Below the pieces are notes generated by a model that had not been told where the DNA came from, searched no databases, and saw only the letters and a list, made by a program, of their open reading frames with translations. Positions 1 through 39,478 of a stretch of 39,478 nt of DNA are shown here, in pieces. Both the position numbers and the translations under genes were made by a program. The stretch is taken from positions 1-39,478 of IMG/VR virus record IMGVR_UViG_3300019764_000011; one strand, given 5' to 3'. The number at the start of each line of letters is the position of its first letter. The first letter of the stretch is position 1. The stretch comes from a virus.

Positions 1-69
1 AAATATGTATTTAATTCTATTGTTTGCAGCATCGTACACATTTAGAGCGGAATTATACTTCCTCTTCAT
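1..69 (-). CDS. Partial CDS, possible phage PAPS reductase-family protein (N-terminus only)
   Basis: Only the first 23 codons lie in the window; the frame is open at the left edge. The ATG is preceded by a good ribosome site (AAGGGG, 5 nt spacing). The visible segment NVYDAANNRIKYIF resembles the start of phage phosphoadenosine-phosphosulfate reductase-like proteins, in which a short helix ending in a 'RI.YIF' pattern precedes the PP-loop SGGKDS. The PP-loop itself is outside the window, so this assignment is recall of a pattern and is weak. It is the next gene after a terminator that closes the head-protein operon. If the window were a closed circle, this frame would stop three codons after the junction, which argues that it is a truncated larger gene or else a 26-residue peptide. 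Confidence 0.4.
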   Translation of the reverse strand, partial: MKRKYNSALNVYDAANNRIKYIF

Positions 70-80
70 AAATACCCCTT

Positions 81-114
81 AAATAAAAATCCCCGTATTA
101 ACGATACAGGGATT
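81..114 (-). terminator. Intrinsic terminator after the head morphogenesis gene
   Basis: On the minus strand an imperfect hairpin (arms AATCCC.GTAT and ATAC.GGGATT with one internal mismatch and a 5-nt loop, 88-114) is followed by a T-rich stretch (TTTATTT). It lies about 30 nt after the stop of the Mu F-like gene. Confidence 0.65.
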
Positions 115-146
115 ATGCGTTAGCGCTATTCTTATGTCAACTGTTT

Positions 147-1376
147 TTAGCGCAACAACTCCAACGCCATAGGTTTGCGCGACTCAAGATCAAACAACTG
201 ATCAGCCGTGTACTTGCCGTCAATATACATCTGAGCGCGCTCTTTGCTATCGAAGAATGAATCAAGAAATTCACGATTTCCTCGCCGCTTTTGCTCTGCA
301 ACAAATCCAGCCAGCGTCGTTTCGCTGGTTTCTCCTCGCAACCGTTCCATAAATTGTGTTATCTGTAAGTTTGTCAAGCCCTCTTTCTCTAGCGCGTCTT
401 GTATCTGCGCCGGAGATGCTTTCTTAGCACCAGCAAAATACTTAATCTTGCCGTCATCTTGCTTGATGCCTATATTGCCCGTGCCAAGTACTTCACCCCA
501 CGGCTTCATTACTAGCTGAATCATCGAGCGGCATCGTAAATGCCTTGGCACTGGCGGGAAGTCATCGTAGTTCGGAAGAACAGTGTCTTTATATTTTAGC
601 GCTATCGACTTACATATAGCAGAGATGCGATTGTCAAATACTGCTACATTGCGATAGCCACGGATCAGGTCTTCATTAGCCTGAGCGGTTAGTCTAGCCG
701 CCTGATTTCCTGCGCTATTAACCGCCGTTCTAGTTATCGAGTCGATGCTGGATCGACTAATTGATTCAGCCGCTTTTTTGTTTTTCTTGTTGAATATAGA
801 TCTAATGATTTGCTGGTTAGATGCTGTTTTGCCGTTGAACAGTGACCGCAACGAGTCTTTCATCCGCTGACGTTCCGATGCCGGAATCCCTTTGAGCAAG
901 TTATTCAGCGTGCCACTTAACCTATCGCCAAGCGACAACTCGCTATTCATTGTTGCAGCGTACACCGATGCACCGGATACACCAGCGAACAAAAGGACGA
1001 TAGGCAACCCATCAAACGTTTCCTCTGCTGCTTTGTTGTAAATATTCTCTTGCGCGTACTTCGCTTCGTATTCGCTGAACTCAATCATTGATTCGTCGAT
1101 ATACTGGAACGTCTCGTCGTAGAACGGTAATCTATACTCATATATCAGATCAACGACTTCATCGACGACTCGACGAAACTTACGCTTAGTGGGCGTGTTG
1201 TCATTATCGTAAGCTTCGCGCAGCTTTTCGATATTAGCGACTAAGATGTTCCGCGACTCTGGATAAGCCTTAGCAATCCGTTCAAGCGCTTGATTAGCAA
1301 CGTGCGCACCGTACCTGTTGCGATAGTGAGCATGACTCACTGATAGCATGAAGATCTCTTGTGATAGTGTTGTCAT
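147..1376 (-). CDS. Phage head morphogenesis protein (Mu gpF / SPP1 gp7-like minor head protein)
   Basis: 409 residues. The C-terminal half carries the family signature: a 'VFDNRISAICKSI' segment (around residues 248-260) followed by 'PPVPRHLRCRSMI' (around 275-287), matching the conserved Asp-x-Arg-x-x-x-x-Cys and P-P-x-H-x-x-C-R pattern of the phage head morphogenesis domain. Proteins of this family are minor components of the procapsid, associate with the portal and are ejected or help DNA delivery. The start ATG overlaps the stop of the DUF3307 gene (ATGA), so the two are translationally coupled. It is placed unusually: SPP1- and Mu-like phages put it next to the portal, whereas here it ends the replication block and the portal is at the far end of the window. 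The domain assignment is firm; the precise role is inferred. Confidence 0.88.
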   Translation of the reverse strand: MTTLSQEIFMLSVSHAHYRNRYGAHVANQALERIAKAYPESRNILVANIEKLREAYDNDNTPTKRKFRRVVDEVVDLIYEYRLPFYDETFQYIDESMIEFSEYEAKYAQENIYNKAAEETFDGLPIVLLFAGVSGASVYAATMNSELSLGDRLSGTLNNLLKGIPASERQRMKDSLRSLFNGKTASNQQIIRSIFNKKNKKAAESISRSSIDSITRTAVNSAGNQAARLTAQANEDLIRGYRNVAVFDNRISAICKSIALKYKDTVLPNYDDFPPVPRHLRCRSMIQLVMKPWGEVLGTGNIGIKQDDGKIKYFAGAKKASPAQIQDALEKEGLTNLQITQFMERLRGETSETTLAGFVAEQKRRGNREFLDSFFDSKERAQMYIDGKYTADQLFDLESRKPMALELLR

Positions 1377-1747
1377 GCGCTCACCCCCACAACAGCAAAG
1401 ATTATTAAATAGTGCGTTAAGTGATGAACCATCTGATCAAAACCAAGAGCCCACCAGAATTTCGGATTGTCTTGCTTGTACCTTCCTAATAGTTTTGGAG
1501 ACGCTTTAATACGATCCATTGCAAAATGAATAACAAAATCAAATAAAGCTGCTAAAATAGCAACATAAAACCCAAAATAAAAACAAATAAAAAAAGTAAT
1601 TAAAGAGTGAACCGCACAGTGCGCCGATAATGGCGCAACCCATCCAGACTCTTTAAATTTTCCTAGCATATATTTATTTTGCAGAGGGTAATCTGCAATT
1701 AAGTGCTTGATTTGAAATGCAAAAAGCATAAGTATAAGTGTTGTCAT
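1373..1747 (-). CDS. DUF3307-family integral membrane protein
   Basis: 124 residues. The sequence has an N-terminal hydrophobic helix, the motif IKHLIADYPLQ, two central hydrophobic segments (around 45-75) and a C-terminal helix preceded by KFWWALGFDQMVHHLTHY. The F/L-KH-x-x-AD-x-PLQ and D-Q-x-x-H-x-x-T-H-Y patterns are those I associate with DUF3307, a family of small His-rich membrane proteins found in phages and bacteria, with no established function. The conserved His and Asp residues facing the membrane could bind metal. It overlaps the next gene by 4 nt (ATGA) and has its own extended -10 promoter just after the terminator that closes the protease gene. Confidence 0.7.
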   Translation of the reverse strand: MTTLILMLFAFQIKHLIADYPLQNKYMLGKFKESGWVAPLSAHCAVHSLITFFICFYFGFYVAILAALFDFVIHFAMDRIKASPKLLGRYKQDNPKFWWALGFDQMVHHLTHYLIIFAVVGVSA

Positions 1748-1774
1748 GTCTCAACTCACTAATGTTAATAATGT

Positions 1775-1783
1775 ATTGTAGCA
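1775..1783 (-). promoter_or_regulatory. Extended -10 promoter for the DUF3307/head gene pair
   Basis: Minus-strand TGC-TACAAT, 28 nt upstream of the DUF3307 ATG, directly abutting the T-run of the preceding terminator. There is no recognisable -35 (CCGCCT at 17-nt spacing, inside the terminator stem). It is one of a series of TGN-TAYAAT sites in this window. Confidence 0.5.
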
Positions 1784-1803
1784 AAAAAACCGCCCGTAGG
1801 CGG
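1783..1803 (-). terminator. Intrinsic terminator after the HslV-like gene
   Basis: Minus-strand perfect 5-bp stem CCGCC/GGCGG closed by a TACG (UNCG-type) tetraloop and followed by seven T residues; it lies 12 nt after the HslV-like stop codon. Confidence 0.9.
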
Positions 1804-1814
1804 ATGTCTCGTTA

Positions 1815-2246
1815 TCATCCTATCGTGTAAGTCTTAATCGTTCCACCCGTGTACGGATCACGCTTAGCAGCAATACACACAGCATCATACGCGCTAAGAC
1901 CTGAATCCATTGCGCCGATTGCAAACAGCGAACCGCTACCGATGGCGTATATTTCCCCGTTTACCACCTGATCTGAGATTACAGTCCCATCATCATCAAA
2001 AGCAGCAATTAATACCTCATTTTCTGGCGTTATAACAAACGCTGCCGTAGCGTCAATTTTCGTTGTCTTGTGTCCATTGAAAAACAATTCAATCAGCGTA
2101 TCGAACTGAGTAGTAGAACCTGAGAAAAAGAATTTATACCCCTCTGCCTCGATCTTTTTATCGAACTCAACGTTTACTATCGTATCTCCTCTCGTTGCCT
2201 GACTATCATACGCTATCTGATTGTTTTTGTATGCTATTGTTGTCAT
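1815..2246 (-). CDS. HslV/proteasome-beta-like N-terminal threonine hydrolase
   Basis: 143 residues from the chosen ATG at 2246. That ATG has an AGGTGG ribosome site 5 nt upstream, whereas an in-frame GTG three codons earlier would bury the nucleophile. After Met removal the protein starts T-T-I, as HslV does. It then shows DSQATRGDT (HslV: DGQATLGNT, containing the catalytic Asp), Lys at mature position 29-30 matching HslV Lys33, and a C-terminal YAIGSGSLFAIGAMDSGLSA block matching the HslV AIGSGG...A segment. The fold is therefore Ntn-hydrolase, and the catalytic Thr/Asp/Lys set is visible. No HslU-type ATPase is encoded in the window. The protein could work with host HslU, act alone on unfolded or small substrates, or process phage proteins. 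It follows the sliding clamp and is separated from it by a hairpin. Confidence 0.82.
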   Translation of the reverse strand: MTTIAYKNNQIAYDSQATRGDTIVNVEFDKKIEAEGYKFFFSGSTTQFDTLIELFFNGHKTTKIDATAAFVITPENEVLIAAFDDDGTVISDQVVNGEIYAIGSGSLFAIGAMDSGLSAYDAVCIAAKRDPYTGGTIKTYTIG

Positions 2247-2257
2247 TCGCACCACCT

Positions 2258-2277
2258 AAAAGCGCCCCGTAGGGCGC
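2258..2277 (-). terminator. Hairpin between sliding clamp and HslV-like gene
   Basis: Minus-strand 6-bp stem GCGCCC/GGGCGC with a TACG loop, followed by only four T residues that run straight into the AGGTGG ribosome site of the protease gene. It could be an attenuating terminator or a 5'-end stabiliser. It lies 9 nt after the clamp stop. Confidence 0.6.
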
Positions 2278-2285
2278 GTTGATTG

Positions 2286-3371
2286 TTATAGACGCATTGG
2301 CATTAGAACCGCAGTAAACTTGCCCTCGTCAATACGAGCAGAGTTTGAACCATCTGATAATTGAATAATAGTTGAGTCAGATTCAATAGCGCTGATAGCG
2401 TCTTGAACATAAACACCATTAAACCCTATATCCATATTGTCGCCGTCGATGTTGCAAGGAATTTCTTCAAACGCCTCTTCTTGTTGCTGGTTCGATGCGG
2501 TAATACGAAGCGAGTCGGTATCGAATGATAGCTTAATCCCTTTGTATGTCTGGTTAGCCAATGGCATAGCGCGCTTCACTGCGTTAACTAGATCAACCGT
2601 TGACATCTCTGCACTAACTGAACAATTCGACGGGATGACTCGTTTGTAGTCCGGGTACTTGCCATCAATGAGCTTGGTTTTCAACATCATAGAGGATGTT
2701 TCAACTTTCAAATAGTTGCTGGTCACTTCAATAGTGCCATCAAAGCCCTTACTAATCATTTTAGCAATATCAGATACGGCTGTTCGCGGAACGATTGACT
2801 GTTTCTCAAAATGAGTATCAGCGTCAACAGTGTACATTGACATTCTGTGCCCATCTGTAGCAACGATAGTTAACCCAGACTCTGATACATCAAACAGCAT
2901 ACCGTTTAGGAAGTAGCGAACATCTTGCTGGGCCATAGATGGTGAAACCTTACTAATGCCTCGCGCCAATTCAGCAATATCAACGTTAATTGATTGTGGA
3001 TTATCGCCCATGCTATTTGATTCGGGAAAATCTTTGGCAGGTAGCGTTGACAATTTCCAACGGCTGCGGCCTGACTTGATAGTGGCTTCTGCACCTTTCA
3101 GTTCCAACGAAATATCTTTTGATGAGTCTGCGTTTTTAGCAAAATCTAGCAACTTGCGCGCAGGTACTGTGACACTTCCAGACTCGCCAACTGTTGATTC
3201 AATAGTTACTGATTTCTCAATCTCTAGGTTTGTTCCTGTGATTGTGAGCTTTCCGCCATCTGCAACAATCAAAACATTCTGCAAGATTGGCATTGTAGAC
3301 TTCGACTCAACAGCGCTTGTGACAAACGCCATAGCTGATGATAGATCTGATTGCGATACTGTAAATTTCAT
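2286..3371 (-). CDS. dnaN: DNA polymerase III beta subunit (sliding clamp)
   Basis: 361 residues, close to the usual 366. The N-terminus MKFTVSQSDL, the domain-one block STMPILQNVLI, VPARKLLDF, the ATDGHRM motif in domain two and the C-terminal TAVLMPMRL are all diagnostic of bacterial beta clamps, and the last strongly resembles gammaproteobacterial DnaN. The protein should form a dimeric ring tethering polymerase to DNA, with the usual peptide-binding cleft. It lies downstream of two small unknown genes whose stop/start codons overlap (ATGA), forming one translational unit. No polymerase or clamp loader is in the window, so it either serves a polymerase encoded elsewhere or redirects host Pol III. 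The ring must then be loaded by the host loader. Confidence 0.95.
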   Translation of the reverse strand: MKFTVSQSDLSSAMAFVTSAVESKSTMPILQNVLIVADGGKLTITGTNLEIEKSVTIESTVGESGSVTVPARKLLDFAKNADSSKDISLELKGAEATIKSGRSRWKLSTLPAKDFPESNSMGDNPQSINVDIAELARGISKVSPSMAQQDVRYFLNGMLFDVSESGLTIVATDGHRMSMYTVDADTHFEKQSIVPRTAVSDIAKMISKGFDGTIEVTSNYLKVETSSMMLKTKLIDGKYPDYKRVIPSNCSVSAEMSTVDLVNAVKRAMPLANQTYKGIKLSFDTDSLRITASNQQQEEAFEEIPCNIDGDNMDIGFNGVYVQDAISAIESDSTIIQLSDGSNSARIDEGKFTAVLMPMRL

Positions 3372-3535
3372 TTACTTTCCTCTTTCTGTTGTTCTATTTT
3401 GCGGCGACGCGATTCTTTTTGCATGGCTTCTGCTAGCTTGAATGACATTTTAGCCACAACGTCGCTAGAACCTGTTGGATATATGGCTATCAGCGAAGGC
3501 ATAGCTGCTATGGCATAATCCTCTAATGTCTTCAT
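3368..3535 (-). CDS. Small hypothetical protein coupled to the sliding clamp
   Basis: 55 residues (MKTLEDYAIAAMPSL to EQQKEESK). Its ATG overlaps the stop of the upstream gene and its stop overlaps the dnaN ATG, both as ATGA, so three genes are translationally chained. The N-terminal half is mildly hydrophobic (IAAMPSLIAIYP); the C-terminal half is a charged helix (AEAMQKESRRRKIEQQKEE). I recognise no family. Its position suggests a role linked to clamp expression or replication, but that is inference only. Confidence 0.72.
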   Translation of the reverse strand: MKTLEDYAIAAMPSLIAIYPTGSSDVVAKMSFKLAEAMQKESRRRKIEQQKEESK

Positions 3536-3981
3536 ACCATCGTTCCTTGCGATTTGAATTTATATGCAGCATCATAAGCATTGGCTCGCTGAATGTTGTT
3601 CATTGCCACTGTTTCCACTGGTGGCTCGATATAGAACGTGCTGCAAAGCGTTTCTACGCTCATGCCGTCATCAAGGCAGGCCTCCATGAGCTGGAAATCC
3701 TGCGCCGTCATGCCATCTTCTTGGTTCGTTGCGCTCAGTTGCCGCGCTCGCGTGATAAGCTGACTCATCGAGCAATTAAGCCACTCAGTCAGCTCTTCCG
3801 GCTCGCAGCGATTGAACATAATGCGTATCACTGCATCTTGCGATGGAGTGAACGGCGTTGTTTTATTATATGCCCCTTTTTCGATTAACTCCACATACTG
3901 ATTAGCTGCTCTAACTGTTTCAGTATCTGATCCTGAATCTACAGCGCGCTTAAGCGCTGTGTATGGTGCTAGTTCGTTCAT
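3532..3981 (-). CDS. Hypothetical protein upstream of the sliding clamp
   Basis: 149 residues, predicted to be mostly helical, with no family recognised. A central segment (SQDAVIRIMFNRCEPEELTEWLNCSMSQLITRARQL, split by a short turn) has the helix-turn-helix-like spacing of a small DNA-binding domain, and a second helical repeat follows (EACLDDGMSVETLCSTFYI), as if the protein had two related sensing or HTH modules. It opens the clamp operon after the terminator that closes phoH. Function unknown. Confidence 0.7.
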   Translation of the reverse strand: MNELAPYTALKRAVDSGSDTETVRAANQYVELIEKGAYNKTTPFTPSQDAVIRIMFNRCEPEELTEWLNCSMSQLITRARQLSATNQEDGMTAQDFQLMEACLDDGMSVETLCSTFYIEPPVETVAMNNIQRANAYDAAYKFKSQGTMV

Positions 3982-4007
3982 GTGTTGGCTACCTCGTTAC
4001 TGCACAT

Positions 4008-4040
4008 AAAAAGCCCTACGTTATTTATTAACTGTAGGGC
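4008..4040 (-). terminator. Intrinsic terminator after phoH
   Basis: Minus-strand hairpin with outer 7-bp stem GCCCTAC/GTAGGGC, one bulged A and an inner GTTA/TAAC stem, followed by five T residues. It lies 27 nt after the PhoH stop. Confidence 0.88.
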
Positions 4041-4066
4041 CATGTTACTAAATAAAAATCAACGTG

Positions 4067-4822
4067 TCAAACAAAACCTAATTCTATTTCACGTTTAATC
4101 ATTCGCTGTATTCTACCGGATCGCACAATGTCATCTAACGAGTAAAACTCGGTAATTGACGTATCACCCATCCCATCCATTACTTTGATCCAATCTTGTA
4201 GTCCACTTTTATCGCTAGACTTCTTAACTAAGTCATTCTGGCCGACATCGCCGCACATAATGTATCTACAGTTTTTCCCTCCGCGACTGTAAATAGTGCG
4301 TATCTCACCATATGTCATGTTTTGTACTTCATCCATAACAACAATAGCATTATCCCACGTCACGCCACGCTCGTTTGATGTTGTCTCGAATTTAACTTTG
4401 CCAATATCTAGCAGATTTTCAAATATTTTATCGTGATTTAGATTAAACACATCCTGCATCAGTCCGTAATATGGCTTTGCGTAAACCATGTTTTTATCCG
4501 TTTCATCGCCAGGCTTGAATCCCGTATCCCTTGTTTCAACGGCGCTACGAACGATTATTAACTTGTCATATTCTGGAACATCGTGATCTAGAACATCAAC
4601 AAATCCGCATCGGATAGCTAGAAATGTTTTACCGGTTCCGGGATAGCCAAACAATCCAAACGTGTCGCAATCCGTATTTAGATATGACTCGATAAACGTC
4701 GCTTGGTTTTCTGATTTAGGGCTAAATGAGCAAAGGTCTTTTAAGTCGAACTTTTTTCTATTAATAAAAGTCGGATGACAGTCTAAATCATAGTCTCTGT
4801 GCTTGTTTGCGTGTTTACCCAT
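4067..4822 (-). CDS. phoH: PhoH-like P-loop ATPase
   Basis: 251 residues from the ATG at 4822, which has a GAGG site upstream; a longer frame reaching 4870 is unlikely. Walker A GYPGTGKT at residues 59-66, the PhoH signature RSAVET...GFKPGDETDK around 92-110, and Walker B IVVMDEVQN at 160-168 are all present. These are hallmarks of the helicase-like PhoH family, common in marine and other phages. The biochemical role in phage infection is not settled; RNA or nucleotide metabolism has been suggested. The start overlaps the end of the DUF5675 gene by 8 nt, and the terminator at 4008-4040 closes the unit. Confidence 0.92.
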   Translation of the reverse strand: MGKHANKHRDYDLDCHPTFINRKKFDLKDLCSFSPKSENQATFIESYLNTDCDTFGLFGYPGTGKTFLAIRCGFVDVLDHDVPEYDKLIIVRSAVETRDTGFKPGDETDKNMVYAKPYYGLMQDVFNLNHDKIFENLLDIGKVKFETTSNERGVTWDNAIVVMDEVQNMTYGEIRTIYSRGGKNCRYIMCGDVGQNDLVKKSSDKSGLQDWIKVMDGMGDTSITEFYSLDDIVRSGRIQRMIKREIELGFV

Positions 4823-5282
4823 TAATCCAATCCTCATCTGCGATAGTAATAAACACTCTTTCGCCGCCATCTAAACGTAAAGATACTTTCTCATATAACG
4901 ACTGAAAAGCATTTCTACTCTGCCCAACAAATCCATTTAACATGCCTACGTTGCTGTTCTGAGTATTACCGACGAGAATACATCCCTCAGTATCATCGTC
5001 ATCATTGCCAATGTGAATATAAATATTTTCGAATCCCGGAACGTCTTGAAGTTCTAGGTGCCACTTAAACCAGCTATAACGATCACGATAGCGAACCGTC
5101 ATACCAGACAGCACCTCGCGATATTTTATCTCATATCTACCAGCCGGTATTCGAGTTTCACCTTTAATCTTGATCTTGCGCGCTTCGTCTTCGAGGGTGT
5201 AGCAATTAAATTTGCTATCGATGTAGAGAATACCGACAGTTGAGTCACCGTCGGTATTGAGTCTGTGCAGTTTGAGTTCCAT
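4815..5282 (-). CDS. DUF5675-family protein
   Basis: 155 residues from the ATG at 5282; an earlier frame up to 5396 would run into thyA and is not used. The sequence MELKLHRLNTDGDSTVGILY...CYTLEDEARKIKIKGETRIPAGRYEIKYRE...HIGNDDDDTEGCILVG has the pattern of DUF5675. This is a small beta-rich domain in phages and secretion-associated loci with an L,D-transpeptidase-like 'IPAGRYEI...H.GN...D..GCIL.G' block, including His and Cys in the positions expected for a catalytic or vestigial site. It could act on the cell wall and is the nearest thing to a lysis enzyme in the window, but that is inference. Confidence 0.78.
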   Translation of the reverse strand: MELKLHRLNTDGDSTVGILYIDSKFNCYTLEDEARKIKIKGETRIPAGRYEIKYREVLSGMTVRYRDRYSWFKWHLELQDVPGFENIYIHIGNDDDDTEGCILVGNTQNSNVGMLNGFVGQSRNAFQSLYEKVSLRLDGGERVFITIADEDWING

Positions 5283-5312
5283 TGCTGATACTCTGTTGAT
5301 AGTGGTCGTTAG

Positions 5313-5321
5313 AGTATAGCA
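5313..5321 (-). promoter_or_regulatory. Extended -10 promoter for the DUF5675/phoH pair
   Basis: Minus-strand TGC-TATACT, 31 nt upstream of the DUF5675 ATG and just after the thyA stop. A TTGACT lies only 11 nt upstream, too close to serve as a standard -35. Confidence 0.5.
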
Positions 5322-5331
5322 TGGGCTGTAG

Positions 5332-6144
5332 TCAAACGCTGATAGGCGCTTTAATTGCCGGATGTGGGTCGTATCCAATAATAAATACATCGTCATATCT
5401 AAAATCGAACATGTTATGAAGCGCGCCGTTTATCATTAGCCGAGGATATGGCTTTGGTTTTCGCGTTAACTGTTCTTTTACTTGATCAATATGATTTAGA
5501 TAAATATGTGCATCAACGATTAGAATGCTAATTTCTCTAGCTTGCAATCCAACAAATCTAGCCAGTACTTTTGTAAAAAGCGAATAGAAGGCAATATTAA
5601 AAGGGACGCCTAAAAACATATCGCCAGATCGCTGTGTCATATGGCAATTTAAATATTTACCATCTTCAACAAAAAATTCAATTAGTACTCCGTGACATGG
5701 AGGTAGCGCCATGTGTTTTATTTCGTCTGGTTGCCACAATGATATTACATGCCTAGTTCCGTTAGGATCTTCTTTCAAGCTTTTAATGACGCTTTTGACC
5801 TGATCTACGCCTTTGCAATCCCTAAATTGCTTTCCGTACCCTTTTCCTATTGTTCCATCTTCAAGCTTCCATTCATCCCAAAAAGTATGCCCCTGCTCAT
5901 TTAGCCAACCAACATCAGTTGATCCTAAAATCACCATCCATACAAATTCATTAATCACTGCCTTGGCGTTAACGTGCTTTGTTGTCAACAGTGGAAACTC
6001 TTCCGTAATGTCGAACTTCATGTGCTGACTAAACAGCCGTCTACGCCCTGTTTTTGTTCTATCTCCGCTATCTTTTCCGTAAACAAGAACATCACGCAAA
6101 ACGCGCAGATACTCGTAATCAAACTCTTTTGTAGCGTTATGCAT
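5332..6144 (-). CDS. thyA: Thymidylate synthase (folate-dependent, ThyA type)
   Basis: 270 residues from the ATG at 6144, which overlaps the stop of the preceding gene (TAATG); a GTG four codons upstream is possible but less attractive. The enzyme methylates dUMP to dTMP using methylene-tetrahydrofolate. The catalytic Cys lies in PPCHGV (Cys150), the phosphate/dUMP site in QRSGDMFLGVPFNIA (171-185) and DAHIYLNH (211-218), and the C-terminus PISV resembles the family's closing tetrapeptide. All key residues are intact and the length is normal. It provides dTTP for phage replication and lies downstream of the primase-helicase operon. Confidence 0.96.
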   Translation of the reverse strand: MHNATKEFDYEYLRVLRDVLVYGKDSGDRTKTGRRRLFSQHMKFDITEEFPLLTTKHVNAKAVINEFVWMVILGSTDVGWLNEQGHTFWDEWKLEDGTIGKGYGKQFRDCKGVDQVKSVIKSLKEDPNGTRHVISLWQPDEIKHMALPPCHGVLIEFFVEDGKYLNCHMTQRSGDMFLGVPFNIAFYSLFTKVLARFVGLQAREISILIVDAHIYLNHIDQVKEQLTRKPKPYPRLMINGALHNMFDFRYDDVFIIGYDPHPAIKAPISV

Positions 6145-6338
6145 TAATACCCCCACTCCATCATGCCGCTTTCATGAAGGGCATTCATCGCTACTTCATC
6201 AGCCTCTTTATCTGACAACCCCTCCCATGTTTCAACGTCACATATTGTAAATTCGCATTTTGAACCAATCCAGTTTGCTTTAACGTAACCAATTACATAC
6301 CCACCTTCAACCACTGTATTTTCTGTTATTTTTGGCAT
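6144..6338 (-). CDS. Small hypothetical protein upstream of thyA
   Basis: 64 residues, with no recognised family. The N-terminus (TENTVVEGGYVIGYVKANWIGSKCEFTICDVE) looks like a small beta sheet; the C-terminus is a helix rich in Glu and Ala with a MMEWGY end. It is acidic. It is tightly packed between its neighbours: the start is 2 nt from the upstream stop and the stop overlaps the thyA ATG. Confidence 0.7.
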   Translation of the reverse strand: MPKITENTVVEGGYVIGYVKANWIGSKCEFTICDVETWEGLSDKEADEVAMNALHESGMMEWGY

Positions 6339-6339
6339 A

Positions 6340-6768
6340 TTACTCTTCTCCTGTGTTCACACTAACACTAATACCAAGCTCATCAGCTCGACGCTTAATT
6401 TCTTTGATTGCTCGTTCTCGTTGTGAATCAAATAGTGCTTTAGATTGTTTTACAATGTCTGAAACAATTTCTTCAACAGATAATCCATCCCAATGTGGTT
6501 GATAAGTGAATATCCATTCGTCATCAAATCCATAACGAACATCAACCATGTAAAATTCAAAAACAACATTATTACCTAAAATTTTTATATCAAATTTATC
6601 TTCGTTTGGATATGGGTCGTATCCGCAATCAAGCAAATCATAATGAATTTCATCTTCTAGTCCGTTGTTATCAATATAATCCGAAATCTCATTCCTCAAT
6701 TTCCGCATATCAGCAATAAGCTCTGATCTAGCTTTTTCGTATTCGTTGTATTTTTGTAGTAGGCTCAT
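6340..6768 (-). CDS. Hypothetical acidic helical/beta protein
   Basis: 142 residues, family not recognised. An N-terminal coiled-coil-like helix (YEKARSELIADMRKLRNEISDYI) precedes a beta-rich middle segment (FDIKILGNNVVFEFYMVDVRYGFDDEWIFTY, broken by turns) and a long C-terminal charged helix (SKALFDSQRERAIKEIKRRADELG). It begins at the last base of the upstream stop and lies in the primase-thyA operon. Confidence 0.72.
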   Translation of the reverse strand: MSLLQKYNEYEKARSELIADMRKLRNEISDYIDNNGLEDEIHYDLLDCGYDPYPNEDKFDIKILGNNVVFEFYMVDVRYGFDDEWIFTYQPHWDGLSVEEIVSDIVKQSKALFDSQRERAIKEIKRRADELGISVSVNTGEE

Positions 6769-7277
6769 TATTCACCGCCGTGTTTTGCTTGATACTCTTG
6801 CAAAGCTTTTTTGCAGGCTTCTGATGATGTTAATCCTTGAGCGCTAACAATCACTTCTCTATTAGGGTTGGTTTCTCTGTTATGTGTGCAAAGCCATGCC
6901 ATCCATTCAGTTGATCTCGTCCTTGCAATCTCAACATAAAGAAACGGATACGTATTTTCTAGGTGTTCGGCTAGATCAATAAATTCCATCACTGGTTGTG
7001 TTTCACTATCGAATTCAATCTTAGATTCAACTCGTTCAATATACTTTTGTTGCTGATCCATTACATCGATTGGTTTCTCGAACATCACCATTCCTCCTAG
7101 TTTTTCTTCAATACGCTCCAATTCATCGATCACAACATCATACGATGTTTTACATCTGACCTCACTAACAACTCTCATGCAAGAAATAACAGCATTTTTA
7201 ATCGCGTTATCAACATCTTCCTGAGTGTATATAGGATCTTCACTGTAGTTGTATTTTTCCATAGCATCATTATCCAT
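6768..7277 (-). CDS. Hypothetical protein after the primase-helicase
   Basis: 169 residues from the ATG at 7277 (GGGGTGA about 6 nt upstream); a GTG at 7286 would overlap the primase stop. The N-terminus is helical with YTQEDVDNAIKNAV, and the C-terminus (TEWMAWLCTHNRETNPNREVI, then SSEACKKALQEYQ) resembles small phage domains in which a 'W.A......ACR.AL' pattern ends the protein. No function can be assigned. It is co-transcribed with the primase-helicase. Confidence 0.72.
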   Translation of the reverse strand: MDNDAMEKYNYSEDPIYTQEDVDNAIKNAVISCMRVVSEVRCKTSYDVVIDELERIEEKLGGMVMFEKPIDVMDQQQKYIERVESKIEFDSETQPVMEFIDLAEHLENTYPFLYVEIARTRSTEWMAWLCTHNRETNPNREVIVSAQGLTSSEACKKALQEYQAKHGGE

Positions 7278-7282
7278 TCTAA

Positions 7283-10009
7283 TCACCCCAAATAGTCATC
7301 TTCACCAAACACAATGCCGTACGGTATCTCTGTACCGCGCTGCGACATAGCACCGAATCTGATTGGATTCTCTGTGCTTTTAACATGCTCGCCAGACTGC
7401 GTAATTATTCGTTTCAAGTAGCGCCCCCATTGTTGTCCCCAAGGTTTACCTTCTAGTCGATCAGTCAACGCTTCAGACCTGTTTGCAATAACAAAACAGT
7501 CATCTTTGCACACAATGCCCATTCGTTTTAGCTCTGAGTGCGCGTCGTCTGCATCGTTAGATGAGTTTCGCACCTCATCAATGGCTTCCGCTACCGTTAT
7601 ATCGCGAATCGACACTCCGCCAGCGACTCTAATACGAAGCTGCATAATACTACTCAATGCAAGCATTGACTCGTCATCGTCTGAATCTTCAGTATAGACA
7701 GACCAATCATATACTTTAATGTAGTTGAGTGCAACCTCTTCTGTTACTCGGCAATCAGAAACAAGAGAGTATGAGCCAGCAAGTAACGTTCCGTACTGAT
7801 CAGCGTATCGAGCGTTACCAAAATGGGTGTTTGCTGCACTACGGAACGTTTTAATATTATCTCGAATAATGTCAATCATGCCGATAGTGCGTGCTAGCAG
7901 ACGGCTTGCTACGTCGTCAATTGTGTCTATTTTCTCGTAGATTGTGCTCTGGATAGCTCCCCAGTTTTCCTTATTCCTCGCTTTCTGCTGTGCCGTCTTG
8001 TCCGGCCTTGATCTGAGCGATAGAATAGCCGTTCTGTTGAGTACCGCTTGCTCAGTTGTGCACACCTGAACGCCTACTAGGTAGAACATAGAGTTACTGC
8101 TATATTCCATTACCTCACCGCTCGGATTACCGCGAAGTACGGGGTTTTCCGTATCGTCCGACGAGTCGCGCATCATGTCGAAATACTCCTGCGCCTTGTC
8201 GTTTGTGCTTTTGTTCTTTGGATCGAACTCTTCCACCATCACAGGGAATGCGTCGCTCTTTAGCGTCTGCCTAAGCCCCGCAACCGACGAGTTAAGCGTG
8301 ATGTATACGCCCATATCGCCAATAAGTTTACGAGTGAACGACTTGGTAACAGTAGACTTACCCGAACCAGAACCACCATTAATCCATAGATGAGGACGCC
8401 ATTCGAGCATTCCGCAGATTGGAGCTAATACGCAGAACCCAGCCAACAGCGCAGCACTAGCAGGCATATCCCAATCAAACGCCTTTGCGGCCTCTAGCAG
8501 CCCTTTAGCTTCTTCTTGCCCTAGCGGGTTAGACGGCGCTTTCTTGCGCTCCGCCGCTTGATACAGATAGTTAGAGCGTATGCCGCCAATGTCAACCGTG
8601 GTATTATCAACGACCAAACGGTCACCTAAGTGCATAACGAATCGACCATCATCCATCCAGCACCCACGGCCACGAATACGGCGCTTATTGAATATACCAA
8701 CGACACGGCACGCATTCATCATCCACGACGTGGCAGCGTCCCAGTCCACACCGTCTTTGCTGTTCTGAAACCCACTCTTCCACCACTCAAGCGGGGCAAT
8801 GCCTAATAGTGAGTTCTTGGTATGGTCGCGGTCACGTAACATTTTGATTTGCTTTGTAAACCGGCTGTAGTAGTAGAAACGGCCTTCGTCATAACCTTGC
8901 GGCGCAATGTCTAGTTTTTGCTGAGGTTGGTCGTGTTCTTCGTCGTCGCTATACTGCTCCGGCTCTGGCGTGTGGTCAGCGATATATTGAATCAGGTCAT
9001 AGCCTTCCTCTTTCGCGTCCGAACAATCCCAGTTGTCCGGCTTTCCAATCGGCTGATCTAGCAGCGTTACCGTACATCCGTTCGCTTCAAGATGCTTCTT
9101 GAGCCAGATCATAGCCATTCTGCCATTCTGCTCATCTTGCGGCTTGACTTTACCCTCGTTAGCTCCTCGTTTGTAAACCTGAATATCGTTATCAGCCCAC
9201 AGGGTGACTTTCATTCCGTACAGTGGCGACCAGTCAGTCTTATCAATTGCCTTAGTACCACCCATCCATGAAACAACGTCATAAGCATGGCCGATGTCAA
9301 TGCTAGCAGCCTTCGCGCATTTCTCACCTTCTACAACCAAGACCTCCTCATGGCCTTTCAGTGTATCTAGCAAGTAAATTGGGCGGTTATCATCAAAACC
9401 TTTGAGAATCCAAGACTCTTCACCTGTATTCTTATTCACGCAATACGTGACAGGCAGGAACTGTTTTTTACCGTCGCTGAAAATGCACCGAAGGATAGCG
9501 CCCAATAGATTACCGTGCGCATCACGATAAGCATACACTCCATCGGCTTCTGGCGTGTAGGTCTTAGTCGCGTTAACCTTTGGGTTAAACGCAGTAGCTT
9601 TTCCGCCTTGGATCAACTTGGGCGCGTGAACCGGCACAGGGAATATATGATCCCAGTCATCCAGCGGGTTGTGCTGTTTTACCACGGCGCGAGGCTCTGG
9701 TTTTTCAATAGCACGGCCATCGTCATCAGCAATACCGGCGATCTGCTTCAATCGTTTAACAGTCTCTTTATCAGACAGTTGCTCATGATCTTTTATGAAA
9801 TTATAAGCGTTACCGCCAGCGCCGCAACCAAAGCAATAGTACGTCTGGTTCGTCGGCGTGAATGTTAAACTTGGCGTCTTTTCTTTATGAAAACAGCATA
9901 ACGATTCATATTCAACGCCCTTCTTTTTTAAATCTAATCCGTAGACATTCGCCGCCATATCAACTATGTCAACACGGTCTAGCATGTCCTCAATCGTGTA
10001 ATCGGTCAT
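7283..10009 (-). CDS. Primase-helicase: CHC2 zinc finger, Toprim and P-loop ATPase domains
   Basis: 908 residues. Zinc finger: C38, H41, C59 and C62 in the DnaG-like CCFHKEKTPS...YYCFGCGAGG pattern. Toprim-like domain about 220-280, with E228 (VVEGEK) and D273/D275 (WADND) positioned as metal ligands. After an acidic linker (about 345-365) comes a DUF927-like region and a P-loop ATPase domain with Walker A GGSGSGKST at 545-553 and an acidic FPVMVEEFD strand at 588-596 as Walker B. One polypeptide thus provides primer synthesis and a helicase motor, as in several phage primase-helicases. It has its own promoter with both a -35 (TTGTCT) and an extended -10, 17 bp apart, and a GGAG ribosome site. 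Confidence 0.92.
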   Translation of the reverse strand: MTDYTIEDMLDRVDIVDMAANVYGLDLKKKGVEYESLCCFHKEKTPSLTFTPTNQTYYCFGCGAGGNAYNFIKDHEQLSDKETVKRLKQIAGIADDDGRAIEKPEPRAVVKQHNPLDDWDHIFPVPVHAPKLIQGGKATAFNPKVNATKTYTPEADGVYAYRDAHGNLLGAILRCIFSDGKKQFLPVTYCVNKNTGEESWILKGFDDNRPIYLLDTLKGHEEVLVVEGEKCAKAASIDIGHAYDVVSWMGGTKAIDKTDWSPLYGMKVTLWADNDIQVYKRGANEGKVKPQDEQNGRMAMIWLKKHLEANGCTVTLLDQPIGKPDNWDCSDAKEEGYDLIQYIADHTPEPEQYSDDEEHDQPQQKLDIAPQGYDEGRFYYYSRFTKQIKMLRDRDHTKNSLLGIAPLEWWKSGFQNSKDGVDWDAATSWMMNACRVVGIFNKRRIRGRGCWMDDGRFVMHLGDRLVVDNTTVDIGGIRSNYLYQAAERKKAPSNPLGQEEAKGLLEAAKAFDWDMPASAALLAGFCVLAPICGMLEWRPHLWINGGSGSGKSTVTKSFTRKLIGDMGVYITLNSSVAGLRQTLKSDAFPVMVEEFDPKNKSTNDKAQEYFDMMRDSSDDTENPVLRGNPSGEVMEYSSNSMFYLVGVQVCTTEQAVLNRTAILSLRSRPDKTAQQKARNKENWGAIQSTIYEKIDTIDDVASRLLARTIGMIDIIRDNIKTFRSAANTHFGNARYADQYGTLLAGSYSLVSDCRVTEEVALNYIKVYDWSVYTEDSDDDESMLALSSIMQLRIRVAGGVSIRDITVAEAIDEVRNSSNDADDAHSELKRMGIVCKDDCFVIANRSEALTDRLEGKPWGQQWGRYLKRIITQSGEHVKSTENPIRFGAMSQRGTEIPYGIVFGEDDYLG

Positions 10010-10032
10010 TAATACATCTCCTGCAAGACCGT

Positions 10033-10061
10033 ATTGTATCAGTGAATCAGTAGCGAGACAA
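10033..10061 (-). promoter_or_regulatory. Promoter for the primase-helicase operon
   Basis: Minus-strand TTGTCT, 17-nt spacer ending in TGA, then TACAAT, 24 nt upstream of the primase-helicase ATG. This is the only site of the TGATACAAT type here with a plausible -35. Confidence 0.65.
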
Positions 10062-10069
10062 TGGGATTA

Positions 10070-10237
10070 TTAAACCCTCTCCTGATTATCTATTTCCGTA
10101 TCATCACGAACGCCGTTATCTATCTGCGCTTTCCCATCCGACCTGACGCGCTTGTTTTGGTCTCGCTTACGCCATCTAAGGTGCTTCCACCACTCTACCG
10201 TCTTTACTGAACCTTTTCGCTTACTTGAGCTAGCCAT
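10070..10237 (-). CDS. Small basic hypothetical protein
   Basis: 55 residues, starting MASSSKRKGSVKTVEWWKHL and followed by RWRKRDQNKRVRSDG. The first 35 residues are strongly basic and the tail is acidic (DDTEIDNQERV). The gene overlaps the end of the VRR-NUC gene by 34 nt. A GGGG and an AAGGA precede the ATG, but the spacing of neither is ideal. It may be a nucleic-acid-binding peptide. It stops before the primase promoter. Confidence 0.6.
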   Translation of the reverse strand: MASSSKRKGSVKTVEWWKHLRWRKRDQNKRVRSDGKAQIDNGVRDDTEIDNQERV

Positions 10238-10647
10238 TCCTTAATCAACCCCACAGCTTTTTCTGAAGAGTCCACTATACCAGCTATTCCGCCATTTCTC
10301 AACACTAGGTCGCAGAATCTTTGCTGTGCTGCGTGATGCTCCACTTGAGCTTTACCGCTTGGTTTGTATCCTTCTTTCTTGGTTTCTATCGCAGTGAATA
10401 CAGCAACGGTTCTGCCTACCATTTCAGGCGTAATAACTATTGGAGTCATTCCGATGTAGTCGCTCGATTTGATATTCTTATTCATCTCCTTTGATTCGTT
10501 AGCTAGACCATAACGAACCCATTGTCCGTTCTTCGCCTCGAAAACGCCTACGTTATTCCTAAACAAAACCGTTCTAAATTGTTCCGAACAGTCTAGTCGC
10601 GCTCGCTGAGCAACGCTAGATTCTGACTTCTTGCTTGATCGTGTCAT
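10204..10647 (-). CDS. VRR-NUC family nuclease
   Basis: 147 residues. The sequence LFRNNVGVFEAKNGQWVRYGL, then SSDYIGMTPI (D63), VAVFTAIETKK (E88, K90) and HHAAQQRFCDLVLRNGGIAGIVDS follows the VRR-NUC order of a PD-(D/E)xK nuclease with the basic and Gln residues of the last helices. VRR-NUC proteins are stand-alone or fused structure-selective nucleases, often beside SF2 helicases in phages, as here with one gene in between. It probably resolves replication or recombination branches. It overlaps the upstream gene by 32 nt. Confidence 0.88.
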   Translation of the reverse strand: MTRSSKKSESSVAQRARLDCSEQFRTVLFRNNVGVFEAKNGQWVRYGLANESKEMNKNIKSSDYIGMTPIVITPEMVGRTVAVFTAIETKKEGYKPSGKAQVEHHAAQQRFCDLVLRNGGIAGIVDSSEKAVGLIKEWLAQVSEKVQ

Positions 10648-11077
10648 AGTGCCACCCGTGTTTTTTATGATGAATCCAATATATTGTCTGTAGCTTGCCT
10701 TGTGGGAGTTTGTCGTCTTTAACGAATCCTGTATTAACAGACTGTTCCGCAGAATCCTCCATAATCCAGCTAAACATTGCTACATACGATACGTTAGCGT
10801 TTTCAATCGCTGCAACTTGCTCTGTTGTTAGGTCGCTTCGCTTATCCCATAATCCAATCCATAACTCTGACTCGCCTCGTTTGACTATAAAGTCAACTAT
10901 TGAGCCTGTCTTGTCAATCCTACGAACCGAGTCAAACGTGAGCAATACGGGGTCTTGCAGTATCTTGCTAGTCTGCACGAACTGACTCGGATCGCGTGTT
11001 GTTTCTGTTATAAATCGTGGCAAATAGATCTGTTTGTATTTCTCTAAATGCTGATGAACTTGTTCTTTAAAATCCAA
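10616..11077 (-). CDS. Hypothetical protein between SF2 helicase and VRR nuclease
   Basis: 153 residues, family not recognised. The middle (LLTFDSVRRIDKTGSIVDFIVKRGESELWIGLWDKR, interrupted by turns) reads as consecutive beta strands with Asp and Glu residues, and the end (KLQTIYWIHHKKHGWHYDTI) is His- and aromatic-rich. An Asp...Glu-x-Trp strand order could hide a degenerate nuclease fold, but no complete motif is seen. It overlaps both neighbours (11 nt and 32 nt), so it is part of a tight helicase-X-nuclease unit and probably cooperates with them. Confidence 0.75.
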   Translation of the reverse strand: MDFKEQVHQHLEKYKQIYLPRFITETTRDPSQFVQTSKILQDPVLLTFDSVRRIDKTGSIVDFIVKRGESELWIGLWDKRSDLTTEQVAAIENANVSYVAMFSWIMEDSAEQSVNTGFVKDDKLPQGKLQTIYWIHHKKHGWHYDTIKQEVRI

Positions 11078-12821
11078 GGCTATCTCCTCTGATCGCGTCG
11101 ATTGTGTATTGAAAGTTCATATTACTATACGGCCGCTCGATTTGCGAGTTTCTTAGCTCAAGAAATTCACGCATGTTTTCTATTAGTTCGTTCGCCTTCT
11201 TTGCGCCGTATTTTTTAGCTTCTTGCTCTGTAACGCCAAAAACGTTGGTCAGTATAGCATCGAATACAACTGGATCGCCCCAAGCTACGTTCTCTTTGTA
11301 GTGTTTGATCGCTTTATTTAGCTTCGCCATCGCTTTGCGCTTCTTTTCAATACCTGCTTTCTTGTAAGCCGTTGCGCCTCTAGCGTATCCTAGCTTTGCG
11401 TCTATCGCAGCGAGATCAGCGGCTGTTTGAGCTTCGCGCATGAGTTGGTTTTGGTCTTTTCTAGTCTCCTCGCGTTGCTCATCCCTCATCCGTTTTAAAT
11501 CTTCTGGCGTAATGGCCTTAAGCTCAATATCAAGCTTCAACATTTCGTTTTCTTGCTTAGTGAAAACGTATCCGCAGTATATGCATGAGCCTCTTATTCT
11601 TGAGTCTAATCCGCAGCTTGGGCATTTTCTGATTGATATTGTGTGGACGTCACCTTCTCGCTTCCTCCCAACCTTGCCATCTAAACTCCAGTTTCGACGT
11701 GTGCATGGATAATGATCAAGATTTGATATGTTGCCAACACAATCAAAAATAAAGGCGTGTTTCTTATCTTTATGAGGCCTTAACGGTCTACCAATTTGCT
11801 GTATATGCAATGAAAGACTTTGTGTTGGTCTACATAAACCAACAGCTGAAAGCTCGGGGACATCAAATCCCTCTGAGATCAGGTCGGCATTGCATACAAC
11901 TTCGTATTCCCCACTCTCTAGCCCATTAAGAGCTCGCGTTCTAACAGACCTGCTAGTATTGCCATTTATTGCAATTGCTTTAAACCCCTCTGCAATGAAC
12001 GCCTCTGCCATTTCTTCAGATGCTTTAATATTTACAGCATACGCAACCATCGGCTTGTGAGGGCAATGTTTTGAGTAATGAGATATTAAGTCAGCGCAAA
12101 CTTTTTTACCTTTCTCTTGCCTGAACCCATCAGCCATTTTTGACGACATAGCGCCAGTTTTGCTTTCTCTCATGGCCGGAATGTTTATTGGCTGGCTTGG
12201 TATCATTGCTATGTACTCTGATAGATACCCATTATCAATGAGATCATCAACATAGGCACCCATTACCAAATCAGTGCAATAACCTCCGCTATTAATCCCA
12301 AGACCTTTGCCGTCTAAGCGTTCCGGCGACGCTGTAAACCCAAGCAAAAGAGCATTTTTGTATTTCTCTACAATTTTCCCCCATAGGCTACCCTGTGTCC
12401 AGTGGTGGAACTCGTCACCAAAAATGACATCAGGGTTTAATGATAACTTATCAAGCCTTGCAGATAGAGTTTGCACTGAGCAGACGTACAAGCTACCAAC
12501 AAATGGATCAACGTAAGTTCTTCCAAACTTCTTAAACTGCTCAAATTTCGCCTCTTTAATCGTTTCAGAAGCTGCTATTATTTGATGAGTCAAGCCGTAT
12601 TCACAAAGCATTGATGATAATTGCTTAACTAACTCCTGCCTGTGCACGCACAATAAAACCTGCTTTCCATTTAAAACGAAGTCGCTGATCATGTCGCCCT
12701 GAAGTTTCGACTTCCCGCTACCAGTTGGACTTACTGCGCATATCCCTCTGTGGCCGTCGGCTATGGATTTGTTGATATTTTCTTTTAGCTCTAACTGATA
12801 ATCTCTTAATACTGGCCTCAA
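11067..12821 (-). CDS. SF2 DEAD/DEAH-box helicase with C-terminal zinc ribbon
   Basis: 584 residues. Walker A SPTGSGKS at 31-38, DEFHH at 136-140 (motif II), TASPERLDG at 163-171 (motif III region) and QQIGRPLRP near 335 (motif VI) define an active superfamily 2 helicase of the RadD/type III restriction-like group. A four-Cys zinc ribbon (CPSC...CIYCGY) lies around 395-420, followed by a long basic helical tail. The start codon is TTG with a strong AAGAGGAA ribosome site; no ATG is available nearby. Together with the next two genes it resembles phage fork-remodelling modules. Confidence 0.9.
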   Translation of the reverse strand: MRPVLRDYQLELKENINKSIADGHRGICAVSPTGSGKSKLQGDMISDFVLNGKQVLLCVHRQELVKQLSSMLCEYGLTHQIIAASETIKEAKFEQFKKFGRTYVDPFVGSLYVCSVQTLSARLDKLSLNPDVIFGDEFHHWTQGSLWGKIVEKYKNALLLGFTASPERLDGKGLGINSGGYCTDLVMGAYVDDLIDNGYLSEYIAMIPSQPINIPAMRESKTGAMSSKMADGFRQEKGKKVCADLISHYSKHCPHKPMVAYAVNIKASEEMAEAFIAEGFKAIAINGNTSRSVRTRALNGLESGEYEVVCNADLISEGFDVPELSAVGLCRPTQSLSLHIQQIGRPLRPHKDKKHAFIFDCVGNISNLDHYPCTRRNWSLDGKVGRKREGDVHTISIRKCPSCGLDSRIRGSCIYCGYVFTKQENEMLKLDIELKAITPEDLKRMRDEQREETRKDQNQLMREAQTAADLAAIDAKLGYARGATAYKKAGIEKKRKAMAKLNKAIKHYKENVAWGDPVVFDAILTNVFGVTEQEAKKYGAKKANELIENMREFLELRNSQIERPYSNMNFQYTIDAIRGDSLGF

Positions 12822-12843
12822 TGATAATTCCTCTTGTTATATT

Positions 12844-13026
12844 TCATCCGATGACAAAAAATTCACCATCCTCGAAATTCCATGTAATCTCTAAATTATC
12901 GTAGATAATAGTCACTTCGTTTTCACCTTGCTCAGCGGCATTTAATGCGGCTCTTAAAGAGTGAACCATTCTCTCTCGACTATTGTCTGTCTTGTGGAAA
13001 TCCTGCTCTGCAATTAATGTACTCAT
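12844..13026 (-). CDS. Small hypothetical protein with duplicated leader element upstream
   Basis: 60 residues, acidic. It has a helix (RERMVHSLRAALNAAEQG) followed by a beta hairpin (EVTIIYDNLEITWNFEDGEFFVIG). No family is recognised; the fold pattern is like small phage regulatory or anti-host proteins, but that is not evidence of function. A CAGGAG ribosome site is present. The gene is preceded by the 65-nt leader that recurs upstream of 28136-28333. Confidence 0.7.
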   Translation of the reverse strand: MSTLIAEQDFHKTDNSRERMVHSLRAALNAAEQGENEVTIIYDNLEITWNFEDGEFFVIG

Positions 13027-13032
13027 ACTAGT

Positions 13033-13097
13033 CTCCTGAAATATAACAACAAATGTTGTCGGATTGTTCGTCTGCGGCTCTCAACCGCAAATTTAAT
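13033..13097 (-). promoter_or_regulatory. Leader element copy A: hairpin plus conserved ACAATCC box
   Basis: On the minus strand: an AAATTTGCGG segment, a 5-bp hairpin TGCGG/CCGCA with a 7-nt TTGAGAG loop (13073-13089), then ACAATCCGACAACATTT, a TATATTT segment and the AGGAG ribosome site of the 60-residue gene. The same succession recurs at 28066-28128 on the other strand. Copy A also has a perfect ACAACA/TGTTGT inverted repeat after the box. It could be an RNA element or a promoter with operator (TTGCGG, 16 nt, AACAAT). Confidence 0.65.
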
Positions 13098-13099
13098 GG

Positions 13100-13315
13100 T
13101 TATGTGTCATTAGCTTGCTTTAGCTCAGCCGCTTTTCGTGCAAGTTCTGGCTGCGTCATTCCTGTAGCGACGTATATCATTTTCCCTATTTCTTGCGCGT
13201 CCAGTCTGTACCCCATTGCAATTTCACCAACACACATGCTTGATATGTCAGCAAGCACACATAACAATTCGGTTAAATCAGACGCTTCCTGCACTCGTTC
13301 TACTCGTTCAGTCAT
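13100..13315 (-). CDS. Small hypothetical protein
   Basis: 71 residues, predicted all-helical (TERVERVQEASDLTELLCVLADI...DAQEIGKMIYVATGMTQPELARKAAELKQ). The last two helices have the spacing of a compact HTH-like unit, but no family is recognised. An AGAGG ribosome site precedes it. It is near the start of the leftward early transcript. Confidence 0.65.
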   Translation of the reverse strand: MTERVERVQEASDLTELLCVLADISSMCVGEIAMGYRLDAQEIGKMIYVATGMTQPELARKAAELKQANDT

Positions 13316-13385
13316 CTCGTTTTACCTCTGGGTTGCCACTAATTTTATCTATAAAGTTATGCCTGTGGTTCTTTAGTGGTCTGTG

Positions 13386-13448
13386 TCACCCAAAAGAACA
13401 TAACAAGGCGCTCAACTCGGACTCGTCTTTCTTCGCTTCGTTCATCAT
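13386..13448 (-). CDS. Possible 20-residue leader peptide of the leftward operon
   Basis: The frame MMNEAKKDESELSALLCSFG is very short but preceded by an excellent ribosome site (GGAGAGGA directly upstream), the first such site after the control region. It could be a true small protein or a leader peptide. Sequence support is limited to the ribosome site. Confidence 0.35.
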   Translation of the reverse strand: MMNEAKKDESELSALLCSFG

Positions 13449-13525
13449 TCCTCTCCAGTTAACTAATAGTTATGTGAGCAATTCGCACACTTTACCACCT
13501 ATACCTACGAAAAACAACCTATTTT

Positions 13526-13539
13526 TGTAACATGTTACA
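13526..13539. repeat. 14-bp palindrome TGTAACATGTTACA
   Basis: Perfect dyad made of two inverted TGTAACA half-sites; single half-sites recur three times within 270 bp to the right. This is the typical layout of a dimeric regulator's operator. Confidence 0.8.
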
Positions 13540-13582
13540 TATTCATAATAACCAACCGTGGCATGTGGAAAACAGTAAATAC

Positions 13583-13732
13583 GCGGCCTGTAGGCGTAGT
13601 GTCCCCTGAGTTACGCTGTTACGGGAAAAATAGACATATATAGAGAGGTAAATATAAAGAGATATACTCTTATATATACATATATAATTTAAAATATATA
13701 TGTAACATTGTAGACATCGGTCTACAGGCCGC
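13583..13732. repeat. 11-bp inverted repeat flanking an AT-rich tract
   Basis: GCGGCCTGTAG at 13583-13593 and its exact complement CTACAGGCCGC at 13722-13732 bracket about 128 bp that include the AT-rich tract. Such a layout could loop out or extrude the tract, or mark binding sites for an initiator. Confidence 0.75.
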
Positions 13733-13802
13733 ATGATAGCTGGATTTCTTCTGTCACACTTTTTGTTACAAACGTGTCACAGAATTTATTTTTGTAACAT
13801 GG

Positions 13803-13831
13803 TTGACTGGCGGGGTGATGTGTGGGATAGT
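13803..13831 (+). promoter_or_regulatory. Rightward early promoter
   Basis: TTGACT, 17-nt spacer ending in TGG (extended -10), then GATAGT; it is 42 nt upstream of the first plus-strand gene. A TGTAACA half-site ends 4 nt before the -35, well placed for regulation. Confidence 0.6.
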
Positions 13832-13872
13832 GGGTGGTATAGCAACACAACACACAACAAGGAGTAACCATC

Positions 13873-14064
13873 ATGCTAACACTAGAAGAACAAAATGAAT
13901 TACTTATCGAATGCCAAACACTGTCTTCACAAAGACCATTTACTATTACTGAATATGATGTTACCAATAACAGATTCATTACTCATAAATTCACATTGCG
14001 CGCAGATGGCACTAGAGACTATGTAAGAACCATTACTGAAAACACACCGAAGTCGGTTAAGTGA
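13873..14064 (+). CDS. Small hypothetical early protein
   Basis: 63 residues, with an N-terminal helix (TLEEQNELLIECQTL) and a beta-rich remainder. An AAGGAG ribosome site lies 9 nt before the ATG. It is the first gene of the rightward operon, a place where phages often carry host-takeover proteins. No family recognised. Confidence 0.72.
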   Translation: MLTLEEQNELLIECQTLSSQRPFTITEYDVTNNRFITHKFTLRADGTRDYVRTITENTPKSVK

Positions 14065-14077
14065 TAGGAGAACAACT

Positions 14078-14575
14078 ATGAAGTTTGAAAACGGGCATCA
14101 CGTAAAGACAGAAGATTTAACGGAAGAACTTTACCATAAGTTCTGTCAGAAAGTTAAAGGTCAAGGTTTTGATGATGGAGAGTATCCTTACTCTGGTTGG
14201 ATGCATTACAACTATGTCGGCATTTCTAATGAGAGGATATACCACAGTGACGGTGTTGATTTTAATAATCCAGAGTTGCTATTAACAATCGAACAAGCCT
14301 TATCAGACAGACAGGAACAACCAATGAGCAAAGTAAGAATCATCGAGATTGAACAAGAACCAAAGTTTAAGCCGTTTAAGCTTGAGATTACTATTGGCTC
14401 CGAAAAGGAGCTTATTAACCTTTGGCATCGGATGAATATATCTGTAAACTATTTCATGGATAATGGATATTATCCCGAACAAATAAAGTGCTCACCAGAC
14501 TATGATTCTCAATTCATCAGTGAGATATGGCAAGAACTAGAAGTTAAAGCAAAAGAGTTTGGGCTTCGGGAATGA
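14078..14575 (+). CDS. Early protein, paralogue of the 28983-29342 product, two domains
   Basis: 165 residues. Residues 1-78 (GHHVKTEDLTEELYHKFCQK...GWMHYNYVG...PELLLTIEQAL) align along their length with the 119-residue product of 28983-29342. Residues 83-165 begin with an internal Met (MSKVRIIEIEQ) and carry a second domain (KPFKLEITIGSEKELINLWHRMNI) of a type seen in small phage proteins of unknown function. The internal Met could initiate a separate product. It overlaps the next gene by 4 nt. Confidence 0.78.
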   Translation: MKFENGHHVKTEDLTEELYHKFCQKVKGQGFDDGEYPYSGWMHYNYVGISNERIYHSDGVDFNNPELLLTIEQALSDRQEQPMSKVRIIEIEQEPKFKPFKLEITIGSEKELINLWHRMNISVNYFMDNGYYPEQIKCSPDYDSQFISEIWQELEVKAKEFGLRE

Positions 14576-14700
14576 ACAACAAGCAAACACCGCTAGGCGA
14601 ACTCTTCATAAAATACGAACGAGCCAAAAACCCAGTGACAAAATCTGTCTATCGTGAGATAATCGCTAACAGATTGACACGAATGGAGATGAAGAAATGA
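14572..14700 (+). CDS. Small basic hypothetical protein
   Basis: 42 residues, basic and helical (LGELFIKYERAKNPVTKSVY...RLTRMEMKK). Both ends overlap neighbours as ATGA, so it is translationally chained between the two-domain early protein and the next gene. That coupling, and the absence of any gap, is the main support. Confidence 0.65.
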   Translation: MNNKQTPLGELFIKYERAKNPVTKSVYREIIANRLTRMEMKK

Positions 14701-14924
14701 ACCCACCACAAACCGCACCTAAAGACAGATTGTTTCTGGCAGGCGTTGGACTTCCTTGGCTAGTTATGGCAATATGGAATGACTACCAAGAAGAATTTGT
14801 TTACGCCGATCTTGAAACGTCATTGTGTGAAGGAAAGTATGACTCAGGGTTTTTCACTGAGTACGCCAAGCATAGTGAAATCAAAGGTTGGCTAGATGTA
14901 CCAGATAAGGACATGCAACAATGA
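14697..14924 (+). CDS. Small hypothetical protein, DUF551-like pattern
   Basis: 75 residues. The order PKDRLFLAGVGLPWLVMAIWND...FVYADL...GFFTEYAKHSEIKGWLDVP matches the general scheme of phage DUF551-type proteins ('P.d..iL......W.va.W.....f......W..lP'). The match is from memory and loose. It overlaps the genes on both sides by 4 nt, immediately upstream of the recombination exonuclease. Confidence 0.68.
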   Translation: MNPPQTAPKDRLFLAGVGLPWLVMAIWNDYQEEFVYADLETSLCEGKYDSGFFTEYAKHSEIKGWLDVPDKDMQQ

Positions 14925-16057
14925 TCACAACAACAATGCCGCAAGACGAATACCGCGCAATACCGAAGCACAGCGCTAGCGTATTGAAGCGCGTATGCGA
15001 TACGTCGCCTAAACATGCGCTTACGCCTAGTAAGTCAACCAAGGCAACCGACGAAGGGCTCATGGTTCATGAGTTCATCCTAGAGCGGGAATTGTTCTTA
15101 TCAAAATACGTGTGCGGCATCAATCCAGATGATTATCCAGACGCGCTAACATCGGTTGATCAGCTAAAAGCGGAAATTGATGGGATTAACGAGACTCGAT
15201 TACCGAAGCTAGCGCTAACCGGTAATCTTGAATCACTGATTGAGCAAGTAATGCATGACTCGCCTGATCACCTTGCACACGTGTCTGACATCTCAAAAAT
15301 CAACACGTCTGAGATAAAAAAGCTAATCAAGCAAATCAACAGTGCACCGAATCGCGGAGTTCTATCTAAGTCTGGCTCATCATCTGACCTATATCAACGA
15401 TTAGTCGATAACGGATGGAAAGGCCAGTATTTACCAGAGATTGAAAAAAAACACGCAATTGCTAACGAGCCTCGCGTAGCGCTACCGTACGACGAGTATA
15501 CGAAATACGAGGAAATGTACGCATCGCTGATAAATCACCTTGAAGTTGGCGCACGTTACGAGATAGAGCGCAATCAAGACGAATACCTTTTCCAGTGGCT
15601 ACTATACGCATTCACAACGCCAGACGTGATGGAAAAAGAGGTATCTATGATCGGCAATGAAGATAAATGCCGCATGGATATGATGTTCAAAGCTGGCGAT
15701 CATTGGTATGCGTTTGACATTAAAAAAACAAAAGACGCATCAGAAGATGGGTTTTTTAAACAAGCAGCACGCTATAACTACGATTTGCAAGCGGTTCATT
15801 ACTCTACCGTTAGCAATGAAGTGGGTCGCCCACTACAAACATTCGGATTTATCGCTATGGAGCCATTCCCTCCGTATGCCGTCAACGTATTGATTCCTAA
15901 CAACGAGTTTATCGAGATTGGGCACAAAAAACGCGCATATTCTAAAAAACTATTGACAGAGTGGCAAAACAAAGGCGATAATACAGCCTACGAACCGCGA
16001 GCTAAGGTATTAACAGCAGCGCCGTGGTCAAGTTACGGCAAGTGGATGGATGAGTGA
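14921..16057 (+). CDS. RecE-like (exonuclease VIII/DUF3799) PD-(D/E)xK exonuclease
   Basis: 378 residues. The nuclease core is in the second half: E240 in MEKEVSM, R251-x-D253 in KCRMDMMF, D266-x-K268 in AFDIKKT, then the YNYDLQAVHY helix (285-294), which matches the last conserved motif of RecE-type exonucleases. MVHEFIL (48-54) is the usual N-terminal 'H' motif. The enzyme should degrade one strand from duplex ends, leaving 3' tails for the annealing protein encoded 45 bp downstream. A 70-residue insertion (about 75-175) between the first motif and the core is of unclear role. Confidence 0.9.
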   Translation: MITTTMPQDEYRAIPKHSASVLKRVCDTSPKHALTPSKSTKATDEGLMVHEFILERELFLSKYVCGINPDDYPDALTSVDQLKAEIDGINETRLPKLALTGNLESLIEQVMHDSPDHLAHVSDISKINTSEIKKLIKQINSAPNRGVLSKSGSSSDLYQRLVDNGWKGQYLPEIEKKHAIANEPRVALPYDEYTKYEEMYASLINHLEVGARYEIERNQDEYLFQWLLYAFTTPDVMEKEVSMIGNEDKCRMDMMFKAGDHWYAFDIKKTKDASEDGFFKQAARYNYDLQAVHYSTVSNEVGRPLQTFGFIAMEPFPPYAVNVLIPNNEFIEIGHKKRAYSKKLLTEWQNKGDNTAYEPRAKVLTAAPWSSYGKWMDE

Positions 16058-16067
16058 TAACCCACTC

Positions 16068-16076
16068 TGATACAAT
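16068..16076 (+). promoter_or_regulatory. Extended -10 promoter for recT/ssb
   Basis: TGA-TACAAT on the plus strand 26 nt before the recT ATG. No -35 is visible. It is identical to the core in front of the primase, portal and tail chaperone genes. Confidence 0.45.
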
Positions 16077-16102
16077 AAGCTATCGAATAACAGGGGAATG
16101 AG

Positions 16103-16822
16103 ATGTCAGACGAAAAACAAATAGCAGTCGCTAGCGAGTCAAAAGCGATTGCTACAGGATCAGTATTCAGCGATATGGCGAACTTTGACAATGCACAACG
16201 CATGGCTAAAGCATTATCGTCTAGCAGTTTAGTACCTACAGATTATCGCGGTAATGTTGCAAACACTCTAATTGCAATGGAAGTCAGCCAGCGCACAAAC
16301 ACCAGCCCAATGGCTGTTATGCAAAATATGCACATAATTCATGGCAAGCCCTCATGGTCTAGTCAATTTGTGATTGCAGCGGTTAATGGATGCGGTCGAT
16401 TCACGCCTATGCGGTTTAAAGTTGAAGGCGAAGGTGATAACAAAACATGCACAGCATACGCAAGCGACAAGCAAACAGGCGACCTGCTAGAGGGAATCCC
16501 TGTAAGCATTGAAATGGCCAAGGCAGAAGGATGGTTTAGCAAGACTGGAAGCAAATGGAAAACGATGCCAGACTTAATGCTACGGTATCGAGCAGCTAAG
16601 TTTTTCGGCAACATGTATGCGCCTGATATACTAATGGGTATGCACATGGCCGACGAAGTTCAGGATATTAGAGCTAGCGAATCAGCAACAATATCAACAG
16701 TTAATTCAAGCCTTGCTACGCCTCCGCCATCACAAGTAGTTGACAATGACGACTATGCAGAGTATATTGAGGCAGAAGTAGTAGAAACAACACCACAATC
16801 CACATCAAGAGATGATATTTAA
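16103..16822 (+). CDS. recT: RecT-family single-strand annealing protein
   Basis: 239 residues. The region 55-185 matches RecT-type proteins: NTLIAMEVSQRTNTSPMAVMQNMHII...GKPSWSSQFVIAAVN, a beta-rich centre and the signature TMPDLMLRYRAAKFFGNMYAPDILMGMHMADEV. These proteins coat single strands and anneal complementary DNA. The C-terminal 45 residues are acidic and low-complexity, typical of the family. It works with the exonuclease upstream and SSB downstream; the three form a canonical phage recombination module. Confidence 0.9.
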   Translation: MSDEKQIAVASESKAIATGSVFSDMANFDNAQRMAKALSSSSLVPTDYRGNVANTLIAMEVSQRTNTSPMAVMQNMHIIHGKPSWSSQFVIAAVNGCGRFTPMRFKVEGEGDNKTCTAYASDKQTGDLLEGIPVSIEMAKAEGWFSKTGSKWKTMPDLMLRYRAAKFFGNMYAPDILMGMHMADEVQDIRASESATISTVNSSLATPPPSQVVDNDDYAEYIEAEVVETTPQSTSRDDI

Positions 16823-16835
16823 ATAGGAGAACACA

Positions 16836-17276
16836 ATGGCTCGCGGAGTTAATAAAGTAATACTCGTTGGAAACTTAGGCAACGATCCCGAGGTTCGATA
16901 CGGAAATAACGGAAACGCAATCACAAACATAACGATTGCTACATCTGAAAAGTGGAAAGATAAAAACACTCAGCAAGATCAAGAGCGTACAGAATGGCAT
17001 CGCGTTGTTTTCTTCAATAAGCTTGCAGAGATTGCAGGCGAATACCTGAAAAAAGGCTCTCAAGTCTACGTCGAAGGATCTCTACGTACGCGTAAATGGC
17101 AAGATAATGAAGGCAACGATAAATACACTACTGAAATTGTTGCAAGTGAAATGCAGATGTTAGGTGGACGCGGAGAATCATCAAACAACCAACATCAACA
17201 ACCACAGCGCCAACAGCAAGCTCAACCTCAACAGCAAGCACCGACCAACGACTTCGACGACGACATTCCATTCTAA
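16836..17276 (+). CDS. ssb: Single-stranded DNA-binding protein
   Basis: 146 residues. OB-fold sequence [22 protein letters not shown]...[12 protein letters not shown]...[39 protein letters not shown] is near-identical in pattern to bacterial SSB. It is followed by a Gln-rich linker (about 115-137) and the acidic tip DDDIPF, which recruits partner proteins. The length is shorter than the cellular 170-180 because of a short linker. It probably coats replicating phage DNA and cooperates with RecT. A bidirectional terminator follows. Confidence 0.96.
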
Positions 17277-17283
17277 CAAAACA

Positions 17284-17304
17284 AAGCCCTCTAAGTGAGG
17301 GCTT
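17284..17304. terminator. Bidirectional terminator between ssb and the tail operon
   Basis: Perfect 8-bp stem AAGCCCTC/GAGGGCTT with a 5-nt loop between convergent genes. Read leftward it is followed by a T-rich TTTGTTTTGTT, read rightward by TTATCT, so it is stronger for the leftward tail transcript. Confidence 0.85.
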
Positions 17305-17315
17305 ATCTCATGCCG

Positions 17316-17792
17316 CTACGGCTCTATTTGCTCAACATCATCTATATCTGCCGCCATGTCGACTAGCTTCATGCACAATTGCTTTCTAGCAAACAGCGTC
17401 TTCCATTGCGACGCTACAGCAACCGCAACCATTCTAGCATCTGACAGTGACATATTGTGCTGATCGTTATTTATGTCGTATATGTTAGCGACATCAATGC
17501 CGGCTAGTTCAGCGATTCTAACCTCTCCGTCAATAGCCAGCGCCGAATCAAACCCGCCATTCCATGTGATTCCGTTCTGATCCGTGACGGGCGACGATTC
17601 TACAGATTTAAACCAAGATCTGATCTCATCGCGTTTTGATGATTTAGCTATTTCAAGATAATCCGTATTATCAACGTAAGGTTCAATCTCGCCAAACTCG
17701 CCAGCAACATATCGCTGGTAATCAGGATGAGACTGATCTACATACAAAGAACCGTGTAATATGCCGCCTGCGCTGTTTACGTATTTCATCAT
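17316..17792 (-). CDS. DUF4376-type tail fibre assembly/accessory protein
   Basis: 158 residues. The C-terminal portion (AKSSKRDEIRSWFKSV..., GGFDSALAIDGEVRIAELAG, then MSLDARM-like helix and AVASQWKTLFARKQLCMKLV) matches the DUF4376 pattern found C-terminal in phage tail-fibre-associated proteins. The N-terminus (MKYVNSAGGILHGSLYVDQSHPDYQRYVAGEFGEI) resembles a short capping domain. As the last gene of the tail operon, overlapping the preceding gene by 4 nt, it is likely a fibre chaperone or small tail protein. Confidence 0.75.
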   Translation of the reverse strand: MMKYVNSAGGILHGSLYVDQSHPDYQRYVAGEFGEIEPYVDNTDYLEIAKSSKRDEIRSWFKSVESSPVTDQNGITWNGGFDSALAIDGEVRIAELAGIDVANIYDINNDQHNMSLSDARMVAVAVASQWKTLFARKQLCMKLVDMAADIDDVEQIEP

Positions 17793-18607
17793 ACCACCGC
17801 CAAGTTATTTTCTGCTGCACTGAATCGAAGGTCTAACACGTATGAGCCGCCCGTGCCGACGAGTCTATGCTGTAGCGTTATATCATCCCCGTATGCTATT
17901 GATATGTCTACACTTCTCTCTGTTAGAACCGTTGTAGTTGTAGACCATTCCTGAACCTCTACGCCGTTCTTCAATATGCGCGCCCTTGACTCCTGCCCGC
18001 TTGTAGAGCTTCGGTGCTTAAACTTAACTCTAACTACGCCATCATTCATCATAATAGCTGTCGTATTCCGCAAGTCAGTATAGAAGTGTTTAGCACCCTT
18101 CATATTAGTACTATTAATTGTCGCGTATGATGTTGATGTGTTAATGTTAGATGTATCAAGAAGCGTTTCATCTAACAGCCTAATAGAATATGTATCACCC
18201 GCAGATATTGTTCCGCCTAACGTACCACCGCCGCCGGTTGGATTAACAACATCGTCTATGTAAACAAACCCAGTGTTTGCAGCAACATAAGCCTGCGCCG
18301 CCGTACTGTCTCCGCCGAACATCTCATCAGTAATGATCTTGGTCGGACGAACTTTAGCAACTAACGATAGAGTGTCGTGCGGATATAGGCCATCTCCGGT
18401 GCCGCTAGCAATCCACTCGAACGCTAGCAATCCGCTCAACTGCGCAGCCGAGAAGTTTCCCACGGAAAACCGATCACCTAGTCTAGCTGTTGCGTCCGCT
18501 AACGCATCGGACAAATACTCATAGTCCTGCCTTGACGAGTATATGTTCGTCTTATCTTCTGCCGCATTTAGCGCAGACCCTTTGTCTACCGAGTTATATC
18601 TAGCCAT
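17789..18607 (-). CDS. Tail-associated protein of unknown fold
   Basis: 272 residues. The first 105 residues look like a helical attachment region (SSRQDYEYLSDALADATARL). A Gly/Thr-rich hinge (PTGGGGTLGGTISAGDTY, about 122-140) is followed by a beta-rich C-terminal domain of about 130 residues ending in a repeat-free jelly-roll-like sequence. This is the architecture of a fibre or receptor-binding accessory. It lies between the tail-tip/fibre protein and the DUF4376 gene, so a role at the tail tip is inferred. Confidence 0.7.
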   Translation of the reverse strand: MARYNSVDKGSALNAAEDKTNIYSSRQDYEYLSDALADATARLGDRFSVGNFSAAQLSGLLAFEWIASGTGDGLYPHDTLSLVAKVRPTKIITDEMFGGDSTAAQAYVAANTGFVYIDDVVNPTGGGGTLGGTISAGDTYSIRLLDETLLDTSNINTSTSYATINSTNMKGAKHFYTDLRNTTAIMMNDGVVRVKFKHRSSTSGQESRARILKNGVEVQEWSTTTTVLTERSVDISIAYGDDITLQHRLVGTGGSYVLDLRFSAAENNLAVV

Positions 18608-18609
18608 TT

Positions 18610-20877
18610 TTATCCCGTGTACATGTAAAAGTATAATGCGTAATATGGCGGAACAAACGCAACCGAACCGCTCGCTGTGTGCTGGTGAGCTGGCTCGTTG
18701 TTAGAATGAATCGAAGTGGTTACTTCATAGGGATCATCAGTCAACGTGCCAGCGAAATGGTCGTGCAATCCAGCAAGAGAGCTAGTGCCCGTCCATGATA
18801 CTGTGTTGTCTCCTGTCGTCTGATCGACATTGGAGATTGTCGCGTACTCTATGAATAAGTCACGCAGATCTGGCGTATTGTTTGTGCCATCGCACAACTT
18901 CCACGAAGCATCCGGTGCTGTTGCTAATTGGTACGCAACAATAAATCCCGGAAGCACATCAAAATCCTCTGCGCCTGAGTATGCAATCAACTTGCGGCGC
19001 TTGATGTTCGGCGTTAACGTCAAATCAATATCATGAGTGTGATCTGGCGCGTCATTGAATGTAGCAGACGTAAACTGAGGCGCAGACGGAATCAGCGTGT
19101 TTCCTTGTCCGTGCCCGTGGTCATGTGCGCCGTCTGGATCAACTGTTATTGATTTTATCTGTGACTGAGAGCCGCTAATTGCCCAATCGTTTGCAGCCTT
19201 TAACGCCCTGCCGATATGCGTTGTTAGCGCACTCACTTGCGGGTTGTTTATCGCGCCGTTGGAAAATACAGCACAGTTATTTGGCACTGTTGTAGAGTTT
19301 GCGCCTGTCTTGATAACCAGCTTTGTCTCGTTAGCATACTGCGTTATCGTTGCGCTATCGCTATGCGTATGAGAGTGAGCGCCATCATCAGCAGAGGACG
19401 GGTCTCGCGGATATATGTTGTTTGGCGGTGCATTTAGCGTCGATGATTTTCTAACAAGAAAAGCTGATCCGTTGTGATTTGGTATTGTCGATGTTGTGCC
19501 GCTGATTGTGACTGTATCAGAGCCGCCTGTCTCATCTCCCGCATAAGTTGACCCAGCGCCAACAATGAAACGACCGTCCGCATCGCTGAACAAATCATAT
19601 CCGGTTGGCACATCGCCGCTGATCAACGGCAATATCATGCCTGCGTAGATTTGCCCTGTTGACGATGGTGGCGCAACGGAGTCAGGGTAGCCGTAAATGC
19701 TATATAGTGCAGCATGAACACGATAGCGCCCAGCACCAATGGTTTCAATTCCAGTTATTCTAACGTCTTGATCAATATTTCTAGACGCGCTTTGTATCGT
19801 CTTAATGTCGCCTATTTGATCAATCAATCCGTCGTCGAACGTCTCAAACGTAAACGTAGTGCCAAGCTGAGCTCTTCGTAGTCGTGACTCGCATTTCCTA
19901 AGCGCCTCGGCTTCACGAAATACGCCGTCCATTGTCACGTTAGATACACGTCTATCGGTGTACGATGGCAGCGACAGCTCGATAGGCTCGATAGGCCATG
20001 CAGATGAGCCAGCCAGCGGTTTAGTGTATTGAAAAACAGTAACCGTAGGTGCCTGCATAACAGACGTTAGCGAGCATTTCAAACTACTCATGTCATTATC
20101 AGTAATTATGCCGATTGAGTCGCCAGCGGTATCCGGCCTGATACGGATGTCGTCACCTTCCCAAATGATAAAGCATTCAGCGTATTCAGCTAGCAACTCA
20201 GCGTACTCAAAAGCAGGCTTAGGCTCTTCTATTATGATGCCTATTTTGCAGCGCTCCAATCCGTCGATTAGCTCATCATTGAAGTTTGCGCATTCTGCTA
20301 CGCCTTGCACTGTATAACCAAGGCCGTAAACATCATTGCTAAGCCAATCTGCAAGACACAGCGCGCTATTGTCGCTATACGCAGTAGTATCAGTGCGCGG
20401 GTCGTAAACCTTGCGGCCTTTTATTGTTGCTGCAACCCTTGGTATACCAGTAATCCCCGTCGTTCCATGCGGTATAGTGATTACTGAGTAGACAATATTG
20501 GGCAAATCATCATTATAACCAGCTATGTTAGCTGATAGCGTAGCGTCAGCGGTTTGCGAGTCGGTTCCCAAATAATTAGTTACGGTTACCCCTGCATATG
20601 ATGTTGACAATGCGTCATTAATGTAAACAGCTTCTATTTCTTGACACTCGCCATATGCCCACGCTATGCAGTAAAGATCATCGCTTACGGTATTAAGTGG
20701 TGTAGTTACCCATGTGCCACCAACCGCACGAGCGCGCCCATATATAATAGGAAGGTAGGCGTTTTGTCCGCCGATTGTAACCTTCCTGATCGGGCGCTTC
20801 TTATTAATCTTAGACGCCGGAAGCTTGTTGCCGCCGTTCTGTATTCTGCTAACCCAAGCCGGTAATTTCAACGCCAT
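18610..20877 (-). CDS. Tail tip protein fused to a collar-type fibre with HxH motifs
   Basis: 755 residues. The N-terminal ~400 residues resemble phage tail hub/tip proteins (YLPIIYGRARAVGGTW, WAYGECQEIEAVYIN, LCLADWLSNDVYGLG, RLRRAQLGTTFTFETF), as in lambda J-type baseplate hubs. From about 410 the protein turns into repeated collar-like units ('QIYAGMILPLISGDVPTGY', 'LPGFIVAYQLA...WKLCDG') containing five His motifs (AHSHTH, AHDHGH, DHTHD, LHDHF, AHQHT). HxH tandems in T4 gp12-like and other trimeric fibre tips coordinate iron or other metals along the threefold axis. This is thus the likely host-recognition protein, with hub and fibre on one chain. Start at ATG, coupled to the preceding stop (TAATG). 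Confidence 0.85.
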   Translation of the reverse strand: MALKLPAWVSRIQNGGNKLPASKINKKRPIRKVTIGGQNAYLPIIYGRARAVGGTWVTTPLNTVSDDLYCIAWAYGECQEIEAVYINDALSTSYAGVTVTNYLGTDSQTADATLSANIAGYNDDLPNIVYSVITIPHGTTGITGIPRVAATIKGRKVYDPRTDTTAYSDNSALCLADWLSNDVYGLGYTVQGVAECANFNDELIDGLERCKIGIIIEEPKPAFEYAELLAEYAECFIIWEGDDIRIRPDTAGDSIGIITDNDMSSLKCSLTSVMQAPTVTVFQYTKPLAGSSAWPIEPIELSLPSYTDRRVSNVTMDGVFREAEALRKCESRLRRAQLGTTFTFETFDDGLIDQIGDIKTIQSASRNIDQDVRITGIETIGAGRYRVHAALYSIYGYPDSVAPPSSTGQIYAGMILPLISGDVPTGYDLFSDADGRFIVGAGSTYAGDETGGSDTVTISGTTSTIPNHNGSAFLVRKSSTLNAPPNNIYPRDPSSADDGAHSHTHSDSATITQYANETKLVIKTGANSTTVPNNCAVFSNGAINNPQVSALTTHIGRALKAANDWAISGSQSQIKSITVDPDGAHDHGHGQGNTLIPSAPQFTSATFNDAPDHTHDIDLTLTPNIKRRKLIAYSGAEDFDVLPGFIVAYQLATAPDASWKLCDGTNNTPDLRDLFIEYATISNVDQTTGDNTVSWTGTSSLAGLHDHFAGTLTDDPYEVTTSIHSNNEPAHQHTASGSVAFVPPYYALYFYMYTG

Positions 20878-21224
20878 TATAGAACTCGCTTAGCAGTCAG
20901 ATTGTAGGTTACGTTGAATGTGTCAGGCCCAGCACGCTCATAATGTGGCAAATCAACAAACTGACCGACATAATCGAACCCGTCTTTGACATAATTAAAC
21001 TCAATGTCATTAGACTGATTGTTTCGATAAAATACGTCAAGCGCGTTTTTTGAGTCAGCACTAAGCAGCGGAAACTCTAACGTAAACATGTAACGCTGAT
21101 CTGGGTATGTGATAGCGATTCTAGGCTTACCGCTCATTGCGTACGTAGTCTCTCGCCCACCTGCATTCAACGGAGATGATGACGAGCCTTCGCCTTGAAT
21201 ATATTGCGTTGGTAGTGTTGCCAT
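20877..21224 (-). CDS. Minor tail protein
   Basis: 115 residues, mostly beta strands (GKPRIAITYPDQRYMFTLEFPLL, YVGQFVDLPHYERAGPDTFNVTYNLTAKRVL). The layout is similar to small tail proteins between the tape measure and the tip, such as lambda gpM/gpL-type proteins. The specific family is not recognised. It lies 1 nt after the preceding gene and its stop overlaps the next start, supporting a constant stoichiometry with the tail tip. Confidence 0.75.
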   Translation of the reverse strand: MATLPTQYIQGEGSSSSPLNAGGRETTYAMSGKPRIAITYPDQRYMFTLEFPLLSADSKNALDVFYRNNQSNDIEFNYVKDGFDYVGQFVDLPHYERAGPDTFNVTYNLTAKRVL

Positions 21225-21225
21225 T

Positions 21226-21804
21226 TTACTCTATCACCAATGTTTCGTTGCCTAATTCTACCACAGTGCCAGCCGCTGGAAGATGGTTGAATACTGGCGG
21301 TGCCATCTTAACGCTTGGGCTTATTTTAGATTGTATTCTTCGTCGTTGCGCTGTTAAAGTTATCTCAGAATGTTGAGCATTAGCAGCGCTAATTATCTCG
21401 CCGCTGAACAGCTTAACCGTCTTGATCACCTCAAGCGGTATTGTTGACTCAAGCGCGTAAATTCCGCTTTCGTATATACCGCTCTCGTAAACCGCATAAT
21501 CAAGGTAGCGTTGCGGCGATATGACACAATACCAAATATCGACAGCAGCACCTCTAGGATCGCCGTCAATAACTGACTGCGACAGACTAAAGTCCGAGTT
21601 GTCAATAATAACATTAACAGCTTGACTATCGGTTGATCCTGAAAAGTCAAGACCTCCTCCTATCCAGCTTTGGCCAAGCGTCGTAATATCTGCGCCGGTC
21701 GAGTTAAACTCTTGAGGCCCAAATCCACACTGTATCAAATAGATCGGATACGTGACTGTTTTACTAAGCTCAGCCGTTGCCGCTGCGCCTAAGTCTAAAC
21801 TCAT
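21226..21804 (-). CDS. Distal tail / baseplate protein (DUF2163-like)
   Basis: 192 residues. The N-terminus (TYPIYLIQCGFGPQEFNSTGADITTLGQSWIGGGLDFSG) and middle (VDIWYCVISPQRYL, TVKLFSGEIISAANAQHSEITLTAQ) have the pattern of phage tail proteins around DUF2163 and distal-tail-like folds: a beta barrel followed by a strand-rich hub domain. A tandem YESGIYESGIY repeat (about residues 107-117) marks a recent local duplication. It follows the tape measure gene with a 4-nt overlap. Confidence 0.75.
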   Translation of the reverse strand: MSLDLGAAATAELSKTVTYPIYLIQCGFGPQEFNSTGADITTLGQSWIGGGLDFSGSTDSQAVNVIIDNSDFSLSQSVIDGDPRGAAVDIWYCVISPQRYLDYAVYESGIYESGIYALESTIPLEVIKTVKLFSGEIISAANAQHSEITLTAQRRRIQSKISPSVKMAPPVFNHLPAAGTVVELGNETLVIE

Positions 21805-24359
21805 GCTGTCACCTCAAATCCTTGCACGCCTTGGCTTTGCGCCATGTCTTGAACTGCTTGAACGAACAGATCGACAGCGCTAGTAAATTTATCAGCGTTT
21901 TGCGACATAGCCTCAGCACTAGCAGAGAACGCATCAGCGCTGCTTAAGTTCTGTGTCTCTTGCTCAATCAACTCTTGAGTTTTGCTATTAGCATCAGCTA
22001 TTACGGAGTCAAGCGCAGACGCGAACTCATCACCCATCGCTGCACGCTGCGACTCATCAAGTAATCCCCATGCTCGACTAGATAGCGCAGTATATTCGTT
22101 GACGGCTTTAGTTATCTCGTCAGGATCAGTAAGCGAAAGTATTGACGCGCCCAACTCGTCAGCCGTGTCTTTCAGCTTCTTATAAAGCTCGTCATCTGTC
22201 ATCATGTCTTCACGAACAGACGTAGCAAAGCTCGACAGTCCGGCGATAGCGCTAAACGTGCCGTTAATCGACGCGATAAAGTCTTGCATGTCAGCGGTTG
22301 CTTGCTGAATAGCGCGACCAAAAGCGGCCTCGAATGTCTCGCCCTCAAGCGCGCCATCTTTGAATGATTGCTCTAGCTCGGTCAGTGATTCACCGAAAAA
22401 CGTCGATGCTTGATCTAACGCAGTTATGCCGACAGCGATAGATTCCAGCGTCATGTCTGGTTTCATGAGCTGTTGCTTGAACGCTTCCGGCAATGCTTGC
22501 TCGATGATCTGGCTGTAGCGGTTAATTAACTGTTCTTCTGGCGTTTCGCCCTCGTTACGTCCATCAACTCGGCCAGCGTAAGAACCTTCTGGTAAGAACC
22601 TCGACGTTAGACTGATTCCTGAAACATCGCCAATCACACTGGCAAAACTCTCATCCAGCGCGGTGACGATTTTAAACATAGCGTCAAGCGCTTGCTCATC
22701 GACTTTTTTGCTGAACGAGTTATCTAGTATTCCGAATCGCCCGAAGGCTGTTTCTATGTACGCGCCGAACTGTTCTTTAAATGATGTAGTGATGTATTCA
22801 AATGAACCCATCTCTCCCGTGTCTAGTGTTGTAATATCGAACGCAACAGACTCTTGACCAGTGTCGCCCTGAGCAAACGTGAGTTTAGGAGGTGAACCTT
22901 CAAATATATCGGTTATTATCAACGCAGCAATAGCAGCAAGTCCAGCAGCGGGTATAGCCGCAGCAAATCCTCCAGCTCCTGCGCCAGCACCAGACGCACC
23001 TAAAGATTCCATTGTCATAGCACCAAAAGCAGCATCGCCGCCTGTTTGAGCTGCCAGCATCGCCGCCTGTTGAGCAGATGCGCCTCCAGCAGTGAAGTAG
23101 CTAAGACCTTGTGCAGCCGTGCCAAACATGCTACCAATGTCAAGCAATGAAGATCCGCTACTAAGTAGGTTCATACCTGACGATGCGGCACTAGGCGCGC
23201 CGGGCAAGCCTAAACCACCAAGGATAGGGTTAACTATCTGATTCTGAAGGAACGATCTAGCTATCTGTTTTGCAATGCTAGTCGCAACACTGCCAAGGTT
23301 CTCAAAGTCCATGATCACATCGGTGATATTATCACTGATTGATTCAAACGTGCGTTCGTATTCTCGTTCTAACCGCTCAGCTTCTTTAGCCGCTTCAGCC
23401 TGTGCTTTTTGAAACTCTTTAGCCGCAACCTTAGCCGCTTCTTGCTCTTCTGTTAGTCGTGCGAGTTCTTCACCTTGGGCAAGTATAGCCAGCGCTAGTG
23501 CATTCGTAGGCGCTTCTGCTGCATCCATAGCAGCGGTATATCTTATAATCTCAGCGCGAGACATTCCGAACATGTCAACTTGTTCAGATAGGGATTTTAT
23601 AACACGATTAGCTGTATCAAGCCGACGTTTTGCTTCTCGCTCGGATTCTGTTAGTATATCGTCGCCATCTTCTAAAATGTCATTAAAGTTAGAAAGCGTA
23701 TTATTTACTCTATCATATTTTGCCTCAAGCAGATCAACTTCAAGTTGCTGATCCTGTATTGCTTTTGATCGCTTCTTGAATTCTTTATCGCTCATCATTA
23801 CGTCTTGATCTATATCAAGCGCCAATGATTCCTTTAGCGATTTAAGCCTTGCATCAGCATCATCTATAGCTTCAACCGTAGTAAAAAGCTGATCTGTAAG
23901 ATTAAACAACTTAATATCAGCAAGTTCATCGCCAAAGCCATCAAGCTCATTAGTTAGATTTTTAATCCTCTCTGCCAATACGTCGGCTTCTTCTTCTGCC
24001 GACATCATTGCGCCTACCAGCCCGCCAGATATTGCCGCGCCTATTGCGACAATTGCACCCATCGCAGCGCCAGCAGGGCCAAATATCGAAGCAATTTGAG
24101 GGCCCTGTTGCGCTAGAATAGTGAAAGCGCTTGTGCCCATTTGCGCCTGAACAGCAACGTCTTGCAATTGATATGAAAGTTGCTGAGTAGCACCCTTCAT
24201 GACTTTAAAGCCGCCGGTCGCTCCCTTGCTAGACTTGGTTATAGCGTCGACAGTTTTTTCAGTCTTAAGGCCTTGTACAGCCAGCTTGTCAAGCTCAACT
24301 TGACCCTTCTTTAACTGAGTTGTGTCAACTGAAAAACCTATTGATGCTATATCTTGCAT
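21801..24359 (-). CDS. Tail tape measure protein
   Basis: 852 residues, the longest structural chain here. The N-terminus (IGFSVDTTQLKKGQVELDKLAVQGLKTEK) and the stretch AAQ/QGPQIASIFGPAGAAMGAIVAIGAA...GLVGAMM are typical of lambda gpH-like tape measures. There is a long coiled-coil part (about 200-370, including EEQEAAKVAAKEFQKAQAEAAKE), two hydrophobic segments (about 95-120 and 460-490) that may insert in the host membrane, and a helical end. At about 1.5 angstrom per residue the tail would be near 125-130 nm long. It has its own upstream TGT-TATAAT element. Confidence 0.92.
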   Translation of the reverse strand: MQDIASIGFSVDTTQLKKGQVELDKLAVQGLKTEKTVDAITKSSKGATGGFKVMKGATQQLSYQLQDVAVQAQMGTSAFTILAQQGPQIASIFGPAGAAMGAIVAIGAAISGGLVGAMMSAEEEADVLAERIKNLTNELDGFGDELADIKLFNLTDQLFTTVEAIDDADARLKSLKESLALDIDQDVMMSDKEFKKRSKAIQDQQLEVDLLEAKYDRVNNTLSNFNDILEDGDDILTESEREAKRRLDTANRVIKSLSEQVDMFGMSRAEIIRYTAAMDAAEAPTNALALAILAQGEELARLTEEQEAAKVAAKEFQKAQAEAAKEAERLEREYERTFESISDNITDVIMDFENLGSVATSIAKQIARSFLQNQIVNPILGGLGLPGAPSAASSGMNLLSSGSSLLDIGSMFGTAAQGLSYFTAGGASAQQAAMLAAQTGGDAAFGAMTMESLGASGAGAGAGGFAAAIPAAGLAAIAALIITDIFEGSPPKLTFAQGDTGQESVAFDITTLDTGEMGSFEYITTSFKEQFGAYIETAFGRFGILDNSFSKKVDEQALDAMFKIVTALDESFASVIGDVSGISLTSRFLPEGSYAGRVDGRNEGETPEEQLINRYSQIIEQALPEAFKQQLMKPDMTLESIAVGITALDQASTFFGESLTELEQSFKDGALEGETFEAAFGRAIQQATADMQDFIASINGTFSAIAGLSSFATSVREDMMTDDELYKKLKDTADELGASILSLTDPDEITKAVNEYTALSSRAWGLLDESQRAAMGDEFASALDSVIADANSKTQELIEQETQNLSSADAFSASAEAMSQNADKFTSAVDLFVQAVQDMAQSQGVQGFEVTA

Positions 24360-24386
24360 GGCGCTCGCTCGCTTGATTTATGCTAC

Positions 24387-24395
24387 ATTATAACA
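24387..24395 (-). promoter_or_regulatory. Extended -10 promoter for the tape measure operon
   Basis: Minus-strand TGT-TATAAT, 28 nt before the tape measure ATG, in the 38-nt gap after the chaperone frame. No -35 is visible (AAATCC at the expected position). Confidence 0.55.
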
Positions 24396-24397
24396 TG

Positions 24398-25338
24398 CTA
24401 GCGTAGTATGGATTTCACCTTTGCGTTCGTTCTGGCACGCGCTTTTTCTATGTCTATGAACTCTGGAAAAGCGTCTTTTGAGAAGTTGGAGTTTCTGAAT
24501 TTATTAACGTAAGCATTGCTAATGTCGATCATCAGCTTGGCTTCAAACGGTTGTAAATCATAGCCGCTCATGTTGCTCCATGACTCAAGATCAGGCCATC
24601 CAATTGACTCTAAGCCGTTAGCGCCGACTCTACACATACCAACGTTGTAATTGATTAGCTCGAATAGATACAGATACTGACCGCCATCTGGCATATCTTC
24701 GCCATCAGCGCCTCGGCTCTGAGGCTTGTAATCAGGATGCGGTTTCTGCGGTTTAGGCTTGAATGAATCGTAGTAAGCGCGCTGCTTTGTATAAGTAATG
24801 AGTTTTTTGCGCTCGTCTTGATCTACAGCAAGTGAAGAGTAAAGCCGATCTACTCTCAGACCGGCTTCAACTATGTCTATTTTTTTTTATGTTTTGCAAC
24901 GATGTTTGAGCGGTCAAGTATAGCTTTGTTGACCTGAATAGGAATCCACTTGATCAGCTTAAGCATGCCAAGCGCGTTTTCTTTGGTTACATCTACCCAC
25001 TCGTCTGGTTTTTCAGGATCAACTCCAAGCAATTTACCGCCAGCGGTACAAGCCGCAATAGTCTCTAGCGTCATCTCTTCGTTAGACTCGAAGTTTGCTA
25101 GCATTTCCTCGACAGTAAGCTTGCCATCGCCCTTGTCTTGCTCTTTCGCTAGCTTAGTAAACAGCTCTCGTTTTTTGGCATTCTGATAGACTTCCGAATC
25201 CATGCCGTAGACCATAAAAAACATCTTCTCGCCGGTTTTTTTATCTTCTAGCTTCTCGCCAGTTTCTGGATGTTCAAGCACAACTTCAAAAGGCGTTTCG
25301 GCCAATTTTGTGTAATTTAACTCGAATAACGGTTGCAT
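24398..25338 (-). CDS. Tail assembly chaperone long form (G-T fusion by -1 frameshift)
   Basis: Predicted product of about 313 residues made when ribosomes slip back one base on the A9 run at 24880-24888. The first 153 codons are those of the short form; after the slip the frame reads IDIVEAGLRVDRL and continues without a stop to 24398, joining the region ending MPDGGQYLYLFELINYNV...AKVKSIL. The downstream frame opens only at a TAA directly before the A-run, so its upstream part is reachable only by frameshifting. Position just before the tape measure matches the gpG/gpGT chaperones of lambda-type phages, where the fusion helps polymerise tail tubes around the tape measure. Confidence 0.85.
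24844..24888 (-). promoter_or_regulatory. Programmed -1 frameshift site: A9 slippery run with downstream hairpin
   Basis: On the minus strand, CAT is followed by nine A residues and TAG. Fourteen nt after the run begins a 7-bp stem (GCCGGTC/GATCGGC with one G-U pair, 8-nt loop, 24844-24865). The run lets tRNA-Lys re-pair in the -1 frame, and the zero-frame stop follows at once. Confidence 0.8.
24877..25338 (-). CDS. Tail assembly chaperone, short form (gpG-like)
   Basis: 153 residues ending VAKHKKK at the A-run. Beta-rich N-terminus (FEVVLEHPETGEKLEDKKTGEKMFFMVYGMDS), acidic helical middle (KEQDKGDGKLTVEEMLANFESNEEMTLETIAAC) and a C-terminal helical part. Its role by analogy is to keep the tape measure soluble during tail assembly. 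A TGA-TACAAT promoter and a terminator separate it from the tail tube gene, so the chaperones can be expressed at a different level from the tube. Confidence 0.85.
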   Translation of the reverse strand: MQPLFELNYTKLAETPFEVVLEHPETGEKLEDKKTGEKMFFMVYGMDSEVYQNAKKRELFTKLAKEQDKGDGKLTVEEMLANFESNEEMTLETIAACTAGGKLLGVDPEKPDEWVDVTKENALGMLKLIKWIPIQVNKAILDRSNIVAKHKKK

Positions 25339-25365
25339 TTTCTATTCTCCTACAAATGAATCCGC

Positions 25366-25374
25366 ATTGTATCA
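25366..25374 (-). promoter_or_regulatory. Extended -10 promoter for the tail chaperone genes
   Basis: Minus-strand TGA-TACAAT, 28 nt before the chaperone ATG and immediately after the T-run of the tail-tube terminator. No -35 is recognisable. Confidence 0.5.
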
Positions 25375-25379
25375 CAAAC

Positions 25380-25403
25380 AAAAAAGCCCCACCGAAGTAG
25401 GGC
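25380..25403 (-). terminator. Intrinsic terminator after the tail tube gene
   Basis: Minus-strand 7-bp stem GCCCTAC/GTGGGGC (one G-T pair) capped by a TTCG tetraloop and followed by six T residues; a textbook intrinsic terminator 17 nt after the tail tube stop. Confidence 0.92.
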
Positions 25404-25420
25404 AAGGTGGTGCAGGAGAA

Positions 25421-25867
25421 TTAAGGAGCCGCTACTTCAATCCACTGTTCAGTGACTGCAATATTAGCATTAGCCAGCTTCAAATCTTCAGCTGTGTTTG
25501 TGTTTGTAGTGTATGAGTTCACTAGAGCTTGACTGTAGTTCGCAGTACCGTCCGGCTCAAGAACCTTAATAGAGTAAGGATTGTATGAGTCTTCTGCTGC
25601 ATTCATGATAACCTGACCCGCATCAGATGTTTCTCTTAACATCTGCATACTTAGGTCGCCAAAGTCGCGAGAAGATTTTCGCTTGATAATCTTGCCAGTC
25701 TCTAGCAATGTAGCAGTAGCGTTATTCCACGATCCGCCAATCTCGCCAATCTGGATGATTTGACCAACCTTCGTAAAAGTCAGCGCCTCGTAACCCGCTT
25801 GGTCTTCTGTAGCTGGAATCCCAGCCGAAATGTGGAACGTCGTTCCGAGTGAGCCTTCAACAGCCAT
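25421..25867 (-). CDS. Major tail (tube) protein
   Basis: 148 residues. The sequence VEGSLGTTFHISAGIPATED...FTKVGQIIQIGEIGGSWN...KRKSSRDFGDLSMQMLRETSDAGQ resembles phage tail tube proteins of the lambda gpV/TTP class: a beta-barrel with an immunoglobulin-free C-terminus here. It sits in the expected place between the neck genes and the tail chaperones. A dedicated promoter upstream and a strong terminator downstream fit a gene expressed in high amount. Confidence 0.85.
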   Translation of the reverse strand: MAVEGSLGTTFHISAGIPATEDQAGYEALTFTKVGQIIQIGEIGGSWNNATATLLETGKIIKRKSSRDFGDLSMQMLRETSDAGQVIMNAAEDSYNPYSIKVLEPDGTANYSQALVNSYTTNTNTAEDLKLANANIAVTEQWIEVAAP

Positions 25868-25901
25868 GATAACCTCTAAATTTACTATTAATAGTAGTTA
25901 C

Positions 25902-25910
25902 ATTATAACA
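25902..25910 (-). promoter_or_regulatory. Extended -10 promoter for the tail tube gene
   Basis: Minus-strand TGT-TATAAT, 35 nt before the tail tube ATG, in a 45-nt gap. Confidence 0.6.
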
Positions 25911-25912
25911 TA

Positions 25913-26380
25913 TCATTTGACGGGCTTTTGCTTAGACTTGATGTGACGTATCCATTTATCGGCTTTAGCTTGAAACTCGCTTACAGTGACGCCTACCATG
26001 CCGTACGGCGCTTGGATGCTGTAGCCGTCGCGGGTTGTCTTTGTTGTTGCGTATGGCCCAGTTCCCCACAATCCGTACTCTGCAACCACGGCGTAGGGCT
26101 TGTTGCTTACGTAGTAGAAAACATCGCCGTCATCCATAGATTTGATGACGTTAACCGCTTTAGCTACAGTAGCGCCGCCGCTTGTGTCTGTGTTCTCCAC
26201 ATCGCTAGTTGCAGGCGATCCGATGGTTGGTTGCCACGATCCGCGAAGGTCGCCTTCGTCTACCGGCGTGCGCTTAGTAGTCGTCTCTACCAAGTCGATA
26301 GACGTCAACTGCGCCATCTCTAGCAAGTCCATGCCTCTCAGTCGCGCTATCTCTGCTAACTGAGCGCTGACTTTTTTCAC
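25913..26380 (-). CDS. HK97 gp10-like neck/tail completion protein
   Basis: 155 residues. TKRTPVDEGDLRGSWQPT (about 35-52) and YVSNKPYAVVAEYGLW followed by APYGMVGVTVSEF are the signature of HK97-gp10-type tail completion proteins ('TP..TG.L..S....' then 'Y...VEfG'). It joins the neck to the tail tube. It overlaps the upstream gene by 4 nt and ends just before the tail tube promoter. Confidence 0.82.
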   Translation of the reverse strand: MKKVSAQLAEIARLRGMDLLEMAQLTSIDLVETTTKRTPVDEGDLRGSWQPTIGSPATSDVENTDTSGGATVAKAVNVIKSMDDGDVFYYVSNKPYAVVAEYGLWGTGPYATTKTTRDGYSIQAPYGMVGVTVSEFQAKADKWIRHIKSKQKPVK

Positions 26381-26781
26381 GCCACTGCCTCAAAAAACAC
26401 GCGAACAGCGCAGGTATTCCAAGCGCCTTGCTTGATGTTCGGCGACTTAGATATATTCAGGATTCGCAACCCGCCAGAGAGATACCGCTCTGCGGCAAAA
26501 TGCTGTTTTATCATGTCTGCCATCGCATTGATCGGGTAATTCCCTTGCCCATCTGGGTAGTTCAAAACGATGTTGTAATACCCGCCAACACGATCTGTCA
26601 ATCCATCAATAGTAAGCAACTCACCGTCGTTATTCAGCGTCGTAGGCGCAATGAAAGGCGTCCCGATAACGGGATTATACAACTCCTCATCAGGCGGATT
26701 AGCATAAGCAACATCAGGCAATCCAGACATCAGGCTGAGTCGATAGTCTAGCGCGCTCTCTAACTGTTGCAGTGATACCAT
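26377..26781 (-). CDS. Tail terminator-like protein (DUF4128/gpU-like)
   Basis: 134 residues: an N-terminal helix (LQQLESALDYRLSLM), a beta-rich centre, a helix (INAMADMIKQHFAAERYL) and final strands (GAWNTCAVRVFFEAVA). The arrangement fits tail terminator proteins that cap the tube and bind the neck, and the pattern recalls DUF4128. Gene order between the neck gene and tail completion gene supports this. Confidence 0.75.
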   Translation of the reverse strand: MVSLQQLESALDYRLSLMSGLPDVAYANPPDEELYNPVIGTPFIAPTTLNNDGELLTIDGLTDRVGGYYNIVLNYPDGQGNYPINAMADMIKQHFAAERYLSGGLRILNISKSPNIKQGAWNTCAVRVFFEAVA

Positions 26782-26782
26782 G

Positions 26783-27175
26783 TTACACCCTCAGCGCTAC
26801 TATATTAATGATCGTGCCGCCGTCGTTATCGTCAATTGGCGTTATGCCGTTGATGTAGTACGTAACACCTTCTGCACCAGTTACCTTATAGCCGACTTTT
26901 AACACCGCGCCTGACTCTGACTCGATATGTGCTAGCTTAACAGTCTGAATAGCTGCATCATCGCTAGTGAACCGTATGCCGAGCTTATCAATGCGGTTCT
27001 TTGTCGCTGCTGAGAATACGGCATAAGCGGTTTCTTCAACCTCCGTCCCAGTTGAATACTCACCTGTTACAGGATTGCGGACTGAACCGCTAGTGTGAGA
27101 CACGGTGACAAGCTGGCCGTATTTCTGTATCAGGTCTTTAGCAGTACCCTTTAGTCGTTGCTGTAGCGCTGGCAT
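26783..27175 (-). CDS. Head closure / head-tail connector protein
   Basis: 130 residues, with a basic N-terminus (LKGTAKDLIQKYGQLVTVSH) then a beta barrel (TGEYSTGTEVEETAYAVFSA..., SGAVLKVGYKVTG, VTYYINGITPID). The size and fold pattern match lambda FII/SPP1 gp16-type head-closure proteins. It is second in the neck operon, after the DnaT-like adaptor. Confidence 0.72.
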   Translation of the reverse strand: MPALQQRLKGTAKDLIQKYGQLVTVSHTSGSVRNPVTGEYSTGTEVEETAYAVFSAATKNRIDKLGIRFTSDDAAIQTVKLAHIESESGAVLKVGYKVTGAEGVTYYINGITPIDDNDGGTIINIVALRV

Positions 27176-27176
27176 C

Positions 27177-27710
27177 CTAACCTCTGCTCATGATCTGAAT
27201 AGATGAGCTAGTGCCGCCGGTTACGAACTGCGCCATGATTCGTGCCACTTCTTCGTGAATGACGGGGCGATACTCGGCTTGCTTCTGATCTGCCGGTGTT
27301 GCGTACTCAACTTCAACAGCGCCTTCTACCCTCTCGCGCTTAACTCCGGTGACGCTATCCGCTAGCTCTGCTTGGCGGTTAGTTTTGCTCAGATGATACG
27401 CTTGCAACGCCGTAGCTCTGGCTAGCTGAATAGGGAATATCGTGTAATCAGTGTTAACCAAACCGGTGCGCGGATCGGTTACACCTGTACGTGGATGGTA
27501 TAGCGCGTATGATGTGTCGTAGATCTTGCCGTGATAGTTCTCGCCGTATACGTCATCTAACAGCGCAGTGGATGCCTTTAGCGCAATGTCTTGATCGGCA
27601 ATGACGGTCGCATAGTCTTGCTTATACGGATCATTAGACCACACCTCTACAGCATAAGCATTGGAACAGTATGAATTAGCCGTAGGGCTTGGGATTGCGT
27701 CAACAGCCAT
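27177..27710 (-). CDS. Head-tail adaptor (phage 'DnaT-like ssDNA-binding protein' family)
   Basis: 177 residues. The N-terminus PSPTANSYCSNAYAVEVWSND, the helix ALKASTALLDDVYG...HGKIYD, the PIQLARATALQAYHL helix and the middle RERVEGAVEVEYATP follow the phage family usually named 'DnaT-like', which in phages is a head-tail adaptor. The name is misleading; I infer the adaptor role from position and helical makeup. It begins the neck operon, with its own TGT-TATACT promoter. Confidence 0.78.
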   Translation of the reverse strand: MAVDAIPSPTANSYCSNAYAVEVWSNDPYKQDYATVIADQDIALKASTALLDDVYGENYHGKIYDTSYALYHPRTGVTDPRTGLVNTDYTIFPIQLARATALQAYHLSKTNRQAELADSVTGVKRERVEGAVEVEYATPADQKQAEYRPVIHEEVARIMAQFVTGGTSSSIQIMSRG

Positions 27711-27900
27711 GAGTAATACCTGAAAAGTTTTAATATCGTTAGTATAACATATTGACAGCTAGGTTAAGTGTCGGTATAGTTGGATTGTTGATAACGATTG
27801 GCGCGATGTTTGACAACCGCTGCGTTATGCAGTTGATCGGTGCGTGTCCGACATAAGTGCGTTGTTGTATGGCGTATTGGTAACTTACTAAGGAATAACT
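27711..27900. other. Gap between divergent neck operon and small-gene island
   Basis: A TGT-TATACT leftward promoter is at 27741-27749. An inverted pair TGTCGG (27769-27774)/CCGACA (27848-27853) and a lone TTGACA (27810-27815) are present, but no convincing rightward -10 follows at the right distance. Otherwise I see nothing. Confidence 0.5.
27741..27749 (-). promoter_or_regulatory. Extended -10 promoter for the neck operon
   Basis: Minus-strand TGT-TATACT, 31 nt before the DnaT-like adaptor ATG. Confidence 0.55.
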
Positions 27901-28065
27901 ATGGGAAAGATAGGTGATTACGATAGGTGGTTTAAGCCTTGCGATCATTGTGGTCATGATAGCGGCAGGAAATCAGAAAAATGCGAGGCTAGATGCTGGA
28001 AGTGCGGAAGAAGAATAGAGCGCGACTACAGCAATAGAGCATTAAAGAAAAATAGAACAATATAA
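27901..28065 (+). CDS. Small zinc-ribbon protein
   Basis: 54 residues. Two Cys pairs (CDHCGHD at 14-20 and CEARCWKCG at 28-36) make a likely zinc site and the rest is basic (GRRIERDYSNRALKKNRTI). An AAGGAA ribosome site precedes the ATG. Its size and charge suggest nucleic-acid binding or host-factor inhibition. First gene of the island. Confidence 0.72.
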   Translation: MGKIGDYDRWFKPCDHCGHDSGRKSEKCEARCWKCGRRIERDYSNRALKKNRTI

Positions 28066-28128
28066 CATTTAAATTTGCGGTTCGGAGTCGCAAGAATACA
28101 ATCCAACAACATTTTTTTATATTTAGGA
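28066..28128 (+). promoter_or_regulatory. Leader element copy B: hairpin plus conserved ACAATCC box
   Basis: Plus-strand counterpart of the element at 13033-13097: AAATTTGCGG, hairpin TGCGG/TCGCA (G-U pair retained) with a 7-nt TTCGGAG loop (28076-28092), ACAATCCAACAACATTT, a TATATTT segment and AGGAG. The stem is preserved despite base changes, consistent with an RNA structure. A TTGCGG, 16 nt, TACAAT arrangement also allows a promoter reading. Confidence 0.65.
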
Positions 28129-28135
28129 GCTTACT

Positions 28136-28333
28136 ATGAAAGACAGAGAAGGAAATGAACTAAAAGCTGGTGATAGATTTATTTACCAAATTGGCGAAGA
28201 ACATGAATGCACAGGAGAGATATTTGACTGTGGTGGCGTGGATGTGATTAAGTGGGATAGTGATAATCAGATTATGTCTGTATCTGATTTTTACCATCCG
28301 CCGACTGATCAGAAGATTCTGCAAAAAATATAA
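28136..28333 (+). CDS. Small hypothetical protein behind leader copy B
   Basis: 65 residues. MKDREGNELKAGDRFIYQIG...GEIFDCGGVDVIKWDSDNQ has the pattern of a small SH3-like or KOW-like beta barrel ('D..G..l..GD.v'), common in phage early genes, with no assignable function. AGGAG lies 8 nt upstream of the ATG. It is not homologous to the gene behind leader copy A. Confidence 0.68.
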   Translation: MKDREGNELKAGDRFIYQIGEEHECTGEIFDCGGVDVIKWDSDNQIMSVSDFYHPPTDQKILQKI

Positions 28334-28390
28334 CCAAAAAACACGGCACACAATGCGCCAATGACTTGGCAAGACTAGGAGTAAAGAAAA

Positions 28391-28570
28391 ATGAAAGGCA
28401 TTAATGAATTTAACGCAGAGCAAATTAGATACTATGATACCCAGACAGAAACTATAGACGGATGGAAGCTGGCTAGGCCTATTGGTCGAGGCGGTTTGGT
28501 TCACCGGTTTAAAAAAGCATGGAAGGTTTTTACTGGGAATGCTGATGTGCTTGTATGGCATAAGCAATAG
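28391..28570 (+). CDS. Small hypothetical protein
   Basis: 59 residues, basic. DTQTETIDGWKLARPIGRGGLVHRFKKAWKVFTGNADVLVW reads as a small beta sheet; 'GNADVLVW' recalls small phage proteins that end in a 'GKADVL.W' strand. An AGGAG ribosome site is 11 nt upstream, next to a GCCAA/TTGGC hairpin at 28359-28372. Confidence 0.65.
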   Translation: MKGINEFNAEQIRYYDTQTETIDGWKLARPIGRGGLVHRFKKAWKVFTGNADVLVWHKQ

Positions 28571-28604
28571 TTACAAAAACCTATCAAAATACTAGGAGAA
28601 AAAA

Positions 28605-28799
28605 ATGGCTAAAGTAATGTTTTCAAATCAATACGGTCAAAATACAACCAAAGAGATGGAGCACATTCCGAGAATTGGAGATACTATACCGGTGTTTCAC
28701 GAACCTTACCCAAAAGTCAAAGCAGTAGTATGGTTTCCTGAAATGGTAATGCACGATTTCCGTGATATGGGCGTCGACGTTCTAGTCACTGTGGAGTAA
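28605..28799 (+). CDS. Small hypothetical protein
   Basis: 64 residues, beta-rich (AKVMFSNQYGQ..., TIPVFHEPYPKVKAVVWFPEM, VDVLVTVE). No family recognised. An AGGAG site precedes it; the next gene starts 4 nt after its stop. Confidence 0.65.
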   Translation: MAKVMFSNQYGQNTTKEMEHIPRIGDTIPVFHEPYPKVKAVVWFPEMVMHDFRDMGVDVLVTVE

Positions 28800-28803
28800 A
28801 CAA

Positions 28804-28986
28804 ATGACATACTACAAACTACTAAACAACATCAAGAAACACCTAAAGCACACGCCAACAGTCGGCGCGGCATTGTGCAGAACTACAGGAATTTCAGATC
28901 AAGAGCTATTAAAGCTTGACGGTAACGAGGCATGGGATGTATTTTTAGGTAAATACGTTAAACGAGACGGGAGTGTTAGGGTATGA
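28804..28986 (+). CDS. Small hypothetical protein
   Basis: 60 residues, helical and basic (YKLLNNIKKHLKHTPTVGAALCRTTGISDQELLKLDGNEAWDVFLGKYVK). The central 'VGAALCRTTGISDQELLKLDG' has helix-turn-helix-like spacing. Its stop overlaps the start of the paralogue gene (ATGA). Confidence 0.66.
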   Translation: MTYYKLLNNIKKHLKHTPTVGAALCRTTGISDQELLKLDGNEAWDVFLGKYVKRDGSVRV

Positions 28987-29342
28987 AAATCACAATCGGG
29001 CATCATGTTGAATTAAAAGGATTGACTGACGAGCAATATCATGCGTTTTGTCAAAAGGCTATTAAAGATGGGGCGAAACAAGGATATTATAATCCTAAAA
29101 ATTCAGTCCCAAATCACTGGAAGCATGTAGGCGTTGATGGATTTAATAAGATTGCTGTTTATGATCATTACTTTAAATTAAACTACCCACACATCTTGTT
29201 AACTATAGACCGGGCTCTAGTACAAAACGAAGTAATCGACGAGGTAAACGAGATGCGGGAGGTTAACAATAAGATAGAAAAGCTATTCAAGCGCAAAGCA
29301 GATCTAGAGAAAATCATCTGCGATGGGCTTGATATTAGTTGA
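28983..29342 (+). CDS. Early protein, paralogue of 14078-14575 N-terminal domain
   Basis: 119 residues. The first 80 residues match residues 1-78 of the early protein at 14078: GHHV, LT-x-E/D-x-Y-H-x-F-C-Q-K, a Gly/Tyr turn, W-x-H-x-x-x-V-G, then P-x-I/L-LLTI-x-x-AL. The C-terminus differs: a coiled-coil helix (DEVNEMREVNNKIEKLFKRKADLEKII) replaces the second domain. Function is unknown. ATGA coupling to the gene before it. Confidence 0.76.
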   Translation: MKITIGHHVELKGLTDEQYHAFCQKAIKDGAKQGYYNPKNSVPNHWKHVGVDGFNKIAVYDHYFKLNYPHILLTIDRALVQNEVIDEVNEMREVNNKIEKLFKRKADLEKIICDGLDIS

Positions 29343-29356
29343 TAGGCGGACTAATC

Positions 29357-29539
29357 ATGACCTCTGAAACATACTACGATCCTGAGTACGTCGAACGCCT
29401 TGAGAAATCAGCGGTAAAGTTGGCGTCAACCCTGCAACGCATGGCCGGTAGCCACTCAATCAGCGAAGATTTCCGAGAAGATTATAACGATTCGCTGGAT
29501 GAGTACTTTAGTATTCAGCGGGATTTTGACAACTCATAA
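29357..29539 (+). CDS. Small acidic hypothetical protein
   Basis: 60 residues from the ATG at 29357; a TTG at 29339 overlapping the upstream stop is possible. The protein is acidic and helical (YYDPEYVERLEKSAVKLASTLQRMAG...DYNDSLDEYFSIQRDFDNS). No family recognised. It ends the first plus-strand run of the island; two convergent minus-strand genes follow. Confidence 0.64.
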   Translation: MTSETYYDPEYVERLEKSAVKLASTLQRMAGSHSISEDFREDYNDSLDEYFSIQRDFDNS

Positions 29540-29549
29540 TGAATTTCAG

Positions 29550-29747
29550 CTAACTACCGCCGCCATGCATCCTTATATCAACCCGCCTACCATTAGCATA
29601 AAACTTCATAGCCTTCTGCGAGTAGTGCCTGATCTTGACCGGATCAGGCCGCATCCCAGTTGCTTTTGCGAATAACACAACGCCGATAATATAAGGCTTC
29701 CACCACCATTTGAATTTGACGCTTAACTTCAGCTCTACATGCACCAT
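29550..29747 (-). CDS. Small basic protein with one membrane-like segment
   Basis: 65 residues: VELKLSVKFKWWWKPYIIGVVLFAKATG is an amphipathic-to-hydrophobic stretch (about 8-30), followed by a basic tail (RRVDIRMHGGGS). This pattern is common among small phage proteins that follow early regulators. Function not known. It starts one base after the stop of the next upstream gene. Confidence 0.65.
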   Translation of the reverse strand: MVHVELKLSVKFKWWWKPYIIGVVLFAKATGMRPDPVKIRHYSQKAMKFYANGRRVDIRMHGGGS

Positions 29748-29748
29748 A

Positions 29749-29931
29749 TCAATGTACCGTGTGATGTTCTAAAAACGGCATGTCTATAGAATATCCCATA
29801 TCCTCTGCTAACATACGAGCAGTTTCCAGTGCAGTATTGTAACAAACAAGCATTTCCTCTGGCGACAAATGCAGCGACGCAATCTCGCTATACGCCTCTT
29901 CTGACTCTTCGTGATCAATAAGTATTGACAT
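29749..29931 (-). CDS. Small acidic hypothetical protein
   Basis: 60 residues, highly acidic and helical (DHEESEEAYSEIASLHLSPEEMLVCYNTALETARMLAEDMG). GGAG lies 8 nt before the ATG and there is a TGC-TAATAT extended -10 upstream. With the preceding entry it forms a two-gene leftward unit inside the plus-strand island. Confidence 0.65.
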   Translation of the reverse strand: MSILIDHEESEEAYSEIASLHLSPEEMLVCYNTALETARMLAEDMGYSIDMPFLEHHTVH

Positions 29932-29960
29932 TGATTTATACTCCGTGTATCGTTAGGGGT

Positions 29961-29969
29961 ATATTAGCA
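29961..29969 (-). promoter_or_regulatory. Extended -10 promoter for the two small leftward genes
   Basis: Minus-strand TGC-TAATAT, 30 nt before the ATG at 29931, in the divergent gap with the next plus-strand gene. Confidence 0.45.
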
Positions 29970-29986
29970 CAGAATGAGGAACCACA

Positions 29987-30175
29987 ATGACCAACTCGAC
30001 ACTACTGCACGCATTGATAGCGGCAGGACTAACTTTATCAGGCACAAGCAACATACCAAAGGCCAAGCTTTATCATAAGCCAGAGCAGACCGAATCAGAT
30101 AAAGCTATGGCATTGGAAAAAGCAGAAGCTAAACGAAAAATGAAGCGCGAGAAGGCGCGGAGGGGAAAGGTATGA
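29987..30175 (+). CDS. Small basic hypothetical protein
   Basis: 62 residues. A short hydrophobic N-terminus (LLHALIAAGLTLSGTS) is followed by a strongly basic helical tail (KAEAKRKMKREKARRGKV). GAGGAA is the ribosome site. It may associate with a membrane or RNA. Coupled to the next gene by ATGA. Confidence 0.64.
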   Translation: MTNSTLLHALIAAGLTLSGTSNIPKAKLYHKPEQTESDKAMALEKAEAKRKMKREKARRGKV

Positions 30176-30498
30176 AATACACACTAGATCAATTACAAGC
30201 AATGAGTGATGATGATCTATCAAAAATAGTAACAGAATTGACAGCATTTCTTGATATTATAGATTGCGGTGAACTCGGCGAGTATGATGTTTATCAGTGG
30301 ATTGAAATGCACGGCATATCAATTGACATTAACAATAATTTAGATATGGTGCCGATTCTTGATGAATACAACATTGTATTATCAAAAGCAAGTAGTGATG
30401 ATTATTGGTGCGCATCCGCAACAAATACGCCTTTAGTTATCGACGAAAACCCGCTACGCGCTGCTGCTATTGTGTATGTATTGGTTAAGCAGGCATGA
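30172..30498 (+). CDS. Hypothetical acidic protein
   Basis: 108 residues, acidic, mixed helix and strand. 'NNPLRAAAIVYVLVK'-like ending (ENPLRAAAIVYVLVKQA) and SSDDYWCASATNTPL are typical of phage proteins of the 'phage ABA sandwich' type (C..A...PlRAaa.a.l), which fits the size as well. That family has no known function. It is chained by ATGA on both sides. Confidence 0.7.
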   Translation: MKYTLDQLQAMSDDDLSKIVTELTAFLDIIDCGELGEYDVYQWIEMHGISIDINNNLDMVPILDEYNIVLSKASSDDYWCASATNTPLVIDENPLRAAAIVYVLVKQA

Positions 30499-30692
30499 GT
30501 ATGCACCTAAACACAAACACACTTCCGCCCATATCAGACGTGTTCTGGCTTTGGATTAAGACAGATCAGGGCGAGTTGCGAAAGGTTAAGCGAACTAAGA
30601 TTATCGAGTCACGCGACCGATGGGAGTGGCCTTGCTTGACCATCGACGGAGAAGAAAAGGTATTCAACGTAACGGCTTGGGCGTATACTTAA
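30495..30692 (+). CDS. Small hypothetical protein
   Basis: 65 residues, Trp-rich beta protein (FWLWIKTDQGELRKVKRTKI, WEWPCLTIDGEEKVFNVTAWAYT). The pattern suggests a small beta barrel of DUF551-like type, but no family is claimed. It ends the island and overlaps the convergent DUF3761 gene by 29 nt. Confidence 0.65.
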   Translation: MSMHLNTNTLPPISDVFWLWIKTDQGELRKVKRTKIIESRDRWEWPCLTIDGEEKVFNVTAWAYT

Positions 30693-30831
30693 CTCCGCCG
30701 TGATGGCTACACGCACCCCTGCCGACGGATTGACTCAACGATCCGTCATTACACACTGCGCGAACAGTTGAATACTCAGCAATAACAGAACCAATCAACA
30801 AACCAAACGCTACAGCGATAAGCAGTTTCAT
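30664..30831 (-). CDS. Small secreted DUF3761-like protein
   Basis: 55 residues. An N-terminal signal-like segment (KLLIAVAFGLLIGSVIA) precedes VCNDGSLSQSVGRGACSHHGGV, the core pattern of DUF3761 ('C.DG..S.S.....G.CS.HGGV'). The mature part would be about 35 residues with two Cys that could form a disulphide in the periplasm. The start overlaps the stop of the coiled-coil membrane gene (TAATG). A GACGGAT/ATCCGTC hairpin (30724-30747) lies inside the frame. Possibly a host-envelope factor; function unknown. Confidence 0.72.
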   Translation of the reverse strand: MKLLIAVAFGLLIGSVIAEYSTVRAVCNDGSLSQSVGRGACSHHGGVKYTPKPLR

Positions 30832-31202
30832 TACTTACCCTCTGTGTTCTGTGCCTTTGGTGTTCGTTGCGAGTCTTGTTTGTTTATGATTGCTGGTTGG
30901 TATACAACCAGACTTAACAGAGCTATGAACACAGCACCTAGCACCGTCTTGACTATCCAGCTTCTAGCTTTAAGCAAAGGCTCAACCTGATCATGGCGCG
31001 CATAGGTCTCTCGCACATGCCGCTTAAACTCTTTCAAGTCTTCATGAATATCATCGTGACGTTTGTCTATATCGCGGAACTTGAGCGCATTGACGCGCTC
31101 ATTCGCTTTGATGTCGCCCAGCACTGACAAAACCTCGTCTACTTTGCCGGACAAGTTATCCATAAGCTTTTCCATCCTTTCCATGCGATTATCGTCACTC
31201 AT
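30831..31202 (-). CDS. Coiled-coil protein with C-terminal membrane helix (possible lysis/holin-type)
   Basis: 123 residues. Residues 1-75 are charged and heptad-like (RMERMEKLMDNLSGKVDEVLSVLGDIKANERVNALKF...). A single strong membrane segment follows (TVLGAVFIALLSLVVYQPAII, about 88-108), then a short polar tail. This architecture occurs in phage holin-like and XhlA-like proteins and in membrane anchors. The position at the end of the structural operon, with a secreted protein next, suggests lysis, but no endolysin is recognised nearby. Confidence 0.7.
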   Translation of the reverse strand: MSDDNRMERMEKLMDNLSGKVDEVLSVLGDIKANERVNALKFRDIDKRHDDIHEDLKEFKRHVRETYARHDQVEPLLKARSWIVKTVLGAVFIALLSLVVYQPAIINKQDSQRTPKAQNTEGK

Positions 31203-31206
31203 AATA

Positions 31207-31731
31207 CTACGCGCTCACTGCTGTAAATACTAGCGAATAGATGCACCAGATGTCAGAATTATCTATATTCGCAAATTCGAGAATGTAATCAGTATCAGAC
31301 TCTAACGATCGTTTTGAGCCGGTTGCTGAATACGTAACCGGATTGCCTGAGCTGCCCTGAGTTGACGGTGTTCTAATTATATCAAACGCCGTACCACCAC
31401 TGACTCCAGTAGCATCGTAAATAGCAACCGGCGAAGCCGTGCCTATTCGCTCGTTTAGATTGGTAATAGCACCAACAATTTCAGAGCCTAACGTAAACGT
31501 CGCGCCTTTAATCGGCTTATATCGCAACCCGCCGCCAGTTGATACACTGCGAGAGAAAATATCAACAGTGTAACCGGCTGGTACTCTAAATGCGTAGTGC
31601 TTTGTTGCGCCATTTGAAACTTCTACTTCAATAGATAGCGAATAGCCAACCCCTTGGTCAATGTACTGCTCTAGCGTTGACTTTGATATTATCGGCTGCA
31701 CTGTGCCGCCGAACGCTGTTCCGAAACTCAT
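31207..31731 (-). CDS. Probable virion decoration protein
   Basis: 174 residues, nearly all beta (YSLSIEVEVSNGATKHYAFRVPAGYTVDIFSRSVSTGGG, DYILEFANIDNSDIWCIYSLVFTAVSA). The pattern resembles small surface-exposed virion proteins of marine phages. The family is not recognised. It lies between the lipoprotein and the coiled-coil gene in the late operon. Confidence 0.68.
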   Translation of the reverse strand: MSFGTAFGGTVQPIISKSTLEQYIDQGVGYSLSIEVEVSNGATKHYAFRVPAGYTVDIFSRSVSTGGGLRYKPIKGATFTLGSEIVGAITNLNERIGTASPVAIYDATGVSGGTAFDIIRTPSTQGSSGNPVTYSATGSKRSLESDTDYILEFANIDNSDIWCIYSLVFTAVSA

Positions 31732-31742
31732 ATCATAACCTC

Positions 31743-32006
31743 TTAGTAGCAGTGTTCGCTGTTGGGGCGTTCATCGTGCCATCGCCCTTCGATGCAGTGT
31801 CGCACCTCATGAGCGAGACACTTCGGATAGTTCTTTAGTGTGATCTTGCAGTAGCCGTCGCGCCATTCTGCCAGACCGTCGTATTGCAAATGTTCATCAA
31901 ATTCAACCTGCATCACGAACGTTTTGCGCTCGATGCTGTGCTCTGTTTCATCAAACACTGAACAGCCCTGCATTAGCAGCAAGATTAGCGCCAGTGTGTA
32001 TCTCAT
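31743..32006 (-). CDS. Lipoprotein with HExxH zinc-protease-like motif
   Basis: 87 residues. Signal peptide with lipobox LMQGC (Cys15) predicts a lipid-anchored envelope protein. Residues 66-77 read HEVRHCIEGRWH, an HExxH zinc motif with a third His at the position expected for a metal ligand. The domain is tiny for a peptidase, about 70 mature residues, with four Cys (C53, C63, C71, C86). It could act in lysis, entry or superinfection exclusion, or be a vestigial fold. It overlaps the preceding gene by ATGA. Confidence 0.75.
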   Translation of the reverse strand: MRYTLALILLLMQGCSVFDETEHSIERKTFVMQVEFDEHLQYDGLAEWRDGYCKITLKNYPKCLAHEVRHCIEGRWHDERPNSEHCY

Positions 32007-32470
32007 GCCTGAGCCAACCCTTGCAGCATCAGTCCACGAGCTGCCTCTGGTGTTAGATCTGCTGAGAACTCAGGCCAAGGTACTGCACTGTTAACTGAGC
32101 GTAGAAATGAGCCTACATAATTGTAATCGTTCTCAAATTGCTCTGATTGATCGTCGTCGTACTTAGCACACCAAAGCCGATGCGCAGGGTGATCGAATAA
32201 CATTAGCGCTTGAGCCTTTGTTAGCCATAGCGATTTATCAGACTGAAGAAACAACCATTTAGCAGCTATAACAGCCTGATCATCATTAGATAGCGGCTCG
32301 CCATTGGGCAGTTCGCTTGGTAATATGAACGGATCAACAGCACTATGCAGTGTCGAAACGAATACCGTATTCACTCCGTCATGACTTCCAGCAAACGGGA
32401 ATCGTTTAGATAGCTCCCAAGCTTCTGACCCCTCAATACTACGCTGCTCAGTTTTGTATATGCTCCACAT
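32003..32470 (-). CDS. Hypothetical late protein
   Basis: 155 residues from the ATG at 32470, chosen because it has a perfect GGAGGTG ribosome site; a start upstream at 32533 would overlap the preceding gene by 62 nt. The protein is mixed and acidic (SNDDQAVIAAKWLFLQSDKSLWLTKAQALMLFDHPAHRLW) with no family recognised. It lies in the fibre/decoration run and is likely a virion or fibre-assembly protein. Confidence 0.68.
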   Translation of the reverse strand: MWSIYKTEQRSIEGSEAWELSKRFPFAGSHDGVNTVFVSTLHSAVDPFILPSELPNGEPLSNDDQAVIAAKWLFLQSDKSLWLTKAQALMLFDHPAHRLWCAKYDDDQSEQFENDYNYVGSFLRSVNSAVPWPEFSADLTPEAARGLMLQGLAQA

Positions 32471-32471
32471 A

Positions 32472-33200
32472 TCAAGCACCTCCAGCGATTGGTATAGTTC
32501 GCGTTGCACTCTGCCAAGCTGTTCCGTCGTCAATCAGCGTGTAGAAATCAGCTTCATCTTCTGTAATGTTGATAGCAGAGCCTACGACATTACCTTCTGC
32601 GTCATGCAGGTCTGTTGATGTTTTCCAATCTTCTTTAATCGGAATGCTCAGTAGTGTACCTGTATTTCGATCTCCGCCTGTCCATATTTTAGTGTCCTTA
32701 AATATTCCACTGAAATATGGGATACCTGTTGCAGAGTCTATTGATGATCCAAGTGCATCAATGCGCAAAACTGGAATTGCTTGGTTATATGTTAGGCCTA
32801 TTTCACCATCAAAGCTTATTGTAAATACGCTTGATACTTGACGAGCTATCATTTTATGTAGTTTGTTGTCTGATAAAACTGATGTATCAGAAAGTGACCC
32901 TATGTTCACTATACCTATATAAACGGTTCCGCCAGATGATATGGCTAATCTAGATGACCCGCCTCCCTTTTCTGTCAGAATATGCCCCCCGTCACTATCA
33001 AACAAAATGTCTGTTTCAAGCTCGAAATCATCACCTGAGTTGATTAATACACGGTCATTAAGCAAGTAATACATCAACCCAGCAGCACTCATCGACGTAA
33101 TGTAGCGCTGCACCGAGGCGGGAAACGTCGGAATCTCAAAAGCCGGAGGAAAACTCCCCGATTCGTACGCTATGTCAAACGCAGGATCGAATACAGGCAT
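32472..33200 (-). CDS. Fibre-like protein with concanavalin-type (LamG) lectin-like domain
   Basis: 242 residues. After a short N-terminal segment (PVFDPAFDIAYESGSFPPAFEIP, about 2-25), residues 60-195 read FELETDILFDSDGGHILTEKGG...SRLAISSGGTVYIGI...NKLHKMIARQVSSVFTISFDGEIGL...IPYFSGIFKDTKIW. This is the strand pattern of LamG/concanavalin-like folds used for sugar binding. The protein may bind the host surface. It lies downstream of a small structural gene. It is separated from the tail-tip gene by more than 11 kb. Confidence 0.72.
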   Translation of the reverse strand: MPVFDPAFDIAYESGSFPPAFEIPTFPASVQRYITSMSAAGLMYYLLNDRVLINSGDDFELETDILFDSDGGHILTEKGGGSSRLAISSGGTVYIGIVNIGSLSDTSVLSDNKLHKMIARQVSSVFTISFDGEIGLTYNQAIPVLRIDALGSSIDSATGIPYFSGIFKDTKIWTGGDRNTGTLLSIPIKEDWKTSTDLHDAEGNVVGSAINITEDEADFYTLIDDGTAWQSATRTIPIAGGA

Positions 33201-33202
33201 AG

Positions 33203-33535
33203 TTACGACCTATTGGCAGTGATCGTTACTTGATAGTATGATGCGCCTGAAGCGCCGGTTGGCGTGACGCGAACGGTTTTGATAGGTGAAGCAGCAGAAG
33301 CAAAAGCGCCGTCGACTGACACATCCACCGGAGAGTTGGCGAATGCAGTATAAGTCTGACCGCCCTGCACGACACCCTCAACAGCGAACGAGCCGACCGG
33401 AGACGCAGACGGAATAGTTAGTGCGGCATCGTCGAAGAATGATAGACCGACGGTTAGGCGGGGAAATGATTGATCTATGTTGTCAATAGTGAGCGTATCA
33501 GCAATAGCTCCCTGTTCTTTGTACGTTCTAGCCAT
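33203..33535 (-). CDS. Small structural protein
   Basis: 110 residues, beta-rich (QSFPRLTVGLSFFDDAALTIPSASPVGSFAVEGV, IKTVRVTPTGASGASYYQVTITANRS). It resembles small head-decoration or fibre-cap proteins. The family is not recognised. It has a dedicated TGG-TATAAT promoter and starts the leftward fibre/decoration run. Confidence 0.7.
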   Translation of the reverse strand: MARTYKEQGAIADTLTIDNIDQSFPRLTVGLSFFDDAALTIPSASPVGSFAVEGVVQGGQTYTAFANSPVDVSVDGAFASAASPIKTVRVTPTGASGASYYQVTITANRS

Positions 33536-33568
33536 GATATATACTCGCGCAAGTATGTTAGATGTCTC

Positions 33569-33577
33569 ATTATACCA
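33569..33577 (-). promoter_or_regulatory. Extended -10 promoter for the decoration/fibre run
   Basis: Minus-strand TGG-TATAAT, 34 nt before the ATG at 33535, within a 57-nt gap. Confidence 0.55.
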
Positions 33578-33592
33578 TACGCGAGCATGTTG

Positions 33593-33862
33593 TTATTCCT
33601 CTTCGACCTTGCGTCGAGTGCGGCGTGGCTTTTCTTCAGACTCTTGCTTATCTTCAATGATCTTAATACCAGTCGATTCAGCCCATGATTTAACATGAGG
33701 AAAATCGCCAGCAAGCACTACAGCATCGCACGAGTCTTGGAATCCGTACGTGCATGAGCCGTTTGAAAAGTAAACTTTATTGCCCTGATCTCGCAGATGT
33801 CTCGCTTTCAAAACATCTTCATCGCTAGCTCTGCCATTATTAACAAAGTAAATAATTTTCAT
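33593..33862 (-). CDS. Small protein downstream of the major capsid gene
   Basis: 89 residues. IIYFVNNGRASDEDVLKARHLRDQGNKVYFSNGSCTYG...CDAVVLAGDFPHVKSWAESTGIKIIED is an alternating strand/helix (Rossmann-like) pattern, followed by a charged tail (EEKPRRTRRKVEEE). The phage protein family is not recognised, but the pattern is common after capsid genes. Ribosome site AGGTG. It lies after the capsid terminator. Confidence 0.7.
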   Translation of the reverse strand: MKIIYFVNNGRASDEDVLKARHLRDQGNKVYFSNGSCTYGFQDSCDAVVLAGDFPHVKSWAESTGIKIIEDKQESEEKPRRTRRKVEEE

Positions 33863-33882
33863 ATATCACCTATACTTTCATT

Positions 33883-33907
33883 AAAAAAGGGGCAATTAAG
33901 CCCCTTT
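33883..33907 (-). terminator. Terminator after the major capsid gene
   Basis: Perfect 8-bp stem AAAGGGGC/GCCCCTTT with a 6-nt loop, continuing into further T residues on the minus strand, 16 nt after the capsid stop. Confidence 0.9.
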
Positions 33908-33922
33908 GTTAGTTGGTTGCGA

Positions 33923-34888
33923 TTAGGCTAAACTTTCAACAAGAGAAGCCGCTGCGTTTTTAGGATCAGTTACCAGATCCCAGTTTGCAGTTGTCGCAAC
34001 AGCCGCATCAGTTGGGTTAATACCTGCGGCAGTATCCCAAGCGTAGCCTTTGATCTTGAGCACAGTGTTAGTCTCGCCCTGATAAGTCAAGCCAAGGTTT
34101 TCCTGACCTACAACCTCATCAATAACAAAACGGCGACCTGTGCGCTCGATAACAGAACCAGCGTTATCAGTCAACAGCAAGATTCGGTTACGATCAGTAC
34201 CGGCATCGTCGTAGCTCAACGAAGGAATATCAGCAATGATGATAGGCTTGCCCATCACACCCTCTGTTACGCCCTGTACGATCTGAACGCCTGCAACCTC
34301 ATCGATCTTGTAGTTAGTGATCTTATCTTCAACCAGATCGAAGAATGCACCAGAGTTCATGATAGCAGCGCCGACGTTTTTGAACTGATCACCGAAAAGC
34401 TTCTGACCTTTCAGGATGTGCTTAACATTGGTTTTGCTAGCTTTATCTGTATCATCTTTCAATGAAGCAACGCCATCAGTAGCCGCTACCATTGCAGAGA
34501 TAATCAGATCAAGACCGCGAGCCAAGAAGTCAGACGCGAACTGTTGACCTAGCGCGTTTGCCATTTCGTCGATAGAACGGCCACGGCGCTCAAAGTTCTC
34601 GTATGTCTCAAAAACAGGGCCAATCTTGTGAGCTACGTCTACGCCGACATGCTCTTGCAGAGACATGCGCAAAGAAGCTACAGCCGTATCAACCGTTACA
34701 TCACGGCGAGTAACCAATCCAGATACTCGATTATACATCGCCTCACGGATGTAGTCACCCATGTAGTCCTCTGACCCGATAGTCAAAGTACCGTTGCTAG
34801 ATGCGTTGAACACATCTACGTTACGGGCCAGTTCTTCAATCGCGCCAAGATAAAACTCAGTTTGATATTGTGGTGTTAGTAATGCCAT
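33923..34888 (-). CDS. Major capsid protein
   Basis: 321 residues. The N-terminus MALLTPQYQTEFYLGAIEELARNVDVFNASSNGT, the VTRRDVTVDTAVASLRMSLQEHVGVDVAHKIGPV stretch and GQKLFGDQFKNVGAAIMNSGAFFDLVED...NYKIDEVAGVQIVQGV resemble the major capsid proteins of siphoviruses with a separate scaffold. The gene follows the scaffold gene and has a strong terminator downstream, as expected for the most abundant virion protein. The start has a weak GAAAGG ribosome site. Confidence 0.9.
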   Translation of the reverse strand: MALLTPQYQTEFYLGAIEELARNVDVFNASSNGTLTIGSEDYMGDYIREAMYNRVSGLVTRRDVTVDTAVASLRMSLQEHVGVDVAHKIGPVFETYENFERRGRSIDEMANALGQQFASDFLARGLDLIISAMVAATDGVASLKDDTDKASKTNVKHILKGQKLFGDQFKNVGAAIMNSGAFFDLVEDKITNYKIDEVAGVQIVQGVTEGVMGKPIIIADIPSLSYDDAGTDRNRILLLTDNAGSVIERTGRRFVIDEVVGQENLGLTYQGETNTVLKIKGYAWDTAAGINPTDAAVATTANWDLVTDPKNAAASLVESLA

Positions 34889-34974
34889 TTTTTCACCTTT
34901 CGATATAGTTTAGGTTGACAATTTAACCGCGATGTGCGGTAGTTATGCCAACCCCAACTTGAGGCTGGCTGAAA

Positions 34975-35754
34975 TTATTTTTTAGCTTGCTTGAGTAGTA
35001 ATTCACTATAAGCCTTTTGCCCATGCTCTTCGATATAATCAAGCTTTTGCTGACGAGACCAGCCTGCTACATTGCCTGCAACATCTCCACCTTGACCGCC
35101 TTTATAGCCGCTGCCTGATCCGCCATTCCAGAATAATCCAGACTTAACTTTCTGTTTTGCGTAAAAGTCACTAAACAAAACAGGGTTGCCCTCGGTGTCA
35201 AACATGCGCTTACCGTTATCAAGCGCGAATGCCGCACCGGTTTCTTCGTCAATCTCCACGCGACTTGCGTATAACTCAGCAAACTCTGCGAAATTCTCTT
35301 TCTTGAAAGAGTCGTCACTGATCGTGATGTCTTTCAAGTACTGCTTTTTCAAAGTCGCTAGCAACTTATCATGCAGCGACCTCGACTCTTGTTCTTTCTC
35401 TTCTGCGTATTTTTGAGCGCTATTAAGCCGTTCATCCCACTCAGTTTCCTTTTCTTTCCATGCGTTGATTTGACCAGACATCAGCTTAGAGCTAAGCTCA
35501 TCAAGCCGCCCCTCTGATGCCATCTTCAACATCTCATCCTGCTCTACGCGCTGCTGAAACTCTTGAAACTTCGCGTATTTATCTTCGTCAAATCCCTTAA
35601 AGCGCTGTTCTAATTGGCGCTTCTCTTCTAAAATCTGGTCTCGATTAGCTAGAATTTTAGCCTTCTCAGCTTCAAGTTCAGATCGTAATCGCGCCTCAAT
35701 CGCCGCCACATCCACTGGATTGTTTTGCGGTTGGTTTTCCTGTTGCTCTGCCAT
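34975..35754 (-). CDS. Capsid scaffold protein
   Basis: 259 residues. Long coiled-coil helices cover about 15-135 (VAAIEARLRSELEAEKAKILANRDQILEEKRQLEQRF..., broken in short runs), followed by a compact C-terminal part with a Gly-rich loop (GLFWNGGSGSGYKGGQGG) and a final helix with LDYIEEHGQKAYSELLLKQAKK that could bind the coat. This is the usual scaffold plan. It sits between portal and major capsid and starts from a TGC-TATAAT promoter. Confidence 0.88.
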   Translation of the reverse strand: MAEQQENQPQNNPVDVAAIEARLRSELEAEKAKILANRDQILEEKRQLEQRFKGFDEDKYAKFQEFQQRVEQDEMLKMASEGRLDELSSKLMSGQINAWKEKETEWDERLNSAQKYAEEKEQESRSLHDKLLATLKKQYLKDITISDDSFKKENFAEFAELYASRVEIDEETGAAFALDNGKRMFDTEGNPVLFSDFYAKQKVKSGLFWNGGSGSGYKGGQGGDVAGNVAGWSRQQKLDYIEEHGQKAYSELLLKQAKK

Positions 35755-35807
35755 CTTATATCACCTACTGGTTTTTTTTGCTTGATCGACTTGATCAAAC
35801 TTGTTAT

Positions 35808-35816
35808 ATTATAGCA
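35808..35816 (-). promoter_or_regulatory. Extended -10 promoter for scaffold and capsid
   Basis: Minus-strand TGC-TATAAT, the closest match to consensus in the series, in the 66-nt gap after the portal gene and 54 nt before the scaffold ATG. Standard -35 not found. Confidence 0.6.
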
Positions 35817-35820
35817 TACT

Positions 35821-37206
35821 TCAGAGACCGCTAGTTTCACGCTCTTGACGCGCCAGCTCTTGGTCTGTTTCGTAGTCAAAATCTTTATCCAGCGTTCCTG
35901 TATTAATAAGAACATCTGTATACGCCTTGCCGCTAATCACTCCGCTATTGAACGCATCTTTAGCCGATGCCGCGTGTTTGTCGTTATCAGCAACACTAAA
36001 ATCAGGCGTGATTGTTACGTCAACTTCAAGCGGTTCAAGCGTGTAGCTAGACATGATCTCTAACACTCGCTCGACATGCTCTTCAAGGCCAGATGCAAAC
36101 ATACGAAGCGCCGCACTACTGCCTGCGCTGTCGATGGATGCTTGTGTTGCAGTTTGAACCCCAGAAGGGCGAATACCGTTAGCGTCAATGCCAAACGCGC
36201 TAATGCGGCTTTCGATGTCTGCGACCTGTTCGCGAGCTTGCTCAATTGGCCCAGCATCAACCTGCACCCACTTCATATCTACATTAGAAGCGTCAGCTGA
36301 TCCCTCCTTGATGAATGCAGCCACATACGAAGCAAGCGCTGTCATCTTGAAGTCATCTGGCATTCCTCGACCAAACAATATCGGCTGCAATGCGTAGAAC
36401 ATCATATTTTTGATGTCGCTAGATACTTGGAAATGCTCGATTGTTAGCTCTGCAAGACCTTGATAAGGAGACCTTGCTATCAAAACTCCGGTTTTATTGG
36501 TGTAGAATAGAGAAACAGGCAGCTCATTATTTATACGGTCTGTTCCATTGCGGAACCTTACAATCTCACCTTGATCTTCTGGTGTTTCTAAATCATCATC
36601 TGAATACATGCGCCATTCTGTTGGCGTGATCTCAAATATGACGTTTTTATTATCGGTCAACTCATCTTCTGAATCAGTGATAACGCTAGACTGCCAGCGA
36701 AGCATAACAAGCCTACCTGTTCGCTGATCTGTCTTAAATGCCAGCACATCATCAATATCTATTTCACGAACAAATGGCCGATTCTCTGCGTCGATATAAT
36801 CAACAAACGCAAGAGTTAACCCTTTCGCTTGACCTAATTGCAACTGATCTTTAGCAAAAACCTCTACCGACTTTCCCTCTAAATCCATATCATCAAGCCA
36901 TTGGTAGCGCGTGCCGTACATATCATTGCCGCCTGACTCGATCTTAATCGGATTGGCGAGAACTTTGCCGCTGTCAGACTGGATTGTTCGTAGGTAGTAG
37001 TTTGTTAGATATGAGCGAGACAGACGCTGTTTGTAGATATGTTCAGGCTCGGAATCAAACTTAGGCAGGTAGATTGATTGCTTATCAGTATTAGCACTGA
37101 TGTAGCTTCCGCGAATTGACTTAAGACCATTTAACAAGTCTCTATAGATGCGGTTATCTGAGTACTGTTCACCGAGATACGGTGATCGTATATTCTTGTC
37201 TGACAC
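35821..37206 (-). CDS. Portal protein (DUF4055-like)
   Basis: 461 residues. The order SRSYLTNYYLRTIQSDSGKVLANPIKIE, YQWLDDMDLEGKSVEVFAKDQLQLGQAKGLTLAFVDYI, FYALQPILFGRGMP and PSGVQTATQASIDSAGSSAALRMFASGLEEHVERVLEIM follows DUF4055-type portal proteins. It forms the dodecameric DNA channel at one capsid vertex. The start codon is GTG (37206) with only a weak AGG ribosome site, and a 7-bp hairpin lies directly upstream. No terminase gene precedes it in the window, unlike the standard order. Confidence 0.88.
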   Translation of the reverse strand: MSDKNIRSPYLGEQYSDNRIYRDLLNGLKSIRGSYISANTDKQSIYLPKFDSEPEHIYKQRLSRSYLTNYYLRTIQSDSGKVLANPIKIESGGNDMYGTRYQWLDDMDLEGKSVEVFAKDQLQLGQAKGLTLAFVDYIDAENRPFVREIDIDDVLAFKTDQRTGRLVMLRWQSSVITDSEDELTDNKNVIFEITPTEWRMYSDDDLETPEDQGEIVRFRNGTDRINNELPVSLFYTNKTGVLIARSPYQGLAELTIEHFQVSSDIKNMMFYALQPILFGRGMPDDFKMTALASYVAAFIKEGSADASNVDMKWVQVDAGPIEQAREQVADIESRISAFGIDANGIRPSGVQTATQASIDSAGSSAALRMFASGLEEHVERVLEIMSSYTLEPLEVDVTITPDFSVADNDKHAASAKDAFNSGVISGKAYTDVLINTGTLDKDFDYETDQELARQERETSGL

Positions 37207-37209
37207 GTC

Positions 37210-37237
37210 GGCGCTACCTGATTTTCTAGATAGCGCC
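37210..37237 (-). promoter_or_regulatory. Hairpin in the portal 5' leader
   Basis: Perfect 7-bp inverted repeat GGCGCTA/TAGCGCC with a 14-nt loop; the likely AGG ribosome site is at the loop's 3' end and the downstream arm separates it from the GTG start by 10 nt. It probably affects portal translation. Confidence 0.6.
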
Positions 37238-37238
37238 T

Positions 37239-37247
37239 ATTGTATCA
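37239..37247 (-). promoter_or_regulatory. Extended -10 promoter for the portal gene
   Basis: Minus-strand TGA-TACAAT ending 1 nt before the leader hairpin, so transcription would begin within the hairpin or its loop. Confidence 0.5.
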
Positions 37248-37249
37248 CA

Positions 37250-37579
37250 TTAGACACGGCCCCACTTCGGGCTTCCGTTGCTCTTGACAATGTGAGGATG
37301 ACGTAGGACTAGCACTTTCGACTTGTCGCAGTCAATACCTATTTCACCGCTGTCTGAGAACCAAGTAACGTAAGCTGTATGGTTTTGGTCGTAGTCGTGT
37401 ACGTTGATACGGCACGATAGCCGATCAGGCACGGCGACCGTGCGAACATTGCTGCCCTCATGAATAACCATTACACATCCGTCATCGCAAGGCGCAACTT
37501 CGATATATGTCTGCGGGATAGCGTCGTCACCGTCGCGAGTGCAGAAATAAACAGGCTTACTTGGCGTTAGTATCAACAT
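37250..37579 (-). CDS. Hypothetical protein before the portal gene
   Basis: 109 residues, beta-rich (LILTPSKPVYFCTRDGDDAIPQTYIEVAP, VMVIHEGSNVRTVAVPDRLSCRINVHDYDQNHTAYVTWFS). The MLILT start recalls CsrA, but the rest does not fit. Five Cys. No family assigned. It occupies the place where a terminase would normally be. Confidence 0.66.
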   Translation of the reverse strand: MLILTPSKPVYFCTRDGDDAIPQTYIEVAPCDDGCVMVIHEGSNVRTVAVPDRLSCRINVHDYDQNHTAYVTWFSDSGEIGIDCDKSKVLVLRHPHIVKSNGSPKWGRV

Positions 37580-37680
37580 GCGACCACCATTCCTGATAAT
37601 ATTCCAACGATAAGCCCAATTGCGCTATACAGCAATAGCTCGTAAGGCAGCGTTTCGCCCGTATTGTCTGTCATGCTCAT
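37573..37680 (-). CDS. Small single-pass membrane peptide
   Basis: 35 residues (MSMTDNTGETLPYELLL then YSAIGLIVGILSGMVVAC). One C-terminal hydrophobic helix of about 20 residues ends in Cys. It overlaps both neighbours: ATGA with the upstream stop, and 7 nt with the downstream start. A GGAGG ribosome site is present. A holin-like size and form, but function not established. Confidence 0.6.
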   Translation of the reverse strand: MSMTDNTGETLPYELLLYSAIGLIVGILSGMVVAC

Positions 37681-37850
37681 TTCCCTTCCTCCAAATAATA
37701 CTCATCAACTATCGACTTGGCCTTATTGTATGGTGTCTCGTCGCCTTCTGTCAATACTTTAAGTGGTTCTTGCTGGTCGCTGTCACACGGTTCGTTAGCG
37801 CTAGCGCTCGCATCAATAGCTTTGCATCTGTTGCATTTGTTTTTGCACAT
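37677..37850 (-). CDS. Small Cys-rich acidic protein
   Basis: 57 residues: the first ten carry three Cys (MCKNKCNRCKAID), possibly a zinc site; the rest is acidic with an EYYLEEGK end. Its start overlaps the stop of the membrane protein gene (TAATG). No family recognised. Its frame also contains the repeat GCTAGCGCTAACG (ASASANE). Confidence 0.62.
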   Translation of the reverse strand: MCKNKCNRCKAIDASASANEPCDSDQQEPLKVLTEGDETPYNKAKSIVDEYYLEEGK

Positions 37851-38110
37851 TAGAATAGCTCCTTTATATCGGTTTTTAATTGCTTTATATGGCTAAACAC
37901 AATTTTTACAGACATCCACTTGTTTTCATATACGCATTCTGTCAAGTAAATAACCGATACGGCAATTGATATAAATAAAACAGCAAAAACAACAACTAAT
38001 GATATACCAATAGCAACACCTAACATAACTTTATAAGTGAACACCAACGGCGATAATACAGCAACTAGCACAAAAGGAATGACAATCCTTGGTTTTAGTA
38101 ACTTATTCAT
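37850..38110 (-). CDS. Small membrane protein with two hydrophobic segments
   Basis: 86 residues from the ATG at 38110 (GGAGGGGGTG directly upstream); a longer frame to 38173 is not used. Basic N-terminus (MNKLLKPR), two hydrophobic segments (IVIPFVLVAVLSPLVFTY and MLGVAIGISLVVVFAVLFISIAVSVIYL), then a charged tail (KQLKTDIKELF). Could be a holin or an envelope-modifying protein. Confidence 0.65.
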   Translation of the reverse strand: MNKLLKPRIVIPFVLVAVLSPLVFTYKVMLGVAIGISLVVVFAVLFISIAVSVIYLTECVYENKWMSVKIVFSHIKQLKTDIKELF

Positions 38111-38384
38111 CACCCCCTCCATTATTCCATCGCTCAACATCCTCATCGTCAGCGCCGTAAACAATACGGCCACATGATGCGCACTCTATTTTCTCAACAT
38201 CACAACCGCAAAAGCTATTCTGATGACATTCGCATTTCCAGAAGATCGGATCTTGGTTGCAGCATTGCGAAGGCTTGCAATTATTTGAAAAGCCGAACTT
38301 AGGAAGGTCTACTCCCTCGTAAGTGTATGTGTTGCCATTGTGCGCCTTAGATGGTATATCAATATGACTGACGAAATGGCTCAT
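38103..38384 (-). CDS. Cys-rich zinc-ribbon protein, Lar-like C-terminus
   Basis: 93 residues. Nine Cys in pairs (C-x4-CC, CEC, C-G-C and C-x2-C-G) and the end ECASCGRIVYGADDEDVERWN match the last zinc half and 'E.WN' tail of phage Lar-type restriction alleviation proteins. The first half is unlike Lar. It may counter host restriction or bind metal; weakly supported. It overlaps the lipoprotein gene by 26 nt. Confidence 0.65.
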   Translation of the reverse strand: MSHFVSHIDIPSKAHNGNTYTYEGVDLPKFGFSNNCKPSQCCNQDPIFWKCECHQNSFCGCDVEKIECASCGRIVYGADDEDVERWNNGGGDE

Positions 38385-38613
38385 GACTTACCCCCACACT
38401 CTCGTTAAACTTTTCCCAGTTGCAGGATATACCGCCACCGCCAGCATATCCTCGCTTAAAGCTATAACTCACACACTCAACGCCTGTTTTTGTTACGAAA
38501 TGTCTAATTCCGCCTACGTCTTCTGAATGAACCATTGAATTAGGACTTTCGTTAATGTCAGAACATCCAGTAATCAACAGCGAAGCTGTTGCGACTGCGA
38601 TCAACTTATTCAT
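38359..38613 (-). CDS. Small lipoprotein
   Basis: 84 residues from the ATG at 38613. Signal peptide with lipobox LITGC (Cys17) predicts a lipid-anchored protein, followed by a Ser/Asn-rich linker and a Gly-rich domain (GYAGGGGISCNW). It resembles short phage lipoproteins acting in superinfection exclusion or envelope modification. A longer frame to 38715 runs into the upstream gene and is not used. Confidence 0.66.
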   Translation of the reverse strand: MNKLIAVATASLLITGCSDINESPNSMVHSEDVGGIRHFVTKTGVECVSYSFKRGYAGGGGISCNWEKFNESVGVSHEPFRQSY

Positions 38614-38887
38614 CAAACAATTCCTCTTTGGTTGCGGGTCTTGCGTGTTTCCAGCATGTTTCACGGTCATCCTCAAGAAATTTGAATTCAGAATGAATAT
38701 TCTTACTAACTTCAACTACCAATCTAAGACACCGATCTGATTCACTATCATCCCACACCCAGCAAGGGATGCCTTTAGAATTTTCATCGTAAAATATCTT
38801 TGATCCATATTCATTATAAAACACCTCACCATCCATTAGGCGTTGTATTTTCTCTTTGATTGTCATATTAACAGGTACTAGGTTCAT
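38606..38887 (-). CDS. Hypothetical protein
   Basis: 93 residues from 38887; MTIKEK at 38866 is an alternative start. Helix then strands: KEKIQRLMDGEVFYNEYGSKIFYDENSKGIPCWVWDDS, ending ARPATKEELFDE. The 'L.dGe.f.......i.yd' pattern is common in small phage proteins. Function unknown. It overlaps the lipoprotein gene by 8 nt. Confidence 0.66.
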   Translation of the reverse strand: MNLVPVNMTIKEKIQRLMDGEVFYNEYGSKIFYDENSKGIPCWVWDDSESDRCLRLVVEVSKNIHSEFKFLEDDRETCWKHARPATKEELFDE

Positions 38888-38894
38888 ATTATTC

Positions 38895-39119
38895 TCATTT
38901 TAACTCGTCTAAACTAAAAAATTCCCAGTAGCAGTGCTTATATCCACCTGCCCAATCGCCACGCGATATGGTAGAAGGATTTTCATCAATATAATCGCCT
39001 ACGGCTTCAACCCAAGCCGCAGGTTCAACTTTGCTTCCATCATCCCTAACAGCAACATGTGTTGCCCATTCAGGTAGATTAATTGTTCTTGCTATTTTCA
39101 GAAGTTCTTCGTTTGTCAT
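38895..39119 (-). CDS. Small hypothetical protein
   Basis: 74 residues from the ATG at 39119, with GGAG 6 nt upstream. TNEELLKIARTINLPEWATHVAVRDDGSKVEPAAWVEAVGDYID...GYKHCYWEFFSLDELK; the 'P.WATHVAVR..G' segment resembles small phage early proteins. No function assigned. Confidence 0.66.
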   Translation of the reverse strand: MTNEELLKIARTINLPEWATHVAVRDDGSKVEPAAWVEAVGDYIDENPSTISRGDWAGGYKHCYWEFFSLDELK

Positions 39120-39166
39120 GTTATTCTCCTTTGTTTTCGCTATTGTCTCATTGGTTAATGTTGGTG

Positions 39167-39346
39167 TCAAGTATATTCTACCGTTCCCCATTCTACTTTT
39201 ATTTCCCACCATGAGAAACGTTCATCTTTTTTATCTGATACGAACTTAATTGCATCCTCTACTTTCTTGAAGCCTTTTATTTCGATTGCTCTTCTATATC
39301 CTAAGCTATCCTCGTACTTGTAGCAAACGTATTGTATGTTTTTCAT
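39167..39346 (-). CDS. Small hypothetical protein
   Basis: 59 residues: MKNIQYVCYKYEDSLGYRRA then IEIKGFKKVEDAIKFVSDKK and a Trp-rich tail. The ribosome site GAGG lies 8 nt upstream. Its start lies 2 nt after the stop of the partial gene at the right edge. No family recognised. Confidence 0.66.
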   Translation of the reverse strand: MKNIQYVCYKYEDSLGYRRAIEIKGFKKVEDAIKFVSDKKDERFSWWEIKVEWGTVEYT

Positions 39347-39348
39347 GC

Positions 39349-39478
39349 TTACACCTCAAACAACTTAACAATTCGTTTTAAGTCTTCTTGTGACAGCTCA
39401 AGCTCTCTTCCGTTATCGAGAGTTAAATAAACCAATCCCTCTTCATTATAAATCCCGATTTCTATATCAGGAGGAGTT
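39349..39478 (-). CDS. Partial CDS, C-terminal 42 residues of a small protein
   Basis: The frame is open at the right edge and ends DNGRELELSQEDLKRIVKLFEV. It is a beta strand/helix ending with no family recognised. The start lies outside the window. Confidence 0.5.
   Translation of the reverse strand, partial: TPPDIEIGIYNEEGLVYLTLDNGRELELSQEDLKRIVKLFEV

Follow-up and report, generated by a model that had tools for sequence, protein, structure and literature searches.

Fuchs et al. (2021; PMC8665760) described the PPH family of proteasome-like hydrolases, proteins of ~140 residues without helix H2 that are encoded by Caudovirales and by their hosts, with WP_042125023.1 as the representative sequence. 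A form of the family with a C-terminal extension is known as RPC (PMC8665760). The survey identified neither a genomic context nor an AAA+ partner for PPH (PMC8665760), and no later functional study of the family was found in the literature, as covered by open-licence papers. Another relative, the betaproteobacterial proteasome homolog BPH, belongs to Group I and, like PPH, has no propeptide and no known ATPase partner. Unlike PPH, BPH retains H2 together with a long acidic pore loop, and it forms 14-mers. BPH, which exposes Thr1 and forms rings, showed no activity toward casein or standard peptides (PMC5777263).

The DNA analyzed here, referred to as the window, is the complete stretch of 39,478 nucleotides of IMG/VR virus record IMGVR_UViG_3300019764_000011. 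One of its minus-strand genes encodes a new sequence of the PPH family. The order of the genes on this strand is thymidylate synthase, DUF5675, PhoH, a 149-aa protein, a 55-aa ORF, DnaN, PPH, DUF3307, and head morphogenesis. The features at and around the PPH gene are the following:

1815..2246, minus strand: ORF of the PPH-type proteasome-like Ntn hydrolase, 143 aa plus stop, Met followed by the catalytic Thr1
2252..2257, minus strand: Shine-Dalgarno-like AGGTGG, read from the sequence, 5 nt ahead of ATG 2246
2262..2277, minus strand: terminator-like hairpin GCGCCC-TACG-GGGCGC followed by TTTT, between dnaN and the PPH gene (consensus scan)
1790..1803, minus strand: terminator-like hairpin CCGCC-TACG-GGCGG followed by TTTTTTT, immediately downstream from the PPH gene (consensus scan)
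2286..3371, minus strand: DnaN sliding clamp, upstream neighbor of PPH
1373..1747, minus strand: DUF3307 membrane protein, downstream neighbor of PPH
147..1376, minus strand: head morphogenesis protein (phrog_241), downstream of PPH

Translation of the minus-strand ORF at 1815-2246 gives a protein with the N-terminus MTTIAYKNNQIAYDSQATRGDTI. An alternative in-frame GTG at position 2255, upstream from ATG 2246, would lengthen the protein by three residues. All 161 distinct homologues share the start (M or V)-T-T-(I or V), V corresponding to a GTG start in three of them. Since the AGGTGG site precedes ATG 2246 by 5 nt and all homologues share the same start, ATG 2246, the start originally predicted, is correct, and GTG 2255 is disfavored. 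The T run of the putative hairpin at 2262-2277 abuts the AGGTGG site. This hairpin, which ends at the PPH ribosome-binding site, might also influence translation. The two terminator-like hairpins flanking the PPH gene carry an identical TACG loop.

Equivalents of the catalytic residues are present in the window protein at T2 (Thr1), D14 (Asp17), K30 (Lys33), G43 (Gly47), G103-S104-G105 (Ser129), and D130 (Asp166). Among the 161 distinct homologues, T2, K30, and D130 were found in 161, G43 in 160, and D14 and S104 in 159, the counts for Thr1, Asp17, and Asp166 being inflated because most IMG/VR homologues were picked by patterns spanning T2/D14 or D130. The same catalytic residues were present in a 20-sequence alignment obtained by a plain tblastn search. 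The exceptions were Asp17 replaced by Glu in two Vibrio phages (L011:5001-5438 and L019:3001-3435), Ser129 replaced by Asn in two IMG/VR contigs (L189 and L171), and Gly47 replaced by Cys in a single homologue. Thus, the alignment of Thr, Asp, Lys, and the GSG segment claimed in the original prediction involves near-invariant residues, and none of these homologues has lost Thr1 or Lys33. Conservation of these residues is insufficient as proof of activity because BPH, whose Thr1 is exposed and whose rings form, was inert on the standard substrates.

Family models placed the protein in the proteasome superfamily, closer to proteasome β subunits than to HslV. The Pfam model Proteasome (PF00227) matched the window protein at an E value of 0.043 with 13.9 bits, below the gathering cut-off of 22.4, and matched 46 of the 56 homologues at E 0.1 or better (best E, 1.5e-5). 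PHROG 1040, annotated 'peptidase HslV family', spans the whole protein (E 3e-35) and also matches other phage members. In profile searches, the archaeal proteasome β model matched 55 of the 56 PPHs (best E, 9e-9), versus 13 of the 56 for an NCBIfam HslV model (best E, 6e-4). The score of the window protein against TIGR03692 (HslV), 13.6 bits, was below the curated cut-off of 157.75.

An AlphaFold2 model was computed from an alignment of 56 rows comprising the window protein and IMG/VR or GTDB loci (pLDDT 93, pTM 0.87). The order of strands and helices is that of the proteasome core minus H2, in a proteasome-type Ntn sandwich. A single helix (residues 45-57) is located between strands 37-42 and 67-72, where H2 is missing, and the last element of secondary structure is strand 137-141, with no C-terminal H5. 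A Foldseek search of the PDB returned proteasome β5/β5i as the top match (E 2e-10, TM 0.72), with BPH (5ovs) at E 1e-8 and HslV in HslUV (1g3i) at E 2e-8. Viral structures also gave fold matches to the model. The 20S proteasome β subunit is the best PDB match of the window protein in both sequence and fold, and the two share the GSG and RD-x-x-(S/T)GG motifs. In contrast to the 20S β subunit, the window protein has no propeptide, no H2, and no H5, and it is ~60 residues shorter. Together, the active-site residues and the predicted fold support the claim that the gene product is a proteasome-superfamily Ntn hydrolase in which Thr is the nucleophile and the active site is intact. The label HslV is loose since profile scores and fold both rank proteasome β above HslV; the protein is a PPH rather than HslV proper.

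Membership in PPH was judged on the published features of the family and on the match to PHROG 1040. The window protein has the published length (143 aa for ~140 residues), no insertions, no H5, no H2, and Thr1, Asp17, Lys33, and Gly47. The window also encodes portal, scaffold, major head, and tail proteins, as expected for a tailed phage. The MTTI start without a propeptide and the lack of an AAA+ partner are also common to the window protein and PPH (PMC8665760). No defining feature differs, and the window contributes a new sequence and the setting DnaN-PPH-DUF3307. Such a protease had been considered uncommon in a phage. The family is in fact well known: tblastn gave hits of below 60% identity in 66 INPHARED phage records (Pseudomonas, Vibrio, Shewanella, and Klebsiella), and a pattern scan of IMG/VR returned 276 coding stretches of the PPH type. 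Besides an identical copy in another IMG/VR contig (L002), the closest of the homologues fetched had ~49% identity. Megablast of the first 20 kb of the window against phage records gave no match.

The extended RPC-like form has the same catalytic core as PPH and is carried by large phages of Vibrio and Klebsiella (L013-L015, L017, and L020). It differs by its length of 266-304 aa, which includes the C-terminal extension, and by its location in several cases one or two genes after PhoH. In four of these phages (L013, L014, L015, and L017), genes for DUF5675 or lysozyme/peptidase-like proteins precede PhoH. In the window, DUF5675-PhoH is likewise found upstream from PPH, with two small genes and dnaN in between.

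A search of the window for the AAA_2 domain (ClpX/HslU type) was negative, in agreement with the original prediction that no unfoldase is encoded there. The same domain was found in none of 42 PPH-bearing records and in 14 of 14 control genomes. For this domain, as for the protease families considered below, an absence holds only as far as the family models are sensitive and the records complete. The scan of the window ORFs recognized no terminase gene, and positions 1-39478 showed no end repeat. The contig appears to represent only part of a phage genome, and an unfoldase may be encoded elsewhere in that genome. PhoH was considered as the missing ATPase, being encoded ahead of the RPC form in several large phages and upstream from dnaN in the window, but in most loci no PhoH was found close to PPH, and this candidate was rejected.

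The host could supply the unfoldase if PPH acted as an alternative HslV in partnership with host HslU, as had been proposed. The window protein and E. coli HslV (L224) belong to the same superfamily and have in common the Ntn fold, the Met-Thr start (MTTI), Asp, Lys, and GSG, with 33% identity over the aligned residues. HslV, of 176 aa, differs by the presence of H2 with its basic cluster and by its HslU partner, with which it functions as a dodecamer. The HslV segment facing the gap in PPH includes ELAKDWRTDRMLRKLEAL, the H2/pore segment containing Arg86, Arg89, and Lys90, which sit in a region that changes upon HslU binding (PMC5777263). Pairing with HslU is unlikely because this segment is deleted in PPH. 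In addition, BPH, which has retained H2, was still not found with HslU (PMC5777263), and no AAA+ partner of PPH emerged from the published survey (PMC8665760). We therefore regard a partnership with host HslU as highly improbable.

The original prediction also drew attention to the location of the gene between those for a sliding clamp and a DUF3307 membrane protein. The first half of this arrangement was recovered in a divergent relative (L190), which retains the order DnaN-PPH-x-head morphogenesis, where x is a 'DNA transfer protein' (phrog_1745) replacing DUF3307. The second half is not conserved, as DUF3307 adjoining PPH was not found in the other loci compared. DUF3307 was accordingly rejected as a functional partner of PPH.

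In a wider set of 80 loci from 14 flank lineages, most PPH genes were on the same strand as terminase, portal, or head genes and at a distance of at most 5 kb. Counted by lineage, the gene lay within or next to the head/packaging module in 7 of the 11 non-RPC flank lineages and in the window; in small Vibrio phages, it is directly between head genes. Such locations would be expected if PPH were a protease for head maturation or scaffold processing replacing a missing S78/S14/S49 prohead protease. None of the 42 PPH-bearing records yielded a match to Peptidase_S78, CLP_protease, or Peptidase_S49, as this role would also predict. However, proximity to head genes beyond chance is weak by lineage and suggestive only (binomial P of 0.03-0.19 for an assumed chance of 0.36-0.5). 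For a control set, 49 long records of 35-92 kb were selected from IMG/VR by means of a related NinG gene; PPH was present in 8 and absent from 41. S78 was present in a single record of the 49, which was PPH-free, and CLP and S49 in none. Thus, 40 of the 41 PPH-free relatives also lack S78, CLP, and S49, which argues against substitution for a head protease by PPH. The Phage_Mu_F head protein was detected in 39 of the 49 records, a further argument against this role.

Comparison with query genes from PPH-bearing phages showed that the PPH-free relatives encode TerL, portal, and head proteins that are up to 99%, 97%, and 98% identical, respectively. In these relatives, the slot before a HicA/transposase-like gene and terminase is occupied by holin-like, membrane, or unknown genes. 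Because some PPH-free phages share near-identical terminase, portal, and head genes and fill the slot otherwise, PPH is optional and dispensable for that head type, the evidence coming from Pseudomonas-type lambdoid relatives and not from close kin of the window phage. A required role in the maturation of phage head proteins, one of the functions originally proposed, is consequently disfavored, and we consider it improbable that PPH is a head-maturation protease. The slot before terminase is variable among the Pseudomonas-type lambdoid phages (L305, L307, L308, L310, L312, and L314), its content being PPH or holin-like, membrane, or unknown genes. Its neighbor gene, phrog_513, is annotated 'transposase' and is called HicA toxin in another record.

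Optional presence and location in an accessory-gene slot would also fit a conditional, host-directed role, in which PPH breaks down or cleaves one particular host protein, for example a defense or regulatory factor, for host takeover or counter-defense. High specificity is attainable by a Thr-Ntn relative, as exemplified by connectase (PMC8665760). Against such a target, neither PPH nor its DUF3307 neighbor matched any defense-related model, in a library made up of defense genes, not counter-defense genes. On balance, cleavage of a specific host protein appears unlikely. A more elaborate proposal, according to which PPH is a small self-compartmentalizing protease that operates free of any ATPase in a new quaternary form devoid of H2 and hits a specific host protein late in infection, as a proteasome-derived means of takeover or counter-defense, is rather more doubtful.

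Our preferred interpretation, which we hold to be probable, is that this PPH-family Ntn hydrolase is the product of an optional accessory (moron-like) gene located near the junction of replication and head genes and acts as an ATP-independent compartmental peptidase late in infection. Host methionine aminopeptidase would remove Met1, thereby freeing Thr1, and the subunits would associate as a closed ring or a double ring. Lys33 and Asp17 would activate Thr1, and Gly47 would provide the oxyanion hole. Having neither an unfoldase nor the HslU-responsive H2/pore segment, the particle would need no ATP to hydrolyze its substrates, peptides or unstructured polypeptides, and would act late in infection. 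The gain for the phage would be conditional (clearance of damaged proteins, recycling of peptides, or removal of host factors) rather than an essential step of assembly.

These results resolve the apparent oddity of a proteasome-like protease gene in this phage: the gene belongs to a phage family that had already been published. They also narrow the question of the role of PPH, which is optional among close relatives and for which head maturation and partnership with HslU are both disfavored. Phages that are alike in their terminase and head genes and unlike in PPH are natural pairs for probing this role.
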